Assembly (NCBI RefSeq): GCF_000816145.1
Contig: NZ_CP007141.1
Location: 1,612,001-1,676,000, forward strand
Origin: Pseudothermotoga hypogea DSM 11164 = NBRC 106472
GTDB lineage: Bacteria; Thermotogota; Thermotogae; Thermotogales; DSM-5069
Reading direction: 5' to 3'
Length of the DNA stretch: 64,000 nucleotides
The notes beneath the pieces are model-generated. The model was not told where the DNA came from. It saw only the letters and a list, made by a program, of their open reading frames with translations, and did not search any database. This document shows positions 1-64,000 of the stretch, piece by piece. The stretch's first letter is position 1; every line of letters begins with the position of its first letter. The translations under genes and the position numbers were made by a program.

Positions 1-1
1 G

Positions 2-1660
2 GAACTGCGTGAAGTTTTCATGTTTCCGTTCGAAGCAGCTGTTAAATGCGCCAACGTCATGTCGGTGATGAACTCTTACAGTGAGATCGACGGCGTTCCG
101 TGTGCTTGCTCGGAGGAACTCTTGAGTGATGTGCTCAGGAAAGAGTGGGGTTTCAAAGGGATCGTAGTCTCTGACTATTTCGCCATCGATGTTTTGAGAA
201 GTTACCACAGAATTGCCAGAGACAAAGGCCAAGCGGCGAAATTAGCCCTCCAGGCAGGTATCGATATAGAACTTCCCAGGATAGATTGCTACTATGAACT
301 GAAAAGACTCGTTGAGACGGGTGAGGTTTCTGAAAGTGCTCTGGATGAAGCGGTCTACAGGGTATTACTGATGAAGTTCCGGCTTGGATTGTTTGAACAC
401 CCTTATGTGGAAGATTGTGCCTCGTTACCAAAGCACGACGATCTTGCACTGGAAGTGGCGAGAAAATCGATCGTTCTTCTGAAAAACGATGGAATACTTC
501 CTTTGAAGAAGAACCTCAGGGTCGCGTTGGTGGGGCCAAACGCGAAGAGTGTACGGAACATGTTCGGTGACTATTCTTATTACACACACATAAAGGCGCT
601 ACTCGACACCGCCAATCTGGGATCGATCAACGCGCCGAGTTTCAATCTGAAGAGAGTGGATCAGATCGTCAACAAGGAACTGCAGCGCGTCATGAGTGTG
701 TACGATGCGTTGAAGAGTGAAGGTGTCGATGTTGAATGGGCCGAAGGTTGCGGTGTGCTGGAAGGAGACGAAAGCACTATTCGTGAAGCAGTAAATCTGG
801 CGGAGAAATGTGACGTGATCGTGGCTGTAATGGGCGACAGGTCTGGTTTGACGAAGGACTGTACATCGGGTGAGTCAAGGGACAGCGCGAATTTGAGGCT
901 TCCCGGTCTACAGGAAAGATTGTTGCTGGAGCTTGCGAAGACGCACAAACCCATCGTGCTGGTGCTTTTGACCGGCAGACCGTACGCACTGGAAAGTGTC
1001 GAGGACAAAATGAGTGCGATACTGGAAGCGTGGTTGCCAGCGGAAGCCGGTGGACAAGCGATCGTGGACGTGTTGCTCGGCAGAGTGAACCCTTCTGGAA
1101 AGCTTCCGATCAGTTTTCCAAGAAGTGCTGGTCAGATTCCCGTGTTCCACTATGTGAAACCCTCTGGCGGTAGATCACACTGGCACAAAGACTACGTAGA
1201 TGAGCCGGTCGAGCCACTTTATCCGTTTGGACACGGTTTGTCCTACACGAAATTCGAGTACTCGAACTTTTACATCGAATCCAAGCGAGTTCCCACAGCC
1301 GGCGAGATCGTCCTGAAAGTAGACGTGAAAAACGTGGGAGAAAGAGAGGGAGAAGAAGTCGTTCAACTGTACGTTGGTCGAGAGCACGGTTCGGTGACAA
1401 GACCCTTGAAGGAACTGAAGGGTTTTGCGAGAGTGCATCTCGAGCCCGGTCAGAAGAAGACGGTGCAGTTCAAGATACATACCGATGTCCTTTCCTATTA
1501 CAACAGAAGGATGGAGCTCGTTGTCGAGCCTGGTGTGTACAGGTTCATGGTGGGCGCTTCATCTGTCGATATCAGGTTCTCGGATGAGGTGGAGTTGGTG
1601 GGCGAGGAGAGAAAGGTCCCAAGTCTGAGGAAATTTTTCAGTGAAACGGAGGTATTCTGA
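2..1660 (+). CDS. GH3 beta-xylosidase/beta-glucosidase, 5' end outside window
   Basis: The open frame runs to the window edge, so the N-terminal part of the GH3 TIM barrel is missing; 552 residues are visible of a family usually 720-780 long. The nucleophile motif VVSDY is present (Asp codon at 173-175). It is followed by the (alpha/beta)6 sandwich domain and a C-terminal fibronectin-III-like domain (from about GEIVLKVDVKNVG). The stop touches the GTG of the acetyl xylan esterase, so the two are translated together. The pairing of a GH3 xylosidase with a CE7 esterase is the same as in the T. maritima xylan locus, which makes exo-cleavage of xylo-oligosaccharides the likely job. Strict beta-glucosidase activity cannot be excluded. 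No signal peptide can be judged because the start is not visible. Confidence 0.88.
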   Translation, partial: ELREVFMFPFEAAVKCANVMSVMNSYSEIDGVPCACSEELLSDVLRKEWGFKGIVVSDYFAIDVLRSYHRIARDKGQAAKLALQAGIDIELPRIDCYYELKRLVETGEVSESALDEAVYRVLLMKFRLGLFEHPYVEDCASLPKHDDLALEVARKSIVLLKNDGILPLKKNLRVALVGPNAKSVRNMFGDYSYYTHIKALLDTANLGSINAPSFNLKRVDQIVNKELQRVMSVYDALKSEGVDVEWAEGCGVLEGDESTIREAVNLAEKCDVIVAVMGDRSGLTKDCTSGESRDSANLRLPGLQERLLLELAKTHKPIVLVLLTGRPYALESVEDKMSAILEAWLPAEAGGQAIVDVLLGRVNPSGKLPISFPRSAGQIPVFHYVKPSGGRSHWHKDYVDEPVEPLYPFGHGLSYTKFEYSNFYIESKRVPTAGEIVLKVDVKNVGEREGEEVVQLYVGREHGSVTRPLKELKGFARVHLEPGQKKTVQFKIHTDVLSYYNRRMELVVEPGVYRFMVGASSVDIRFSDEVELVGEERKVPSLRKFFSETEVF

Positions 1661-2641
1661 GTGGCACAGTACGATCTGCCACTCGAGCAGTTGAGACAAT
1701 ACCTACCTGAGAGGAAAGAGGAACCGGACTTTGATGATTTCTGGCGGGAGACAATAAGTGAGAGCCTGGGGCGCTTCGAGCCACCAGTTTTTGAAGAAGT
1801 GGATTCTGGACTGAAACTGCTGAAGACTTACGATGTCACGTTCAGCGGATACATGGGTCAGAAGATCAAGGCATGGTTTATCGTCCCGAAGGACTTGAAG
1901 GATGAACTTCCATGTGTGGTCGAGTTCGTTGGTTATGGTGGTGGAAGAGGTTTTCCACACGACTGGCTACTCTACGTGTGTGCAAACTTCGTGCACCTCG
2001 TCATGGACACGCGCAGCCAAGGAAGCAGCTGGCTCAAAGGCGACACGCCGGACTATGAACCTTCTCATGGACCACAGTATCCTGGCTTCATGACGAGGGG
2101 CATACTCGATCCGAGGACTTACTACTACAGAAGGGTTTTCACCGATGCCGTGATGGCCGTTCAGTCTGTCGCGTTTCTTCCAGGCGTCGATGCCAAGAGG
2201 ATAGCCGTGGCGGGGACGAGCCAAGGTGGCGGCATAGCGCTCGCCACCGCGGCTCTCGCTCAGGGGGTGAAAGGGCTGATCTGTGATGTGCCTTTCCTGT
2301 GTCACTTCGAGCGGGCAGTGAAACTGGTGGACAGCATGCCTTACGCTGAGATCAGTAGTTACTGCAAGGTTCATCCAGAACAAACCGAGACAGTTTTCAA
2401 GACGCTGTCTTACTTTGACGGGGTGAACTTTGCAGTGAGAGCAAAGTGTCCGGCCTTGTTTTCCGTGGCACTCATGGACGACATATGTCCACCTTCCACG
2501 ATCTTCGCTGCCTACAACTACTACGCCGGACCCAAGAGAATCGAAGTCTATCCTTTTGCTGGCCACGAGGGAGGGGGATCGTATCACACAAGACTTAAGA
2601 TACAATTTTTGCAAGAGATTTTTTCACTTCGGGAGGTATGA
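1661..2641 (+). CDS. axeA: Acetyl xylan esterase / cephalosporin-C deacetylase, CE7 family
   Basis: This 326-residue alpha/beta hydrolase has the length of the T. maritima CE7 enzyme (about 325). The nucleophile elbow GTSQGGG puts the catalytic serine at residue 187. The acid lies in ALMDD and the histidine in FAGHEGG near the C-terminus. The RGILD and RSQG segments typical of CE7 are present. CE7 enzymes are cytoplasmic hexamers that remove acetyl groups from short xylo-oligosaccharides after uptake; no signal peptide is visible, which agrees. The GTG start directly follows the GH3 stop codon and uses a GGAGGT just upstream inside that gene. Together with the xylosidase and alpha-glucuronidase it would strip side groups from imported oligosaccharides. 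Confidence 0.92.
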
Positions 2642-2644
2642 GCC

Positions 2645-3781
2645 TTGAAATACAACTCTCCGTGGATCAAAGTGCTCAACAAGAGGAACATTTTGAAGAT
2701 CGTGCATGAGAATCGACCCGTGTCGCGTTCGGAGATCTCCGAAATCACGGGCTTGACACCGAGCAGTGTCACACGGATCACGAAAGAACTGATCGAAGAG
2801 GGCTTCGTGCAGGAAATAGGCTCGGAAGGGAAGAATTCCCCTGGTAGACGTCGAATCCTGCTCGATATAAAGAACAATGCGTTCCTCAGTCTCGTGTTCG
2901 ATGTCGGCGTGAACGTCACCACCTACGGCCTCGGCTACTTCGATGGTACAGTGTCGCTCGGTGGTTCCTTCGAGACGCCCAGGGCACCCGAAAAGTTCTT
3001 CATGAAAGTGAGAGAAATCTTCGAGAAGTACTCCCTCGACAATAAGATCAGCCGTGTTTCGTTATCTGTGCCAGGTATGGTGAACATGGAGGAGAACCGA
3101 ATACTGATGGCACCGAACCTTGGTTGGCGCGACGTCTCGATAAATGAGTTTCTGCAACTGGGCGTTCCGATACTCGCAGACAACGAGGCTAACCTCTCCG
3201 TACTTGCGGAGAAGTACCATTCAGAGGATATGAAGGAAGTGAAGGAGGCAATCTTTATAGTCGTGAGGGAAGGTGTCGGCACGGGTGTTCTCATCGACGG
3301 GAAGTTGTACCGTGGCCCGACGTACACAGCGGGCGAAGCTGGGCACATGACGGTGGACATGCGCTCCAACAGGCTTTGTCACTGTTCAAACAAAGGGTGC
3401 TGGGAATTCTATGCGTCGATCAACTGGGCGATAGAACACTACGAAGGCAAATTGGAGGGGAAGAACGCGATAGAGAAGTTCGCCGCGCTGAAAAAGAGAG
3501 AAGACAGCAGAAAAGTTTTAGAAAAGTTAGCTCAGAACATCGCGATCGGTATCGTGAACATTGTGAACATCCTGAATCCGGAAATAGTGATACTGGGTGG
3601 AGAGGTTCAGGACCTTGGAGAGTACTTCTATCGGATCGTACAGGAAGAGGTCAAACAGAGGGCACTGAAGGACGCGACGAAGCAACTGAAGATAAGACCT
3701 TCGATCTTCGGAACCATAAGTTCGAACTTGGTGGGTGCTGCGGTCCTCGCCGTCGAGAACATCATTGAGAACGTGAGGTGA
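2645..3781 (+). CDS. xylR: ROK-family transcriptional repressor, probably xylose-responsive (XylR-like)
   Basis: This 378-residue protein has an N-terminal winged helix-turn-helix (about residues 10-65, SRSEISEITGLTPSSVTR). A ROK sugar-binding domain follows, with the zinc motif CHCSNKGCWE near residue 245. It starts with TTG at 2645, three bases after the esterase stop, with GGGAGG upstream. ROK repressors with this layout respond to a monosaccharide inducer. The position between the esterase and xylulokinase suggests xylose control of this locus, but that is inferred from context only. ROK sugar kinases are excluded by the DNA-binding domain. Confidence 0.85.
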   Translation: MKYNSPWIKVLNKRNILKIVHENRPVSRSEISEITGLTPSSVTRITKELIEEGFVQEIGSEGKNSPGRRRILLDIKNNAFLSLVFDVGVNVTTYGLGYFDGTVSLGGSFETPRAPEKFFMKVREIFEKYSLDNKISRVSLSVPGMVNMEENRILMAPNLGWRDVSINEFLQLGVPILADNEANLSVLAEKYHSEDMKEVKEAIFIVVREGVGTGVLIDGKLYRGPTYTAGEAGHMTVDMRSNRLCHCSNKGCWEFYASINWAIEHYEGKLEGKNAIEKFAALKKREDSRKVLEKLAQNIAIGIVNIVNILNPEIVILGGEVQDLGEYFYRIVQEEVKQRALKDATKQLKIRPSIFGTISSNLVGAAVLAVENIIENVR

Positions 3782-3791
3782 GGTGGTACTC

Positions 3792-5276
3792 TTGGAATTG
3801 TTTCTGGGCTTAGACCTTGGAACGACCGGGGTGAAGGGGATCCTCGTTGATGCGAGGGGAAGCCTTGTCGCCGTGCACGGTGAAAGACTTTCGCTCTCGA
3901 CCCCAAAGCCGGCGTGGGCAGAGCAAAATCCCAACGAGTGGTGGTCCGCAACGTTGAAAGTGTTGAAAGCACTCTCAAACCGTTCGCGTGAGATTGGCGG
4001 AAGGATACGGGCACTCGCCACGAGTGGGCAGATGCACAGTCTTGTGGTCGTCGATGGGGAAGGTCGTGTTCTTCGAGATGCGATACTGTGGTGCGACCAG
4101 AGGACTTACGTTGAGTGTGACGAGGCCACGAATTTGCTTGGAGGAGAAGAGCAGGTTCTGAAGATCGTTGGTAATCCGATCCTGCCTGGTTTCACACTGC
4201 CGAAGTTGCTCTGGCTGAGAAAGAATGAACCTGAGCTGTACAAGAGGATTTACAAGGTCATGCTCCCAAAGGACTTTATCAACTACATGCTCACGGGTAA
4301 CATAGCAACGGACCATTCGGATGCATCCGGAACCACAATGTACGACGTTTTCAGAATGCGCTGGAGCGAAGAACTTCTCAGAACTTTGAAGATATCAACT
4401 GAGATTCTTCCCGAGATTCTGCCATCGAACGGAATCGTTGGAAAGGTGAAACGAGAGCTCGCAGAAGAGCTCGATCTTCAGGACGTGATCGTCGTCGCGG
4501 GGGGTGCGGACAACGCCTGTGCGGCGCTCGGTGTGGGTGTGATCGAACCGGGAGACGTGATGGTGAGCCTTGGTACCTCTGGGACCGTGGTGGCACCAAC
4601 GGACGTTGGTTCGTACGATCCAATGGGCAGGGTTCACTTCTTCGCACACACGGTTCCAAACATGAGATACCACATGGGCGTGATGCTCACAGCTACGTAC
4701 TCTCTGGAATGGTTCAAGGAGAGATTTTTGGAAGAGGGATACGACGACATAAACGACTGTGTGGCGAGAACGCCGATCGGTTCGAACGGGATCATTTTCT
4801 TGCCCTATCTGAACGGTGAAAGAACACCTCACAGGGACCCGCACGCGAGGGGTGTAATCTTCGGACTGTCTTCCTTCCATTCGAAGTGGGATGTGGTGCG
4901 CGCGATCTTCGAGGGGGTAACTTTCGGAATAAGAGATTCCTTCGAGATTCTTAAGGAACTGGGCCTGGAACCCAAGAACGTACGTATTACTGGAGGAGGT
5001 TCGAAGAGTAAGGTTTGGAACCAGATGTTGGCCGATGCACTCGGCGTTGAGATACAGAAGCCCCTGGTGGATGAAGGGGCATCTTACGGTGCGGCGATCT
5101 TGGCGTGTTCAGGTTATTCAAAACTGGATGTGAGAAAGGTATCTAAAGAGTGGTTCAAGCTGAGGGAAACGACTCGACCAACGCCCGAAAACAGAGGAGC
5201 TTATGATAAGGTCTACGCGAGATTTAAGGAATTGTACCACGTTTTGAAGGACACGTTCCGGGAGGGACAGGTCTGA
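3792..5276 (+). CDS. xylB: Xylulokinase
   Basis: This FGGY-family kinase of 494 residues phosphorylates D-xylulose to D-xylulose 5-phosphate in the cytoplasm. The N-terminal phosphate-binding loop LGLDLGTTGVK, the QMHSLV segment, the catalytic GGADNACAALG aspartate and the C-terminal RITGGGSKS adenosine motif are all typical of XylB. I place the start at TTG 3792, because the ribosome binding site GAGGTGG (3780-3786) sits five bases before it. A GTG at 3783 would overlap that site. No xylose isomerase gene is in the window, so it must lie elsewhere. Confidence 0.9.
   Translation: MELFLGLDLGTTGVKGILVDARGSLVAVHGERLSLSTPKPAWAEQNPNEWWSATLKVLKALSNRSREIGGRIRALATSGQMHSLVVVDGEGRVLRDAILWCDQRTYVECDEATNLLGGEEQVLKIVGNPILPGFTLPKLLWLRKNEPELYKRIYKVMLPKDFINYMLTGNIATDHSDASGTTMYDVFRMRWSEELLRTLKISTEILPEILPSNGIVGKVKRELAEELDLQDVIVVAGGADNACAALGVGVIEPGDVMVSLGTSGTVVAPTDVGSYDPMGRVHFFAHTVPNMRYHMGVMLTATYSLEWFKERFLEEGYDDINDCVARTPIGSNGIIFLPYLNGERTPHRDPHARGVIFGLSSFHSKWDVVRAIFEGVTFGIRDSFEILKELGLEPKNVRITGGGSKSKVWNQMLADALGVEIQKPLVDEGASYGAAILACSGYSKLDVRKVSKEWFKLRETTRPTPENRGAYDKVYARFKELYHVLKDTFREGQV
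5261..5266 (+). promoter_or_regulatory. Ribosome binding site pointing to a CTG start
   Basis: GGAGGG lies inside the end of xylulokinase. Six bases downstream is CTG (5273-5275), which overlaps the xylB stop as CTGA. No ATG, GTG or TTG stands at a usable distance, so this site argues for a rare CTG start of the next gene. Confidence 0.5.
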
Positions 5277-5695
5277 AAAATGCTCTGGCCTACGTTTTCC
5301 TGTTGATCAACGTTTTGTTGTCGTTCCAGATGCTTTTCGAAGCGTACAAGTTTTTCTACACCGCGGCTGCTTCGGTAGGAATGAAGATCGAAACGATGAA
5401 CGTCCTCAACAAGTTTTTTATCATCGTCTTCGCGGTGTTGATCATCGCGATGATTGTGTATTTTGAAAACCATTACAGAAACAGGGCCAAGGAAGGGATG
5501 AAGAGACTTCTTGATCGCTTCTTCATCTTCACAGGGCTTCAATTCTTACTGATCACATTCTTTCAGACTCCTTTCTTCCTGACGCTGGGCTACAGGCTTG
5601 GTTGGTCGGAGTGTGCGAGGTACTTTGTCAAACCCGCGCTCGGTATCCTGCTTGTGTTTTTCTCACTGAGACTTCGTTCAAAACACGATCACTGA
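5273..5695 (+). CDS. Small four-helix membrane protein of unknown function
   Basis: With the CTG start at 5273 the product is 140 residues; with the next alternative, TTG 5303, it would be 130 and lose part of its first hydrophobic helix. Four hydrophobic stretches are visible (about residues 5-26, 45-68, 83-100 and 112-132), with a basic loop NHYRNRAKEGMKR between the second and third. I do not recognise the family. It overlaps xylB by four bases, so it belongs to the xylan operon and ends it, being followed by 200 bases with a promoter. A role in the membrane next to the xyloside importer is possible but not shown. Confidence 0.6.
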   Translation: MKNALAYVFLLINVLLSFQMLFEAYKFFYTAAASVGMKIETMNVLNKFFIIVFAVLIIAMIVYFENHYRNRAKEGMKRLLDRFFIFTGLQFLLITFFQTPFFLTLGYRLGWSECARYFVKPALGILLVFFSLRLRSKHDH

Positions 5696-5830
5696 ACGTA
5701 CCGCATGTCGATGAGCGAGCAAGAATGTGAAAGAAGGTAGAACAAAAAGCCAGAATGAGAAATGCTGAAAAAGAAGTGTGAAAAGTGAGAACCATTCTAT
5801 TTAATCCAGGGATATCACCCGACACTGCGA

Positions 5831-5860
5831 TTGACACGAATGTGACGGTCATGTCAAAAT
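5831..5860 (+). promoter_or_regulatory. Candidate promoter of the xyloside ABC operon
   Basis: A perfect -35 box TTGACA (5831-5836) is followed after 18 bases by CAAAAT (5855-5860), which gives a start near 5867 and a leader of about 30 bases. It lies in the only sizeable gap (5696-5896) between xylB's operon and the transporter. The stretch TGACGGTCATGTCA inside the spacer contains a small inverted repeat that may be an operator. Nothing else is recognisable in the gap. Confidence 0.5.
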
Positions 5861-5896
5861 AATTGCGGTCAGTAAAGAAACAACGGGGGTAGTTTC

Positions 5897-6880
5897 ATGC
5901 TCACTTACCTGTTAAGAAGGCTTTTCTTCGCAATACCACTCCTCTTTCTCATAGCGGTCGTCTCGTTCATCATCATAGAACTCCCACCGGGAGATTATCT
6001 GACAGTGTACGTGATGAACCTCAAGCAAAGCGGTGAGGCCATAGATGAAGCAGCTCTGCAGGTTCTCAGAACGCGCTACGGCCTCGACAAACCTCTCCTG
6101 GTGAGATTCTTCATATGGTTCAAAGGAGTTCTTAAGGGCGACTTTGGTTATTCCTTCATGTGGGAAAAACCGGTCAGTCAGCTCATTGGACCGCGCCTTT
6201 GGTACACGGTGCTCATCTCGGTGCTGGCAACCGCTTTCGCCTGGGTCTTTGGTTTTCTCATCGGTGTCTACTCAGGCATTCATCAGTACTCGATAGGCGA
6301 TTACACATTCACCGTTCTCGGTTACATAGGCCTTGCGACTCCGAACTTTCTGCTCGCGTTGATACTCCTCTGGGCAGTGTACGTGACTTTCGGTGTGAGC
6401 TTAGGTGGATTGTTCTCGCCGGAGTACGCGAACGCTCCGTGGAGCTGGGCAAAGTTCGTTGATCTCTTGAAGCACATCTGGTTACCGGTGATCGTCATAG
6501 GTACGGGCAGCATGGCAGGCCTGATAAGGATTCTACGTGCGAACTTGCTGGACGAGCTCGAGAAGCCTTACGTGATTGCGGCAAAGGCAAGGGGCGTTCC
6601 CGGCAAGGAACTGTACTGGAAATACCCGCTGCGAGTGGCGGTGATACCGTTCGCGAGTACCGCAGGATGGGTTCTGCCCGAGATAGTTTCTGGTGCGGTT
6701 GTGACCGGGATCGTTTTGAACCTTCCAACAGTGGGTGTGATACTGCTCGATGCTCTCAAATCGCAGGACATGTATCTGGCGGGGAGCCTGGTGATGTTCT
6801 TGAGCATATTTACGATCATTGGAACGGTGATTTCCGACATCCTCCTCGCATGGTTGGATCCGAGAATACGTTTCGAGTGA
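5897..6880 (+). CDS. Oligopeptide-type ABC transporter permease (DppB/OppB family), xylo-oligosaccharide importer
   Basis: This 327-residue inner-membrane permease has the family hallmark N-terminus (MLTYLLRRLFFAIPLLF), six predicted helices and the cytoplasmic loop near AKARGVPGKELYWK that contacts the ATPase. It is the first gene of a five-gene importer (two permeases, two ATPases, one family-5 binding protein), with a GGGGGT site before the ATG. In Thermotogae many transporters of this type carry oligosaccharides rather than peptides. The xylan enzymes on both sides suggest xylo-oligosaccharides; peptide transport is the alternative. Confidence 0.9.
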   Translation: MLTYLLRRLFFAIPLLFLIAVVSFIIIELPPGDYLTVYVMNLKQSGEAIDEAALQVLRTRYGLDKPLLVRFFIWFKGVLKGDFGYSFMWEKPVSQLIGPRLWYTVLISVLATAFAWVFGFLIGVYSGIHQYSIGDYTFTVLGYIGLATPNFLLALILLWAVYVTFGVSLGGLFSPEYANAPWSWAKFVDLLKHIWLPVIVIGTGSMAGLIRILRANLLDELEKPYVIAAKARGVPGKELYWKYPLRVAVIPFASTAGWVLPEIVSGAVVTGIVLNLPTVGVILLDALKSQDMYLAGSLVMFLSIFTIIGTVISDILLAWLDPRIRFE

Positions 6881-6890
6881 GGTAGACCGG

Positions 6891-8006
6891 ATGGCGATCA
6901 ACGGGCGTGTGACCAAGAGAACCAAGGTTGAAGAGATCTATTTAGCGTCAGAATGGAAACTGATGTGGTGGCGGTTCAAGAAGAACAAACTCGCGATCGT
7001 TGGGCTCTTGGTATTGTTCGTTTTGTATGTCCTTGGTATCTTCTGTGAATTCTTCGCACCGTACAATCCTGAGAAAATCTACTCAGCTTACGTTTATGCT
7101 CCACCGCAGAGAATACATTTCTTCAAGGATGGCAAACTCACCAGGCCGTTCGTTTATGGTTTCAAGATCGAGCGCGATCCACAGACTCTCAGAAGGATTT
7201 ACAAAGAAGATCCGAGCAAAGTTTATCCGATCAAGTTCTTCGTGAGAGGAGACGAGTACAAGTTCTGGGGGATGTGGAAAACGAACCTGCACTTCTTCGG
7301 AGTGGAACGAGGCACGATGTTCTTGCTTGGCACGGATCGAATGGGCCGTGATGTTCTGTCACGTGTGCTCTACGGAGCGAGGATATCAACCACGATCGGT
7401 TTGGTTGGAGTCTTTCTAAGCATGGTGTTGGGTATCCTGATAGGTGGCATTTCGGGATATTACGGTGGCTGGGTGGACAACTTCGTGCAGCGGTCGATAG
7501 AGTTCATCAGGAGTATTCCAACTATCCCGTTGTGGATGGCACTCGCAGCAGCGTTGCCGAGGTATTGGTCACAGGTGAAGGTCTATTTTGGAATCACCGT
7601 GATCCTTTCTCTGGTAGGCTGGACTGGTTTGGCGCGTGTCGTACGAAGCAAATTTCTGGCGCTCAAAGAGGAAGACTACGTTGTTGCTGCGAGACTTGCT
7701 GGTGCAAGCGAATTCAGGGTCATTTTCAAGCACATGTTGCCAGCCCTGACGAGTCACCTGATAGCATCCGTGACACTCGCGATACCGGGCATGATCCTTG
7801 GTGAGACTGGACTGAGTTTTCTGGGTTTGGGACTCAGATCCCCTGCCATAAGCTGGGGAGTTTTGCTGCAAGAGGCGCAGAACATAAGAACTGTCGCATT
7901 GTATCCTTGGCTCCTTTCGCCTGCATTCTTTGTAATCGTGACAGTTTTGTGTTTCAACTTTGTTGGTGATGGTTTAAGAGATGCGGCAGATCCCTACAAG
8001 ACATGA
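6891..8006 (+). CDS. Oligopeptide-type ABC transporter permease (DppC/OppC family)
   Basis: This 371-residue permease partners the preceding one. It is longer than most DppC proteins (about 290-310) because of an insert between the first helix and the transport domain (about residues 65-130). The transport domain shows LGTDRMGRDVLSRVLYGARI and the coupling loop AARLAGASEFRVIFKH, both typical. The ATG is ten bases after the previous stop. Long first periplasmic loops of this kind are common in Thermotogae oligosaccharide transporters. Confidence 0.9.
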   Translation: MAINGRVTKRTKVEEIYLASEWKLMWWRFKKNKLAIVGLLVLFVLYVLGIFCEFFAPYNPEKIYSAYVYAPPQRIHFFKDGKLTRPFVYGFKIERDPQTLRRIYKEDPSKVYPIKFFVRGDEYKFWGMWKTNLHFFGVERGTMFLLGTDRMGRDVLSRVLYGARISTTIGLVGVFLSMVLGILIGGISGYYGGWVDNFVQRSIEFIRSIPTIPLWMALAAALPRYWSQVKVYFGITVILSLVGWTGLARVVRSKFLALKEEDYVVAARLAGASEFRVIFKHMLPALTSHLIASVTLAIPGMILGETGLSFLGLGLRSPAISWGVLLQEAQNIRTVALYPWLLSPAFFVIVTVLCFNFVGDGLRDAADPYKT

Positions 8007-8016
8007 GGGGAGGAGC

Positions 8017-9006
8017 ATGAGGAAGGTTCTGGAAGTTAAGAACTTACGAACTCACTTTGAGCTTGTTGAAGGAACTATTAGAGCCGTCGACGGGGTCAGC
8101 TTTCAGTTGAACGAGGGTGAGGTGCTGGGCATCGTCGGTGAATCAGGCTGCGGAAAAAGCGTGACGGCGCAGTCTATCATGAGGATACTCCCAAAGTCGG
8201 CCAAGATTGTGGGTGGGGAGATCTTGTTTTGGAACCAGCAAGGTGCGATGGATTTGACAAAGCTGGATTCTGAAGGCGAGCAGATGAGAAACATTCGAGG
8301 AAAAGACATCGCGATGATCTTTCAGGAACCGGCCGCCTGTTTTGCCCCAGTTTACACCGTGGGTGAACAAATGATCGAGGCCATCCTCTTGCACGAAGAC
8401 ATGTCGAAGCAGGAAGCGAGAAGATTGGCACTCAAAATGCTCGAAAAGGTCAAGATACCCAATCCAGAGAGCGTTCTGGACCGATACTCGTTTCAGCTCT
8501 CGGGAGGAATGCTACAAAGGTGTATGATTGCGATGGCTCTGTCCTTGAATCCGAAAGTCTTGATAGCTGACGAACCAACGACAGCACTTGATGTGACGAT
8601 TCAGGCACAGATAATCTATCTGGTGAAGCAACTCCAAAAGGAGTACAGTTCTGCGATCATGTGGATCACGCACGATATGGGCGTGATTGCGCAGATATCT
8701 GACAGGGTTGCCGTGATGTACCTGGGACAAATCGTTGAGACGGCACCGGTCAAGGATCTTTTTCGAAACCCGCTGCATCCCTACACAAGGGCGCTGTTGC
8801 GATCCATACCAAGGTTGGCCCGAAGGAAGAAGAAGCTTGAAGCGATAAAAGGTGTCGTACCCGATCCTTATAACTTACCCATCGGTTGCCGGTACCACAA
8901 CAGATGTGATAGCTTCATCCGAGGTCTTTGTGATGAGCGAGAACCGACGGAAGTCGAAGTCGATGTAGCCCACAGAGTGAAGTGCTTCCTTTATGGGGGT
9001 AGATGA
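8017..9006 (+). CDS. Oligopeptide-type ABC transporter ATPase (DppD/OppD family)
   Basis: This 329-residue ATPase has Walker A GESGCGKS, signature LSGGMLQR, Walker [13 protein letters not shown] and the C-terminal OppD/OppF extension with the cysteine-containing iron-sulfur-type motif ([15 protein letters not shown]). The ATG at 8017 is preceded by GGGGAGGA, so I prefer it to the longer frame from 7981, which overlaps the permease. It energises the importer together with the next gene. Confidence 0.92.
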
Positions 9007-9007
9007 A

Positions 9008-10033
9008 TTGGCCGCTGAACACAAGTTGCTCGAAGTGAGAAACTTGAAGAAGTATTTTCCTATCGAAAAGGGGCTCTTCAAGAGGGTCGTAGCGTATGTG
9101 AAGGCAGTGGATGACATAAGTTTCGATTTGTTTGAAGGCGAGACCCTCGCCCTCGTTGGAGAGTCCGGTTGCGGTAAGACGACGACTGCACGCTGCATAC
9201 TTCGAGCCATCGATCCAACTGAGGGTCAGATACTACTCAACATCGATGGAAGAATGGTGGACGTGGCAAAACTAAGTAGGAAGGAACTCAAGCCGCTCAG
9301 GAGGTATATGCAGCTGATCTTTCAAAATCCGTACACATCTTTGAACCCACGTTTGAAGGTGAAAGAAATCGTTGGAGAACCGCTGCTCGTTAACAAGATC
9401 GCCAAGGGCAAGGAACTGGAAGAGAAGGTCGCCGAACTCCTGGAAGCTGTTGGTTTGAGGCCGGAGTACATGGTCAGATATCCTCACGCGTTCAGCGGTG
9501 GTCAAAGACAACGGATCGTCATAGCAAGAGCTCTGGCCCTGAGACCAAGGTTGGTCATATGCGATGAGCCCGTTGCAGCCTTGGATGTGTCGATACGCGC
9601 GCAGATTTTGAACCTGCTCATGGAACTGCAGGAGAAGTTCAAGCTGACCTACATCTTCATCTCGCACGATTTGAGCGTGGTTCAACACGTGAGTGACAGG
9701 GTAGCTGTGATGTACCTCGGAAGGATTGTCGAGCTCGCGTCGACTGAGGGGCTCTTCGACTCGCCGAAGCATCCTTACACCGAATCCTTGCTTTTGTCGG
9801 TTCCCAAACCAGACCCGGAAGCGGTCGAAGAATTCAGGCCCATAGAGGGCGAAGTCCCGAGCCCGGTCAACCCGCCGTCTGGTTGCCATTTCCATCCGAG
9901 GTGTCAGTACGCGGAGGAAGTCTGCAGGACACGAGTGCCTGAGTTTCGAGACGTAGGTTTAGTCGAGAATCCGCACTACGTTGCTTGTCACTTTGCGGAA
10001 AGACTTTCGCTGAAAGGCGTGAGGCAACTTTAA
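9008..10033 (+). CDS. Oligopeptide-type ABC transporter ATPase (DppF/OppF family)
   Basis: This second ATPase of the importer has 341 residues, Walker [10 protein letters not shown], signature FSGGQRQR, Walker [13 protein letters not shown] and the C-terminal cysteine cluster [15 protein letters not shown] put the start at TTG 9008 with GGGGG (8995-8999) eight bases upstream. The ATG at 8993 has no ribosome binding site and overlaps the previous gene. It is co-transcribed with the other transport genes. Confidence 0.92.
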
Positions 10034-10049
10034 GAAAGGGGGTATCTGC

Positions 10050-12011
10050 ATGAGGGTTCGTCTGCTGGTGGTTTGTGTACTGGCTCTGATTGTGTCTTGG
10101 GCCTTCGCCTGGGGTGTGTACGCCACGCCGGCGGATATGGAGAAGCAAACCGGTAAGAAGATCACGCAGTACAAAGAATCACCCATGCTGGCAGACCTTG
10201 TAAAGCAGGGAAAGCTTCCTCCGGTGCAAGAGAGACTTCCCGAAGAGCCACTCGTGGTCATACCGCACGAAGAAGTAGGTCAGTTCGGGGGAACGTGGAG
10301 AAGAGTTTGGAAAGGTTTGGCGGACCAGTGGGGAATCTACAAGATCGTCGAACCACATTTGGTGTACTGGGACATGGAAGGCGGATCGTTCCTGCCGGGT
10401 CTCGCCAAGGCTTGGGACATACTCGAGGATGGCAGAGTCTACATCTTTTATCTGAGGAAGGGTGTCAAGTGGTCGGATGGACATCCGTACACAGCGGACG
10501 ACATACTGTTCTGGGTCGAAGACATGGTGGCGAACAACGATCTGACGCCGACCAAGCCGGAATGGTTCAGGATCGGAGGCCAGGAAACGAAGGTGACGAA
10601 GATCGATGATTACACGATCAAGTTCGAGTTTGGCAAACCTTACGCTTTGTTCATGCTCCAGGTCGCCTACAGCACAGGTTTTACAGGGGCTCCCAAGCAT
10701 TATCTGAAGCAGTTCCATCCCAAGTACACGCCCATGGAAAAAATCGAGGAAGAGATGAAGAAGGTCTCCGGAGTGAACACCTGGGTCGATCTGTTCAACC
10801 AGAAGAACAACATAGTGAGGAACGTGGAGTTGCCAGTGCTCGGACCGTGGAAGGCCATCACTGACCCGACCGAACCGTTCTACGTGTTGGAGAGAAACCC
10901 ATACTTCTGGGCAGTCGACATCGAAGGTAACCAGCTTCCTTACATAGACTACATCAGGCACGAATACGTAACGGACAACGAGATCATCCTTTTGAGGGCT
11001 ATTTCTGGGCAGATCGACATGCAATGGAGACACATAGGTGGTCTTGCAGCGGGAGCCGGAAACTACACATTGCTGAAGGAGAACGAAAAGAAGGGTGATT
11101 ACAGGGTTTTGAACTGGATTGCTGCGAACGGATCGGTCAGCAGGGTATCATTGAACCCCGCACACCCAGATCCGGTTCTGAGAAAGATCTTCAACGATGT
11201 CAGGTTCAGAAGAGCCTTGTCTCTGGCGATCGACAGGGAGGAGATAAGCGAAGTTCTGTTTAACGGTATGGCCAAGCCCAGGCAGGCGTCTTTCGTGAGC
11301 GGTTCGGCCTATTACGATCCTGAGTGGGAGAAGGCGTACGCCGACTACAACCCGGACCTTGCGAACAAGCTGCTCGACGAGATGGGACTCAAGTGGGACG
11401 CCAAGCGCGAGTACAGGTTGCTCCCCGATGGCAGGCCTCTCAGGTTCACCGTTGAAGTCACCGGGCAAATGCATGCCGACGTGTGGACCATGGTGAAGGA
11501 ACACTGGAAGAGGATAGGGGTCTGGATCGAGGTCAACAACATCGAAAGGTCCCTGCTCGAGACCAGGATGGGTACGGGTGAGTACGATGCGGCCGTGTGG
11601 GCGTTCGACAGGGCAGCGCAGCCATTGGCTTCCCCGATGCTCACCTTCCCGGCTGTGACGCAGTATTCAGACTGGTGGTATGCGCCGTGGAGCACGTGGA
11701 TACAAGCTTACCTGAAGGGTGAAACACCACCTGCTGATGCAGAAGTGCCACCACAGGAAGTCATCAGGCTCGTCGATCTGTGGCAGATGATACAGACAGC
11801 CACGAGCGATGAGGAAATCAAAGAGTACATGAGAGAGGTAACCAAGATCCACAGAGAGAACCTGTGGCTCATTGGAACGGTCGGAGAAGACCTATCGCCA
11901 GCGATCGTCAAGAACAACTTCAGAAACGTTCCAGAAAAGATCGTGACTGACGACGTTTTGAGAAGCCCGCTCAACGCAATGCCCATGCAGTTCTTCATCA
12001 AGCAGAAATGA
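10050..12011 (+). CDS. Extracellular solute-binding protein, family 5 (xylo-oligosaccharide candidate)
   Basis: This 653-residue protein has a clear signal peptide (VRLLVVCVLALIVSWAFA) and the family-5 landmarks: AWDILEDGRVYIFYLRKGVKWSDG, cut here only as a marker, near residue 130, and RRALSLAIDREEI near residue 390. It would capture the ligand outside the membrane for the permeases at 5897-8006. The binding protein is the last gene of the operon and is followed by a strong terminator. The neighbourhood suggests xylose-containing oligosaccharides, but the pocket cannot be read from sequence alone. Confidence 0.9.
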   Translation: MRVRLLVVCVLALIVSWAFAWGVYATPADMEKQTGKKITQYKESPMLADLVKQGKLPPVQERLPEEPLVVIPHEEVGQFGGTWRRVWKGLADQWGIYKIVEPHLVYWDMEGGSFLPGLAKAWDILEDGRVYIFYLRKGVKWSDGHPYTADDILFWVEDMVANNDLTPTKPEWFRIGGQETKVTKIDDYTIKFEFGKPYALFMLQVAYSTGFTGAPKHYLKQFHPKYTPMEKIEEEMKKVSGVNTWVDLFNQKNNIVRNVELPVLGPWKAITDPTEPFYVLERNPYFWAVDIEGNQLPYIDYIRHEYVTDNEIILLRAISGQIDMQWRHIGGLAAGAGNYTLLKENEKKGDYRVLNWIAANGSVSRVSLNPAHPDPVLRKIFNDVRFRRALSLAIDREEISEVLFNGMAKPRQASFVSGSAYYDPEWEKAYADYNPDLANKLLDEMGLKWDAKREYRLLPDGRPLRFTVEVTGQMHADVWTMVKEHWKRIGVWIEVNNIERSLLETRMGTGEYDAAVWAFDRAAQPLASPMLTFPAVTQYSDWWYAPWSTWIQAYLKGETPPADAEVPPQEVIRLVDLWQMIQTATSDEEIKEYMREVTKIHRENLWLIGTVGEDLSPAIVKNNFRNVPEKIVTDDVLRSPLNAMPMQFFIKQK

Positions 12012-12033
12012 TCCAGGTGAACTTTCGCTTCAG

Positions 12034-12060
12034 GGGCCTACCATTATGGTAGGCCCTTTT
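12034..12060 (+). terminator. Intrinsic terminator after the family-5 binding protein
   Basis: A ten-base-pair perfect stem (12034-12043 with 12047-12056, loop TTA) is followed by TTTT. It closes the transporter operon 22 bases after the stop and separates it from the GH42/GH67 genes. Confidence 0.9.
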
Positions 12061-12087
12061 CCAAAACTTTCGTGAGAGGTGGTCCTT

Positions 12088-14118
12088 TTGATTGATATGA
12101 AAAGAAACGGTTTCTGGTACGGTGGGGAATGCTATCCAGAACAGTGGGATGAGGATACCTTCAAAAGAGATCTGCGATGGATGAGAGAAGCGAACATGAA
12201 CATCGCGACAATCGGCGTCTTCTGTTGGGCCATTGTCCAGAAGGACGAGTCCACTTATGATTTCTCCTTCTTGGACAGAGCGCTCGAGATCTTGGAGCAT
12301 GAAGGATTCTATGTTTGCCTGGCCACGCCGACGGCTGCCCCGCCACTCTGGATGGTTCGAAAGTATCCTGAGATCTTGTCTGTGGATGTGAACGGGCACA
12401 TGAGAAAACCCGGTGGCAGGGCGAATTTCTGTCCAAACAGCGAAAAATACAGAGAATTCTCTGTAAGAATTGCGGAGAAACTCGCAGAGAGGTATAGAGA
12501 CTATCGACCATTGGTGCTCTGGCACGTGAATAACGAGTATTCGAACTATTGCTACTGCGAAACGTGCGAGCGAAAGTTCAGAGAATGGTTGAAAAATAAG
12601 TACGCTTCTCTGGATGAGCTGAACAAGAAATGGTATTCAGACTTCTGGAGCCAGAGAATCTACGACTGGGAAGAAATTAGCCTTCCAACTACACGGAACT
12701 TCCTCCTGTTCAGAAAAGACAGGCTCCAATCCATAAACCCGGCGATTTATCAAGACTACAGGAGATTTATGAACGAGAGCCTGCTGGAATGTTTCGAGCT
12801 GGAGTACCAGGCTCTGAAGAAGTACACACCGAATGTGCCGGTCACGACGAACCTCATGGCTACCTTCAAACCTCTTGACTACTTCCTGTGGGCCAAGAAG
12901 ATGGACGTGATATCGTGGGACAGCTATCCGGACTACGGAGAGGATCACGTGAGAGTCTCATTGAGATGTGCGCTGATGAGAGGTGTCGCCCGTGGAAAAC
13001 CTGTGGTTCTCATGGAACAATCCCCATCACAAGCGATATGGAAATGGTACAACCATCAGAAGTCTGCCTCAGCTTTGAAGTTACACACGTTCCAAACCAT
13101 TGCACACGGTGCCGAGGCGGCACTCTACTTTCAGATCCGCCAGTCCAAGGGTGGTTGCGAAAGGTTCCACGGAGCGGTCATAACGCACGCAAACACGAAC
13201 GGGACGCGCGTTTTCGAAGCTGTGAAGTGTATCGGCGAGGATCTGAAGAAACTCGAAGACAGGGTTCTGAACACGCGTGTCGATGCACAGGTTGCAGTCC
13301 TATTTGACTGGGAAAGCTGGTGGGCGCTGGAGGACAGCCCGGGACCGAACATCGACTTTAGCTACCTACAAGAGGTCGAGAAGTACTACAGGGCGTTGTT
13401 GAGAATGGGTGTAGGAGTCGACGTGATAGGTGTGGAAGAAGATTTCAGTAAGTACAAAGCCATCTTCGCTCCAACACTGTTCATGGTGAGCGACGAAATC
13501 GGCAGAGATATAAGGTCATACGTGGAATCCGGCGGCATCTTTGTAGCGACCACTATGAGTGGGGTTGTCGACGAGAACAACTTGGCCTGGCTCGGGGGTT
13601 ATTTGGCATCCATGAACGATGTTTTCGGCGTGCGGGTTGAGGAATTCGATGCGTTTCCGTTGAGCGAAGAAAGAACGGTCTTGTTTTTGGGAAAGAAATA
13701 TCTGGTGAAGCTCATTGAGGGGTTGGTGAGGGTCGAGAAAGCCTTCGTGATGGGAACCTACTCAGACGGACTGTACGCGAACGAACCCTGTATCACCTTC
13801 AACCAGTATGGCGAGGGATTCGCTTACTACGTTGCTGCCTGTGCCTCGCAAGAACTGTGCAACGATTTTGTTCGATACATCGTCGAGAGACATGGAATTG
13901 AAACTTCCTTCAGCGGTCCTGTGGACGGTGTCGAGGTAGTGAGGAGGCGCAGCAAAGATTCAAGAATGTATTTGTTTGTCATGAACTTTGACAGCAAGAG
14001 AAAGCAAGTTCTCCTGAAGGAGGGCAAGTGGCGAGACCTCATGAGTGGTCGAACTTTCTTTGACAGCTTGGTTTTGGAACCGCACGGTGTGTTGATCCTC
14101 GAAAAGGTAGATATTTGA
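12088..14118 (+). CDS. GH42 family glycosidase (beta-galactosidase family)
   Basis: This 676-residue enzyme matches GH42 over its full length: N-terminal [11 protein letters not shown], acid/base Glu150 in HVNNEY, nucleophile Glu310 in VLMEQS, the trimerisation domain and a small C-terminal beta domain. A cysteine cluster (YCYCETC with an earlier cysteine) matches the structural zinc site of thermophilic GH42 enzymes. TTG 12088 is chosen because GAGGTGG lies five bases upstream. GH42 members act on beta-D-galactosides or alpha-L-arabinopyranosides; next to alpha-glucuronidase, removal of a galactosyl or arabinopyranosyl xylan side group is plausible. No signal peptide is seen, so it should be cytoplasmic. 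Confidence 0.88.
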
Positions 14119-14128
14119 GGTGAGAAGG

Positions 14129-16171
14129 ATGAACAACGAGTACGAACTTTGCTGGCTCGAATATCGAAGATTACCAGACTGGGAAATTGCTTGCCACAGA
14201 GAATGGTTCAAATCGGCGGTGCCCTTTGCTCAACCATGGGAAGTCGAAACGGCACTCACAGAGCTGAAAACTTTTGCGAGAGACGCCTTAGGAACGAAAA
14301 TGCTGGTTGAAAACACTATCCAAAATCAAAGAACAATAATACTCGGGAAGATTGACAAACTCAGTGAGCTGTTCGATGTGCCGAAACTCGAAAGAGAAGG
14401 TTCTTTCTTCCTTGCGCACAGGAAGCTTTCCGGTAAAGACACTCTCGTGATTGGTGCGATCGACACAGCTGGTTTGGTGTACGGCACGTTCGAGGTCATC
14501 AAACGTGCCAGGCTTGGCGAATCCTTTGAGAAAATGAATGTGGTTCAAACGCCTGCAATGCCGCTGAGAATGATCAATCACTGGGACAACTTGGATGGCT
14601 CCGTGGAGAGGGGTTACTCTGGAAGGTCCATCTTCTTTGAGAAAGATCGCGTTATCCTGAATCGTAGAACAAGAGATTACGCCAGATTGCTGGCCTCGGT
14701 GGGTATTAATGGCGTGGTCATAAACAACGTCAACGTGAGGGGCAAGGCAGTGCAATTGATCGATGATGAAAAGTATTTGAAAGCACTGTCGAAGCTCGCG
14801 GAAGTTTTCGGAAACTACGGTATAAAATTGTATCTCAGTGTGAACTTCGCTTCACCGATGTATCTTGGAAAGTTCGAGACAGCTGATCCGTTGGACGACA
14901 GGATAAAGAAGTGGTGGAAAGACCAGGCCAGAAAACTGTACAGTTTCATCCCAGATTTTGGGGGTTTCCTTGTGAAGGCCGATTCTGAATTCAATCCAGG
15001 CCCACACTACTTCGGTAGAACACATGCAGACGGAGCAAACATGCTGGCCGAAGCTTTGGAACCGTTCGGAGGTGTTGTGATCTGGCGTACTTTCGTCTAC
15101 AACTGCTTACAGGACTGGAGAGATTACAACACCGACAGAGCGAAGGCAGCCTACGAAAACTTCAAGCCACTCGATGGGCAGTTCAGGGACAACGTAATCC
15201 TGCAGACCAAGTTCGGCCCAATGGATTTCCAGGTGAGAGAACCTGTTTCACCACTGTTTGGAGCTTTGGAACGGACGAATCAGATCCTCGAACTGCAGAT
15301 CACCCAAGAATACACCGGTCAGCAGATACATTTGTGCTACCTTGGACCTTTCTGGAAAGAAATACTTGATTTTGACACATTCGCCAGAGGCCGAGGGTCC
15401 TTTGTGAAGAGGATCGTCGATGGCACAGTTTTCAACAGGAAGTACTGCGGTATGGCGGGAGTCTCCAACGTGGGAAGGGACCCAAATTGGACAGGACACG
15501 ATTTGGCACAGGCGAATCTGTACACGTTTGCAAGACTCGCTTGGAATCCGGATGAGTTGGTGGAAAAGATCGTTGATGACTGGATCACCCTAACGTTTGG
15601 AAAAGATGAGGAAGTCAAAGCGACCATCAAGCACATGCTCATGAATTCTCACAGAGCTTATGAAAAGTATACCACGCCATTCGGGTTAGGCTGGATGGTG
15701 AATCCCAATCATCACTATGGACCGAATCCGGAGGGCTACGAGTATTCCAAGTGGGGGACTTACCACAGGGCGAACCACGAGGCTATCGCTGTGGACAGGT
15801 CATCGAAGGGAACTGGCTTCACATTGCAGTATCACTCACCCTGGAGAGAGATCTTCGACAGCATCGAGACGTGCCCGGAAGATCTCTTGTTGTTTTTCCA
15901 CAGAGTTCGCTACGACCACAAGCTGAGATCCGGCAAGACTCTGCTTCAATCAATGTACGATTTACACTTCGAAGGCGTCGAACAAGTCGAAGAGTTCTTG
16001 AAGGCATGGCAACGGCTCGAGGGAAAGATCGATCCAGTCAAGTATAAGCGTGTGCTGGAAAGACTCACAGTGCAGTTGGAGCATGCTAAGGAGTGGAGGG
16101 ATGTGGTCAACACGTACTTCTACAGAAAGACGGGGATAAGCGATGAACGTGGGAGAAAGATCTATCCCTGA
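14129..16171 (+). CDS. aguA: Alpha-glucuronidase, GH67
   Basis: This 680-residue enzyme removes (4-O-methyl)-D-glucuronic acid from the non-reducing end of imported aldouronic acids. The catalytic residues known from the family are present at matching positions: Glu287 in [10 protein letters not shown], Asp366 in [10 protein letters not shown] and Glu394 in [10 protein letters not shown]. The length equals that of T. maritima AguA (about 674). The ATG at 14129 has GAGGTGAGAAGG before it; the stop of GH42 lies ten bases upstream, so the two form one operon. The released glucuronate could enter the hexuronate genes further along the window. Confidence 0.95.
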
Positions 16172-16208
16172 GCGTTCAGAGCTGTTCATCTTCAACGAGG
16201 ACTGAGTG

Positions 16209-16242
16209 TGAGCGTCTCGGCGAGCGAGCTCATTTCGTTTTT
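16209..16242 (+). terminator. Possible intrinsic terminator after alpha-glucuronidase
   Basis: An imperfect hairpin (TGAGC 16209-16213 with GCTCA 16228-16232, with an inner CTC/GAG) is followed by TTTCGTTTTT. It lies in the 269-base gap 16172-16440, whose other recognisable content is the promoter at its right end. Confidence 0.4.
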
Positions 16243-16406
16243 GTTGCTTCTTCTACCTCTTTTCTTTCACCACCGAACAGTCATCGCTCAAGAACGTGCC
16301 GAGCGTGAGACTAACCGAGTCCAATTTTTTCCTGGCCAGCGGGTGCGAATCGTGTTTTGTGTAGATACGCTCGCGTAGCCTCACTGGAACAATCTTGTCC
16401 GAGCTG

Positions 16407-16439
16407 TTGACATTTTTGCAATAACATGATATAACATGT
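16407..16439 (+). promoter_or_regulatory. Promoter with operator overlapping the -10 box
   Basis: TTGACA (16407-16412), a 17-base spacer and TATAAC (16430-16435) make a near-consensus promoter. The -10 is embedded in an inverted repeat ACATG-ATATAA-CATGT (16424-16439), a size and position fitting a GntR-type repressor dimer and so autoregulation. Transcription would begin at about 16442, essentially on the start codon of the regulator. Confidence 0.75.
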
Positions 16440-16440
16440 C

Positions 16441-17511
16441 ATGATGAGTACAAGCAGGCAAAAACCCATGTACAAGGTCGTCAAGGAGTATCTGCTGAAC
16501 AAGATAAAAACTGGTGAGCTCCTGCCGGACGATCGAGTTCCGTCCGAAAAAGAGCTCATGGAGATGTTTCAAGTCAGCAGGATCACGGTGAGAAAGGCGA
16601 TAGACGAGCTGGTGATCGAGGGTTATCTTTACAGACTGCAGGGTATAGGGAGCTTCGTGAGAAAGAAGGAAGAACACGAAAAAGCGTCGAACCTGATCGG
16701 TGTCTTTCTGAGCTCAGCATCGGATTTTCTCAGCGTTGGGATACTCAGAGGCATAGAACAGCACATCTCGAGTCTGGGTTTTCACGCCGTGGTTCAGTTT
16801 GCAGATGAGAACGGTTCTTCTGAAAGGGAAAAATTCCAGAGACTTTTGGAACTCAACGTATCTGGTTTCATAATCTTTCCGCACATCAGCACCTTAAAGA
16901 ACGAGTCGGTCAAACGGCTCGTCGTTGAAAAACGTCCGATCGTCTTCGTCGACAGGACTGTGGAAGGAATGGATGGTTATTCCGTCGAATCGGACAACCG
17001 CAAGGGCGCCTACGATGTGACCAAGCACTTGATAGAAGTTCATGGATACAGACGTATCGCGTTCATCACGTGGGAAAAACCGAAAGTAAGCAGTGTGAAG
17101 GACAGATTCCATGGTGCGAGTTTAGCGTGCAGTGATATGAATGCCAACCTAACACTCATCGAAGTCGAAAGGGGTAGAGTCAAACAACTATGCCAAGAAC
17201 TGAAAAACTTCGATGCAATTTTCGCATGCACGGATCTTCTTGCGGTTGAAATCATGTCGGGTCTACAGATGTGTGGTGTGCAGGTCCCAAGGGACGTGGC
17301 GGTGGTAGGATTCGACGATCTACCGTTCAGCGTTTTCGTTCAGCCGAGCCTGACGACCGTCAGGCAGTATCCCGAACGAATGGGAGAAAAGGCTGCAGCG
17401 ATTCTACTCTCACTCTTGAGCTGGGGCGAAATTCCCATCAAAAAGCATTACGTTCCAACGAAGTTGATCGTGAGAAATTCGTGCGGGTGTGTGGAGCACC
17501 ATCATTTCTGA
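16441..17511 (+). CDS. GntR/LacI-type sugar-responsive transcriptional regulator (AraR architecture)
   Basis: This 356-residue protein has an N-terminal GntR winged helix (about residues 8-75, with VPSEKELMEMFQVSRITVRK) fused to a LacI-type periplasmic-binding-like effector domain (from about LIGVFLSS, ending near GFDDLPFS). This architecture is known from AraR. ATG codons at 16441 and 16444 lie on the predicted transcription start, so the message may be leaderless; ATG 16468 would shorten the protein by nine residues. It heads an operon for uptake and cleavage of mannosides, so a mannose-type inducer is likelier than arabinose. The conclusion on ligand rests on context. Confidence 0.85.
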   Translation: MMSTSRQKPMYKVVKEYLLNKIKTGELLPDDRVPSEKELMEMFQVSRITVRKAIDELVIEGYLYRLQGIGSFVRKKEEHEKASNLIGVFLSSASDFLSVGILRGIEQHISSLGFHAVVQFADENGSSEREKFQRLLELNVSGFIIFPHISTLKNESVKRLVVEKRPIVFVDRTVEGMDGYSVESDNRKGAYDVTKHLIEVHGYRRIAFITWEKPKVSSVKDRFHGASLACSDMNANLTLIEVERGRVKQLCQELKNFDAIFACTDLLAVEIMSGLQMCGVQVPRDVAVVGFDDLPFSVFVQPSLTTVRQYPERMGEKAAAILLSLLSWGEIPIKKHYVPTKLIVRNSCGCVEHHHF

Positions 17512-17523
17512 GGGGGTGTTACT

Positions 17524-18849
17524 GTGAGAAAGTGGCTGGTGGCCGTGTTGGTGTCGATCATGGTAATCATCGCGGTTGGACAGAAAGTAACCATCATCGC
17601 CAACGCGATCAAGGGTGGTAAGAACACGCAAGTGGTCGACTGGTTCGAAAAGTACATTCCTGACATCGAGAAAGAGCTGGGTATCACAGTCGAGTTGATC
17701 CAGACGGGTATCAAGGACGAGGACTTCAAGGCAAGGATCGTTCTGGACATCAAAGGTGGAGGCGGAGCAGACATACTCTGGATCGATGGTTTCTGGGTCC
17801 CAGAGTTCGTCGAAGCCGGGTATCTGAGACCCATAGACGATATACTTGCAGAGATACCAGCTTGGAAGTACTACTATGAACCGATGAAAGCGATGGGCAG
17901 CTACAAGGGCAAAACGTATCTGATACCGGCCGGTACCGATGTGAGAATGATTTACTACAACAAAGAGCTGTTCAGGAAAGCCGGAATCCCAGTACCATGG
18001 CAGCCGAAGAGCTGGGAAGACATCATCAAAACGGCGAGGATCATCAAGGAGAAGCTACCGGGCGTGATACCCATTCAGCTCAACGCGGGCACTGAGATGG
18101 GTGAAGCGACCACGATGCAAGGTTTCTTCATGGTCTTGCTGGGTGCTGGTGGTAACCTGTACGATTGGGAAACTGGCAAGTGGATCGTTAAGAGCAGTGC
18201 CCTGAAGGACGCGTTGAACTTCTACAAGCAAATCTACGTGGACGAAAAACTCGGCGATGCGGCTTTGCAGGTGTCTCCAGGTGCGAGGGAAAAGACGTTC
18301 GAACTGTTCAGACAAGAGAAGATCGCGATGTACGTCGAAGGAACTTGGTTCTACACATCGGTGCTGAACCCGAACAACCCATCCTGGGGATTTCCCGACA
18401 GAGACGAGCGCATCGGTTGGGCTGCGATGCCCGGTCGTGGCAAACCACAAGATCCTGAGTTCGTTTCGATCTCCGGTGGTACCGGTTTCGCCGTAAACGT
18501 CAACTGCAAGAATCCGAAGCTCGTCGCAGAAGTCCTGAAGAGATTGCTATACGTTGAACCCCAGTTGTCCTACTTCCAGATGAAACCGTTCGTGTCGCCA
18601 AGATCGGATCTTGCCGACTCATGCTGGACCGTCAACAAAGACAAGTTCATCGCGGAGACGAGTCGCACTTTGGTTAAGTACACAACCTTTAGACCAGCCT
18701 TTCCAGTTTATCCTGAGATCTCGTTCCAGGCTCAGTTGCTCACAGAGAGGGTTGTAACCGGACAGATGAGTGTTGAAAAAGCCCTCGAAGAGTTCGCCAA
18801 AGAAGTGACGAAGATCGTGGGCAAAGAAAACGTCATAGAGAAACCGTGA
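17524..18849 (+). CDS. Extracellular solute-binding protein, family 1 (CUT1)
   Basis: This 441-residue precursor has a signal peptide (VRKWLVAVLVSIMVIIAVG) and the lobes of a CUT1 carbohydrate-binding protein, with the family segment YYNKELFRKAGI near residue 147. GTG 17524 is preceded by GAGGGGGTG. It should deliver a mannose-containing oligosaccharide or mannosyl compound to the permeases downstream, since a GH38 alpha-mannosidase ends the operon. A strong hairpin follows the stop. Confidence 0.88.
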   Translation: MRKWLVAVLVSIMVIIAVGQKVTIIANAIKGGKNTQVVDWFEKYIPDIEKELGITVELIQTGIKDEDFKARIVLDIKGGGGADILWIDGFWVPEFVEAGYLRPIDDILAEIPAWKYYYEPMKAMGSYKGKTYLIPAGTDVRMIYYNKELFRKAGIPVPWQPKSWEDIIKTARIIKEKLPGVIPIQLNAGTEMGEATTMQGFFMVLLGAGGNLYDWETGKWIVKSSALKDALNFYKQIYVDEKLGDAALQVSPGAREKTFELFRQEKIAMYVEGTWFYTSVLNPNNPSWGFPDRDERIGWAAMPGRGKPQDPEFVSISGGTGFAVNVNCKNPKLVAEVLKRLLYVEPQLSYFQMKPFVSPRSDLADSCWTVNKDKFIAETSRTLVKYTTFRPAFPVYPEISFQAQLLTERVVTGQMSVEKALEEFAKEVTKIVGKENVIEKP

Positions 18850-18854
18850 AACAT

Positions 18855-18877
18855 GGGCGGGCTCTGCCCGCCCTTTT
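18855..18877 (+). terminator. Hairpin terminator/attenuator between binding protein and permeases
   Basis: A perfect eight-base-pair GC stem (18855-18862 with 18866-18873, loop TCT) followed by TTTT lies only five bases after the binding-protein stop and before the permease gene. It should reduce read-through and protect the upstream message, giving an excess of binding protein. Confidence 0.85.
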
Positions 18878-18892
18878 GTGGTGGTGAAGAGA

Positions 18893-19768
18893 TTGAAACG
18901 GTCTTTGATGGGTAGAAAGGTCATCATATTCTTGTTGATACCTGCGCTGAGTTTGATCTTTGTGTTTCTCATCTTGCCGGGTGTTTGGGTCTTGAAGATA
19001 GGCATGACGAACGAAACACTCACCGGAGCCAAAGCGAGAAATCCTGATTTTGTGGGGTTTGAAAACTATGCGAAGGTTTTGAGCGATAGATTCTTTTACA
19101 ACGCACTGAGAATAACACTTCTGTTTGTCCTCGGGTCTGCGATCATCGGTCAAGCGGGGCTTGGACTTTCGCTCGCCTTGCTCACCTACAGAAAGCGGAG
19201 ACTGAAGAGTTTCGTTCAAAGCGTGGTGATCCTGGCGTGGATCATACCAGAAGTCGTGGTTGCCTATCTGTGGATAGCGTTCCTCGATAAAGATTATGGA
19301 ACGTTGAACGTGCTTCTTTCTGCGATTGGTTTGAACAAGATCAACTGGTTCTATGAGTATCCACTTTTGACGATCATCGTCTTCAACGTCTGGCGAGGAA
19401 CTGCCTACTCCATGCTATTGTTTTCTGCTGCCTTGGAAACGATCCCACCTTCTTATCTTGAAACTGCGGAAGTGATAGGCGCATCGAGTTGGAGAAAATT
19501 CAAAGACGTCGTTTTCCCAAACATAAAATCTTACATACTGACCGACCTGATTCTCATAACACTTTGGACCTTCAACGTTTTCACTCCCTATTTGCTTACT
19601 GGTGGAGGTCCCTCGTTCAGGACTGAACTTCTGTCGATATACATTTACCGAACGGCATTTCGATACTTCAAACTCGGTTACGGTGCATCCATCGCCACGA
19701 TCGCGTTGTTGATCAACTTCGCGCTCGCGATGTTCTATTTGAGCCTGTCCAGGAGGAGAAGGGCATGA
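18893..19768 (+). CDS. CUT1 sugar ABC transporter permease (MalF-like)
   Basis: This 291-residue permease has six predicted helices and the EAA-type coupling motif ETAEVIGASSWRKFKDVVFP near residue 195. TTG 18893 is chosen because GGTGGTG lies six bases upstream; a GTG at 18878 would sit in the T-tract of the terminator without any ribosome binding site. It partners the MalG-like permease, whose ATG overlaps its stop. Confidence 0.88.
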   Translation: MKRSLMGRKVIIFLLIPALSLIFVFLILPGVWVLKIGMTNETLTGAKARNPDFVGFENYAKVLSDRFFYNALRITLLFVLGSAIIGQAGLGLSLALLTYRKRRLKSFVQSVVILAWIIPEVVVAYLWIAFLDKDYGTLNVLLSAIGLNKINWFYEYPLLTIIVFNVWRGTAYSMLLFSAALETIPPSYLETAEVIGASSWRKFKDVVFPNIKSYILTDLILITLWTFNVFTPYLLTGGGPSFRTELLSIYIYRTAFRYFKLGYGASIATIALLINFALAMFYLSLSRRRRA

Positions 19769-20586
19769 AAGATCCAAGAAGAACGAGCAAGATCGTTTCC
19801 TACATAATCCTCGCACCCATCGTGGCTTTCTTCATCTGCCCCATAGTCTGGCTCGTTGTCACGCCGTTTTCAATCAGACCTTCTCTGTTCATCTCTCTGA
19901 GCGGATTCACGTTGAACAATTTCGCGCGCGTCTTCCAGAACCGGACCGCGATAAACGCCTTTCGCAACAGCCTCGTGATCTCCGTTTCGGTGGTCGTCTT
20001 GGTGACGACGTGTGCGCTGTTCGCAGCTTATGTTCTTTCCAGGCACGATTTTAAGGGGAGAAACGTTCTTCTGTACATGCTCGTGCTTTTTTCGAGTGTG
20101 GTGAGTGGTGCCGCTGCGATGGTACCGATATTCATCTTGAATCTGAGGCTCGGATTGGTTAACACCGAACTGGGTGTGATTTTGACGCTGTCGGGTGGGA
20201 TTATGCCCACCGCTTTGTTCATCTTGAAAGACTTCTTCGACTCGATACCAAGAACTTACGAAGAAGCGGCGCTCGTGGATGGGAGTTCCCCTATGCAGGT
20301 CATGTTTCGCATCTTCTTACCACTCTCGAGCAAGGGGATCATCGTCATAGCGATGCTCGTTTTCACACAGTCTTGGAGCAACTTCCTTGTGCCGTTCGTT
20401 CTTCTCAGATCGACGAGCAAGTACCCTGTTTCAGTTGCGATCTACACTTTTTTTAGTGAGGTGGGCGTTCCGGACATAGGCATGATATCGGCGTACGCTT
20501 TTCTTTACACCCTGCCCGTTATCTTTGCCTACGTGCTCATAGAACGTAAATTCGGTTTTTCCTTCTATGGTGGCATCAAAGGTTGA
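19765..20586 (+). CDS. CUT1 sugar ABC transporter permease (MalG-like)
   Basis: This 273-residue partner permease has the coupling motif YEEAALVDGSSPMQVMFRIF and the usual short C-terminus (RKFGFSFYGGIKG). The ATG overlaps the previous stop (ATGA) with GGAGAAGG before it. It forms the membrane channel of the mannoside importer with the MalF-like subunit. Confidence 0.9.
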   Translation: MKDPRRTSKIVSYIILAPIVAFFICPIVWLVVTPFSIRPSLFISLSGFTLNNFARVFQNRTAINAFRNSLVISVSVVVLVTTCALFAAYVLSRHDFKGRNVLLYMLVLFSSVVSGAAAMVPIFILNLRLGLVNTELGVILTLSGGIMPTALFILKDFFDSIPRTYEEAALVDGSSPMQVMFRIFLPLSSKGIIVIAMLVFTQSWSNFLVPFVLLRSTSKYPVSVAIYTFFSEVGVPDIGMISAYAFLYTLPVIFAYVLIERKFGFSFYGGIKG

Positions 20587-20599
20587 GGGGGTAAGAACT

Positions 20600-21673
20600 T
20601 TGTCGTGGATCGTTTTGGAGAGTGTGACGAAGAGATTCTCAAACGTTGTAGCGGTCAACAAGGTGAATTTGCAGATCGAAAGGCAAGACTTCTTCACGTT
20701 GCTCGGACCTTCCGGCTGTGGAAAAACGACCACGTTGAGGCTCATCGCTGGACTGGAGTTTCCAGACGAAGGAAAGATCTACATCGCCCAAAGGGATGTC
20801 ACGATGGAACTTCCGAAGAACAGAAACGTGGCGATGGTTTTTCAGAATTATGCACTTTATCCCCACATGACCGTTAGGGAGAACATCGCCTATCCATTGC
20901 TCGTTAGGAAGGTTCCAAAGAAAGAGATCGAAAGGAAGGTTGCGTTCGTTGCGGAGAGCCTTCAGATATCCGATTTACTTGAAAGGTACCCTCAACAGAT
21001 CAGCGGAGGACAACAGCAGAGAGTCGCATTGGCGAGAGCAGTGATACAGACACCAAACGTGTTCTTGTTGGATGAACCGTTGAGTAACCTTGACGCGAAG
21101 CTGAGGATAGAGGCGAGGAGTTTCTTGAAGAGGCTCAGTATGGAACTCGGAACGAGCGTAGTCTACGTGACACACGATCAGTCCGAAGCGATGGCGCTTT
21201 CGACGAAGATCGCTGTGATGAACCAAGGCCATGTACTCCAGGTGGGAACACCGAGACAAATATACGATACACCGGCGAACACCTTCGTGGCGTCATTCAT
21301 AGGCAATCCACCGATGAACATCGTCGAATGTCGATTTGATGGTCCGGCATGCATTCTGGACGGTCAAAAGATCGATCTTTCAGAGCTGGCACTGATTGAG
21401 TTCCCGAAAGAAAGGGGATTCATAGGAATAAGACCTGAGAACATCGCTCTGAACACCAAAGAAGGGGATCTCGTCGGTGAGGTCTACGTGGTCGAGCCAC
21501 TTGGATTTGAGACGGTGGTGACGGTCAAAGTGAACATGAATTCCTTGAGGGTCTTGGTCTTCGAGGATGTGCCCTATAGAAGCGGTGATAGAATATTTTT
21601 GAAGTTCAGAAAAGACAAACTGCACGTTTTTGACGAAAACGGTGTTCGTGTACGCAGGAGAGATGAGGCGTGA
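20600..21673 (+). CDS. CUT1 sugar ABC transporter ATPase (MalK/UgpC-like)
   Basis: This 357-residue ATPase has Walker A GPSGCGKTT, the Q-loop in VFQNYALYPHMTV, signature ISGGQQQR and Walker B VFLLDEPLSNLD. A C-terminal TOBE/MalK-type regulatory domain (IGIRPENIAL) follows. GAGGGGG (20584-20590) nine bases upstream favours TTG 20600 over the ATG at 20567 inside the permease gene. It powers the preceding importer; many such operons in Thermotogae lack their own ATPase, so its presence makes this a self-contained system. Confidence 0.9.
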   Translation: MSWIVLESVTKRFSNVVAVNKVNLQIERQDFFTLLGPSGCGKTTTLRLIAGLEFPDEGKIYIAQRDVTMELPKNRNVAMVFQNYALYPHMTVRENIAYPLLVRKVPKKEIERKVAFVAESLQISDLLERYPQQISGGQQQRVALARAVIQTPNVFLLDEPLSNLDAKLRIEARSFLKRLSMELGTSVVYVTHDQSEAMALSTKIAVMNQGHVLQVGTPRQIYDTPANTFVASFIGNPPMNIVECRFDGPACILDGQKIDLSELALIEFPKERGFIGIRPENIALNTKEGDLVGEVYVVEPLGFETVVTVKVNMNSLRVLVFEDVPYRSGDRIFLKFRKDKLHVFDENGVRVRRRDEA

Positions 21674-22914
21674 TCTTCGAAGGCAAAATAAACCTGAGCG
21701 AGAGCAAGACGGTGAAGAAAATCGATTTCGATGTTCCACGCAACGCCAGCAAACTCACCGTCCGCTTTGAGTACTCTCCCACATCGCTCGGTCCCGTGCA
21801 GAACCACGTGAATCTCCTCTTCTACGATTCGCTCGGAAGGTTCATGGGTAGGTGCGACAGAGGTACGAAGAACTTCGTCGTTGCGCCACAAGCCAGCGAA
21901 GCTGCCGTTCAGACACGCCCCTTACCTGGAAGATGGACAGTCTTTTTCGAGAATCATTATCTCTTCAGTGATGTTCACTACAGACTTGAGATTCTGTGTG
22001 AAGGTGAAGAAGGGTTCAAAACCTTCAAAGGAGAGTTCCACACTCACTCTCGGCACAGCGACGGAACCATGAGTGTGAGTGAACTTTCGATGTTCCTCAA
22101 AGAGAAAGGTTTTGACTTCTTCTTTCTGACCGACCACAGTAACATCTCTGGCTGGAGAGAACTCGAAGAGCTTCCCGGTGCTGTGGGCTTTCCCGGCCAA
22201 GAGATGAACACGTTCAAGGGCCATGCACTTGTTCTTGGCGGTAAGACATTCGTCGACTGGAAGGATCGAGAGGGAAGGGAGAAAGATTTCGATGAGATCG
22301 TCCGTGAAGCGCACGCACAGAACGCCCTGATCGGTGTTGCTCATCCATTCGTAATGGGAGAACCAGCCTGCGTTGGATGCAAATGGACGTACGAATTCGA
22401 TCCGTTCGATGCAGATTTTGTCGAAGTTTGGAACGCCGATCTGTCCAGGTTGGAACTGAACTACGAAGCCATAGGTAGCTGGTTGAAAGCGGTCAGGAGT
22501 GGCAAGAGGGTGATCGCCACCGCAGGCAGGGATTTGCACACGAAGGACGAAAGAGATTGGATGGCTAATTACGTCTCAGCGAGGAGTTTGGAACTGATGG
22601 AAGTGCTCTGGTCGATCAAGTTCGGTAGAACTTATCTCTCCTCGATCGGAGAAGTTAACATCGATGTTTCTGGAAACAACGTCGGCGAAACTGCAAAACA
22701 CGATGGAAATGTATTTCTGAGAATAGAAAACTTACCAAAGTCGAACCTTCTGGTCGTGACAAAGAAAACGGTACGAAGCTTCAACGTTTATGGAACTTTC
22801 GAAGAAAGGATCGAGGTCGAAGAGAAGGAAGACCTTCTGACCTTGCTCGCGTTCGATGAGAAGGAAAGACCAATTTTGATAAGCAATCCCATCTACCTGA
22901 CTCGAGGTGAGTGA
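21670..22914 (+). CDS. PHP-domain metallohydrolase (CehA/McbA family)
   Basis: This 414-residue protein has a PHP metal centre starting near residue 119 (GEFHTHSRHSDG), with FLTDHSN, GVAHPF and ATAGRDLH supplying later ligands. It is preceded by a beta-rich N-terminal domain and followed by a short C-terminal beta region. CehA/McbA proteins are phosphoesterase-like or ester/carbamate hydrolases of mostly unknown substrate. The GTG overlaps the ATPase stop, so it is part of the mannoside operon. It could remove a phosphate or acyl substituent from the imported mannoside; that is inference. Confidence 0.75.
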   Translation: MIFEGKINLSESKTVKKIDFDVPRNASKLTVRFEYSPTSLGPVQNHVNLLFYDSLGRFMGRCDRGTKNFVVAPQASEAAVQTRPLPGRWTVFFENHYLFSDVHYRLEILCEGEEGFKTFKGEFHTHSRHSDGTMSVSELSMFLKEKGFDFFFLTDHSNISGWRELEELPGAVGFPGQEMNTFKGHALVLGGKTFVDWKDREGREKDFDEIVREAHAQNALIGVAHPFVMGEPACVGCKWTYEFDPFDADFVEVWNADLSRLELNYEAIGSWLKAVRSGKRVIATAGRDLHTKDERDWMANYVSARSLELMEVLWSIKFGRTYLSSIGEVNIDVSGNNVGETAKHDGNVFLRIENLPKSNLLVVTKKTVRSFNVYGTFEERIEVEEKEDLLTLLAFDEKERPILISNPIYLTRGE

Positions 22915-22916
22915 AG

Positions 22917-25364
22917 ATGAAGAGAGTGTTCGTCGTGACACACACGCACTGGGACAGGGAATGGTACACCACGTTCGAGGTCTACAGGCAGAGGCTTTCG
23001 ATCTTACTGAGCCAGCTCGTGTCGATCTTGAAGACGGAAGATACCTTCAGACATTTCCACTTGGACGGTCAAACCGTGGTGCTTGAAGATTTCGTTGAAA
23101 ACGATGGAACGAAAGAAGAATTCTTCGAACTTGTGAGACGGGGTAAGATCGCCGTGGGACCTTGGTACGTGCTCCCCGACGAGTTTTTGATAAGCGGAGA
23201 ATCTTTCATCAGAAATTATCTGTACAGTCAGCAGGTTGCGAAGAGATTCAACGTGCCCCTCTCGAGAGTTGCCTACCTGCCAGACATGTTCGGACACAAC
23301 GCGTACACGCCCACAATCTTGAAAGGCCTTGGGATGGAGTGGGCCGTGGTTTGGCGTGGTGTGGACGATGTGAAAGGTACGAGTTTCGTATGGAGTTCTC
23401 CAATGGGAGAGGCCATAGATACGGTTTATCTGGTGCACAGCTATTCGAATGCGGCACACTGGGGCCAAGACGAGGAACACTTCAAGTCACATCTGTTATC
23501 GGAAGCGAAGTTGCTGACCAGCTTGGACCCAGAGAACGAACCACTCTTGATGAATGGCACGGACCACGAGATGCCCAGACCCGACGTGGGAAAGATCTTG
23601 AAGGAGATCAGCAACGAGGAGATGAAGTTCGTTCACGCCTCGCTCGAAGAGTACGTTTCGCGGTTGAAAAAGCCCAGAGAAAGCTTGTCTGGAGAGCTGA
23701 GAAGTCCAAAGCGTGCCCCCATCCTCAAGGACGTGTTGTCGGCGAGAATCTGGGAAAAGCTCATGCAGTACGAAGCAGAAAGACTCTATCTGCACTACGT
23801 GGAACCCCTCTTTGCGACAGCAAAACTCGGCGGTATCGATCTTCCGCTGGAGAGTCTGTGGTACGGTTGGAAACTGATTCTGCAGTGCCATCCACACGAC
23901 AGTTTGTGTGGTTGTAGCGTGGACGAAGTCCACAAGAACGTTCAGGATAGATTGGCGAGGGCAATCAACCATGGAAAGGCGATCTTGGTGAGAGCCTTGC
24001 TCGAGATGTGTGGCAAGCCCGTCGACAAGATGGGCATCACCCTTTTCAACCCAACGGAGAGCGAGTACGACGGCGTCGTCGAGCTGAACGTTCGATTGCC
24101 CGAGGGTGAGTGGAGGTTGGTGAGCCAGGATGGCAGGCCTATTGAATGTGTTTTGTTCCCCACCGAGGACGTCCAGAAAGATTTGAACACGTTGATCGAT
24201 TTCTACTCCCACCCTTCGACGATCGATGTGTTCAAAGATCAAGGCCGCTGGTACAGATGTTTTTTGAAAACACCCGTCCAGGGTCTGTCGTTCAAGCAGC
24301 TCAGCTTCGTTCACGGAGAAAGACAGAAAGCTGGTACGTTTGAATCGATTTTTACTATCCAGCAAAACGGTACCTTGAAGGCAAAGCACGATGGAAAGTC
24401 GCTCGAGAATCTGTGTTACGTTGAGGATGTCGAGGATGTCGGTGACGAGTACAACTACAGTTACGCGTGTAAAGAGAAGTACGATTCGAAGAACTGCATC
24501 GCCGAGATCGAAACGCTGATAGATTCAAGCTTCTTTAAGCGTGTCGAGGCACGTTTTTCGCTCGAGGTGCCTGCCCAGATCGCTGCGGACAGAAAGAGTA
24601 GGTCCAGGCAGACCGTCTCGATACCCTTCAGGTTCGTCTACACCTTCCATAGGGACATGAAAAGGGTGGACGTCGACGTCTTCTTCAACAACACCGCGAA
24701 AGATCACAGAATGAGTGTTGTTTTTCCGTTGAAAGGCTTGAGTGAACTGATCAGCGATGGTTATTTTGGACCCGTGAAGAGATCGATCCAGAAGCTCGAA
24801 GGCGATTATTCTTCCTGGTCAGAGTTACCCGAAAACCAGTTTCCGACGTACTGGTTCGTCAGCGTTCCGCAGTACAGAATGACGATAGTCCCCAAAGGAT
24901 TGAGAGAAGTCTTCGTGGACGAAAAAGGCCTTCATTTGACGATACTCCGAAGCGTTGGATGGCTTTCAAGAAACGATCTGATCACACGTCCTGGGCACGC
25001 TGGGCCGGGTTTCGAAACACCCCAAGCACAGGGATTGGGAGAGCACAAGGCGAGTTTTTCGATCCTTTTGCACGACGACTACGACATTGAAAACGTCTAC
25101 AAGGCCGTCAGAGAATGCGCGATTGCACCACTCGCAGTTCAAGCGAGATTTGAAAAGTTACCGAGGATCGACATCGGAGTCGAAAAGGGCTTTTTGTCTG
25201 CCTTCAAACCATCCGAAGAAGGCGTGATCTTGAGGTTGTTTTGTCCGGATGGATCTGAACCATCGATGAAAACGACCCGTCGAGCGATCGAGGTGGACTT
25301 CGCTGAAGAACCGTTGAGCGAGAAAACGAAGATCAAACATGTGAAGACGTGGTTGATTCACTGA
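22917..25364 (+). CDS. Alpha-mannosidase, GH38
   Basis: This 815-residue enzyme has the zinc-binding start HTHWDREW (His11, Asp13), the nucleophile Asp123 in YLPDMFGHNA and the later HDSLCGCSVDEVH motif. The central helical and C-terminal beta-sandwich domains complete GH38. GAGGTGAG before ATG 22917 decides the start. The size is nearer to the E. coli mannosylglycerate hydrolase MngB (about 877) than to some larger family members, so mannosyl-glycerate or its phosphate is an alternative substrate to alpha-mannan oligosaccharides. No signal peptide is seen; it acts inside the cell on imported material. It is the last gene of the operon. Confidence 0.9.
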   Translation: MKRVFVVTHTHWDREWYTTFEVYRQRLSILLSQLVSILKTEDTFRHFHLDGQTVVLEDFVENDGTKEEFFELVRRGKIAVGPWYVLPDEFLISGESFIRNYLYSQQVAKRFNVPLSRVAYLPDMFGHNAYTPTILKGLGMEWAVVWRGVDDVKGTSFVWSSPMGEAIDTVYLVHSYSNAAHWGQDEEHFKSHLLSEAKLLTSLDPENEPLLMNGTDHEMPRPDVGKILKEISNEEMKFVHASLEEYVSRLKKPRESLSGELRSPKRAPILKDVLSARIWEKLMQYEAERLYLHYVEPLFATAKLGGIDLPLESLWYGWKLILQCHPHDSLCGCSVDEVHKNVQDRLARAINHGKAILVRALLEMCGKPVDKMGITLFNPTESEYDGVVELNVRLPEGEWRLVSQDGRPIECVLFPTEDVQKDLNTLIDFYSHPSTIDVFKDQGRWYRCFLKTPVQGLSFKQLSFVHGERQKAGTFESIFTIQQNGTLKAKHDGKSLENLCYVEDVEDVGDEYNYSYACKEKYDSKNCIAEIETLIDSSFFKRVEARFSLEVPAQIAADRKSRSRQTVSIPFRFVYTFHRDMKRVDVDVFFNNTAKDHRMSVVFPLKGLSELISDGYFGPVKRSIQKLEGDYSSWSELPENQFPTYWFVSVPQYRMTIVPKGLREVFVDEKGLHLTILRSVGWLSRNDLITRPGHAGPGFETPQAQGLGEHKASFSILLHDDYDIENVYKAVRECAIAPLAVQARFEKLPRIDIGVEKGFLSAFKPSEEGVILRLFCPDGSEPSMKTTRRAIEVDFAEEPLSEKTKIKHVKTWLIH

Positions 25365-25472
25365 GTGTGTGGGTCGAAGAGAACGACTTTTGAAAGGACG
25401 GTCAATTCGTACGCTTTGAACGCTCGTTCGGAGCGCCGTCTTGTGTCTGAAGAACATCAATGCATTAACCTG

Positions 25473-25520
25473 TAGACGCTTCTTGTGTTATACTTATAAT
25501 TGAACAATTGCTCAATTGTT
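25473..25520 (+). promoter_or_regulatory. Promoter and ArsR/SmtB operator of the metal-efflux pair
   Basis: TAGACG (25473-25478), 16 bases, then a perfect TATAAT (25495-25500) form the promoter. Directly downstream lies the perfect inverted repeat AACAATTG-CT-CAATTGTT (25503-25520), matching the 12-2-12-type operators of SmtB/CadC repressors. Repressor there would cover the transcription start. The 25365-25472 stretch holds only a weak hairpin. Confidence 0.85.
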
Positions 25521-25531
25521 GAGGTGATTGG

Positions 25532-25879
25532 GTGAGAAACGTTTGCGATGAGAGGCACGAACACAAAGAGCGGGTCTCAAAGATCAAGGCTGAACTTGAA
25601 ACGAAAGAGATCGTAGAGAAGATGGTGAAACTCCTTAGGGCGTGCGCAGACGAGACTCGCCTGAAGATTCTCATTGCCCTTTCGAAAGCCAACTTGTGCA
25701 CGTGCGACCTTTCTGAAATCCTATCGCTTTCATCCTCAGCCATATCTCACCAGCTCAGAGTGTTGAAACTTTCGAGTCTCGTAGACTCCATCAGGATTGG
25801 CAAGCAGGTTGTTTACAGGCTCAAGGACAGACACGTGCTTGAGCTCATTTCTTCGGCCTTGGAACACGCAAAGGAGTGA
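25532..25879 (+). CDS. ArsR/SmtB-family zinc/cadmium-responsive repressor
   Basis: This 115-residue winged-helix repressor has the DNA-recognition segment LSSSAISHQLRVLK. Two metal sites can be read: the alpha-5 site residues Asp, His, His and Glu spaced exactly as in SmtB (DRH, then eleven residues to the next His, then Glu three later), and a CadC-like alpha-3N site formed by CTC before the recognition helix with the N-terminal Cys5 region. Zinc or cadmium should release it from the operator just upstream. GTG 25532 follows GAGGTG. The next gene, an efflux ATPase, overlaps or abuts it. Confidence 0.9.
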   Translation: MRNVCDERHEHKERVSKIKAELETKEIVEKMVKLLRACADETRLKILIALSKANLCTCDLSEILSLSSSAISHQLRVLKLSSLVDSIRIGKQVVYRLKDRHVLELISSALEHAKE

Positions 25880-25884
25880 GTGAA

Positions 25885-27783
25885 GTGGAAAGCTGCGAAG
25901 TGTGCCATGTCGATCACAAAGAAAGACGCTCTTCGACCCTCTTTTTGTTGATCCTCTCAGGTTCTTCGCTTCTTGTATCTTTGCTCATGGGAAAACCGCA
26001 GATTTCGTTGTTCGCTTATCTTTTGTCAGGCTTCGAAGTTTTCAAGAAGACTATCAAGAATTTTGCTCGACTCAAGTTCTTCGATGAAAACAGTCTGATG
26101 AGCATCGCCACACTTGGCGCTTTGTTTCTTGGAGAATTTCCAGAGGCAGCAACCGTGATGGTTCTTTACAGGTTCGGAGAGTTCATCGAACATTACACCA
26201 TCGACAGATCTCGAAGAGAGATGAAAAAGCTTTTGACTGAATCGCCGAGGTACGCGTGGAGGTTGAAACAGGACTCGATTGAGCAGGTTCACGTGGACGA
26301 ACTGATGGTGGGAGATGTAGTTCTCGTGAGGCTCGGTGAGAAGGTTCCAAGCGATGGAATCGTAGTTGAAGGATCGGCACAGATCAACGTGTCCCATCTC
26401 ACGGGCGAACCTCTGCCACAAGCCGTAACCGTAGGAGAAAATGTCTACGCTGGTTCCATAGTGGAAAACGGGACCTTGAAGGTGAAAATATCCAAAAGAT
26501 ACAGAGATTCATCGATGGCGAGAGTGGTCGAGCTCGTGCAGAAAGCCCAGGAGAGGAAGACAAAGGCGGAAAGGTTCATCACGAAGTTCGCAAGGTACTA
26601 CACTCCCGCCGTTGTCATCGGTGCGGTCGTGCTGATCTTCGTGCTCCGTTTTGTTTTTGCTCTGAACTTCTCTGAATCTCTCTACAGATCCCTCATTCTC
26701 CTGGTAATCTCTTGTCCCTGTGCGCTGGTGCTCAGCGTACCGTTGACCTACGTCGCGGCGCTCGGAAAGGCTTCGAGAAAGGGAATATTCTTGAAAGGCG
26801 CACAGTACTTGGATGCGATCGCGGATGTCGAGAACGTCGTCTTCGACAAAACTGGCACGTTGACCGAGACAACGCTCGAACTTGCCTCCGTTGAACCCCA
26901 GGAAGGGTTCTCCAGAGATGAAGTCTTGTTCTTAGCGGCACATGCGGCTTTAGGCTCGAACCATCCCTTGTCGAGGACGCTCTCTGAATCCTTCAAGGTC
27001 AATGCGAGCTTGCTGAAGGATTCGAAAGAAATTCCGGGGCTCGGTGTGAAAGCCGTCGTCGCGGATAGGCTCGTCCATCTCGGCAACGACAGGTTTCTGC
27101 ACGAAGAACACGTGGAGCATCCGAAGAGTGTGTGCGAAGCTAAGGCAAAGGTGGTGCACCTTGGTGTCGATGGACAGTACGCGGGAACGTTCGTTTTCAA
27201 GGAGAAACTGAAGAACACAGCGCAGGAGACTGTGAAAAAGTTGAGACAGGCAGGCTTGAAGGTGTACGTGATGAGCGGAGATTCTGAGGGTGCGGTCAAA
27301 GAAGTCACGGAGAATTTAGGGCAAGTTCAGTACTTCGCCAACCTTCGACCCGAAGACAAACTTGCGCTGTTGGAAGAAAGGATCATGAAAGATGGGACAA
27401 CAATGTTCGTGGGCGATGGCGTCAACGATGCTCCGGCGCTTTCACGGAGCAACGTTGGCGTTGCCATGAACTCGCTTGGAAACGATAGTGCGATCGAGAT
27501 CGCCGATGCCGTGCTGATGAACGCAGAACCGATACAGGTATGGCACCTCTTCACGATTTCTAAAAGAACCAGGTGGATCGTTCTTCAAAACATCGTCCTT
27601 GCCATCGGTACAAAAGTGGCATTCATGATTTTGGCTGCAATGGGTAAGGCAACCATGTGGCAAGGTGTCTTCGCCGACACGGGTGTAATGATTCTTTGTA
27701 CTTTCAATGCGTTCAGGCTTCTCTTCTCAAGCCTCAGCCCTTCTGTCTCCAAATCTGGTACGGGGATGAAAGATAACTTCTGA
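25885..27783 (+). CDS. P1B-type Zn/Cd/Pb-exporting ATPase (ZntA/CadA-like)
   Basis: This 632-residue membrane ATPase has the phosphorylation site DKTGT, the metal-binding ISCPCALV (CPC) in a transmembrane helix, the HP motif (NHPLS) and the hinge VGDGVNDAPAL. A C-terminal helix with DTGVMILCTFNAFRLL has the polar pattern of the zinc/cadmium subgroup. The N-terminus has only a short Cys/His stretch (CEVCHVDH) rather than a full heavy-metal-associated domain. GTG 25885 is eight bases after AAGGAG; GTG 25876 would have no spacer. It exports metal under control of the ArsR-type repressor, and its 3' end overlaps the convergent GH1 gene by 50 bases. Confidence 0.92.
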   Translation: MESCEVCHVDHKERRSSTLFLLILSGSSLLVSLLMGKPQISLFAYLLSGFEVFKKTIKNFARLKFFDENSLMSIATLGALFLGEFPEAATVMVLYRFGEFIEHYTIDRSRREMKKLLTESPRYAWRLKQDSIEQVHVDELMVGDVVLVRLGEKVPSDGIVVEGSAQINVSHLTGEPLPQAVTVGENVYAGSIVENGTLKVKISKRYRDSSMARVVELVQKAQERKTKAERFITKFARYYTPAVVIGAVVLIFVLRFVFALNFSESLYRSLILLVISCPCALVLSVPLTYVAALGKASRKGIFLKGAQYLDAIADVENVVFDKTGTLTETTLELASVEPQEGFSRDEVLFLAAHAALGSNHPLSRTLSESFKVNASLLKDSKEIPGLGVKAVVADRLVHLGNDRFLHEEHVEHPKSVCEAKAKVVHLGVDGQYAGTFVFKEKLKNTAQETVKKLRQAGLKVYVMSGDSEGAVKEVTENLGQVQYFANLRPEDKLALLEERIMKDGTTMFVGDGVNDAPALSRSNVGVAMNSLGNDSAIEIADAVLMNAEPIQVWHLFTISKRTRWIVLQNIVLAIGTKVAFMILAAMGKATMWQGVFADTGVMILCTFNAFRLLFSSLSPSVSKSGTGMKDNF

Positions 27784-29215
27784 ACTTCTCCGTTGATAGT
27801 TCCTTCACGATCTCTCTAAAGATGTACATCGAAGGCCTGGGGTTGTACGACTTGGTTTGGTAGTTCGTCTCGGCCAGCCCGAACCTCATGTGGTATCCCT
27901 TCGCCCATTCGTAGTTGTCCACTATAGACCAGTGCAAGTAGCCTTTCACGTTCAGACCCTCTTCGACGGCCCTCTCCACCGCGTACATGTGTGCCACAAG
28001 ATGGTATGGCCTGAGCCAGTCGCGAGCATCCGCAACACCGTTTTCGGTCACGTAAATTGGCAGGGCATACCTTTCGTTCATCATACGGAGCAATTTCAGC
28101 AAGCCTTCCGGATAAGTCTCCCAACCGAAATCACTCACCGGTCTTCCGTCTCGCGAGAAACCGCCGGGCTGGCAACTGTAACCGTAACCTGGAACGATGG
28201 ACCAGTTCATGTTCACCAGACCAAAACTCAGTTCCTGGGCCGATCTCTGGATCACAGTACGGGTGTAGTAGTTCAGACCAAGAAAGTCAAGTCTGCCTGC
28301 GAGATCTTCTCTTGTTTGGAACAAAAGGACACCACTGTTGATTGCGTCGAGGAACGCAAAGTTCATGAACTGACCTACGCTTTCTTCAAGTTCTGCATCA
28401 CTGTTGGTCGATTCGTAAATTGATGCTGCGTAGATCAATCCTACGGGTTTGTTTGTCAGTGTTTTCATGACATCGTAAGCCCTCGCATGCGCAACGATCT
28501 GGTTCACGAAAGTGGCGAAGAATTTCTCTGTATCGAATACCGCGGGAGGAAAACCAGAGACACTCATCACGTAGCCCATCTGGCTCACGATGTTGGGCTC
28601 GTTGAAGGTACTGTACATATCGACCAAATCGTCGAACTTCCACACCACATAAGCTGCAAACTTGGCAAACTCCACGATACTCCTCTTGCTTGCCCAGCCG
28701 AGTTTGTCAGTTTCTTGTCTTTTATGAACAGCGACCGGATCGTGTAACCAGATGGGCAGCGTGAAATGCACGAGGTTGACGAAAACCTTCAAGCCCTTCT
28801 TTCTCATATCCGAGAAGATCTCACGGTAATGCTCCACCGCCTCCTTGTCTGCGAGTTCGTCGAGTTCTCTGAGCGCACGCTCGTCGATCTGCACGGATGT
28901 GATATCCGACTCAGTTTGCTCCACCTTTACGTCTACGTCGTAGGTTGGTCTTGGAAAGATGCGCGACCATTCGATGTTGGTCCGAAGCACGTTCATCCCA
29001 AAATCGGATGCAAGTTTGTGGATCGTCGGAAAGTTGTACCAGTAGCCCACACCGTACTCGGGAAGATGACCGCTCACGACGCTGTTGATCAAGTTTTCAG
29101 GTTCCCTCACCCACACGAACCAGTCCGTGTTTGGATCGAGATCGCCCTTCGCATAACCCATTTCGACTTGAAAACCGGACATCGATGCTCCAAAGAGAAA
29201 ATCTTTCGGGAACAT
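27734..29215 (-). CDS. GH1 beta-glycosidase, LacS (archaeal) subtype
   Basis: This 493-residue enzyme has acid/base Glu206 in STFNEPN and nucleophile Glu391 in YVTENGV, positions almost the same as in Sulfolobus LacS (206 and 387). The long insert after WSRIFPRPTYDVDVK is also a LacS feature and is absent from ordinary bacterial GH1 enzymes (about 445 residues). ATG 29215 is preceded by GGAGGTG; GTG 29221 would leave no spacer. It is the last gene of a minus-strand operon behind an MFS transporter, suggesting hydrolysis of an imported beta-glycoside. Donor of the gene may be archaeal; a phylogeny is needed to tell. Confidence 0.9.
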   Translation of the reverse strand: MFPKDFLFGASMSGFQVEMGYAKGDLDPNTDWFVWVREPENLINSVVSGHLPEYGVGYWYNFPTIHKLASDFGMNVLRTNIEWSRIFPRPTYDVDVKVEQTESDITSVQIDERALRELDELADKEAVEHYREIFSDMRKKGLKVFVNLVHFTLPIWLHDPVAVHKRQETDKLGWASKRSIVEFAKFAAYVVWKFDDLVDMYSTFNEPNIVSQMGYVMSVSGFPPAVFDTEKFFATFVNQIVAHARAYDVMKTLTNKPVGLIYAASIYESTNSDAELEESVGQFMNFAFLDAINSGVLLFQTREDLAGRLDFLGLNYYTRTVIQRSAQELSFGLVNMNWSIVPGYGYSCQPGGFSRDGRPVSDFGWETYPEGLLKLLRMMNERYALPIYVTENGVADARDWLRPYHLVAHMYAVERAVEEGLNVKGYLHWSIVDNYEWAKGYHMRFGLAETNYQTKSYNPRPSMYIFREIVKELSTEKFRSYLSSPYQIWRQKG

Positions 29216-29227
29216 CTCCACACCTCC

Positions 29228-30532
29228 TCACTTCTCCATTTGTTGAGCGAGAGCCTCCATCTGTGATTCCAAAGTCTCGACATCCTTCGCAAATCTGAAG
29301 ATGAGAAGAAAGAGGAAGAACGAACAGATCAACCAGAAGTACGCAGAAACCTTCATCGCCGCCCCGAGCGAACCCAAGCCCACCGAGAGCAACCCCCCTA
29401 TCCACCTCCCAATGCCCGTGCCCAAAGAATCGGTCAAATTGAAGATCGAAAAGATCCTGCCACGGTCCTGCGGTTCGTTCACGTTCAAGAGCATCATCTT
29501 CACGTTCGGCCCTGTCAAGCTGTCGGTGAGCGCGGCGAGCAAACCGAGAAGCATCAAGACGTACAGACCAGAACCTGTCGCGTTGGAATAATCGAACGTT
29601 AACACCGTCAACCAGACGCCTGCGGCGGTTGTAAAACTGCAGAACAGAGGAACAAGCGGTTTCGATCTTCTGTACAGAATAGCGCCAATCCAACCACCGA
29701 TGATCGTTCCAAGGATATTCCCAACTCCGAAAACAACGAACACGAGCGTTGCGAGCTCGACGGACAGGCCCCTCTCCCTCCTGAAAAACTCGACCAGAAA
29801 GTACGGTATTGCACCCCATGGTACCGTTCCCGCTATGCCCTGAAGGAACAAGAGGAAATTCGTTTTGATGCTCACCAGTTTCGCGTAGTCTTCAACTTTT
29901 GGCACCTTAGGATAGGCATAGCCTGCTCTGACGAGTTCTCCTATGCCTTTCTCAAAGGCTCCCCTCGCTGGCTCCTGAAGGACGAACAGGGCAACCATGG
30001 CTAAGACCACGTTGGGCAGAGAAACCAGCACGAAGGGAACGCGCCAGCCGAACGTGGGGCCAACGAAGCCTCCCACGACCATACCGAGAATGTTTCCAAC
30101 GCTTATCGCTGCACCCATGAGTGCTGCAACTTTAGCTCTGTTTACTTCATCGAACATGTCCCCAATCAATGAAAAGACGATCGGGAAAGATGCGCCAACG
30201 CCTATACCTGTGAGCATCCTCCAGAAGAAGAACTGACCGAAGTTCATTGAGAAGGCCGTCATCAAACACGGTATCTCTCCAACGAGTATCGAATAGATCA
30301 GAAGACGTTTTCGATTGTACCTATCTGCGAAATAACCCCACACCAAGCTGATCACGGCACCGATCACAGTGAAGACTGCCCCAACGAAGCCTATCTGTGC
30401 GTCACTCACCTTGAATTCTTCCTCGATCTTGCCAATGTTCGGTGACATGACCATTTGGTCGGCGTTCAGAAGAACGATGAGCACGACGATGAAGAACATT
30501 GACAAAGCGACACGTGACTTTTCAACTTTCAA
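29228..30532 (-). CDS. MFS transporter (Spinster-like), probably sugar or glycoside related
   Basis: This 434-residue protein has twelve predicted helices, with MFS motif A GYFADRYNRKRLL between helices 2 and 3 and a polar C-terminal tail ending in a short coiled-coil-like stretch (ETLESQMEALAQQMEK). It starts with TTG 30532 with AAGGAG upstream and overlaps the HD-GYP gene by 11 bases. The GH1 gene follows 12 bases later. The pair could import and cleave a glycoside, but export of sugars or lipids is also known in this family. Confidence 0.8.
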   Translation of the reverse strand: MKVEKSRVALSMFFIVVLIVLLNADQMVMSPNIGKIEEEFKVSDAQIGFVGAVFTVIGAVISLVWGYFADRYNRKRLLIYSILVGEIPCLMTAFSMNFGQFFFWRMLTGIGVGASFPIVFSLIGDMFDEVNRAKVAALMGAAISVGNILGMVVGGFVGPTFGWRVPFVLVSLPNVVLAMVALFVLQEPARGAFEKGIGELVRAGYAYPKVPKVEDYAKLVSIKTNFLLFLQGIAGTVPWGAIPYFLVEFFRRERGLSVELATLVFVVFGVGNILGTIIGGWIGAILYRRSKPLVPLFCSFTTAAGVWLTVLTFDYSNATGSGLYVLMLLGLLAALTDSLTGPNVKMMLLNVNEPQDRGRIFSIFNLTDSLGTGIGRWIGGLLSVGLGSLGAAMKVSAYFWLICSFFLFLLIFRFAKDVETLESQMEALAQQMEK

Positions 30533-32474
30533 CCACCATCACTCCTTCTTCTTTGAGTATTTCGAGGAAAATCAGTACCAAGTTGGGATCAAACTGCTTG
30601 CCCGCATTGTTGATCAGTTCCGAGACAGCCTCACTGATGCTCATCGCTTTCCTGTAGGGTCTGTTCGAAGTCATCGCCTCGAAAGCGTCCGCAACGCACA
30701 AGATTCTGGCGCCGAGCGGAATCTCCTCGCCCGACAAACCGTCAGGATAACCTTTACCATCCCATCTTTCATGGTGGTGTTGTACGATCTCTGCGACTTC
30801 TTCGAGTCCTTTGATGTGCCGAATGATCTCCGCGGCGATCACCGGATGCTGCTTCACCAGCTGCAACTCCTCCGCTGACAACCTCCCAGGTTTGTTCAGA
30901 ATCGTGCTGGGAATGGCGAGTTTCCCAAGATCGTGGAGCAAAGCAGCGCAACTGATGAGCCGCACCCAACGCTCATCCAGATCGAGTTTTACAGCCATCT
31001 TCACTGCGTAGTTTTTCACCGTCTCTGAATGTTTTGCTGTGTGTTGTTCGTGGAACTCCAGTGCTCTGAGAAACGCGCGTGTGACACCTTCGCTGAGAGA
31101 CGCCAGGGCTTCTTCGTGCTTCTTCAATTTTGTGTAGATTGTCAGGACCGAGCACAGTGCTTTCGCAAGATCCTCTTCGACACAATACGTGACGTGGTCC
31201 TTGTACAGGAACAGGAGTGCCGTTTCGCCGTCTTTAGACACGTCGTAAACGACCGCTTCAAAATTGATTTTCAACGCCTCACTCACGAGATCCAACAGTT
31301 TCTTTCTATCATGCAACAGTGTGAGTCCTTTCACGGAGGTCTTCTTCATTGAACCATCTTCCAGAAGATAACACACGTCATCGTCCATCAATACCACAAG
31401 AGCGTTGGAATCGAACCTCTGCGCCGAGGAGAGAAACATCGTGTAGAAATCCTCACGCGACACATCTGGCGAGATGCCAGAGAGAAAGCTCAGAACATCA
31501 CCGAAACGCTTCAAAGAACTTTCCAACCGCGCGTAAGTGTTCTCCAATTGTTCGTTCAGCGCCGAAAGCTCTTGCTGTTGTGCCGTGATCTCTTCGTTCA
31601 ACTGCTTGAGTTCATCGTTTGCTTTCAACAGTTCTTTTGTCTTGAGCTTCACCATCACACGCAAGCTCAAAGTCCAAGACGCAAAGACGACGAGCCCAAC
31701 ACCAGTCACCAAGAGAAGTGTCGCCAACCAAGGTGGAATCACGCGCTTCTCCATCCCGAGGTAGCGCGCGATCAAACTGTTGTAAGCTTCGTGATCACTC
31801 TTGAGTTTTCTGAGATGCTCATCGATTTTGTCTATCAACGTTGCGTTGATTGCAGAACCTTTTGGGAACGCGAACCTCAACTCAACCGGAGAAAAGATAG
31901 TGCCCGTGATCTTCACACCGAATTTCTCGTGATTTTGTACGGCGTATATTCTGCTCACAACACCAGCCACGGCACGTCTTTCCCGGACGGCCCTCAAAAC
32001 GTCAGGATAATCGGGCAGTTCGAGCAAGTCCACAGACACCGAGTAGCGCTGCAGTTCTCTCAAGAACGCTTGACCATACACGTCTCCTTTGCCAACAGCC
32101 ACAGTTTTTCCCGCAAGATCTGTAATGTCTCTGTACTGAAAATCTTTTTGAACACAGATCACGCCCCAGTTGAGCAGTAGAGCTTCACTGTTGTAGTCGT
32201 ACACCTTCGCGCGTTCTTCCGTGTACGCTATGGACACGAGTACGTCGATCCTGCCAGTCTTCAGGTTCTCAAGTTGCTCCGGAAAGGTGGCAAAAACGTA
32301 CTCAATTTTCCAACCGTTTTCCTTTGCGATCTTTTCGAGCACCTCTATGTAGAGACCAGCGGGGCGACCATCGAGCAGGTACACCTGAGGTGGATTGTCG
32401 TATATCCCCACTCTCAAAGACAAGGCAAAATGAAGAGAACAAACGAGCAGAAGAATCAACAGTGCTTGTTTCAT
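30522..32474 (-). CDS. Membrane receptor: amino-acid-type binding domain fused to HD-GYP c-di-GMP phosphodiesterase
   Basis: The 650-residue order is: signal peptide (1-19), periplasmic SBP family-3 domain (about 20-240), transmembrane helix (about 253-275), coiled coil (about 277-325), a GAF-like region (about 335-455) and the HD-GYP domain (about 465-640). The HD-GYP domain shows HDLGK, KQHPVI, HHHERWDGKGYP and VADAFEAMTSNRPYRKA. All metal and GYP residues are present, so it should degrade cyclic di-GMP when its outer domain binds a small ligand. ATG 32474 has GAGG seven bases upstream; the ATG at 32495 lacks one. It shares an operon with the MFS and GH1 genes, linking them to a sensed signal. 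Confidence 0.88.
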   Translation of the reverse strand: MKQALLILLLVCSLHFALSLRVGIYDNPPQVYLLDGRPAGLYIEVLEKIAKENGWKIEYVFATFPEQLENLKTGRIDVLVSIAYTEERAKVYDYNSEALLLNWGVICVQKDFQYRDITDLAGKTVAVGKGDVYGQAFLRELQRYSVSVDLLELPDYPDVLRAVRERRAVAGVVSRIYAVQNHEKFGVKITGTIFSPVELRFAFPKGSAINATLIDKIDEHLRKLKSDHEAYNSLIARYLGMEKRVIPPWLATLLLVTGVGLVVFASWTLSLRVMVKLKTKELLKANDELKQLNEEITAQQQELSALNEQLENTYARLESSLKRFGDVLSFLSGISPDVSREDFYTMFLSSAQRFDSNALVVLMDDDVCYLLEDGSMKKTSVKGLTLLHDRKKLLDLVSEALKINFEAVVYDVSKDGETALLFLYKDHVTYCVEEDLAKALCSVLTIYTKLKKHEEALASLSEGVTRAFLRALEFHEQHTAKHSETVKNYAVKMAVKLDLDERWVRLISCAALLHDLGKLAIPSTILNKPGRLSAEELQLVKQHPVIAAEIIRHIKGLEEVAEIVQHHHERWDGKGYPDGLSGEEIPLGARILCVADAFEAMTSNRPYRKAMSISEAVSELINNAGKQFDPNLVLIFLEILKEEGVMVVES

Positions 32475-32507
32475 ATTTTTTGCCTCGCTTACCATGATAC
32501 CACATCA

Positions 32508-33338
32508 TCATTTCAAAAACAAAGACACCACCACGATGATCGTTCCGATGATCTTTTGAGCGTTGACAGTTTCCGATAGCAACAAGAATGCTAAAAAACT
32601 CGCTACGGCTGGTTTCAAGTAGAATATGACACTCGTTTTCACAGGACCAAAGTGCTGGATCGCTTTGAAAAATGTCACGTAGGCCACACCGGTGACACCG
32701 ATACCTACGTAGAGAAAAATCAAACCTTCGCACCAGTTCACATCCAATAGAGAGAGCCTTCCAAAGATGGCAAGCAGCGCGCCGTAAACAATCCCCGCAG
32801 CAAAGGTTGAAACAGAGGTTGCCAGAAGTGGACCGTACTTGTTCGAAAAATCCTTCATGAGCACGGTGTAAAGTGCAAAACTGATGGAAGCTGAAATACC
32901 AAAAACGATACCTAACGCACTGTCGCCAGAAACGTTCGCCGAGGAAAGGACCAGTACTCCAAGGGCACCGAGCGCGACACCAAACCACTTTCGCCTGCTC
33001 AATCTGTCTTTACCGAGAAGCTGGGAAAACATGCTCACGTACAATGGGTTCATCGCTACTAGAGTTGCGGCGGTTGAGGCGTTGGAATACTTCACAGAAA
33101 GTTGAAGCAAGCTCATAGAAATCACACCGTTCAAACAACCGATGAGTATTAGTTTGGGTAGATCGTGTGATTCGATTCTTTTCTTAGAGAAGAGTGAAAA
33201 GAGTATCAAGAAACTACCTCCAATAAGGAATCGGAAAAACGTCAGGAAGAACGGATCGATCTTTCCAGAAACAGGCTTCGTGACAACCTCGATGGAGGAA
33301 AAAAACAAAAGCGTTACGATCAAGTAGAAGTAGTGCAT
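32508..33338 (-). CDS. DMT superfamily (EamA) exporter
   Basis: This 276-residue protein has ten predicted helices arranged as two EamA repeats (first about 1-130, second about 140-276). EamA carriers export amino acids, nucleosides or related metabolites; no ligand can be read. The ATG at 33338 has AGGTGATG upstream and a promoter with regulatory repeats lies in the divergent region. The receptor gene starts 33 bases after its stop and may be read through. Confidence 0.85.
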   Translation of the reverse strand: MHYFYLIVTLLFFSSIEVVTKPVSGKIDPFFLTFFRFLIGGSFLILFSLFSKKRIESHDLPKLILIGCLNGVISMSLLQLSVKYSNASTAATLVAMNPLYVSMFSQLLGKDRLSRRKWFGVALGALGVLVLSSANVSGDSALGIVFGISASISFALYTVLMKDFSNKYGPLLATSVSTFAAGIVYGALLAIFGRLSLLDVNWCEGLIFLYVGIGVTGVAYVTFFKAIQHFGPVKTSVIFYLKPAVASFLAFLLLSETVNAQKIIGTIIVVVSLFLK

Positions 33339-33352
33339 CGCTCATCACCTCG

Positions 33353-33362
33353 TCGAACGTTC
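33353..33362. promoter_or_regulatory. Perfect 10-bp palindrome in the DMT gene leader
   Basis: CGAACGTTCG lies between the -10 box and the ribosome binding site of the DMT gene, a position suited to a repressor. No regulator is assigned. Confidence 0.3.
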
Positions 33363-33371
33363 GCTGAGCAA

Positions 33372-33377
33372 AGTATA
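33372..33377 (-). promoter_or_regulatory. Extended -10 box of the DMT exporter gene
   Basis: On the minus strand TGATATACT gives a TATACT hexamer with an upstream TG. No good -35 is present at 17 bases; that place is taken by the phased GCAT repeats (33387-33420), suggesting an activator-dependent promoter. Confidence 0.45.
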
Positions 33378-33380
33378 TCA

Positions 33381-33420
33381 GAAGATGCATTCTCAAGCAT
33401 ACTCATGCATACGTGAGCAT
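33381..33420. repeat. Four GCAT elements spaced exactly 10 bp
   Basis: GCAT recurs at 33387, 33397, 33407 and 33417 in a degenerate 10-base unit close to ACTCAWGCAT. The period equals about one helical turn, so a protein bound to each copy would lie on one DNA face. It sits between the divergent DMT and cpgS-like promoters. Confidence 0.55.
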
Positions 33421-33487
33421 AATCAAAAAACTGACCCCTGTCCGGGTGAGATCGACTTTAGCGCATGAAACACGGTGGGTTCGAGAC

Positions 33488-33516
33488 GTGACAGGAAAGA
33501 TCTTTCTTGGTATATT
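33488..33516 (+). promoter_or_regulatory. Promoter of the cyclic-diphosphoglycerate synthetase homologue
   Basis: GTGACA (33488-33493), a 17-base spacer and TATATT (33511-33516, with an upstream TG) predict a start near 33523. The leader of about 30 bases contains GGAGGTG (33541-33547) before GTG 33554, which shows that the longer reading frame beginning at 33413 is not the true start. Confidence 0.75.
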
Positions 33517-33553
33517 AATCGGGGCAACAAATACTGAACAGGAGGTGTTCATA

Positions 33554-34891
33554 GTGCGTAAACGGGTCATCATCATGGGTGCGGCTGGCAGAGATTTTCA
33601 CAACTTCAACGTGTACTTCAGAGACAACGAAGAATACGAGGTAGTGGCGTTCACAGCGACCCAGATACCGGACATAGAAGGCAGGATATACCCACCAGAG
33701 CTCGCGGGCAAACTCTATCCGAACGGGATACCGATCGAACCTGAGTCCAAGCTCGTCGAGTTGATCAAGAAGTACAACGTCGATGAAGTGATCTTGGCTT
33801 ACAGTGACCTATCACACCAATACGTCATGGAGAGAGCCGCGATCGTCATGTCCGCAGGTGCAGACTTCAAGCTCATGGGACCGATGCACACGATGATCGT
33901 CTCCAACATACCCGTCGTGGCCGTTTGTGCGGTCAGGACTGGATGTGGCAAGAGTCAAACGACGCGCCGCGTTTTGGACATACTCAGATCGAAGGGTCTT
34001 AAGGTAGTCTCGATAAGACACCCGATGCCCTATGGAGATTTGGTGGCGCAGAAGGTGCAGAGGTTCGCGACGTACGAAGATTTGGACAAATACAAGTGCA
34101 CGATCGAAGAACGCGAGGAGTACGAGCCTCACATAGACAGAAAGTCGGTGATCTACGCTGGAGTTGACTACAAAGCGATACTCGACAGCGCCGAGGCGGA
34201 GAATCCCGACGTCATCCTTTGGGACGGTGGCAACAACGACTTTCCGTTCTACAAACCCGATCTTTTGATCGTAGTGGCCGACCCACACAGGGCAGGTCAC
34301 GAGGTAACATACCACCCCGGCATGACCAATCTGCTCATGGCGGACGTTGTGGTCATAAACAAGGAAGAGACGGCTTCACCAGAGGCCATAGAGATCGTCA
34401 GGAAGAACATCGAAAGATGGAATCCGAGGGCCATCGTCGTGGATGCTGCCTCACCCATATTCGTCGAGGATCCAAGCATCATCAAAGGCAAGAGGGCACT
34501 CGTTGTGGAAGATGGCCCAACTCTAACTCACGGGGAAATGCGTTACGGTGCAGGTTTCGTAGCAGCGAAGAAGTTCGGTGCATCGCAGATCGTTGATCCG
34601 AGGCCCTACGCTGTTGGCTCGATACTGGACACCTACAAAAAATACACGCATCTGGACCTGATACTTCCAGCGATGGGCTATGGAGAAAAACAGGTGAAAG
34701 AGCTCGAGCAGACCATAAACAACGCAGATGCTGATGTTGTGATCATCGGCACACCGATCGATCTGCGAAGACTCATGAAGCTCAACAAACCCGCAGTTAG
34801 GGTCAGGTACGAGTTGCAGGAGATAGGAAGACCCAACCTGGAGGACGTGTTGAGCCAGTTCATCGTTCAGAAGGTTCGCAAAGGTGTTTGA
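33554..34891 (+). CDS. cpgS: Cyclic 2,3-diphosphoglycerate synthetase homologue (COG2403 P-loop protein)
   Basis: This 445-residue protein resembles the methanogen enzyme that closes 2,3-diphosphoglycerate into its cyclic form, a thermoprotective solute. Visible are an N-terminal Rossmann-like domain (VIIMGAAGRDFHNFN), a P-loop (AVRTGCGKSQTTRR, about residue 130) and DGGNNDFPFYKPDLL. The family is common in methanogens and patchy in bacteria, where its product has rarely been tested. It is monocistronic, with its own promoter and a terminator at 35088-35112. A different P-loop kinase or ligase activity remains possible. Confidence 0.72.
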   Translation: MRKRVIIMGAAGRDFHNFNVYFRDNEEYEVVAFTATQIPDIEGRIYPPELAGKLYPNGIPIEPESKLVELIKKYNVDEVILAYSDLSHQYVMERAAIVMSAGADFKLMGPMHTMIVSNIPVVAVCAVRTGCGKSQTTRRVLDILRSKGLKVVSIRHPMPYGDLVAQKVQRFATYEDLDKYKCTIEEREEYEPHIDRKSVIYAGVDYKAILDSAEAENPDVILWDGGNNDFPFYKPDLLIVVADPHRAGHEVTYHPGMTNLLMADVVVINKEETASPEAIEIVRKNIERWNPRAIVVDAASPIFVEDPSIIKGKRALVVEDGPTLTHGEMRYGAGFVAAKKFGASQIVDPRPYAVGSILDTYKKYTHLDLILPAMGYGEKQVKELEQTINNADADVVIIGTPIDLRRLMKLNKPAVRVRYELQEIGRPNLEDVLSQFIVQKVRKGV

Positions 34892-34995
34892 ACCAGAGAT
34901 CAGGCGGAGAGGTCAAGAATAATGAGGCAGAATCTAGGACCAGTTTAGTTAGAGATTTGTTAACACAAACGTTGTCACACAGGAACTTAAACTGA

Positions 34996-35024
34996 TAGAT
35001 AATGTAACTTGGAACCTTTACAAT
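34996..35024 (+). promoter_or_regulatory. Candidate promoter of a small RNA
   Basis: TAGATA (34996-35001), 17 bases, then TACAAT (35019-35024) predict transcription from about 35031. No open reading frame follows; the terminator at 35088-35112 would end an RNA of about 80 bases. Confidence 0.4.
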
Positions 35025-35030
35025 GTAGTT

Positions 35031-35112
35031 GGAAAGTGAACACAGGAACCCCCCTATCCCCCTTGAGATACACCCCCCACGGCTTTGGCGGGCCCACCAG
35101 GGCTCGCATTTT
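35031..35112 (+). ncRNA. Candidate C-rich small RNA
   Basis: Between a possible promoter and an intrinsic terminator lies a short non-coding stretch with three C tracts (CCCCCC at about 35049, CCCCC at about 35058 and CCCCCC at about 35073) that show no internal G-rich partner. Unpaired C tracts are the seed type used by several Gram-positive small RNAs to pair with G-rich ribosome binding sites, which are strong in this genome. It could also be released from the 3' end of the cpgS-like message. It runs convergent to miaB and its end touches the miaB stop. Confidence 0.4.
35088..35112 (+). terminator. Intrinsic terminator (cpgS-like gene / small RNA)
   Basis: GCGGGCCC (35088-35095) pairs with GGGCTCGC (35100-35107) through eight pairs including one G-U, loop ACCA, followed by ATTTTCT. 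Confidence 0.65.
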
Positions 35113-36411
35113 CTATTCCTTTCTCCCGTACAGTGGCCCCGCCGTCGTTCTTTCCACTCTCACGCGCACCGTTTCACCAAGATTCAATTGCTCATCGCTT
35201 GTGAAGATGACGATCTTGTTCCTGATGTCACGCCCGTAGTAAGAACCATCCTTCGTCTTACCTTCGACGATGATTTCCACCACTCTGCCAAGGTACGCAC
35301 CGTTCAGCTCGGCGTTTATCTGCTTCTGGATTTCCAGCAGCTGGTTCAGCCGTTCGACTTTGACTTCCCTCGGCACATCGTCGCTGAAGAACCTTGCCGC
35401 CACTGTGCCAGGTCGAGGTGAGTAAACGGCCAGATTGAGTCTTTCGAACCTTGCTTGACGCACCAGATTGATCGTTTCTCGATGATCCTGATCAGTTTCT
35501 GTCGGAAAACCCACGATGATGTCACTGCTTATCGACGCATCAGGCACTTGTGATCGTATTCTCTCCACCAGGCTCAGGAACTGTGCCGAAGTGTAACGAC
35601 GATTCATCATCCTCAGGATACGATCGCTACCGGATTGGACAGGTATGTGAAAAGATTTTGCCGCCTTGGGATTTTCCGCAACCACTTCTATCAATTCGTC
35701 TGTGATGTCGGTTGGATAAGATGTCAAAAACCATATCCTTTTTATCTGTTCAAACTTGCTCGTTTCCTCGATCAGCCTTGCCAGACTTGTGCCATCCTTC
35801 AAATCTTTACCGTAAGCGTCCACGTTCTGGCCCAAGAAGGTGACTTCGATCGTGCCTTCTGCGACAAGTCTTTCGACCTCTCTCAGTACGTCTTGCATGG
35901 GCCTGCTGCGTTCTCTGCCGCGGGTGTACGGCACGATACAGTAAGTACAGAACCTGTTGCAACCGTGTACGATGGTTATCCATGCGTGGTGTTTCACCTT
36001 GCGAAATCTCGGAATGTCCGCTTCGAGAAGGTGCGTTCTGTCTTCAAGGTGAACCACTTTCTCTCCGGTTGCGGATCTTCTCAGCACTTCAGCGACATCC
36101 ACAATCGAACGTGAACCAATAACAAAATCGGCTCCGAGTGTCAAAAGCTTTTCACCTTCGAGGTTCGAACCACAACCAGCCACGCCGATCAGCTTTATCT
36201 TTCCCTGCCCTTTCAATTTTACGAGTTGACCGAGCGCCGAGTGATATTTGTCCTGTGATTTCTGCCTCACTACACACGTGTTCAGTATGACCACATCGGC
36301 GAGTTCAAGTTCATCGACGATCTCGAAGCCTTCGTGGAGTAAAATTCCTGCCATGATCTGTGTATCGTTCTCGTTCATCTGACAACCGTAGGTCTTGAAA
36401 TGCACCCTCAT
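35113..36411 (-). CDS. miaB: tRNA-2-methylthio-N6-dimethylallyladenosine synthase MiaB
   Basis: This 432-residue radical-SAM methylthiotransferase acts on A37 of tRNAs that read UNN codons. Three N-terminal cluster cysteines (TYGCQMN, LNTCVV, VAGCGSN), the radical-SAM motif CNRFCTYC (after [10 protein letters not shown]) and a C-terminal TRAM domain are visible, and the length is normal. The ATG at 36411 has no recognisable ribosome binding site; the rpsB terminator hairpin ends just upstream. The homologous RimO is less likely because the N-terminus [13 protein letters not shown] is MiaB-like. Confidence 0.93.
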
Positions 36412-36415
36412 GAAT

Positions 36416-36441
36416 GAAAAGAGGGGGATCGACTCCCCCTC
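36416..36441 (-). terminator. Intrinsic terminator overlapping the rpsB stop codon
   Basis: Read on the minus strand, GAGGGGGA (36441-36434) pairs with TCCCCCTC (36428-36421) across a five-base loop and is followed by TTTTC. The stem includes part of the rpsB stop codon and ends nine bases before the miaB start. Confidence 0.85.
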
Positions 36442-37243
36442 ATTCTTCCTCCTCTTCGAAGCTGGTGTCTTCGAACAGATCTGAGATGTCTATCTCGCTC
36501 TCCTTCTCCTCGAGAACTTCAGCTTTCGGTGCTTGCTGAGGTTCCGGCTCAGCAAAGGAGACACCCTCTCTACCTTCCAGATAAGCGTCGGCTATCTTGG
36601 ACACGATCAGTTTGATGGACCTTATCGCATCGTCGTTCGCCGGGATCACATAGTCGATGGGATCAGGATCGCAGTTGGTGTCCACGATGCCCACGACAGG
36701 TATACCAAGGATGTTCGCTTCGGCGACCGCATTCTTTTCTTTTCTCGGATCGACAACGAACACGATATCGGGAAGTTTCTCCATTCCCTTCAGACCACCG
36801 AGGTTCTTGCGAAGTTTCTCGAGCACCTTTCTCAGCCTGCTTTGCTCCTTCTTCGGTAGCTTTGCAAGCTCGCCACTCTCTTCCATCTGTTCGAGCTCGA
36901 TGAGTCTGTCGATCCTGGATTTGATTGTTTTGAAGTTCGTCAGCAATCCACCGAGCCACCTGTTGTTGACATAGAAAGCGCCACATCTCTTGGCCTCTTC
37001 TTCAATGACTCTCTGAGCCTGTTTCTTCGTACCGACCATGATCATGGTTCCGCCTTCACTTGCCTTGGCTCGAATGAATTCACAAGCTTCTTCGATGAGC
37101 TTGAGCGTTTTCTGCAGGTCAATGATGTAGATTCCCTTGCGGCTACCGTAGATGTACGGTGCCATCTTGGGGTTCCAGCGTCTTGTGCGATGGCCAAAGT
37201 GTGCACCTGCTTCGAGCAACTGTTTCATCGTGATAACCGGCAT
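36440..37243 (-). CDS. rpsB: 30S ribosomal protein S2
   Basis: This 267-residue protein has S2 landmarks ([19 protein letters not shown], cut here as marker at the N-terminus, then [23 protein letters not shown] and [12 protein letters not shown]). The C-terminal tail is very acidic ([20 protein letters not shown]). ATG 37243 has GGGAGGTG upstream; the frame continues to 37366, but that part overlaps the structured leader. The usual partner tsf is not next to it; miaB follows instead. It assembles late on the small subunit and often regulates its own synthesis. Confidence 0.96.
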
Positions 37244-37254
37244 CAAAACACCTC

Positions 37255-37345
37255 CCGATTTGGTTGAACCTTCCGCCTTCGTCATCTCCCTTGCCGACCC
37301 TGTGAAGGGCACCGAGGCTCGGGATCGGAAGGCGTGCTTTTTGAG
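37255..37345 (-). promoter_or_regulatory. Structured rpsB 5' leader, candidate S2 autoregulatory RNA
   Basis: On the minus strand the leader can fold as a closing stem CCTTCCG (37332-37326) with CGGAAGG (37275-37269). It encloses a CCGAG/CTCGG hairpin (37322-37312) and a CCCT/AGGG hairpin (37309-37298). The closing 5' strand can also pair with GAAGGC at 37280-37275, so two registers compete. AATAAT or TAATAC near 37350-37356 may be the -10 box. The layout fits a ribosomal-protein leader that binds S2. Confidence 0.5.
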
Positions 37346-37397
37346 CGAAAGTATTATTGCGCACAATTGTTAACTGCTGGTTTTCAGGGAATGACAG

Positions 37398-38675
37398 TCA
37401 GTTGTTTCCACGCAGCTCATAAAGGAACTTGCCTCCATGTTCTATCCAAAGAGAATCCTCATCCATGAAATCTTCACGGCGTATCGATTGGCAGGGTCTG
37501 TAACCGAGTGAAACAGCTTCGCAGTCTTCTTTGCTTATTCCTGTGGCGAGTGTGACGTTGAACAGGCATTCTTCCTTGCCAGTGACAGGATCGTACCTTC
37601 CATCGCCTCGGACATTTATCACATGTGCAGCGACGTTCCTGTCGAAATTGGGATGTCTCTTCAAAAACTCCTTCACGTAGTCCTTACAGTGATAGCCGAT
37701 CTGTCTTATGGCCTGATCCATCTGCTTGTTTGAGTGGAAGATCTTTATGTGTGGTGCATAGATTATGATCTCACCGCCGGGTTCTATCACGCCGGGACGT
37801 TGCAGTTTGTACGAGCCTTTGCCCGCCGTCCAGATCTCGTCGTAGTTTTCGTCGATGACCTGCACGGCACGTTTCACGGGCCTGTTGATGTACACGATGT
37901 GAATTTTTTTGCTCGCTTCCGCCGCTCGCCTGTACGCCTCGAGAGCTCCTTCATACCCTTCGCCGAAGTAAAGACCCTTCGCCAGAACGCCGGACGAAGA
38001 TTCTTCATAGACCATGTTGTAAAAGATCACGGGGGAACGAACTTTTTCAAAAGCCATTTTGCTGGCCTCGTTGATCACGTCCCTCGCGGGATTGTCCACA
38101 AGCCCGATCAATCTCGGAATGCCTATGAGCACAGCAGCCCAATGGAAGAGTCCGACCACATCGGGTCCTGCGATGCCTGGTATGATCGACTTCAGTCCAC
38201 CGGAGAATCCAGTAGATTCGTGCGGAGAGGTTCCACTCAAAACGATGATGAGGTCGTACTTTTCGAAGAAGAGCTTGTTGAGTGTCACCGGTAAAGGCTG
38301 TTGCAAATCCCCCATTGTCTTTTGGCTCACAAACTCTGCGCTCAGTTCACCAACGTTCATCAGTGCATTTGGGTTTGCATAATCGTGGTTGAACATCACG
38401 AACTCTTCTTCGAAAAGTCCAAGTTTTTTTCTGATCTCCTGCTCGCTCATTGCCCTGTGGGTTCCACTCGCGTTGAGCGTGTGAAGAGTTCTCAAACCTC
38501 TCTTCTTCAACTCTCCGTGGATGATGGGAACGAGCAGGTGTGAGAAATCGACACGCGTGTAATCTGGATGGATCAGCAGGACTTTTTCAAGCTTTCTGTC
38601 CGGTAGGGTTTCCCGGATCAGTTGCAGCAAATCTGTTCTGTCAAGACTGTCCTGCAACCGTTCAATGTACTTCAT
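37398..38675 (-). CDS. LarA-family nickel-pincer-dependent 2-hydroxyacid epimerase (sugar-acid epimerase candidate)
   Basis: This 425-residue LarA homologue keeps the cofactor and catalytic residues: Asp38/Arg41 (HPDYTR), His73 (SGTHR), His152 (SPHES), Lys162 (GGLKS, the lysine that tethers the nickel-pincer nucleotide) and His178 (FHWAA). The 152/162/178 spacing is exactly that of 174/184/200 in lactate racemase. ATG 38675 is preceded by AGAGGTG. It is the last gene behind uxaE and a fructuronate reductase, so a hexonate such as mannonate/gluconate is a likelier substrate than lactate. LarB, LarC and LarE, which make the cofactor, are not in the window. Confidence 0.82.
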   Translation of the reverse strand: MKYIERLQDSLDRTDLLQLIRETLPDRKLEKVLLIHPDYTRVDFSHLLVPIIHGELKKRGLRTLHTLNASGTHRAMSEQEIRKKLGLFEEEFVMFNHDYANPNALMNVGELSAEFVSQKTMGDLQQPLPVTLNKLFFEKYDLIIVLSGTSPHESTGFSGGLKSIIPGIAGPDVVGLFHWAAVLIGIPRLIGLVDNPARDVINEASKMAFEKVRSPVIFYNMVYEESSSGVLAKGLYFGEGYEGALEAYRRAAEASKKIHIVYINRPVKRAVQVIDENYDEIWTAGKGSYKLQRPGVIEPGGEIIIYAPHIKIFHSNKQMDQAIRQIGYHCKDYVKEFLKRHPNFDRNVAAHVINVRGDGRYDPVTGKEECLFNVTLATGISKEDCEAVSLGYRPCQSIRREDFMDEDSLWIEHGGKFLYELRGNN

Positions 38676-38690
38676 CTTGAACACCTCTGT

Positions 38691-39515
38691 TCACACACCG
38701 GAGTAGGCGTTGAAACCTCCATCGATAGGGATGACCGCACCGGTTACGAACTTGGAGGCGTCTGAAGCGAGCCAGACACAGGCACCGATGAGGTCCTCGG
38801 GATCGCCAAACCTGCCCATCGGTGTGTGATCGATGATCGCTTTACCCCTCGCGGTGAGGTTGCCCTGCTCATCGAGCAGGAGGTATCGGTTCTGGCTGGT
38901 GAGGAAGAAACCTGGGGCAATCGCATTCACTCTGATCTTCTTGCTGTACTCGAGCGCCAAATGCACAGCGAGCCACTGAGTGAAGTTGCTCACGGCTGCC
39001 TTCGCTGCAGAATAGCCAAGTACCCTCGTCAAGGGTCTGAACGCGGCCATCGAAGAGATGTTGATGATCGAACCACCCTCGGGATTCTTCACCATCGTCT
39101 TTCCGAAGACTTGAGATGGTAGTATCGCGCCACCGAACAAGTTCAGGCCAACCACCTTTTGGAGCGCCTCCAAAGGTATGTCGAAGAAGCTGAGTTGCGG
39201 TGAGGTGGTCGCTTCTGGCATGTTCCCACCTGCTGCGTTTATGAGCACGTCCACCCTGCCGAAGTCTTTGAGTATTTCATCGTGAGCTTTCCTGATGCTC
39301 TCGATGTTCATCACGTCCATGTGATAACCCTTGGCGTTGAGGCCTTTGGATCTAAATTCGTTCGCTCTCTCTTCGTAGTTTCTGATGTCGCATATTGCGA
39401 TGCTGGCTCCAAACCTTGCCATGCCTTCTCCTATCGCGGATCCCAAGATTCCAGCCCCACCGGTGATGACAACAACTTTACCCTCGAGACTGAAAAGCTT
39501 GTACGCCTCGTTCAT
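38691..39515 (-). CDS. uxuB: SDR D-mannonate oxidoreductase (fructuronate reductase)
   Basis: This 274-residue short-chain dehydrogenase has cofactor motif GGAGILGSAIGEG, NAAGG, catalytic YSAAK and the ending PIDGGFNAYSGV, which is characteristic of the SDR-type UxuB (YjmF) group. It should reduce D-fructuronate to D-mannonate with NAD(P)H. ATG 39515 follows GGGGTGTGAGG; longer frames overlap uxaE. It lies between uxaE, which makes fructuronate, and the LarA homologue. Gluconate 5-dehydrogenase is the main alternative reading. Confidence 0.82.
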   Translation of the reverse strand: MNEAYKLFSLEGKVVVITGGAGILGSAIGEGMARFGASIAICDIRNYEERANEFRSKGLNAKGYHMDVMNIESIRKAHDEILKDFGRVDVLINAAGGNMPEATTSPQLSFFDIPLEALQKVVGLNLFGGAILPSQVFGKTMVKNPEGGSIINISSMAAFRPLTRVLGYSAAKAAVSNFTQWLAVHLALEYSKKIRVNAIAPGFFLTSQNRYLLLDEQGNLTARGKAIIDHTPMGRFGDPEDLIGACVWLASDASKFVTGAVIPIDGGFNAYSGV

Positions 39516-39531
39516 GATCCTCACACCCCTT

Positions 39532-41004
39532 TCAAACACCCAAAAGCTGGATATGTTTACCAAGGTGCTTTTTGAGAAAATCGTAGTGCTCAGCTTCGTG
39601 TTCGAACAACACTCTCATTATACGATCTTTGAAGAGAGATCTACCCTCTTTTTTCGCAGTCAGAACGGAACCGTAAGTTATGTGTATCAATTGTCTACTG
39701 TCAGGTTGATCCAGTAAGGACGGAAGCTCTGAATCTTCAAGTTTATCAACGTCTGGGATCTTCGAAAGCTCCGTCGTGACGTGGTAGGAAGCTTTGTCTT
39801 GGTCAAATCTTGAAAGAGCGTATTTATGGATCTGTCTGTACAGATCCGGAGCGAACTTCGCAACGACCCTGATGGCTTCCAGATAGCTCGTTCCAGCTGT
39901 CTTGACGTGGATGGTTCTATCTGTTTTCTCAGCTAAGATAGGGTACACGCTGAACTTGTCACTACCGGAGTGCAGAGACAATCTGTAACCTGTGAACATT
40001 TTGACGATAGCGACGTGCTTGTCAAGGTTCTCAGAGAAGAGATCGATGTCACCCACGTAGTCAATTCCTTTCTGCCACTCTCCCGGGAACCTCAGCGCTA
40101 AGGTTCGGAATTCCACACCGCGCCTCACGAGTTCCTGCACGAAGAAGATGTGTGCAAGGGACGTTGTTGGTACAGACGTCTCGTCTATGGAGACCTCCAG
40201 ATCGAAGCTCGTCTTGCACACTGCTCGCAGTGCCCTGTAGCATTTCTCCACATGTTCGATCGCATCGATGTAGGTCACGAACACCTCCGCAAAGTTTTCT
40301 TCGTCGAACGTGAGTTTTTCTCCAAGGACCGTGAAGCTCTTTCCGATGTATTTCATTTCGAGTGTGCGTCTCATTGGATGCTCTTCGTAGAACCTGACGA
40401 GTTCTCTCTTGTCAAATTTTGCAGGATCCTTGACATGGTCCGAAGGGTCGATCGTGAACATGGTGTAGCCCGCGCGTGCCGCGCTCTCCAGATCTTCAAT
40501 CTTCTTCACGTGGTCCGCGTCCGCTCCGAAGGGCCCGTCGTAGCCACTCTCGAACACACCCCATACGGCGCTGTGTAACACGTCGAGCCAGTTTCTCTCC
40601 GTTCGTGATATCTCCCGAACTGACTGCTGGGCAAAAATGGGGAACAGTTTTTCTTTTTGCACACACTGAGCGTGCGCGGCCGTAGCCACACCAAGCCTGT
40701 CTCCAAAACCAAACGAAAGTTTCGCGTTGCAAATCTGTGGTTTTAGTGAGGGAAACAGACTCATGAGACTTTGACAGTTTCTATCGTTTTTGGCACACAG
40801 GACAACGTCCTGTCGATCGATCTCACCAATCTTTTGACCTTCGAACAGTTCGCATATCCCCTTCTTGCCGATCACGATCAGATACTTGTCGAGCTCGTCG
40901 CGTACGAGAAAGAACGTGGCATCCGTGCTTTTTCTCAGCGAGGTGGCGTAAGGGACGAATTTGCCCCTTGTGAGGTGTTGAAACTCGGCAAACAGATTGG
41001 ACAT
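39532..41004 (-). CDS. uxaE: Tagaturonate epimerase
   Basis: This 490-residue protein matches the UxaE family described in T. maritima (TM0440), which converts D-tagaturonate to D-fructuronate. Family segments seen are FGFGDRLGVATAAH, GPFGADADHVK and SLHSGSDKFSVYP. ATG 41004 has AAAGGAG eight bases upstream; the GTG at 41022 sits before that site. It joins galacturonate and inositol breakdown (both give tagaturonate) to the glucuronate branch. It lies 14 bases after the DeoR regulator in the same operon. Confidence 0.88.
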   Translation of the reverse strand: MSNLFAEFQHLTRGKFVPYATSLRKSTDATFFLVRDELDKYLIVIGKKGICELFEGQKIGEIDRQDVVLCAKNDRNCQSLMSLFPSLKPQICNAKLSFGFGDRLGVATAAHAQCVQKEKLFPIFAQQSVREISRTERNWLDVLHSAVWGVFESGYDGPFGADADHVKKIEDLESAARAGYTMFTIDPSDHVKDPAKFDKRELVRFYEEHPMRRTLEMKYIGKSFTVLGEKLTFDEENFAEVFVTYIDAIEHVEKCYRALRAVCKTSFDLEVSIDETSVPTTSLAHIFFVQELVRRGVEFRTLALRFPGEWQKGIDYVGDIDLFSENLDKHVAIVKMFTGYRLSLHSGSDKFSVYPILAEKTDRTIHVKTAGTSYLEAIRVVAKFAPDLYRQIHKYALSRFDQDKASYHVTTELSKIPDVDKLEDSELPSLLDQPDSRQLIHITYGSVLTAKKEGRSLFKDRIMRVLFEHEAEHYDFLKKHLGKHIQLLGV

Positions 41005-41018
41005 GGAACCAACTCCTT

Positions 41019-41783
41019 TCACACTTTGTACACTTCAACGCCCTTTTCGATCAGGAACTTTTCGAATTCCTCAGGAATACCAATATCCGTTATGACACCG
41101 TCGATTTCCTCGGGCATAGCGAAAGATGCAAAGGCGCTTCTGTGGAATTTCGTTGAATCGGTGACCACGTACACCTTCGAAGCACTTTTGATCATCGCCC
41201 TCTTCACGTCCGCTTCGACTATGCTCGGTGTCATGAAGCCCTTTTCGATGGAAAAACCCGTTGTTCCGAGAAAAGCTTTGTCGACGTTGATTTCTTCCAG
41301 AAACCTCAATGCCCACGGGCCAACGAGTGAGAGACTGTTTTCTCTCACCACGCCACCCAGAACGATCACTTCGATACCCTGTTCTATCAACTTTCCCGCG
41401 ATGAAGACGTTGTTAGTGACCACAGTGATCGACGAAAAATCTGCGTGTCGAAGCTCGTACGTGACGTAATAGTTAGTACTGCTGCTGTCCAATATCACCG
41501 TGTCTCCATCTTCGATGAGCGAAACGATCTTTTTAGCGATGCGCTTCTTCTCGGCCTCTTTTTGGTGGATCTTCTTCAAAAAGTTCCATTCCGACTTCGA
41601 ATGGTCGGCGAGGATCGCACCACCATGGGTTCTCACGATCGAACCGTTCGACTCCAAGAATTCCAAATCCTTTCTTATTGTTACGCTGCTCACGTTGAAC
41701 CTTTCCACCAGTTCCTGTACGGTTACTTTTCCCTTTCGCTTCAAAATGTCGAGGATTATGTTCCTTCTCTCTTCTGTAAACAT
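41019..41783 (-). CDS. DeoR-family transcriptional regulator of the hexuronate operon
   Basis: This 254-residue protein has an N-terminal DeoR helix-turn-helix (MFTEERRNIILDILKRKG, then VSSVTIRKDLEFLE and RTHGGA). A sugar-phosphate-isomerase-like sensor domain (about 75-235, with DSSSTNYYV and GTTGFSIEKG) follows. ATG 41783 is preceded by GGGGGAT; longer frames read into the promoter region. DeoR regulators usually respond to phosphorylated sugars. As first gene of the uxaE operon it is probably autoregulated, and it may also act on the divergent inositol operon. Confidence 0.85.
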   Translation of the reverse strand: MFTEERRNIILDILKRKGKVTVQELVERFNVSSVTIRKDLEFLESNGSIVRTHGGAILADHSKSEWNFLKKIHQKEAEKKRIAKKIVSLIEDGDTVILDSSSTNYYVTYELRHADFSSITVVTNNVFIAGKLIEQGIEVIVLGGVVRENSLSLVGPWALRFLEEINVDKAFLGTTGFSIEKGFMTPSIVEADVKRAMIKSASKVYVVTDSTKFHRSAFASFAMPEEIDGVITDIGIPEEFEKFLIEKGVEVYKV

Positions 41784-41802
41784 AACATCGATCCCCCATG
41801 TG

Positions 41803-41808
41803 ATTATA
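41803..41808 (-). promoter_or_regulatory. -10 box of the DeoR-uxaE operon
   Basis: On the minus strand TGTTATAAT gives an extended TATAAT 20 bases before ATG 41783, predicting a leader of only about 13 bases. No convincing -35 is seen. Confidence 0.55.
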
Positions 41809-41936
41809 ACACCAAGCGTTGCGAAAGCGATTCTCGAAACCAAAAGTAAGATTTCGAAAAACTGTGCAAGAGCGAGAAAGAAAAAGGAAATAGAAGTGAA
41901 AGCCAGTTCAGGGGGTGTTAACTGCGAATTTTGGCG

Positions 41937-41984
41937 TTTGGAATCACAGTCACATGGTTATAAACTTAATGACAGAGATTGTCA
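41937..41984 (+). promoter_or_regulatory. Promoter and operator candidate of the inositol operon
   Basis: TTTGGA (41937-41942), 16 bases and TATAAA (41959-41964, upstream TGG) form a promoter. Just downstream, TGACA-GAGAT-TGTCA (41970-41984) is a perfect inverted repeat covering the expected start, suiting a repressor. The 41784-42003 gap holds otherwise only the divergent promoter and two GATTYTCGAAA-like stretches near 41830 and 41850. Confidence 0.5.
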
Positions 41985-42003
41985 CAGAGCGGGAGGGACA
42001 AGA

Positions 42004-43191
42004 ATGAAAGCGGTCAGATTACACGCCAAGTGGGACCCGAGACCGGGGTTCAAGCCTGGTCCGAAAGATGTTGAAGGTAAAGTTTGCTGGCTCGGTAGCA
42101 AGGTTTGGAGGTATCCTGAAGTTCGTGTCGAACAGGTTCCAGAACCGAAGATCACGAAACCCACGCAGGTACTCATCAAGGTCAAGGCTTGCGGCATCTG
42201 TGGCAGCGACGTTCACATGGCGCAAACCGACGAAGAAGGTTACATTCTGTATCCAGGTTTGACGGGTTTTCCGACCACGCTCGGGCATGAGTTTTCAGGC
42301 ATCGTGGTCGAGGCAGGCCCTGAAGCGATCAACAGGAGAACCAACAAACGCTTCGAGCCTGGTGAGCCGGTGACGGCCGAAGAGATGTTCTGGTGTGGAC
42401 ACTGCAGACCCTGTGCGGATGGTTATCCAAACCACTGTGAGAACCTGCACGAAATGGGTTTCGACGTCGACGGAGCTTTCGCCGAGTACATCGTTCTCGA
42501 GTCGAAGTACCTCTGGAGTCTTAAGGAGCTCGAAGGTGTTTACGAAGGAGACAGACTCTTCATGGCGGGTAGCTTGGTGGAACCTACGTCCGTCGCATAC
42601 AACGCCGTGATAGAGAGGGGTGGGGGCATAAGACCGGGCGACAACGTCGTCATACTCGGCGGTGGACCCATCGGTCTTGCGGCGGTAGCGATTTTGAAGC
42701 GGGCAGGAGCGGCCAAGGTGATACTTTCAGAACCGTCAGCAACACGCAGAAATATCGCAAAGCAGCTCGGAGCAGACGTTGTGATCGATCCAACGAAGGA
42801 AAACTTCGTTGAGGCTGTCCTTGACAGCACCAACGGGATGGGTGCGAAACTGTACCTCGAGGCGACGGGATTGCCACAGATCGTTTGGAAAGACATAGAG
42901 GAAGTCATCTGGAGAGCGAGGGGCATCAACGCGACCGTCGTCATCGTCGCGCGAGCCGATGCGAAGATACCGCTCACAGGTGAAGTGTTCCAGGTGAGAC
43001 GCGCACAGATCGTTGGATCTCAGGGACACTCCGGACACGGAAACTTCCCGAGGGTGATCAGCCTCATGGCTACGGGAATGGACATGACGAAGATCATTTC
43101 CAAAACGGTGAGCATCGACGAAATTCCGGAATACATCAAAAGGCTTCAGACCGACAAGGAGCTCGTGAAAGTAACGATGCTCAACCCCTGA
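42004..43191 (+). CDS. iolM: Scyllo-inosose (2-keto-myo-inositol) dehydrogenase IolM
   Basis: This 395-residue zinc-dependent medium-chain dehydrogenase has GICGSD, GHEFSG, the structural zinc cluster CGHCRPC plus a later Cys, and the nucleotide motif GGGPIGLAA. Size and N-terminus match T. maritima TM0414, which oxidises 2-keto-myo-inositol in the Thermotoga inositol route. ATG 42004 follows GGGAGGG; the frame extends to 41500 but that part lies in the regulatory region. It starts the operon and is followed 13 bases later by iolG, supporting the assignment. Confidence 0.88.
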   Translation: MKAVRLHAKWDPRPGFKPGPKDVEGKVCWLGSKVWRYPEVRVEQVPEPKITKPTQVLIKVKACGICGSDVHMAQTDEEGYILYPGLTGFPTTLGHEFSGIVVEAGPEAINRRTNKRFEPGEPVTAEEMFWCGHCRPCADGYPNHCENLHEMGFDVDGAFAEYIVLESKYLWSLKELEGVYEGDRLFMAGSLVEPTSVAYNAVIERGGGIRPGDNVVILGGGPIGLAAVAILKRAGAAKVILSEPSATRRNIAKQLGADVVIDPTKENFVEAVLDSTNGMGAKLYLEATGLPQIVWKDIEEVIWRARGINATVVIVARADAKIPLTGEVFQVRRAQIVGSQGHSGHGNFPRVISLMATGMDMTKIISKTVSIDEIPEYIKRLQTDKELVKVTMLNP

Positions 43192-43204
43192 GAGGTGAAG
43201 AAAC

Positions 43205-44191
43205 ATGGACAAAGTCAAGGTTGGTGTCGTTGGCAGTGGGTTCATAGGACAGGTACATTTGGAGATACTGTCGAGTTTTGAAGATGTGCAGATTCTTGGC
43301 GTCATGGATGTTGACAGAGAAAGAGCAAGGATCGTTGCAGAGAAATTCAACGCTAAGGTGTTTGACGATCTTGGACAAATGCGTGATGCGGGTGTTGATG
43401 TCGTCTACATAACATCTCCAAACAGAACTCATTTTGACTACGCCATGAGCGCACTCGATCTGGGCCTGAATGTGTTCTGTGAGAAGCCGATGACCATCTC
43501 TTTGAGAGACGCGATCGAACTCGAGAAGAAGCTCAAAGAAAAGAATCTGGTGTTCCAAGTTGGACACAATCGAAGATTCGCGTACGTGTATAAGTTCATG
43601 AAGGAGAAGATACTGAATGGTTCTGTCAAACCGCTCTCGTTCCAGATAAAGATGAACCGTGGTGAGCTCTTGAACCCACCTTGGACAAGTGACAGGAACT
43701 ACACCGGCGGATTTCTTTTCGAAAGTACCATCCACCTCTTTGACATGGTCAGATGGCTTCTCGGAGACGTTGAGGAGATGTACGTGCTTGGAAAGAAGAG
43801 CGTTTATCCGGACATCGATGACTGGGCGATCGTCATGAAGCTCAAAAATGGCCTAATAGGAACATTCACATCGTGCGCTCATGCGAGCTGGATGATCCCA
43901 TTCGAGCGAGTCGAAGTGTACGGTGAGCACAACATGCTCATGAACGAGGAAATGGAAAAGGTTCACTTCTGCAAAGGACTGGGCAAAGAGGTTGAGAGCC
44001 ACGATTTCATGAAGGTCGATTTCAAAGAAAAATGGGGCTACGTCGAGGAGAACAGGATTTTCATCGACTGTGTCAAGGAGAAGAAGACACCGCCAGTCAC
44101 CGTTTCGGATGGAGTTGCCGTGATCCGCATTATAGACGCTTGCTATAAGGCTGTTGAAGGCGGAAATGCACACGTAAGATTGGAGGGATGA
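43205..44191 (+). CDS. iolG: Myo-inositol 2-dehydrogenase IolG (Gfo/Idh/MocA family)
   Basis: This 328-residue oxidoreductase has the N-terminal Rossmann motif GVVGSGFIG and catalytic Lys94 in CEKPM, typical of inositol dehydrogenase. The expected Asp of the Asp-x3-His pair is Glu173 here (FESTIHLFD, His177), a conservative change. It should oxidise myo-inositol to 2-keto-myo-inositol with NAD, the first step of the pathway. GAGGTGA precedes the ATG. Neighbours iolM and iolN support it; other sugar dehydrogenases of the same family are the alternative. Confidence 0.85.
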   Translation: MDKVKVGVVGSGFIGQVHLEILSSFEDVQILGVMDVDRERARIVAEKFNAKVFDDLGQMRDAGVDVVYITSPNRTHFDYAMSALDLGLNVFCEKPMTISLRDAIELEKKLKEKNLVFQVGHNRRFAYVYKFMKEKILNGSVKPLSFQIKMNRGELLNPPWTSDRNYTGGFLFESTIHLFDMVRWLLGDVEEMYVLGKKSVYPDIDDWAIVMKLKNGLIGTFTSCAHASWMIPFERVEVYGEHNMLMNEEMEKVHFCKGLGKEVESHDFMKVDFKEKWGYVEENRIFIDCVKEKKTPPVTVSDGVAVIRIIDACYKAVEGGNAHVRLEG

Positions 44192-44193
44192 AG

Positions 44194-45162
44194 ATGTCCA
44201 AATGGAAGATACCTCCAGAGGGAGGTCACATGGAAAGGCCCACGGGAGTCTATTTTCAAACGATGACCATGAAGGAGATACAGGAAAGATTGAAGAAGTG
44301 TGATCTCATAATCATTCCCGTCGGGAGCACCGAGAACCATGGGCCCAACGCACCGACGGGTGAAGACACCTTCCTCGTGACGCGAATGGCAGAGCAAGTT
44401 GCGCTCAAGACTGGTTGCACTGTCGCAGAACCCATCTGGTACGGCTTTCATCCGTACCATCACATCGGTATGCCAGGAACAGTGCCCGTCAAGGATGAGG
44501 CTTTCATCGATTTTCTCGTCAGCGTGATCGCAGGTTTCTGGAACACTGGTTTCAGAAAGCAGATCTTACTGAACGGCCATGGACAGGAGTTCGTGATACC
44601 AGTGGCGATACACAAGTTTGCGAAGATATTCCAAGTTCCGGCACTGATAGTCAACGTGAACTGGTACCATGCGATTCAGGACAAGTTCAAGACGAAAGAG
44701 GAGGGAGGCCCCTACGAGACCAAGTTCATCCACGCCGACGAGGTGGAAACTTCCTGGAGTTTGGCGCTCTTCCCAGAGTTCTGTCATCAAGAGTGGGCAG
44801 TCGATACCAACCCGCGTGGCTATCTGCCAGAAGGACACATCGACAAAGCGGGGAATTTGTTGCACAGGCCTATCGCTTGGTACGGCCATGTGGGTGGAGG
44901 ACCAATAGAAGTGGTCGCGTACCCAGAGGGTGTCGTCGGAAAGGCAACTGCGGCGAGTGCTGAGAAGGCCAAAGAGGGTGTGGAGGCTCTGTTGGATTAT
45001 CTTGAAAAGCTGGTGAACGACATCATGGAGAAGTTCCCAGCAGGAAAGCTTCCACCCGCGCACGAGCTTTCACAGAGACCTAAGGAAGAGCTTGACGCGG
45101 TGCTGAAGGAACCACTTTCACCAGGCTGGAGGAGTATCTACAGCATTGGTAACATGTGGTGA
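44194..45162 (+). CDS. iolN: Creatininase-family hydrolase IolN
   Basis: This 322-residue metal-dependent amidohydrolase-like protein has creatininase landmarks PVGSTENHGPNAPTGEDT (Glu, His and Asp ligands) and LLNGHGQE. In T. maritima TM0413 (IolN) opens the ring of the IolM product to give 5-keto-L-gluconate. The ATG at 44188 directly abuts GGAGGG, so ATG 44194, six bases after it, is preferred. A terminator-like hairpin follows the stop. Confidence 0.87.
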   Translation: MSKWKIPPEGGHMERPTGVYFQTMTMKEIQERLKKCDLIIIPVGSTENHGPNAPTGEDTFLVTRMAEQVALKTGCTVAEPIWYGFHPYHHIGMPGTVPVKDEAFIDFLVSVIAGFWNTGFRKQILLNGHGQEFVIPVAIHKFAKIFQVPALIVNVNWYHAIQDKFKTKEEGGPYETKFIHADEVETSWSLALFPEFCHQEWAVDTNPRGYLPEGHIDKAGNLLHRPIAWYGHVGGGPIEVVAYPEGVVGKATAASAEKAKEGVEALLDYLEKLVNDIMEKFPAGKLPPAHELSQRPKEELDAVLKEPLSPGWRSIYSIGNMW

Positions 45163-45166
45163 CACT

Positions 45167-45188
45167 GCGGGCGCTCGCGCCCGCTTTT
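45167..45188 (+). terminator. Intrinsic terminator after iolN
   Basis: GCGGGCG (45167-45173) pairs with CGCCCGC (45178-45184), loop CTCG, followed by TTTT. It separates the enzyme genes from the next transporter and leaves room only for a ribosome binding site, so the downstream genes rely on read-through or an internal promoter. Confidence 0.8.
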
Positions 45189-45203
45189 GAAGGGGGGATG
45201 CGT

Positions 45204-46136
45204 GTGAGAAGGTTGCTTGTGGTAGCTCTGGCTGTCCTACTCGTGGTTGCTGGTTTCAGCTACACATTCTATGTGGTATCGCACGGTGGTCCTGCAGATC
45301 CCTTCTGGGGTGTCGTGATGAAGGGTGTCAAGGACGCGGCCAGCAAGTTCGGCGTCGAAGCGGTGTATTTGGGCCCAGAGAAGTTCTCACTGAAGGAGTT
45401 CATCGACCTTGTTAACGCCGCGATAGCCAAGAAGCCCGACGGTCTGGTTGTAACGATGACGAACCCGGTTGCTCTGGATGAACCACTCAGAAGGGCCATC
45501 GAGATGGGTATACCCGTGGTGGCCATCAATGTGCCAGACGACAGGCCAGTTGACGAGAAGATTCCGTATCTGTGCTACGTCGGTATGGACGAATACCTGG
45601 CTGGTGTGTACGCGGCACGGAGGATGTTACAAGAGTTCACTCCCAAACGCGCCGTCATAGCCATTCATGAGCCGGGACACGTGGGACTGGAAGCGAGGGC
45701 GAAGGGCATCATCGATGTGCTCAAGGAGAAGAAGATCCCAGCTGAGAAACTGGACATAACCACCGACCCAACGAAAGCTCTGACGTTGCTCAAGAGCTAT
45801 CTTGCTAAGTATCCAGACACGGACGCCATCTTCACACTCGGACCGCTGGGTGCACACCCCGCGATACAACTGGTCGAAGAGGAGAAACTGGTGGGCAAAG
45901 TCAAGATCGGTGCGATCGACCTCACAACGAGAATAACGGACGCGATCAAGAAAGGTGTAGTTGTGTTCACGATTGACCAGCAACAGTACCTGCAGGGTTA
46001 TTTGCCCATAGTCTTCCTGTATCTCTACAAAGAATTCGGTCTTATACCTCACGAGAACGTTCTTACAGGGCCGTCTATCGTGGACAAGAGCAACGTCGAC
46101 ATAGTCGAAAAAACTGTCCAGCTCGGTTATCGTTGA
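45204..46136 (+). CDS. CUT2 sugar-binding protein (RbsB-like), inositol candidate
   Basis: This 310-residue protein has a signal peptide (RRLLVVALAVLLVVAGFS) and a periplasmic binding protein fold like RbsB/IbpA (GPADPFWGVVMKGVKDAA; later IGAIDLTTRITDAI). AAGGGGGG abuts ATG 45198, so GTG 45204, six bases after the site, is the better start. Myo-inositol import by CUT2 systems is well known in other bacteria (IatA/IbpA, Ino), and the catabolic genes flank it. A hairpin follows the stop. Confidence 0.85.
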   Translation: MRRLLVVALAVLLVVAGFSYTFYVVSHGGPADPFWGVVMKGVKDAASKFGVEAVYLGPEKFSLKEFIDLVNAAIAKKPDGLVVTMTNPVALDEPLRRAIEMGIPVVAINVPDDRPVDEKIPYLCYVGMDEYLAGVYAARRMLQEFTPKRAVIAIHEPGHVGLEARAKGIIDVLKEKKIPAEKLDITTDPTKALTLLKSYLAKYPDTDAIFTLGPLGAHPAIQLVEEEKLVGKVKIGAIDLTTRITDAIKKGVVVFTIDQQQYLQGYLPIVFLYLYKEFGLIPHENVLTGPSIVDKSNVDIVEKTVQLGYR

Positions 46137-46157
46137 TCGGAACAACCCTCAAGATCC

Positions 46158-46183
46158 AAGGGGTGGTCGCAGGACCACCCCTT
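46158..46183 (+). terminator. Hairpin after the CUT2 binding-protein gene
   Basis: A perfect 11-base-pair stem (46158-46168 with 46173-46183, loop GCAG) lies between the binding protein and the permease. It has no following T tract, so it is more likely an mRNA-stabilising or processing element than a true terminator. Confidence 0.7.
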
Positions 46184-46200
46184 CTACAGGAGGGAGATCT

Positions 46201-47166
46201 TTGAAAAAAGAAAAGCTCACGCTGCCTGACTTTCTCAGAATAAAAGAGTTCGGTGCCGTAGTGGGTGTGATCGTTTTCTTGGTTCTCTTCTCGTTTTTGT
46301 CGAACAGGTTCTTGACGGCCGAGAACGTTTTCAACACCCTCACCATGGCCGCCGAGCTCGGCATCATCTCGATAGGTGTGGCGATGCTCATCATCAGCGG
46401 AGAGTTCGATCTGTCAGTTGGCTCCGTCTTCGCCGTCGCTCCAATGATCTTCGCGACCATGGTCAACGCGGGGTACAATCCATATCTTTCTCTGGTCGTA
46501 TCTCTGACAGTCTGCGCAGGGATAGGCCTTGTGAACGGAACCGTTACACTGAAAACGGGTATTCCATCCTTCATAACCACACTCGGCATGATGATGTTCT
46601 GGCGCGGTATACTACTCGCAGTCACTGGGGGTTTTCCCATCATCCTCTCGAGGAAGGTGAGCATGCTCCAGTACCTCGGTGGAAGGGTCTACGGTGGTCT
46701 GAGGTACTCGGCGATTTGGTTCCTTGTACTTGGCTTCGTCTTCTGGATCGTTTTGGAAAAAACACGCTTTGGAAACTGGGTGTTCGCTACCGGTGGAAAC
46801 CTCGGCGCGGCACGTGCGCTGGGAATAGGAACCACACGTGTGAAACTCGTCAACTTCATCTTTTCTTCCGTTCTCGCGGGTTTTGCGGGTCTCACGACCT
46901 TTGCCAGGTTCACGCTCGTTGATCCCACCTTTGGTCAGGAGCTGGAACTGGAAGCTATTGCGAGCGCCGTCATGGGGGGCACGTTGCTCACAGGAGGCTA
47001 CGGTAGCGTGATAGGTGCGTGCATAGGGGCATTCATGATCAGCATGGTGCGCAACGGACTCGTGCTCGCCGGAGCTCCAGCTTATTGGTACAGGGCCTTC
47101 ATCGGTGTCATCCTCATAGTCGCAGCCGTGATCAACGCACGCATCAGAAAGAAGGTGGCAGGATGA
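46201..47166 (+). CDS. CUT2 sugar ABC transporter permease (RbsC-like)
   Basis: This 321-residue permease has about ten hydrophobic segments and the RbsC signature ISGEFDLSVGSVFAVAP and GGTLLTGGYGSVIGACIGA. TTG 46201 has GGAGGGAG upstream. It forms the membrane part of the CUT2 importer with the binding protein before it and the ATPase whose ATG overlaps its stop. Confidence 0.9.
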   Translation: MKKEKLTLPDFLRIKEFGAVVGVIVFLVLFSFLSNRFLTAENVFNTLTMAAELGIISIGVAMLIISGEFDLSVGSVFAVAPMIFATMVNAGYNPYLSLVVSLTVCAGIGLVNGTVTLKTGIPSFITTLGMMMFWRGILLAVTGGFPIILSRKVSMLQYLGGRVYGGLRYSAIWFLVLGFVFWIVLEKTRFGNWVFATGGNLGAARALGIGTTRVKLVNFIFSSVLAGFAGLTTFARFTLVDPTFGQELELEAIASAVMGGTLLTGGYGSVIGACIGAFMISMVRNGLVLAGAPAYWYRAFIGVILIVAAVINARIRKKVAG

Positions 47167-47912
47167 GTCAGCCACTGATTGAGATGAGAAACATCAAAAA
47201 GAACTTTGGTAGGGTAATGGCACTGAAGGGAGTCGATTTCAGCGTCGGACACGCAGAGGTGGTGGGCCTCTTGGGAGACAACGGCGCCGGAAAGTCAACG
47301 CTCATCAAGGTGCTCGTGGGGTACCATCAGCCCGATGAGGGAGAAATTTATTTCGAAGGGCAGCGTGTAAGGTTCAGTTCACCGCGTGAAGCTCGTGAAC
47401 ACGGCATAGAAACCGTGTATCAAGATCTCGCACTGGTCAACCTCATGCCCCTGTGGCGGAACTTTTTCCTGGGACGAGAGATCGTTCGCACACTCGGTCC
47501 AGTCAGGTGTCTCGACAGAAAGGCGATGAGGAAGATCGCACGCGAAGCGCTCTCTGAAATCGGTATAAAAGTTCGAAGTGTGGATGACACGGTGGCTTTC
47601 CTTTCTGGTGGCGAGAGACAAGCCGTTGCCATAGCGAGGGCCATACACTTTGGTGCGAAGCTTTTGATACTCGATGAGCCGACCGCGGCACTTTCGGTTG
47701 GCGAGACAAGGAGAGTGCTCGAACACATACTTGAGGCTAAGAAAAGGGGAATATCGGTTGTATTCATCACTCACAACATCTACCACGTCTACGAAGTTGC
47801 GGACAGGCTCGTCATACTCGAGCACGGCGAGAAGATTGGTGATTATAAACGAGAAGAGGTTACGCCTCAGCAGGTGATGGACCTGATCGCCGCTGCTGCA
47901 GGTGTTAAATGA
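47163..47912 (+). CDS. CUT2 sugar ABC transporter ATPase, single domain
   Basis: This 249-residue ATPase has Walker A GDNGAGKST, signature LSGGERQA and Walker B LLILDEPTAALS. Most CUT2 ATPases (RbsA) carry two domains of about 500 residues in total; this one has a single domain like FrcA and would act as a homodimer. ATG 47163 overlaps the permease stop (ATGA); the longer frame from 47019 lies inside the permease gene. Confidence 0.9.
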   Translation: MSQPLIEMRNIKKNFGRVMALKGVDFSVGHAEVVGLLGDNGAGKSTLIKVLVGYHQPDEGEIYFEGQRVRFSSPREAREHGIETVYQDLALVNLMPLWRNFFLGREIVRTLGPVRCLDRKAMRKIAREALSEIGIKVRSVDDTVAFLSGGERQAVAIARAIHFGAKLLILDEPTAALSVGETRRVLEHILEAKKRGISVVFITHNIYHVYEVADRLVILEHGEKIGDYKREEVTPQQVMDLIAAAAGVK

Positions 47913-47922
47913 GGTGGTTTGA

Positions 47923-48771
47923 TTGGTCAAGTTGACTTTCATCGGACATGTTTCGAAAGACATCAACAGGACCCCAACCGAGACGGTCGTCGCGCCGGGC
48001 GGAGGAGTTTTCTACGGTTCGATCGCGGCACAGAGGTTGAACGTACCCAGCGTGGTGGTGACGAAGATCTCGTCGAAGGACGCCTCTCTCTTCAAACCGA
48101 TCGAGGAGGTGGGTGCTCGACTGGTGATTTTACCGAGTTCTGAGACCACAACGATAGAGAACATCTATCCATCGAGCAATCCAGACGAGAGGAAAAGCAG
48201 GATCCTGCACAGGGCAGATCCGTTCGATCTGGATGACCTGGAACGAGTGAAAACAAAGTTCGTGGTTGTCAGTGCACTTTGGCACGGCGAGTTTCCAGAA
48301 AAACTCTTGGAACATTTGAGAACGCAGGTGGAGACAATGGCGGTGGATGCGCAGGGGTTTTTGAGGAACGTGCTCGAGGATGGAACCATGAGTTATTCCG
48401 ATTGGGAGTTCAAGCACGTGTACCTTCCGATCATAGACATCTTCAAAGTGGACAGCAACGAAGCCTTTGTCATGACTAAAGAACGTCTTTTGGAAAAGGC
48501 TTGCAAGAGAATATCGAACTATGGGCCAAAAATCGTTCTGGCAACTCACAAAGACGGTGTGATTGCATACGATGGAAAGAATTTCTATGAAGCAGGTTTC
48601 TCGGAGTACAAGATGCTTGGCCGTACAGGTCGTGGTGACACGTGTTTGGCAGCCTTTCTCGCGGCGTTAATTGACGGAAAGAACGTGAGACAGGCCGTTG
48701 AGCTCGCCGCCAAGGTAACAACGGCGAAAATGCAGTACGCAGGACCTTACAGGGGAGGTGAGGTTTCGTGA
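47923..48771 (+). CDS. iolK: PfkB-family sugar kinase IolK
   Basis: This 282-residue ribokinase-fold protein has the N-terminal glycine pair region (VAPGGGVFYGS) and the catalytic GRTGRGDTCLAAF with the base Asp. It corresponds in context and size to T. maritima TM0415, assigned to the inositol cluster. Which intermediate it phosphorylates is not settled by sequence; a keto-acid or inositol derivative is likely. TTG 47923 follows GAGGTGG. The next binding-protein gene starts inside its stop. Confidence 0.8.
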   Translation: MVKLTFIGHVSKDINRTPTETVVAPGGGVFYGSIAAQRLNVPSVVVTKISSKDASLFKPIEEVGARLVILPSSETTTIENIYPSSNPDERKSRILHRADPFDLDDLERVKTKFVVVSALWHGEFPEKLLEHLRTQVETMAVDAQGFLRNVLEDGTMSYSDWEFKHVYLPIIDIFKVDSNEAFVMTKERLLEKACKRISNYGPKIVLATHKDGVIAYDGKNFYEAGFSEYKMLGRTGRGDTCLAAFLAALIDGKNVRQAVELAAKVTTAKMQYAGPYRGGEVS

Positions 48772-49760
48772 GAAAGTTTGTCTCTTTCGGGTTGATAGTG
48801 TTGCTGGTGGCTCTGGGACTGTCCGCAGAAAAGGTTCTTCATATGTACACGGCTTTGGACGAAAACGAGTGGCCGATCTATGTGAAGGCGTTCGAGCAGG
48901 CGACGGGTATCAAGGTCGAGGTCGTTCGACTCTCTTCTGGAGAGCTACTTGCACGCGTCGAGGCTGAGTCGAAGAATCCAAGAGCGAGCATCTGGTTCGG
49001 AGGCCCCGCTGTGGATCAGATCGCTGCCAAAAAGAAAGGACTGCTTGCACCTTACAAGTCGGCAATGACGGAACAAGTTCCTGAGGCTCTGAAGGATCCT
49101 GAGGGCTACTGGGTGGGCATCTATTTCGGGGCCATCGGCTTTGCAAGCAACACCGAGATCTTGAAAAAGCTCAACGTCGATCCACCAACTTCCTGGTACG
49201 ACCTGTTGAAACCTGAGTTCAAAGGTAAGATCACGGTCGCGTTCCCGTACACCTCTGGTACTGCCTACACTGTCCTGGCGTCTTTGGTCGCGCTCATGGG
49301 TGAAGATGCCGCTTTTGATTATTGGAAAAAGCTCGACAAGCAGATTCAGCAGTACACCAAGTCCGGTTCCGCTCCAGTGGTACAGGCAGGTCTGGGTGAA
49401 GCTGCGGTCGGGATCGCCTTTGCACACGACATCATAGCAAGGGGTATCGCCAAAGGTTATCCGTTAGTGCTCACGTTCCCCAAAGAGGGCACAGGTTACG
49501 AGATCGGCGCGATGTCGCTGATCAAAGGTGGACCAGAGCCTGATCTTGCTGCCAAGTTCATCGATTGGATGCTCAGTGTCGAAGCGCAGAACCTCATGAA
49601 AGAGTGGTACAGATTGCCAGCAAATCCACAGGCCGAAGTTGCAGCCGGTGCGATCAAGCTTGAAGAAGTCAAGCTCGTACCGATGGATTTTGACTACTTT
49701 GGTAGGGAAAAAGACAGGCTCATCGAACGCTGGAAGGAAGAAATCGAGTACGGAAGATGA
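48768..49760 (+). CDS. AfuA/FbpA-like periplasmic binding protein
   Basis: This 330-residue precursor has a signal peptide (VRKFVSFGLIVLLVALGLSA) and a family-6-type binding fold (VLHMYTALDENEWPIYVKAF; later WFGGPAVDQIAAKKKGLL). Related proteins bind ferric iron, phosphonates or, for AfuA, sugar phosphates. The tyrosine pair of ferric-binding proteins is not evident. With a fused permease, a PotA-like ATPase and a HAD phosphatase next to it inside an inositol operon, a phosphorylated cyclitol or sugar is the best guess. A hairpin follows the gene. Confidence 0.78.
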   Translation: MRKFVSFGLIVLLVALGLSAEKVLHMYTALDENEWPIYVKAFEQATGIKVEVVRLSSGELLARVEAESKNPRASIWFGGPAVDQIAAKKKGLLAPYKSAMTEQVPEALKDPEGYWVGIYFGAIGFASNTEILKKLNVDPPTSWYDLLKPEFKGKITVAFPYTSGTAYTVLASLVALMGEDAAFDYWKKLDKQIQQYTKSGSAPVVQAGLGEAAVGIAFAHDIIARGIAKGYPLVLTFPKEGTGYEIGAMSLIKGGPEPDLAAKFIDWMLSVEAQNLMKEWYRLPANPQAEVAAGAIKLEEVKLVPMDFDYFGREKDRLIERWKEEIEYGR

Positions 49761-49768
49761 ATCTTCTC

Positions 49769-49796
49769 GCTGGTGCGGCTTGTCCGCGCCAGCTTT
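49769..49796 (+). terminator. Hairpin terminator after the AfuA-like gene
   Basis: A ten-base-pair stem with one G-U (49769-49778 with 49784-49793, loop CTTGT) is followed by TTT, nine bases after the stop and before the permease gene. Confidence 0.75.
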
Positions 49797-49814
49797 CTGA
49801 GGAGTGAAGGGAGA

Positions 49815-51488
49815 ATGTTCACAAAGCAAATGAGAAGACTTTTGAACGAACCTGTTCTTCTCGCGATGATTGTTTTGGTATGGGTACTTTTGGCTCTGTT
49901 CGTGGTGTATCCGTTGTTAATGGTCGGTCTGAAGAGTTTCGAACCAAAGCCCGGTACGTTCGGTCTGGCGGTTTACAAGACCATATTCTCGAAGAGGTAT
50001 TTTCTTGTTCCTATCTTCAACACTTTGAAACTCGGTGTAACGGTAGCCTGCTTTGGTGTTTTGATTGGCTACGTCTTTGCGTACTCTGTGGCAAAGGCGA
50101 ACGTACCTGCAAAGAATTTTTTCAGAACCATCGCAACGTTCCCGATAGTCTCGCCACCTTTTGTGGTTGCCTTGGCAGCGATACTCTTGTTTGGTCGAAA
50201 CGGACTGTTCACGAGAAAACTGTTCGGTGGGACTCCGCCGTTCGAAATATATGGCTTTTGGGGTTTGGTCATAGTCGAAACTCTGGCGTATTTTCCAACG
50301 GCTTTCTTGACCTTGGAGGGTACGCTGCTTTCCATAGGCTCAGACCTCGAGGAGGCCTCTCAGAGTCTTGGATGCAGCAAATGGAGAACCTTCTGGCGTG
50401 TGACCTTTCCACTGAGCTTACCAGGTGTTCTGTCGGCGTGGTTGCTGGTTTTTTCGCAGTCGATGGCTGACTTTGGAAACCCGCTCGTGCTCGGTGGTAG
50501 GTTCCATGTGCTGAGCGTTTCCGCATACTTAGAGATCACCGGCAGCTACAGGATTCCCCATGGTTCAGCGCTCGCCATCATACTGTTGATACCGACGTTG
50601 ATCGCATTCTTCGTACAGCGCTACTGGCTCTCGAGAAAGTCCTTTGTGACCGTGACGGGTAAATCGTTCCTGTCGAGGGCAATGGAACTACCTAAGTGGG
50701 CCAAGGGGATATTGACCGTCGTTTGCCTGATCCTCACAGCTTCCATATGGTTGTTTTACGGAACGGTTCTGTTCGGCTCGTTCACCAAACTCTGGGGCGT
50801 GAACCATTCGTTGACGCTGGATAACTACAAATACGTTTTCAACTTCAGCTGGGAATACATGAAGGACACCCTATTTCTCGCGTCTATAGCCACTCCGATC
50901 TGTGGTGTGCTGGGAATAATGATTGCTTATCTGGTTTCAAGAAAAGACTTCTTCGGCCGAAGAATCATGGAAGCTCTGTCGTTGCTTCCCTTTGCCGTTC
51001 CGGGTACGGTGGTGGGCATAGGTTATCTTCTGGCTTTCAACCAGGAACCTCTGATTCTGACGGGAACCGCCCTGATCATAATCTTGGTTTTCGTCTTCAG
51101 GGAACTCCCCGTGGGAGTTCAGAACGGTGTGGCGGCGCTGTATCAGATCGACAAGTCCATAGAGGAAGCCTCGATGGATTTGGGGAGCAACAGTTATCAG
51201 ACGTTTTGGAAAGTTACGCTCCCACTTTTGATGCCTGCATTCTTCACCGCTCTGTTCAACGCTTTCGTTCGAAGTATGACGGCTATCAGCGCGGTGATTT
51301 TCGTTGTGTCGGCAAAGTGGAATTTGATCACGGTGCGCATCCTTGGGGCCGTGAGCAACGGAGATTTGGCGCAGGCTGCTGCACTGAGTTGTACACTGAT
51401 CGGTATCATCGTCGTCGCCATGTTCCTGATGAGGTTCGCTACGATCAATCTTTCTTACCAGATGAAGCTCAGGAGGGTTGAAAGGTGA
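49815..51488 (+). CDS. Fused ABC permease with two transport domains (AfuB/FbpB type)
   Basis: In this 557-residue protein two complete permease halves are joined in one chain. Each half has its own coupling motif: EEASQSLGCSKWRTFWRVTF near residue 190 and EEASMDLGSNSYQTFWKVTL near residue 450. About twelve helices are predicted. This layout is typical of ferric-iron, phosphonate and hexose-phosphate (AfuB) systems, not of CUT1 sugar transporters. ATG 49815 is preceded by AGGAGTGAAGGGAG. The ATPase GTG overlaps its stop. Confidence 0.88.
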   Translation: MFTKQMRRLLNEPVLLAMIVLVWVLLALFVVYPLLMVGLKSFEPKPGTFGLAVYKTIFSKRYFLVPIFNTLKLGVTVACFGVLIGYVFAYSVAKANVPAKNFFRTIATFPIVSPPFVVALAAILLFGRNGLFTRKLFGGTPPFEIYGFWGLVIVETLAYFPTAFLTLEGTLLSIGSDLEEASQSLGCSKWRTFWRVTFPLSLPGVLSAWLLVFSQSMADFGNPLVLGGRFHVLSVSAYLEITGSYRIPHGSALAIILLIPTLIAFFVQRYWLSRKSFVTVTGKSFLSRAMELPKWAKGILTVVCLILTASIWLFYGTVLFGSFTKLWGVNHSLTLDNYKYVFNFSWEYMKDTLFLASIATPICGVLGIMIAYLVSRKDFFGRRIMEALSLLPFAVPGTVVGIGYLLAFNQEPLILTGTALIIILVFVFRELPVGVQNGVAALYQIDKSIEEASMDLGSNSYQTFWKVTLPLLMPAFFTALFNAFVRSMTAISAVIFVVSAKWNLITVRILGAVSNGDLAQAAALSCTLIGIIVVAMFLMRFATINLSYQMKLRRVER

Positions 51489-52579
51489 GCAACTACTATG
51501 TCGAAGTAAGGAATCTGGTGAAACTGTTCAAAGATCCGGCCACCCGCTCCACTGTGAGGGCTGTCGATGGGGTCAGCTTTGGCGTAGAAAAAGGAAAGCT
51601 GGTCACCCTCTTGGGACCTTCAGGATGTGGAAAGACCACGACTTTGAGATTGATAGGTGGATTTGAAATACCTACCTCTGGCGAGATACTCATTGACAAC
51701 GTTGTCGTCAACGACCTTCCGCCCAACCGTCGTCCCACTGCGATGGTCTTTCAGAGTTATGCGTTGTTTCCGCATCTGAACGTGTTCGAGAACGTGGCTT
51801 ATGGATTGAAGGCGCGAAAGATGCCGCGAGAGGTCATACGTGAAAAGGTGATGAACGTGCTTGCCATAGTGGGGCTCGTGGGTCTTGAGATGAGGTACCC
51901 CAGTCAGCTTTCCGGAGGTCAACAGCAGAGGGTTGCGCTGGCGCGTGCGCTGGTCGTCGAGCCAAAGGTGCTTCTCTTAGATGAGCCTTTGTCGAACCTG
52001 GATGCGAAGCTCCGTGAGCAGATGAGGGTGGAACTCAGAAAGATCCAGATGAACCTCGGGATCACGAGCATCTACGTCACGCACGATCAGCTTGAGGCAA
52101 TGACGCTTTCTGATTACGTCATTGTGATGAAGGATGGAAAGATCGTTCAGACAGATACTCCCGAGATGCTCTACAGATTCCCTGCGAACGTGTTCGTGGC
52201 CGGTTTCATCGGCCGTGCGAGTTTCGTTGAGGGAAGGCTGATCGAACAGAAGGAAAATGAATGTCTCGTTGAACTGAGAAACGGCAAGAAAATCAATGTG
52301 GAAACCAGACCAGGTGTTGCTTTTGCACCAGGAGAGGAAGTTTTGCTGGTTCTCAGACCCGAAGGTGGCAGGTTTGTTGCGAGCAAAGAAGGATTGCTGA
52401 GTGGAGAAGTGATCACAAGGGTTTATACGGGTTCCACGTTTTATTTCGAGATCAAGACAGATCTCGGACAGGTCAGTGTAGAGATGCACAGTCACGATGT
52501 GCGAGCAGTTCCTCAAGTTGGTGAGATCGTGGGTGTGGATTTTGAAAGATTCTCTGTGGCGCTGGTGAAGAGAGAATGA
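51485..52579 (+). CDS. ABC transporter ATPase (AfuC/FbpC/PotA-like)
   Basis: This 364-residue ATPase has Walker A GPSGCGKTT, VFQSYALFPHLNV, signature LSGGQQQR, Walker B VLLLDEPLSNLD and a C-terminal TOBE domain (LVLRPEGGRFV). GTG 51485 lies eight bases after AGGAGGG and overlaps the permease stop. It drives the fused permease; the HAD phosphatase start overlaps its own stop, so import and dephosphorylation appear coupled in expression. Confidence 0.9.
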   Translation: MSNYYVEVRNLVKLFKDPATRSTVRAVDGVSFGVEKGKLVTLLGPSGCGKTTTLRLIGGFEIPTSGEILIDNVVVNDLPPNRRPTAMVFQSYALFPHLNVFENVAYGLKARKMPREVIREKVMNVLAIVGLVGLEMRYPSQLSGGQQQRVALARALVVEPKVLLLDEPLSNLDAKLREQMRVELRKIQMNLGITSIYVTHDQLEAMTLSDYVIVMKDGKIVQTDTPEMLYRFPANVFVAGFIGRASFVEGRLIEQKENECLVELRNGKKINVETRPGVAFAPGEEVLLVLRPEGGRFVASKEGLLSGEVITRVYTGSTFYFEIKTDLGQVSVEMHSHDVRAVPQVGEIVGVDFERFSVALVKRE

Positions 52580-53379
52580 AACTGCTCGTTTTCGATCTGG
52601 ATGGAACGCTTTTGGAAAGAGACGGAACGCTCGACGTGAGAACAGCCGAACTGCTCAAACGGCTTGAAAGCGTTGGCATTCGCAGTACAATCGCCACAGG
52701 CCGCTCGTTGAAGAGCGCCATGAATTTCGTCGAATCCCTCTCGATCACGGTGCCAGTAATACTGTTCAATGGTGCGCGCATCTTTGATCCGACGAATAAG
52801 AATTATCTGTATTCGAAGCTCTTGCCGGGCCACGTGGTCGAGAAAGTTGTTTCGCAATGCAGGAATTTCAACGTTGCTATCTTCTTTTTCATCGACGAAG
52901 ATGTTTATGCGATGAACGTTTCTCTGCATGCAACCAACTACATCTTTCGAGATGGGCTCAGCTACCATCCGATCGATGATCTCTCACAGTTGCACACTGC
53001 GAGGGTCACGAAACTGGTCTTCACAGGTCCGAGTTCTGAACTGAACAGACTGGAGCTACTTTTCAAGTTCGATCACAGTCTGGAAATGAACGCGACGAGA
53101 TCAGAAGAAGATCTTCTCGAAGTTCTCCCCGCCGGCGTGGGCAAAGCAGAAGCAGTGAAATGGCTTTGCACGTTCTTGCGGATCGACTTGAAAGAAGTCG
53201 TCGCCTTTGGCAACGGTGAGAACGACTCACAGATGTTAAGAACTGCAGGGCTCGGCGTGAGTTTTGCTTTTGCTCCGGAAACTGTGAAGAAGTGTGCAAA
53301 GGTGCTTCTGCATAACTGTGGATACCTTGGCCTGAAAGAGTTCGTCGAAAAATGTGCCGAGAAGGTGGTGTTCTCATGA
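52576..53379 (+). CDS. HAD-superfamily phosphatase, Cof type
   Basis: This 267-residue protein has motif I FDLDGTLLE (catalytic Asp8 and Asp10), motif II TGRS, a C2-type cap in the middle and motif IV GNGENDSQML. Cof-type HAD enzymes dephosphorylate sugar phosphates and similar small metabolites. The ATG overlaps the ATPase stop and its own stop overlaps iolO, so it sits between a putative sugar-phosphate importer and inositol catabolism. Release of phosphate from an imported inositol phosphate is a good fit, but inferred. Confidence 0.85.
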   Translation: MKLLVFDLDGTLLERDGTLDVRTAELLKRLESVGIRSTIATGRSLKSAMNFVESLSITVPVILFNGARIFDPTNKNYLYSKLLPGHVVEKVVSQCRNFNVAIFFFIDEDVYAMNVSLHATNYIFRDGLSYHPIDDLSQLHTARVTKLVFTGPSSELNRLELLFKFDHSLEMNATRSEEDLLEVLPAGVGKAEAVKWLCTFLRIDLKEVVAFGNGENDSQMLRTAGLGVSFAFAPETVKKCAKVLLHNCGYLGLKEFVEKCAEKVVFS

Positions 53380-54191
53380 GACTTTCACTCGTTGTGAGCA
53401 CTTCGGATGCGGCTTTTGATGCACTCGCTTTCAAGGGAGATCTGATGAAGGGTGTGAAGATGGCGAAGCAGATCGGCTACGATGCGGTTGAGATCGCCAT
53501 AAGGGATCCGAGCACCGTGGATGTGGAAGAACTGAAGGAACTGCTTTATGAACTTCGCATGCCTGTTGCTGCAATCGGTACTGGACAGGCGTATCTTGCG
53601 GATGGTTTGAGCATCACGGCGCAGGACGTTTCGGTTCGAAACCGTGCGATGGAGAGGCTGAAGAGTCACATCGATTTCGCTTCGATCTTTAATGCGAAAG
53701 TGATCATCGGGCTCGTACGTGGAAAGAGAGATAAGCGAGCTCTGGATGAGGTACTCGAACTGTTCGTCGAAAGCCTGAAGGAACTCGCCGATTATGCAGA
53801 AAAGAAGGGTGTCGAGCTGGTGATCGAACCTTTGAACAGGTACGAGACGGATTTTCTCAACACACTCGAGGAAGTGAAGTCTGTGCTCGAGTCACTGAAT
53901 AGAAAGAACGCCGGAATCTTAGCAGACACTTTCCACATGAATATAGAAGAAGTCAGCATCGAAGAGAGCATAACAAAGTGTGGAAAATGGATCAAACACT
54001 TCCATGTCGCAGACAGCAACAGGTGGGCACCGGGCGCGGGACATTTGAATTTCGCATCGATACTGAAAGCGTTGCACGACACTGGTTACGATGGCTTTGT
54101 TTCGGTGGAATGTTTACCACTACCGGGAGGATCAGAAGCCTCGGCAAGGTTGGCTTTCAAGACTTTGCAAAGCATTTTGAAGGAATTTTGA
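53376..54191 (+). CDS. iolO: 5-Keto-L-gluconate epimerase IolO
   Basis: This 271-residue TIM-barrel protein of the xylose-isomerase-like epimerase family has the metal-ligand pattern VIEPLNRYE, ADTFHMN, KHFHVADSNRWAPG and SVECLP. It matches T. maritima TM0416, which turns 5-keto-L-gluconate into D-tagaturonate. The ATG overlaps the HAD stop and has GGTGG upstream. It hands its product to UxaE encoded by the divergent operon. Confidence 0.87.
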   Translation: MRLSLVVSTSDAAFDALAFKGDLMKGVKMAKQIGYDAVEIAIRDPSTVDVEELKELLYELRMPVAAIGTGQAYLADGLSITAQDVSVRNRAMERLKSHIDFASIFNAKVIIGLVRGKRDKRALDEVLELFVESLKELADYAEKKGVELVIEPLNRYETDFLNTLEEVKSVLESLNRKNAGILADTFHMNIEEVSIEESITKCGKWIKHFHVADSNRWAPGAGHLNFASILKALHDTGYDGFVSVECLPLPGGSEASARLAFKTLQSILKEF

Positions 54192-54227
54192 ATTTTTGCT
54201 GGTTGAATTCCAAGGGGAGGTGAGTCT

Positions 54228-55376
54228 ATGAGAAGGTTGTGCGGCGCAGTGCTGTTGATCGTGGCCACAGTGCTGCTTGCCCAGCTAAACATTCCGATCA
54301 AAGTCACACTCACGATGATGGTCGCAGGAGATCAAAACATGGTCGATTTCTTCCAGTACGAGATCGCTCCGGAGTTCGAGAAGCTGTACCCGAACGTCAA
54401 GGTCAAGGTCGTTGGTACCGGACCGGGTGATGCGGGCTCTCAACAGATCATTCAGCAACTCCAGCTTGAAAAGGACTCCGGAAAGGACAAATGGGCCATC
54501 GATTTGGTCGTGATTCACGAAGCTGGAACGATCTGGGGAATCGAACGCGGTCTCATAAGGCCGTACACGGACTTTTTGACGACCAGAAGACTTGTCACGA
54601 TGAAAACGGCTGAGGTTGCGCTCGGTGTGAACGTCGACGGTTATGTCATGCCAATGTTCCACAGTCAGACGGCCATAGCGTACAACCCGAGATTCGTTAA
54701 GGATCCTCCGAAAAGTTACGCAGAGCTCGTCGAGTGGGTGAAGAAGAACCCGAAGAAGTTCGGTTACAACGGTATCAAGGGCGGTATGTCTGGCGTGTCG
54801 TTCGTCTTTGGATGGGTTTACTGGAAGTCTAAGAATCCCGATGTACTCATGAACGGACCATTCGATGAGAAGTACATGGAAGACTGGCCACAGATTTACG
54901 CCGAGCTCAAGGAATTCAACAAGTACGTCACGCTGACTGCAGGGAACGCCGGTACACTCGACGCCCTGAACAGAGGAGAAATCTGGATGGGTCCAGTGTG
55001 GGTCGACATGTTCTACACCTGGATAAGGGAAGGAAGGATGGATCCAAACATCAGGTTGATCCTGCCAGAACCAGGTATGCCGGGCCAGCCGATGTATTTC
55101 GCAATACCTACAAAGGCGGCCAACGCTGACTACGCGCTGAAGTTGATAGAATTCGTTACGTCTCCGGCCGTGCATGCAAAGTACATCGTCGACAAGTTCA
55201 ACTGGTACCCAGCGATCGGTGTAGAATACGTGACACCCCATCTCGGTAAGGAAGTTTTCGAAAGGCTCTACAGGGATATCAAAGAAGCAGACCTACTCAA
55301 GTTTGGAAAGCGAATGCCGATAGCCGATTACAGAACGAGGATGCTTGAAGCTTACGAACGATGGGTTGAGAAATGA
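54228..55376 (+). CDS. inoE: CUT1 binding protein InoE
   Basis: This 382-residue precursor has a signal peptide (RRLCGAVLLIVATVLLA) and a family-1 binding fold (FFQYEIAPEFEKLYPNVKVKV, cut as marker; MFYTWIREGRMD). It directly follows iolO and precedes two permeases and an ATPase, the same order as T. maritima TM0418-TM0421 (inoEFGK), a system reported to favour myo-inositol phosphate. AGGGGAGGTGAG before ATG 54228 gives strong translation. A hairpin follows. Confidence 0.8.
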   Translation: MRRLCGAVLLIVATVLLAQLNIPIKVTLTMMVAGDQNMVDFFQYEIAPEFEKLYPNVKVKVVGTGPGDAGSQQIIQQLQLEKDSGKDKWAIDLVVIHEAGTIWGIERGLIRPYTDFLTTRRLVTMKTAEVALGVNVDGYVMPMFHSQTAIAYNPRFVKDPPKSYAELVEWVKKNPKKFGYNGIKGGMSGVSFVFGWVYWKSKNPDVLMNGPFDEKYMEDWPQIYAELKEFNKYVTLTAGNAGTLDALNRGEIWMGPVWVDMFYTWIREGRMDPNIRLILPEPGMPGQPMYFAIPTKAANADYALKLIEFVTSPAVHAKYIVDKFNWYPAIGVEYVTPHLGKEVFERLYRDIKEADLLKFGKRMPIADYRTRMLEAYERWVEK

Positions 55377-55379
55377 GCC

Positions 55380-55407
55380 AAGGCGAGGCTTCGTGCCTCG
55401 CCTTCTT
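55380..55407 (+). terminator. Hairpin after inoE
   Basis: A perfect ten-base-pair stem (55380-55389 with 55395-55404, loop TTCGT) lies four bases after the inoE stop, followed by CTT rather than a long T tract. It is likely a partial terminator or stabiliser. Confidence 0.75.
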
Positions 55408-55423
55408 CACGGAGGTTGAGCCC

Positions 55424-56251
55424 ATGAAACGGCGAAGGGAACTTTTCGTCGGCTTTCTGCTCATTTTGCCCGCACTCATCGTCTTGGGAGCACTCTACGT
55501 TTATCCTCTGATCTTATCTGTCTACACGAGTTTCACAGTTGAGGGAAAGTACGGTCTGGCAAACTATGCAAAGGCTTTCGATATCTATTGGCGTGACATC
55601 ATCTACAGTGTACTGATAAGTTTCATCACAACTGTGGTGACACTGATCGTGAGCGTTGTCGTGTCGGGTTATCTTCGCTTCAAGAGCTGGAAATTTCTTG
55701 AACTGATGTACAAACTTCCTCTCTTCATACCTTTTCTGATCGTGGGACATGCGATGAGGGTGTTCCTCGCACCCCATGGGACGTTGAACAATTTGTTGAC
55801 GAGGATCCTGAGGATTGAGGAACTACCAGGGCTCTCCAGAAGTTGGATCGGATTGGTTTGGGCTTTTGTCTGGATCATGACCCCGTACGCCACGCTCATC
55901 GTACTTGGCGCCTTCAGAAGCTTGGACAGTGCATACATCGAAGCGGCACAGAACGTTGGTGCTTCGAAGTGGAAGATCGTGGTCGATATTTTGATTCCCA
56001 TGTGCCGACCTTCGATCATGGTGGCGTTCATCCTCACTTTCGTCAGAACCATAAGCAGTTTGACCATACCTATAATGGTTGGACCAGCGAGTCCGAACAT
56101 GATCACTGTGAACATGATGTTCAGGGTGAACTATTTCAATGACTGGGGCACTGCAAACGCTCTGGGCGTGATCTCGTATTTGATCGTCATGGTGTTTGCC
56201 ATCTACTATCTTAGGTTCATGGCTGCCGAGCGAGGGGGTATCAAGGCGTGA
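55424..56251 (+). CDS. inoF: CUT1 ABC transporter permease InoF
   Basis: This 275-residue permease has six helices and the coupling motif YIEAAQNVGASKWKIVVDIL near residue 185. ATG 55424 is chosen because GGAGGTTGA precedes it; the longer frame from 55373 would overlap inoE and run through the hairpin. It partners InoG, whose GTG overlaps its stop. Confidence 0.85.
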   Translation: MKRRRELFVGFLLILPALIVLGALYVYPLILSVYTSFTVEGKYGLANYAKAFDIYWRDIIYSVLISFITTVVTLIVSVVVSGYLRFKSWKFLELMYKLPLFIPFLIVGHAMRVFLAPHGTLNNLLTRILRIEELPGLSRSWIGLVWAFVWIMTPYATLIVLGAFRSLDSAYIEAAQNVGASKWKIVVDILIPMCRPSIMVAFILTFVRTISSLTIPIMVGPASPNMITVNMMFRVNYFNDWGTANALGVISYLIVMVFAIYYLRFMAAERGGIKA

Positions 56252-57057
56252 GAAGGTTCTCAATTTTGAAGCTCACACTGAAAGTTGTCCTGGTTTTTAT
56301 CATACTCTTGTTCGTCGTAGGCCCTTTCGTCGGAATTGCTATCTGGAGCTTTGCAAGGGTCTGGTATTGGCCAAGCCCCATTCCTCAGGAATTCACGTTG
56401 CGCTACTGGTCTGAAGTGTTCAGGCAGGGTAGAGTGCTCGACTCGCTTGTACTCAGCTTGAAGATCGCGTTGCTCACTGTGGGATTCTCGATAGCGATCG
56501 CTATTCCCGCCGCTTACGCGTTCGCGAGGTACGGATTGCCCGCAGAACGCATCTTGTTGTTTCTTTTTCTTATGCCTCAGGCTTTTCCACAACTTCCAGT
56601 TTTCATCAACCTCGCTCGAATTTTCGGAAAGATGGGTTTGAGAGGCAACATGTGGGGTATCGTCATGGCCCACACGATGGCCTCGCTGGTTTTCTCTCTG
56701 TGGATAATAACGGCGACGTTCAAATCTATACCACTCGAACTGGAACAGGCCGCACAAAATCTCGGCGCGAGCAGATGGCGGGTGTTCTGGACGATCACGT
56801 TTCCCCTGGGCATTCCAGGTGTCATAGCTGGTGCGATACATGTCTTTCTTTGGTCGATGGGTGAATTCAACGCGGCGTTCTTCATAGGAGCTCCTTTCAT
56901 ACAGACGGCCCCCGTACTCATGTACACAGCGAGTGCCGGTTACAACATGCAGATCGCAAGCGTAATCGCAATCGTGCTCATGATACCGTCCCTCCTGTTC
57001 ATGTTCGTCATTGAGAGGTTCTTAAAAGCCGAATACATAGCAGGAATTGGGGGATGA
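56248..57057 (+). CDS. inoG: CUT1 ABC transporter permease InoG
   Basis: This 269-residue partner permease has the motif ELEQAAQNLGASRWRVFWTI and six helices. GTG 56248 overlaps the inoF stop with GAGGGGG upstream. It completes the membrane channel of the importer; the ATPase follows after four bases. Confidence 0.87.
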   Translation: MRRFSILKLTLKVVLVFIILLFVVGPFVGIAIWSFARVWYWPSPIPQEFTLRYWSEVFRQGRVLDSLVLSLKIALLTVGFSIAIAIPAAYAFARYGLPAERILLFLFLMPQAFPQLPVFINLARIFGKMGLRGNMWGIVMAHTMASLVFSLWIITATFKSIPLELEQAAQNLGASRWRVFWTITFPLGIPGVIAGAIHVFLWSMGEFNAAFFIGAPFIQTAPVLMYTASAGYNMQIASVIAIVLMIPSLLFMFVIERFLKAEYIAGIGG

Positions 57058-57061
57058 AATC

Positions 57062-58090
57062 ATGGTAGTGTTGAGAACCGAGGGTTTGAAGAAGTACTAC
57101 GGCGATGTGAAAGCCTTGGACGACGTCTCGGTGGAGATCAATGAAGGGGAACTGCTCGCGGTGATCGGACCGAGCGGTTCTGGAAAGACTACGTTATTGA
57201 GATCCGTCGCAGGTTTTGTACAGCTGGATGGTGGGAAGATCTACATAAGAGGGCGCGATGTGACCGATCTGCCCCCGGAACGACGAAACGTTGCCATGTT
57301 TTTCCAGAACTACGCTTTGTGGCCACACATGACTGTTTTCGAAAACGTTGCTTATGGTTTGAAGGTGAGAAAGCTGAGCAAAGAGAAGATCAGAGAAAAA
57401 GTTGAATGGGTCCTGAACTTTCTCGATATAGGACATCTGGCGAACAGAAAGCCGAGTCAACTGTCTGGCGGACAACAACAGAGAGTGGCACTCGCCAGGG
57501 CGATCGTCGTTGAGCCTGACTTACTCTTGCTGGACGAACCTCTGTCGAATCTCGATGCAAAGATAAGGATGCGGATCCGTTTCGAATTGAGAGCCATGTT
57601 GAAAAAACTCAACATTGCCACGCTTTACGTGACACACGATCAGGAAGAGGCATTGAGTATAGCTGACAGAATAGCCGTGATGAGCAACGGCAAGATACTC
57701 CAGGTGGGCGAACCTCGTGAGATATATCGAAGGCCGGCGAACCTTTTCGTGGCCGATTTTGTTGGCGTGAACTGCGTTGTTCGTGCCAGACCTGAAGCAG
57801 TCAGAAAACTGGGTATAGCTGTCTTTGAAGGTGCAGAAGAACTCAGCTTGGTCATAAGGGCGGAGGAAGCCGTTCTGAGTCGTTATAACGCTTCGATCGA
57901 GAAGGCGCCTGGTGATATACTGTTGAACGGACTTATAGTTGGCAAGCTCTATCTTGGTGCGAAGACGCGTTACGAAGTGAAACTGCAGGAGCTGGAAGAC
58001 AACATTTTCATAAACAGTGAGGAGGACTTTCAGTTGAACGAACCAGTGCAAGTCCTTGTGAAAGAAGGCAGTTACTTCCTCTACGCTTGA
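57062..58090 (+). CDS. inoK: CUT1 ABC transporter ATPase InoK
   Basis: This 342-residue ATPase has Walker A GPSGSGKTT, FFQNYALWPHMTV, signature LSGGQQQR, Walker B LLLLDEPLSNLD and a C-terminal regulatory region shorter and more divergent than in MalK. ATG 57062 is eight bases after GGGGG. It is the last transport gene; 6-phosphogluconate dehydrogenase begins about 50 bases later. Confidence 0.87.
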   Translation: MVVLRTEGLKKYYGDVKALDDVSVEINEGELLAVIGPSGSGKTTLLRSVAGFVQLDGGKIYIRGRDVTDLPPERRNVAMFFQNYALWPHMTVFENVAYGLKVRKLSKEKIREKVEWVLNFLDIGHLANRKPSQLSGGQQQRVALARAIVVEPDLLLLDEPLSNLDAKIRMRIRFELRAMLKKLNIATLYVTHDQEEALSIADRIAVMSNGKILQVGEPREIYRRPANLFVADFVGVNCVVRARPEAVRKLGIAVFEGAEELSLVIRAEEAVLSRYNASIEKAPGDILLNGLIVGKLYLGAKTRYEVKLQELEDNIFINSEEDFQLNEPVQVLVKEGSYFLYA

Positions 58091-58141
58091 GCCGTTGATG
58101 TATCATTGTATTTGGAGAAAAGATCGGGGAGGTCGAACGCG

Positions 58142-59545
58142 GTGAAAGCTGATGTCGGGCTTGTCGGTCTTGCAGTAATGGGGCAGAACTTGGTTCTGAA
58201 CATTGCACGGAAAGGTTACACGGTGGCGGTCTACAATCGAACCGCCGAGAGGACGAAGAGATTTATCGAAGAGAGGGTCAAGTCTGAGAAGATAGTACCC
58301 GCTTACAGCATTGAGGATTTCGTGAACAGTCTGTCAAAACCGAGGAAGATAATACTCATGGTCAAAGCAGGAAAACCTGTTGACGATATGATCGGTGAAC
58401 TCCTACCATACCTTGAAAAAGGAGATCTCATAATAGACGGAGGAAATTCACACTATGCAGACACAGACAGAAGGCTGAAAGAACTCGCTAAAGAAGGCAT
58501 CCTCTACTTGGGCATGGGTGTTTCGGGAGGAGAGTACGGTGCTTTGCATGGTCCATCGTTGATGCCGGGAGGAACGAGGGACGCCTACGCCTTGGTCGAA
58601 AGGATTTTGATGGACATAGCTGCCAGGACGGAGGATGGACCCTGTTGTACCTACGTTGGCGATGGTTCAGCGGGACATTTCGTAAAGATGGTGCACAACG
58701 GTATTGAGTACAGCATCATGCAGAGCATCGCAGAAATCTACGATCTCATGAGGAAAGGATTGAACCTTTCCACTGAGCAGATCGGTTCCATCTTTGAGGA
58801 TTGGAACAACGGTGAATTGTCATCGTTCTTGATGGAGATATCTTCCAAGATCATGCGATGGAATGATGAGGAAACAGGAAAGCCACTCGTTGAGCTCATA
58901 CTCGACAAAGCTGAGCAGAAGGGCACGGGTAAGTGGTCCACTCAGGCTGCGCTCGATCTTGGAGTTCCTACGTTCTCTATGGCCGCCTCAGTCTTCGCGC
59001 GCGTCGTATCGTATTACAAAGAGGAAAGACAAAGATTGTCGAAGTTGTACCACAAGCATTTGACCCTGTCCGAGAGTGTCACTATAGAAGAATTGGAAAA
59101 AGCGCTCTCGCTGGCATACTTTCTTTCGTACTCGCAGGGCATCTGGTTGATCCATGAGGCGTCCAAAACGTTCAATTACGGCATCGATCTACTCGAGGTC
59201 TTGCGCATCTGGAAAGGTGGATGCATCATCAGGTCGAAAATGCTTGATTTTTTGATAGAGTTGTTGAAAGACTCGCAAGACAATTTGACCTTCTTGAACG
59301 ACGAGAAAGCTCAAAAATTCGTCGAGGAAAGACTCGATTCTGCCGTCAAGGTGAGTAACTTCGCGCGATCACTCGCGATACCTTCACCTGCAATCAATGG
59401 TTGTCTGGACTATCTTTTCAGTCTCACAACAGACAGTTTGCCTGCGAACCTCATACAAGCTCAGAGGGACTTCTTCGGTGCTCACACCTTCGAAAGGATC
59501 GATAAGCCCGGAACGTTTCATGTGGAGTGGCAACCACTCGATTGA
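58142..59545 (+). CDS. gnd: 6-Phosphogluconate dehydrogenase (decarboxylating)
   Basis: This 467-residue enzyme has the expected size. The nucleotide-binding start is GLVGLAVMGQNLVLNIA, then GGNSHY, the substrate segments MGVSGGEYGALHGPS and KMVHNGIEYS, and the C-terminal FFGAHTFERID tail. It oxidises and decarboxylates 6-phosphogluconate to ribulose 5-phosphate. GTG 58142 follows GGGGAGG; the frame from 58106 lacks a site. Its place at the end of the inositol/hexuronate region suggests that gluconate is an outlet of these pathways. Confidence 0.93.
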   Translation: MKADVGLVGLAVMGQNLVLNIARKGYTVAVYNRTAERTKRFIEERVKSEKIVPAYSIEDFVNSLSKPRKIILMVKAGKPVDDMIGELLPYLEKGDLIIDGGNSHYADTDRRLKELAKEGILYLGMGVSGGEYGALHGPSLMPGGTRDAYALVERILMDIAARTEDGPCCTYVGDGSAGHFVKMVHNGIEYSIMQSIAEIYDLMRKGLNLSTEQIGSIFEDWNNGELSSFLMEISSKIMRWNDEETGKPLVELILDKAEQKGTGKWSTQAALDLGVPTFSMAASVFARVVSYYKEERQRLSKLYHKHLTLSESVTIEELEKALSLAYFLSYSQGIWLIHEASKTFNYGIDLLEVLRIWKGGCIIRSKMLDFLIELLKDSQDNLTFLNDEKAQKFVEERLDSAVKVSNFARSLAIPSPAINGCLDYLFSLTTDSLPANLIQAQRDFFGAHTFERIDKPGTFHVEWQPLD

Positions 59546-59562
59546 GAGTTCCGTGAAATAGA

Positions 59563-59586
59563 AGAGGGGCCCGAAGGCCCCTCTTT
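59563..59586. terminator. Bidirectional intrinsic terminator
   Basis: GAGGGGCC (59564-59571) pairs with GGCCCCTC (59576-59583) around the tetraloop CGAA, followed by TTTA on the plus strand. It lies between the convergent gnd and 5'-nucleotidase genes and can serve both. Confidence 0.85.
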
Positions 59587-59588
59587 AG

Positions 59589-61136
59589 TTATTCTCTCAC
59601 GTACCTGAGTGATGCGTCGTAGTCTTTTATTTCTCCCTTCAGCACAGCTTGTATGAATTCAACCAGGACGCTATCGAGCCTGAAGCCTGTGTCGTAACCT
59701 GCGGGATCTTTGAGCATCGTGTAACCATCTCCACCACCTGCGAGGTAGTTGTTCGTCACGACGACGTACACTCTGTTGGGATCTATCGGTTCACCCTTCA
59801 CCTTTGCCTCGACGACTTTGCCATCGACGCTCCTCCAGGTCAGTCCACCGACTTGCAGGAACGCTCCTTGACCTTCCTTGACGGTCGCAGCGTATTCAAG
59901 AACTTTCATCAGCTGTTCTCCTGTCATTTTCAACACGTACAGCGTGTTTCCGAAAGGCAGAACCGTCAGAACGTCTCTCACGGTGATGTCACCAGGTTTT
60001 ATGGAAGCTCTTATTCCTCCACCGTTCATGAGCGCAACATCAGCGTTGACTTTCCACAGCATCGCATCACAGATCATGTTCGCCAGATTCGTGCTCTTAG
60101 AACGCACGTTCGCCCTCTCACCGTCGAGCAAGATGTGTGTCTTGCCTATCACCGTGTTCAGCTGTTCGTCACCGAGTTGTTTGAAATAGTCGAGCACAGT
60201 CTTGACGTAGAAATGTTCCTCGTAGGGTTTGTCGACGAACTCGTAGATGTCTTTACCTTGCGCATCCTTACCCTTGTGGATCTTTAAGTTGACCGGGATC
60301 GGTCTCCAAGTGTGGGAGACGATCTTTCCGTTCTCTATCTCCAAATCGAGCCTTCCGACGTACTTACCCCATTCCCAGGCTTGCACTACGATGACTCCGT
60401 TCACCGCCTGCGCCTCTTCGAATTTCGTGTGGCTGTGACCATCGACGATGACGTGTATACCATCGACCAACTGAGCGAGTTGTTTGCTCGTCGTTTTTCC
60501 TTCGCCTTCCGGTCCCCATCCCAGATGTGCCAGGACCACAACGATGTCTACCTTGTCTTTGAGCTCTTCGACGAGCTTCTTGGTCGTCTCCACGCAGTTT
60601 GCAAAGGTGGCACCTCTCAGATGCAATGGTTCTAAGATCGCAGTTTCTTCCGTCGTGAGACCAATGATCGCGACCTTGAGATCGCCGAAGTCTTTGATGA
60701 CGTAAGGCTGTGGTTTGACGATCCCTTCCGGATCGTGGAAGTTAGCACTGAGCATAGGAAACTTGGCAAGCTTCATTTGCTTTGCGAGCACTTCTTTGGG
60801 TTTGTCGAATTCGTGGTTACCCAAGACCATGGCATCGAGCCTCATCATGTTGAAGGCAACGATGTCCGGTGCTGCATCGAGCATGTCCGACTCTGGAACG
60901 CCCGTGTTCATGTCACCTGCGTGCAAGAACAACACGTGACCGTTCAAAGCTTCAACCTCTTTCCTCACCTCTTCAACGATCGTTGCTATCGCAGCGAAGC
61001 CACCAATGTTGGGGTTGTTCGTCTCACTCCAGGCCCACGCGTGGCCGTGCGTGTCGTTGATGTGCAGGATCGTAAGCCTCGCTGCGAACAATATCATCGT
61101 GGCGATGAGCAGAAGTACTGTTAGAAACCTTTTCAT
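59589..61136 (-). CDS. Secreted 5'-nucleotidase / UshA-type metallophosphoesterase
   Basis: This 515-residue protein has a signal peptide (MKRFLTVLLLIATMILFAA). An N-terminal metallophosphatase domain (ILHINDTHGH, GNHEFD, VDGHSHTKF) is followed by a C-terminal 5'-nucleotidase domain (MNGGGIRASIKPG, LPFGNTLYVLKM). It should act in the toga periplasm on nucleotides or related phosphoesters. GGGGGGATT precedes the ATG. It appears monocistronic. A link to release of phosphate from inositol phosphates is possible but not supported beyond vicinity. Confidence 0.9.
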   Translation of the reverse strand: MKRFLTVLLLIATMILFAARLTILHINDTHGHAWAWSETNNPNIGGFAAIATIVEEVRKEVEALNGHVLFLHAGDMNTGVPESDMLDAAPDIVAFNMMRLDAMVLGNHEFDKPKEVLAKQMKLAKFPMLSANFHDPEGIVKPQPYVIKDFGDLKVAIIGLTTEETAILEPLHLRGATFANCVETTKKLVEELKDKVDIVVVLAHLGWGPEGEGKTTSKQLAQLVDGIHVIVDGHSHTKFEEAQAVNGVIVVQAWEWGKYVGRLDLEIENGKIVSHTWRPIPVNLKIHKGKDAQGKDIYEFVDKPYEEHFYVKTVLDYFKQLGDEQLNTVIGKTHILLDGERANVRSKSTNLANMICDAMLWKVNADVALMNGGGIRASIKPGDITVRDVLTVLPFGNTLYVLKMTGEQLMKVLEYAATVKEGQGAFLQVGGLTWRSVDGKVVEAKVKGEPIDPNRVYVVVTNNYLAGGGDGYTMLKDPAGYDTGFRLDSVLVEFIQAVLKGEIKDYDASLRYVRE

Positions 61137-61201
61137 CGCTGAATCCCCCCTTCTGAAAAAGATTTTACCGCATATCTGGCATAAACATTAACTTTATGTA
61201 A

Positions 61202-62224
61202 TCAGTCTTCCAGCAACCTGCGTAGCTCCTCGTCCACCAAGTTACCATCGACGAAAATTGCTCTATCGTCCACCAAGACCGTCGAGTTCAAACACACACC
61301 GTCGCAGTGAGATGGCGCCTGGTCTGTGTAGACTTTGTCCGGGATGAGATCTTCGCTGATGTAACCTATACCCCATTCGCTGCAGCCCCAGACGCGTTCG
61401 TCTTCGAGGACGTTTCCACTGAGCCTGGCCCCCGGATTGAGACCGAGCGAAATGTGTGCGAGTCTGAACATACCTTCATGCTTGAAAAACTTCAACCACG
61501 ATTTGAACTGTCGCGCCTGACTCCCACCGACTATCTCAACGATTCTTCCTTCCTTAACAACGAGCGTGACAGGTTCTTTCAACACTCCAAGTGGAGGAAC
61601 GATGGAGCCGTCGAACACGATCTTACCGTTGATCGATTCTTCGATGGGAGTCCAGCTCATCTGGCCAGGTAGCATGTGAATGCCGGGTTTGCTTGCATCA
61701 CCGTAATCGCATACTATGGGTCGCTGTGGGTGGTTACTGAATCTCACGTCGGTACCCGAGGGGTTCGTTATCCTGACTTCTCTTGCATTCTTCAAGATCT
61801 GAGCGAACCTCTTCATGAAGCTCGTCAATTTCTCGAGATCTATGTCCAACGTGCGAACGAACATATCTTCATCCATGCCGACCAAGCACATGTATCTGAG
61901 GCTTTTGTTCTTTATCGCCGCCTCAAATGCCGAGGAATACAACAACCATTGCTGGTTGAATTCGATCCATACATCGACGTTTTGGAGCGCAGCGCTCAGG
62001 GCCTTCAGAGGAAGATCGGGATCCGCAGCCTTGCCGACTCCTCTCGGGGCCGGAACGCACAGTAGGAGTGGCTTCGCACCAACGCGAACAATCTCGCTGG
62101 CCACAGTTTCTACAACTGCAAGATGTGAAAGTGTGTCGTAGGTGATCGCGACTTCTTCATTGGGTTTGACCTTGAAAATGTCACAGACTAATTTCATCGC
62201 AACTTTGGAGAGATCGAACCTCAT
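61202..62224 (-). CDS. M29-aminopeptidase / NicX-like metalloenzyme
   Basis: This 340-residue protein of the aminopeptidase T / 2,5-dihydroxypyridine dioxygenase superfamily has an N-terminal alpha/beta domain (NEEVAITYDTLSHLAVVE) and a C-terminal metal domain (ITNPSGTDV, AHISLGLNPGAR, HCDGVCLNSTV). The substrate cannot be read. ATG 62224 has GGGAGGAA upstream and overlaps the DUF917 stop (ATGA), so the two are tightly coupled and follow a peptide-type transporter ATPase. Peptide or heterocycle breakdown is therefore likely. Confidence 0.72.
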   Translation of the reverse strand: MRFDLSKVAMKLVCDIFKVKPNEEVAITYDTLSHLAVVETVASEIVRVGAKPLLLCVPAPRGVGKAADPDLPLKALSAALQNVDVWIEFNQQWLLYSSAFEAAIKNKSLRYMCLVGMDEDMFVRTLDIDLEKLTSFMKRFAQILKNAREVRITNPSGTDVRFSNHPQRPIVCDYGDASKPGIHMLPGQMSWTPIEESINGKIVFDGSIVPPLGVLKEPVTLVVKEGRIVEIVGGSQARQFKSWLKFFKHEGMFRLAHISLGLNPGARLSGNVLEDERVWGCSEWGIGYISEDLIPDKVYTDQAPSHCDGVCLNSTVLVDDRAIFVDGNLVDEELRRLLED

Positions 62225-63315
62225 TTTGTGTTCCTCCCATTCAAGAGTACCTCGTCGAAATCGAACCCAAAGTGTCTCGGTCCAAAGATTTCGATCGCCT
62301 TTGGACTCCTCCAAAGTTCGTTCGCAGCAACACCGAGGACCACGACGCGTTCATTTTCTTTCAGATGTGGGTTCAGCACGGGCGTTCCATCCTTGGCTCT
62401 GAGAACGATGATCAGGTCTGGGCAAGTCAGGCACACCTCCTCATCGATCCAAGCTACGAGGTTTTCGTTCTTGAACCAGATTCTGAATTTCCTACCTTTG
62501 AACGGTCCAACTCCAGCAAAGTGCATCTCACCGTAGGTGAAACCATCCCTGTCCTCCCACATGGCATCAGACTCAGCGACCCCTTCGAACAAAATCGTCG
62601 CATTCAGAACATCCACGATCGCTTCCACTGGATTTTTTCCTTCGACGAGTGCATCTTCTCTGGCCTTTCCAACCTTCCACGCGAGGCTCACCGTACCCTT
62701 CACAAGGCTCTTTTTCAGCACGAAGCCTTTCAGTGGGTGCGAGGTGACACCGACCTTTCCTTCACTCGCAACCGCCACAGCACGCGTGATCTGCTCGGCT
62801 TGCTCGTCGCTACTGACCTCTTCGACTATCATTTTGTCACCGAAATGGTTGCAGACTGTGAATGGGGTCATAGGGACATTCAGCAAGTAGAAACTTGTGT
62901 GTTGAACTTCCGGAACAGCTCTTCCGACGGGATCTCCATCCAGAACGACTACGCCTGTCTGCGCTGCAACTTCGAACGCGACAGCCGTGTTCCCACCACC
63001 AAGTTCGGTCGGAAAGACTGCGCTGAACTTCTTTCCCACGTAACGTTCGAGGAGTTTGAAGGATTCGTATACAGGTGATTCGATCCTTCTTTCAAGATTT
63101 TTCGTTTTCGTCGTTGGTGAAACAGACCCAACGAAGTACGGGCAGGCCGCCAGTTCATCGTCAGCGAACTCATCAACATCCATGAGTACAACCTTTTCCT
63201 TCACAGTCCTTCTGACCGTTTCCAAACCCTTCTGCAAATCTCCTCCTCCGCCTGTTCCGAGAACTGCACAGCCAAAAAGGATCTGCTCGATGTCCCTCAA
63301 ACTCAGCTCGACCAT
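62221..63315 (-). CDS. DUF917 family protein
   Basis: This 364-residue protein has the family's glycine-rich N-terminus (FGCAVLGTGGGGDLQKGL), TELGGGNTA, and DGDPVGRAVPE near residue 125, which may bind metal or nucleotide. DUF917 proteins are often encoded next to hydantoinases and amide transporters; function is unknown. GGAGGAGG precedes ATG 63315, and the gene overlaps the end of the OppF gene by 13 bases. The operon context suggests metabolism of a compound brought in by the Opp system. Confidence 0.75.
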   Translation of the reverse strand: MVELSLRDIEQILFGCAVLGTGGGGDLQKGLETVRRTVKEKVVLMDVDEFADDELAACPYFVGSVSPTTKTKNLERRIESPVYESFKLLERYVGKKFSAVFPTELGGGNTAVAFEVAAQTGVVVLDGDPVGRAVPEVQHTSFYLLNVPMTPFTVCNHFGDKMIVEEVSSDEQAEQITRAVAVASEGKVGVTSHPLKGFVLKKSLVKGTVSLAWKVGKAREDALVEGKNPVEAIVDVLNATILFEGVAESDAMWEDRDGFTYGEMHFAGVGPFKGRKFRIWFKNENLVAWIDEEVCLTCPDLIIVLRAKDGTPVLNPHLKENERVVVLGVAANELWRSPKAIEIFGPRHFGFDFDEVLLNGRNTK

Positions 63316-64000
63316 TTTCCTACCTCCTCCCATTTGATGCACGACACTGATCTATCTCTTGATGCTTCGAGTGGCTTCATGTCGTAAATCTCACACTCTT
63401 TTGTAGAAAACGGGCACCTACTTTTGAATCTGCATCCGGCGTTCATTGTCGCTCCTACCTCGTCAACGATCGCTGGTTTCTTCATTTCAACATTTGGATC
63501 TGGATAAAAAATGGACTCGATAAGAAGTTTCGTGTAAGGATGCAAAGGTTGATCTATGACCTTTTCTGTGGGACCGACTTCTACAATCTTTCCAAGATAC
63601 ATCACGAAGACCCTTTCTGCGACGTTCCTCACCACTCCCAGATCGTGGCTCACGAAGATGTAAGTCAAATGGAAAGTTTGGCGTAACTCGTTGAGTAGTT
63701 TCAAAACCTGCGCCTGAACTGACACGTCCAACGAAGAGGTGGGTTCGTCCAAGAGAAGGACCTTTGGTCTCACGGAGAGCGCTCTCGCTATCGCTACCCT
63801 CTGGCATTGGCCACCGCTTAGCTCGCCAGGATATCTGTCTGAAAGCTTAGGATCGAGTCCCACCTTTCGTAGTAAGTCGTTCACAAGATCAACGAGTTCA
63901 GACTTGATAACCCTTCGCTGGGCGAGGACAGGCTCCACGATGATGTCGAAAACTTTGAGCCTTGGGTTCAAAGACGTTGTGGGATCCTGAAAGACCATCT
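63303..64000 (-). CDS. Oligopeptide-type ABC transporter ATPase (OppF family), N-terminus outside window
   Basis: About 232 C-terminal residues are visible, starting at the Q-loop ([16 protein letters not shown]). Signature LSGGQCQR, Walker B VLLLDEPTSSLD and the OppF C-terminal cysteine motif (CRFKSRCPFSTKEC) are present; Walker A lies beyond the window edge. The rest of the importer should lie to the right. Its stop overlaps the start of DUF917, so transporter and enzymes are one operon. Confidence 0.9.
   Translation of the reverse strand, partial: MVFQDPTTSLNPRLKVFDIIVEPVLAQRRVIKSELVDLVNDLLRKVGLDPKLSDRYPGELSGGQCQRVAIARALSVRPKVLLLDEPTSSLDVSVQAQVLKLLNELRQTFHLTYIFVSHDLGVVRNVAERVFVMYLGKIVEVGPTEKVIDQPLHPYTKLLIESIFYPDPNVEMKKPAIVDEVGATMNAGCRFKSRCPFSTKECEIYDMKPLEASRDRSVSCIKWEEVGKWSS

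Follow-up and report, generated by a model that had tools for sequence, protein, structure and literature searches.

A conserved family of C-rich candidate small RNAs in Thermotogota with predicted target sites at the ribosome binding sites of transporter and exported-protein genes

In a window of 64,000 nucleotides from Pseudothermotoga hypogea DSM 11164 = NBRC 106472 (positions 1,612,001 to 1,676,000 of contig NZ_CP007141.1, the single contig of a genome of 2,165,416 bases with 49% G+C), we found a short, C-rich element that probably (at a probability of about 0.76) belongs to a family of trans-acting antisense small RNAs, comprising types A and B, which would act on the mRNAs of transporters and other exported proteins; both transcription and action are predicted. 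Its conservation, its free-standing location, a covarying terminator, a paralogue and an enrichment of target sites were computed, and we infer from these data an RNA that would be transcribed from its own promoter, end at its own intrinsic terminator and pair in the cell, through its single-stranded C tracts and the bases that flank them, with G-rich Shine-Dalgarno regions in a number of mRNAs. The targets would mainly be solute-binding proteins of ABC and TRAP transporters, plus other exported proteins. Because of where the pairing site lies, repression appears more plausible than activation: pairing would most likely block ribosome binding and thereby lower synthesis, possibly assisted by Hfq, a homologue of which is encoded in the genome (51% identity to Escherichia coli Hfq). 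Type B, which has the first tracts in common but differs in its flank, would share this work in the host genome and its relatives.

The predicted type A RNA is about 82 nucleotides long (35031-35112, plus strand, in window coordinates), its extent following from promoter and terminator. A weak -35-like box, TAGATA (34996-35001), is separated by a 17-base spacer from the -10 box TACAAT (35019-35024), and the 5' end was placed about 7 nucleotides 3' of the latter. Three C tracts (35049-35054, 35058-35062 and 35073-35078) fall within an invariant core of 32 nucleotides, CCCCCCTATCCCCCTTGAGATACACCCCCCAC (35049-35080), which we propose as the seed region, and the element closes with a covarying stem-loop of eight pairs, seven G-C and one G-U (35088-35107), and a TTTT tract (35109-35112). 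The preliminary description had listed this promoter, the three C tracts and the eight-pair stem with its T tract for the interval 34996-35112, and all of them are present there; the covariance model built here matches the locus at 35043-35113 with 95.3 bits. The gene downstream, convergent with the small RNA (35113-36411, minus strand), is miaB, as had been proposed (TIGR01574, 410 bits against a cutoff of 355). The name "cpgS-like", given earlier to the upstream protein gene (33413-34891, plus strand), has no Pfam or NCBIfam match behind it; the product nevertheless reads as a P-loop protein.

The type B paralogue, present in several genomes, opens with CCCCCCTATCCCCCC as type A does, continues with TTGGATGGAACCAAG and has a different terminator. 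In the host genome it lies at genome position 1268874 on the plus strand, with a terminator of its own, divergent from the gene for a sulfide/dihydroorotate dehydrogenase-like FAD/NAD-binding oxidoreductase subunit, and it occupies the same place in relatives. Other families have additional C-rich RNAs whose tails differ (CCATAAA..., CCTCAACA...), and the RNA family may hold more than two types.

Target sites were evaluated over 2,149 crudely called genes, 214 of which are signal-peptide-like by a simple hydropathy rule. The hexamer AGGGGG stands near the start of 33 of the 214 signal-peptide genes and of 71 of the 1935 others (p=2e-10), an enrichment that exceeds that of AGGAGG, the better Shine-Dalgarno sequence. 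The trinucleotides after AGGGGG that best mark signal-peptide genes, examined in the host genome after related k-mers had already been seen, are GAT (7 signal-peptide genes and no other) and TGT (9 and 3); an eighth AGGGGG+GAT gene was left uncalled only by its start codon, which gives proportions of 7/8 and 9/12, respectively. Both contexts are complements of stretches of the RNAs, AUCCCCC(C) and ACACCCCC. Solute-binding proteins account for about 11 of the 20 genes with AGGGGG(GAT/TGT), compared with about 12 of 60 signal-peptide genes without a G5 run, counts that are approximate because families and not members were counted. Many signal-peptide genes are without such G-rich sites.

Part of this pattern recurs in the Thermotoga family, in a comparison of related genomes that repeats the TGT context only and not GAT. 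In one genome of that family, five of six AGGGGGTGT leaders precede signal-peptide-like or membrane ORFs, as against 4 of 36 other AGGGGG sites (p=8e-4). Across six genomes with type A, 39 of 60 such leaders stand before signal-peptide ORFs (6.5 per genome), while the count is 8 of 23 (1.3 per genome) in six sister-genus genomes without the canonical core, a difference whose p-value of 0.006 ignores the relatedness of the genomes. The complementarity in initiation regions thus exceeds chance, type A alone giving a weaker signal than type B. Where the preliminary description had C tracts pairing with the G-rich ribosome binding sites of nearly every gene, the enrichment of flank-matched sites before exported-protein genes is consistent with such pairing, and the predicted range narrows from nearly every gene to a subset whose sites combine a G5 run with matching flanks.

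It could be argued that the small RNA is real and that the G-rich Shine-Dalgarno sites of exported-protein genes nonetheless reflect the needs of translation, not selection for pairing. AGGAGG and GGAGGT are also commoner at signal-peptide genes, and some AGGGGGTGT leaders persist in sister genera that lack the canonical RNA; we regard this explanation as unlikely, given that the weaker Shine-Dalgarno sequence is the more enriched one, that the preferred flanks are those complementary to the RNAs, and that the sites are more frequent where type A exists.

Duplex predictions were compared with those of 40 control RNAs in which the C tracts were kept and the flanks shuffled. Signal-peptide genes make up 55% of the top 20 targets of type B, as against 23% (sd 8) in the controls, none of which reached as high a value. 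For type A, the best target is the gene of a TRAP binding protein of the DctP family; its leader is predicted to pair along the whole core at -48.3 kcal/mol (control mean -39.4, sd 2.1; 0 of 40 as low), while over all genes the flank signal of type A is not significant, 5 of the 40 shuffled controls being as good. In a simple duplex ranking, signal-peptide genes stood out no more for type A than for the shuffled controls.

The DctP leader (genome positions 2007110-2007154) itself resembles a near-full antisense copy of the core, interrupted by about 11 bases, and may be either a strong target or a sponge of recent origin; when extended sites of this kind were sought in 45 genomes, only the host genome and the RNA genes themselves matched, and no other genome of the order showed the double site. 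Shorter sites are more widespread: three genomes have TCTCAAGGGG ahead of their DctP orthologues, two have it before a sugar-binding protein, and in four that are Thermosipho-like it stands before a permease; ATCCAAGGGG precedes signal-peptide genes in nine genomes of family f1, while TCAAGGGGGATA sites outside the RNA genes are few and mixed. Within the window, predicted target sites are AGGGGGGAT before the sugar-binding-protein gene at 45204 (45191-45199, plus strand), TCCAAGGGG, complementary to the seed of type B, ahead of the gene for an ABC solute-binding protein at 54228 (54209-54217, plus strand), and AGGGGGGAT again before a UshA-like 5'-nucleotidase gene (61143-61151, minus strand). 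At 70 °C, predicted pairing amounts to -13.6 to -25.7 kcal/mol, which equals or exceeds that of a perfect Shine-Dalgarno sequence (-12.2).

The core is far better conserved than its surroundings. In an alignment of 29 genomes from three families, its mean column identity is 99.4%, with 31 of the 32 columns invariant, whereas the 57 positions upstream reach 69%. Type A tracts are mostly open in predicted folds (mean unpaired probability of 0.66-0.90 for each, 37-80 °C), in line with the earlier proposal that they are unpaired, and together with the conserved core they would provide an accessible seed. A DNA search of 60 relatives recovered the region in those genomes of its own family that are nearly complete, and a shorter core in other families. 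The covariance model has matches at E<=1 in 100 of 103 genomes of the phylum, the weakest of them unconvincing, and a strict C-tract pattern (CCCCTATCCYCC followed by a T run) occurs in 88 of the 103, with few matches in reversed controls; nearly all of the strict-pattern sequences listed carry a G+C-rich stem before the T run. C tracts and terminator are thus conserved while the flanks drift, and it is on these grounds, together with the covarying terminator and the homologues found through the phylum, that we judge the feature to be real. When 84,980 species genomes were scanned for an exact match of 26 bases, only Thermotogota records came back, a search of phage records gave no match, and three runs of at least five C in an equally short span occur once in the 2.17-Mb genome, counting both strands. 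The canonical type A core is missing, by loss or strong divergence, from six genomes of sister genera within the Thermotoga family, all more than 90% complete.

Over much of the phylum, the C tracts and their UAU spacer do not vary, a tighter constraint than pairing with variable targets needs, and this, like the presence of Hfq, would suit an RNA that serves as a sponge for a protein (Rho, Hfq, or a cold-shock or KH protein) bound to its C-rich single strand, with little mRNA pairing. We hold such a role to be improbable, as it leaves unexplained both the gathering of flank-matched Shine-Dalgarno sites before signal-peptide genes and the flank signal of type B.

Taken alone, the matches to promoter and terminator do not exceed what chance would give: a consensus scan found 2 promoter-like sites where 1.6 were expected and 3 terminator-like sites where 1.8 were expected. 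Across genomes, the -10 position reads TACAAT or TAAAAT in families f1 and f2, and a block of about 40 bp just 5' of the promoter is kept in f1, with a related block in the same place in f3. In the host genome, this block, as delimited by the family alignment, lies at 34958-34999 on the plus strand (TTGTTAACACAAACGTT...GGAACTTAAACTGATAG); its 15-mer TTGTTAACACAAACG has a single occurrence in the genome. It looks like the binding sites of some regulator, and because it is conserved despite the weak -35 box, we suggest that the promoter is regulated. The motif TAACA-N7-TGTTA, seen in some promoters, has one palindromic place in the host genome, away from these genes, and we therefore claim no regulator.

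Among 31 sequences, 94% of the cells of the terminator stem are paired, and seven of its eight pairs are changed on both sides, with a covariation score of 0.51 as against at most 0.10 for slid versions. Such a stem is a strong argument for selection at the RNA level and, with its T tract, gives the element the intrinsic terminator of a base-pairing small RNA. An RNAalifold consensus from a poorly aligned set returned a weak and wrong structure, and the stem was tested in its place.

The surroundings of the RNA differ between families. In f1, its neighbours are the gene earlier called cpgS-like and miaB; in f3, mnmE lies downstream; in f2, an oppositely running permease, read from its sequence, stands beside it; and in other families the neighbours read as rnhB, lysS and rpoC. 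Outside the host's arrangement, the gene upstream is often divergent. As the neighbours differ and upstream genes are often divergent, we take the element to be a free-standing gene without a general origin in the 3' end of another, and the origin from the upstream gene, which the preliminary description had entertained, is excluded as a general explanation. A free-standing small RNA, its first choice, appears to fit best, the varied contexts and the conserved promoter region pointing to an own promoter with a predicted start site. That the element instead derives from the 3'-UTR of the upstream gene, is that gene's terminator region, or is a mere two-way terminator between convergent genes, is largely refuted and very improbable: it does sit between convergent genes here, where its terminator could at the same time end transcripts of the gene upstream, but other families carry the RNA elsewhere, several of them with a divergent upstream gene, the promoter region is conserved, and an invariant core of 32 nucleotides would be superfluous for a terminator. 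Hardly any weight remains for a DNA element, be it a G-quadruplex, an i-motif or a site of replication or segregation that is read on the G-rich strand; the three G tracts of the minus strand would speak for it, but type B, like many homologues, has only two C tracts, disfavouring a quadruplex, and the element nearly always ends in a terminator with a covarying stem.

C-rich seeds directed against G-rich ribosome binding sites, often encoded in several copies, are a property of RsaE/RoxS and of the streptococcal csRNAs, whose targets are mainly metabolic; the Thermotogota RNA differs from them in having no Rfam match and in its predicted transporter and exported-protein targets. Indeed, cmscan of the window and 17 loci of related RNAs against all 4227 Rfam families gave no match at the gathering score, the models for LhrC, GcvB and RsaE included, and nothing meaningful at permissive thresholds. 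In Listeria monocytogenes, LhrC1-5, Rli22 and Rli33-1 form a group of sibling small RNAs whose CU-rich single strands pair with the AG-rich Shine-Dalgarno sequences of envelope-protein mRNAs, among them that of oppA, a solute-binding protein (PMC5880928). The Thermotogota RNA resembles this group in having siblings, with types A and B in one genome, in its C-rich seeds and in its predicted Shine-Dalgarno targets in envelope-protein genes, which suggests a comparable mode of action; unlike it, it has long, pure C tracts in place of CU-rich loops, lacks an Rfam match, and belongs to another phylum, of mostly thermophiles, throughout which it is conserved. In E. coli and its relatives, the single small RNA GcvB represses numerous mRNAs, those of the ABC transporter genes dppA and oppA among them; the sites to which it binds are CA-rich, in gltI and dppA at any rate (PMC9988348). 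The predicted regulon of many transporter mRNAs is a shared trait, whereas the C-rich seed and G-rich Shine-Dalgarno sites set the Thermotogota RNA apart, and cmscan detected no sequence relation between the two.

Post-transcriptional control is almost unexplored in the deep-branching Thermotogota. One survey reports a single annotated small RNA for Thermotogae (PMC9029176), and a Thermotoga maritima study has 13 putative ncRNAs in its Table S5, unstructured transcripts outside genes that are given neither function nor conservation in the passages considered here (PMC3636130); a relative of the small RNA may already figure among them, unexplained. With its conservation and its predicted regulon of transporter and exported-protein genes, the RNA offers a direct way to test RNA pairing in hyperthermophiles, and it may explain how many sugar and peptide uptake systems are tuned where transcription-factor sites have little room. 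More tentatively, and at odds that we would put somewhat against it, an ancient small RNA family may have shaped the ribosome binding sites of a whole class of genes, those for exported and solute-binding proteins, with G-rich Shine-Dalgarno sites, the flanks of which match one of two paralogous C-rich RNAs; if so, a small-RNA switch would set transport capacity, and its pairing would be stable at 65-85 °C.
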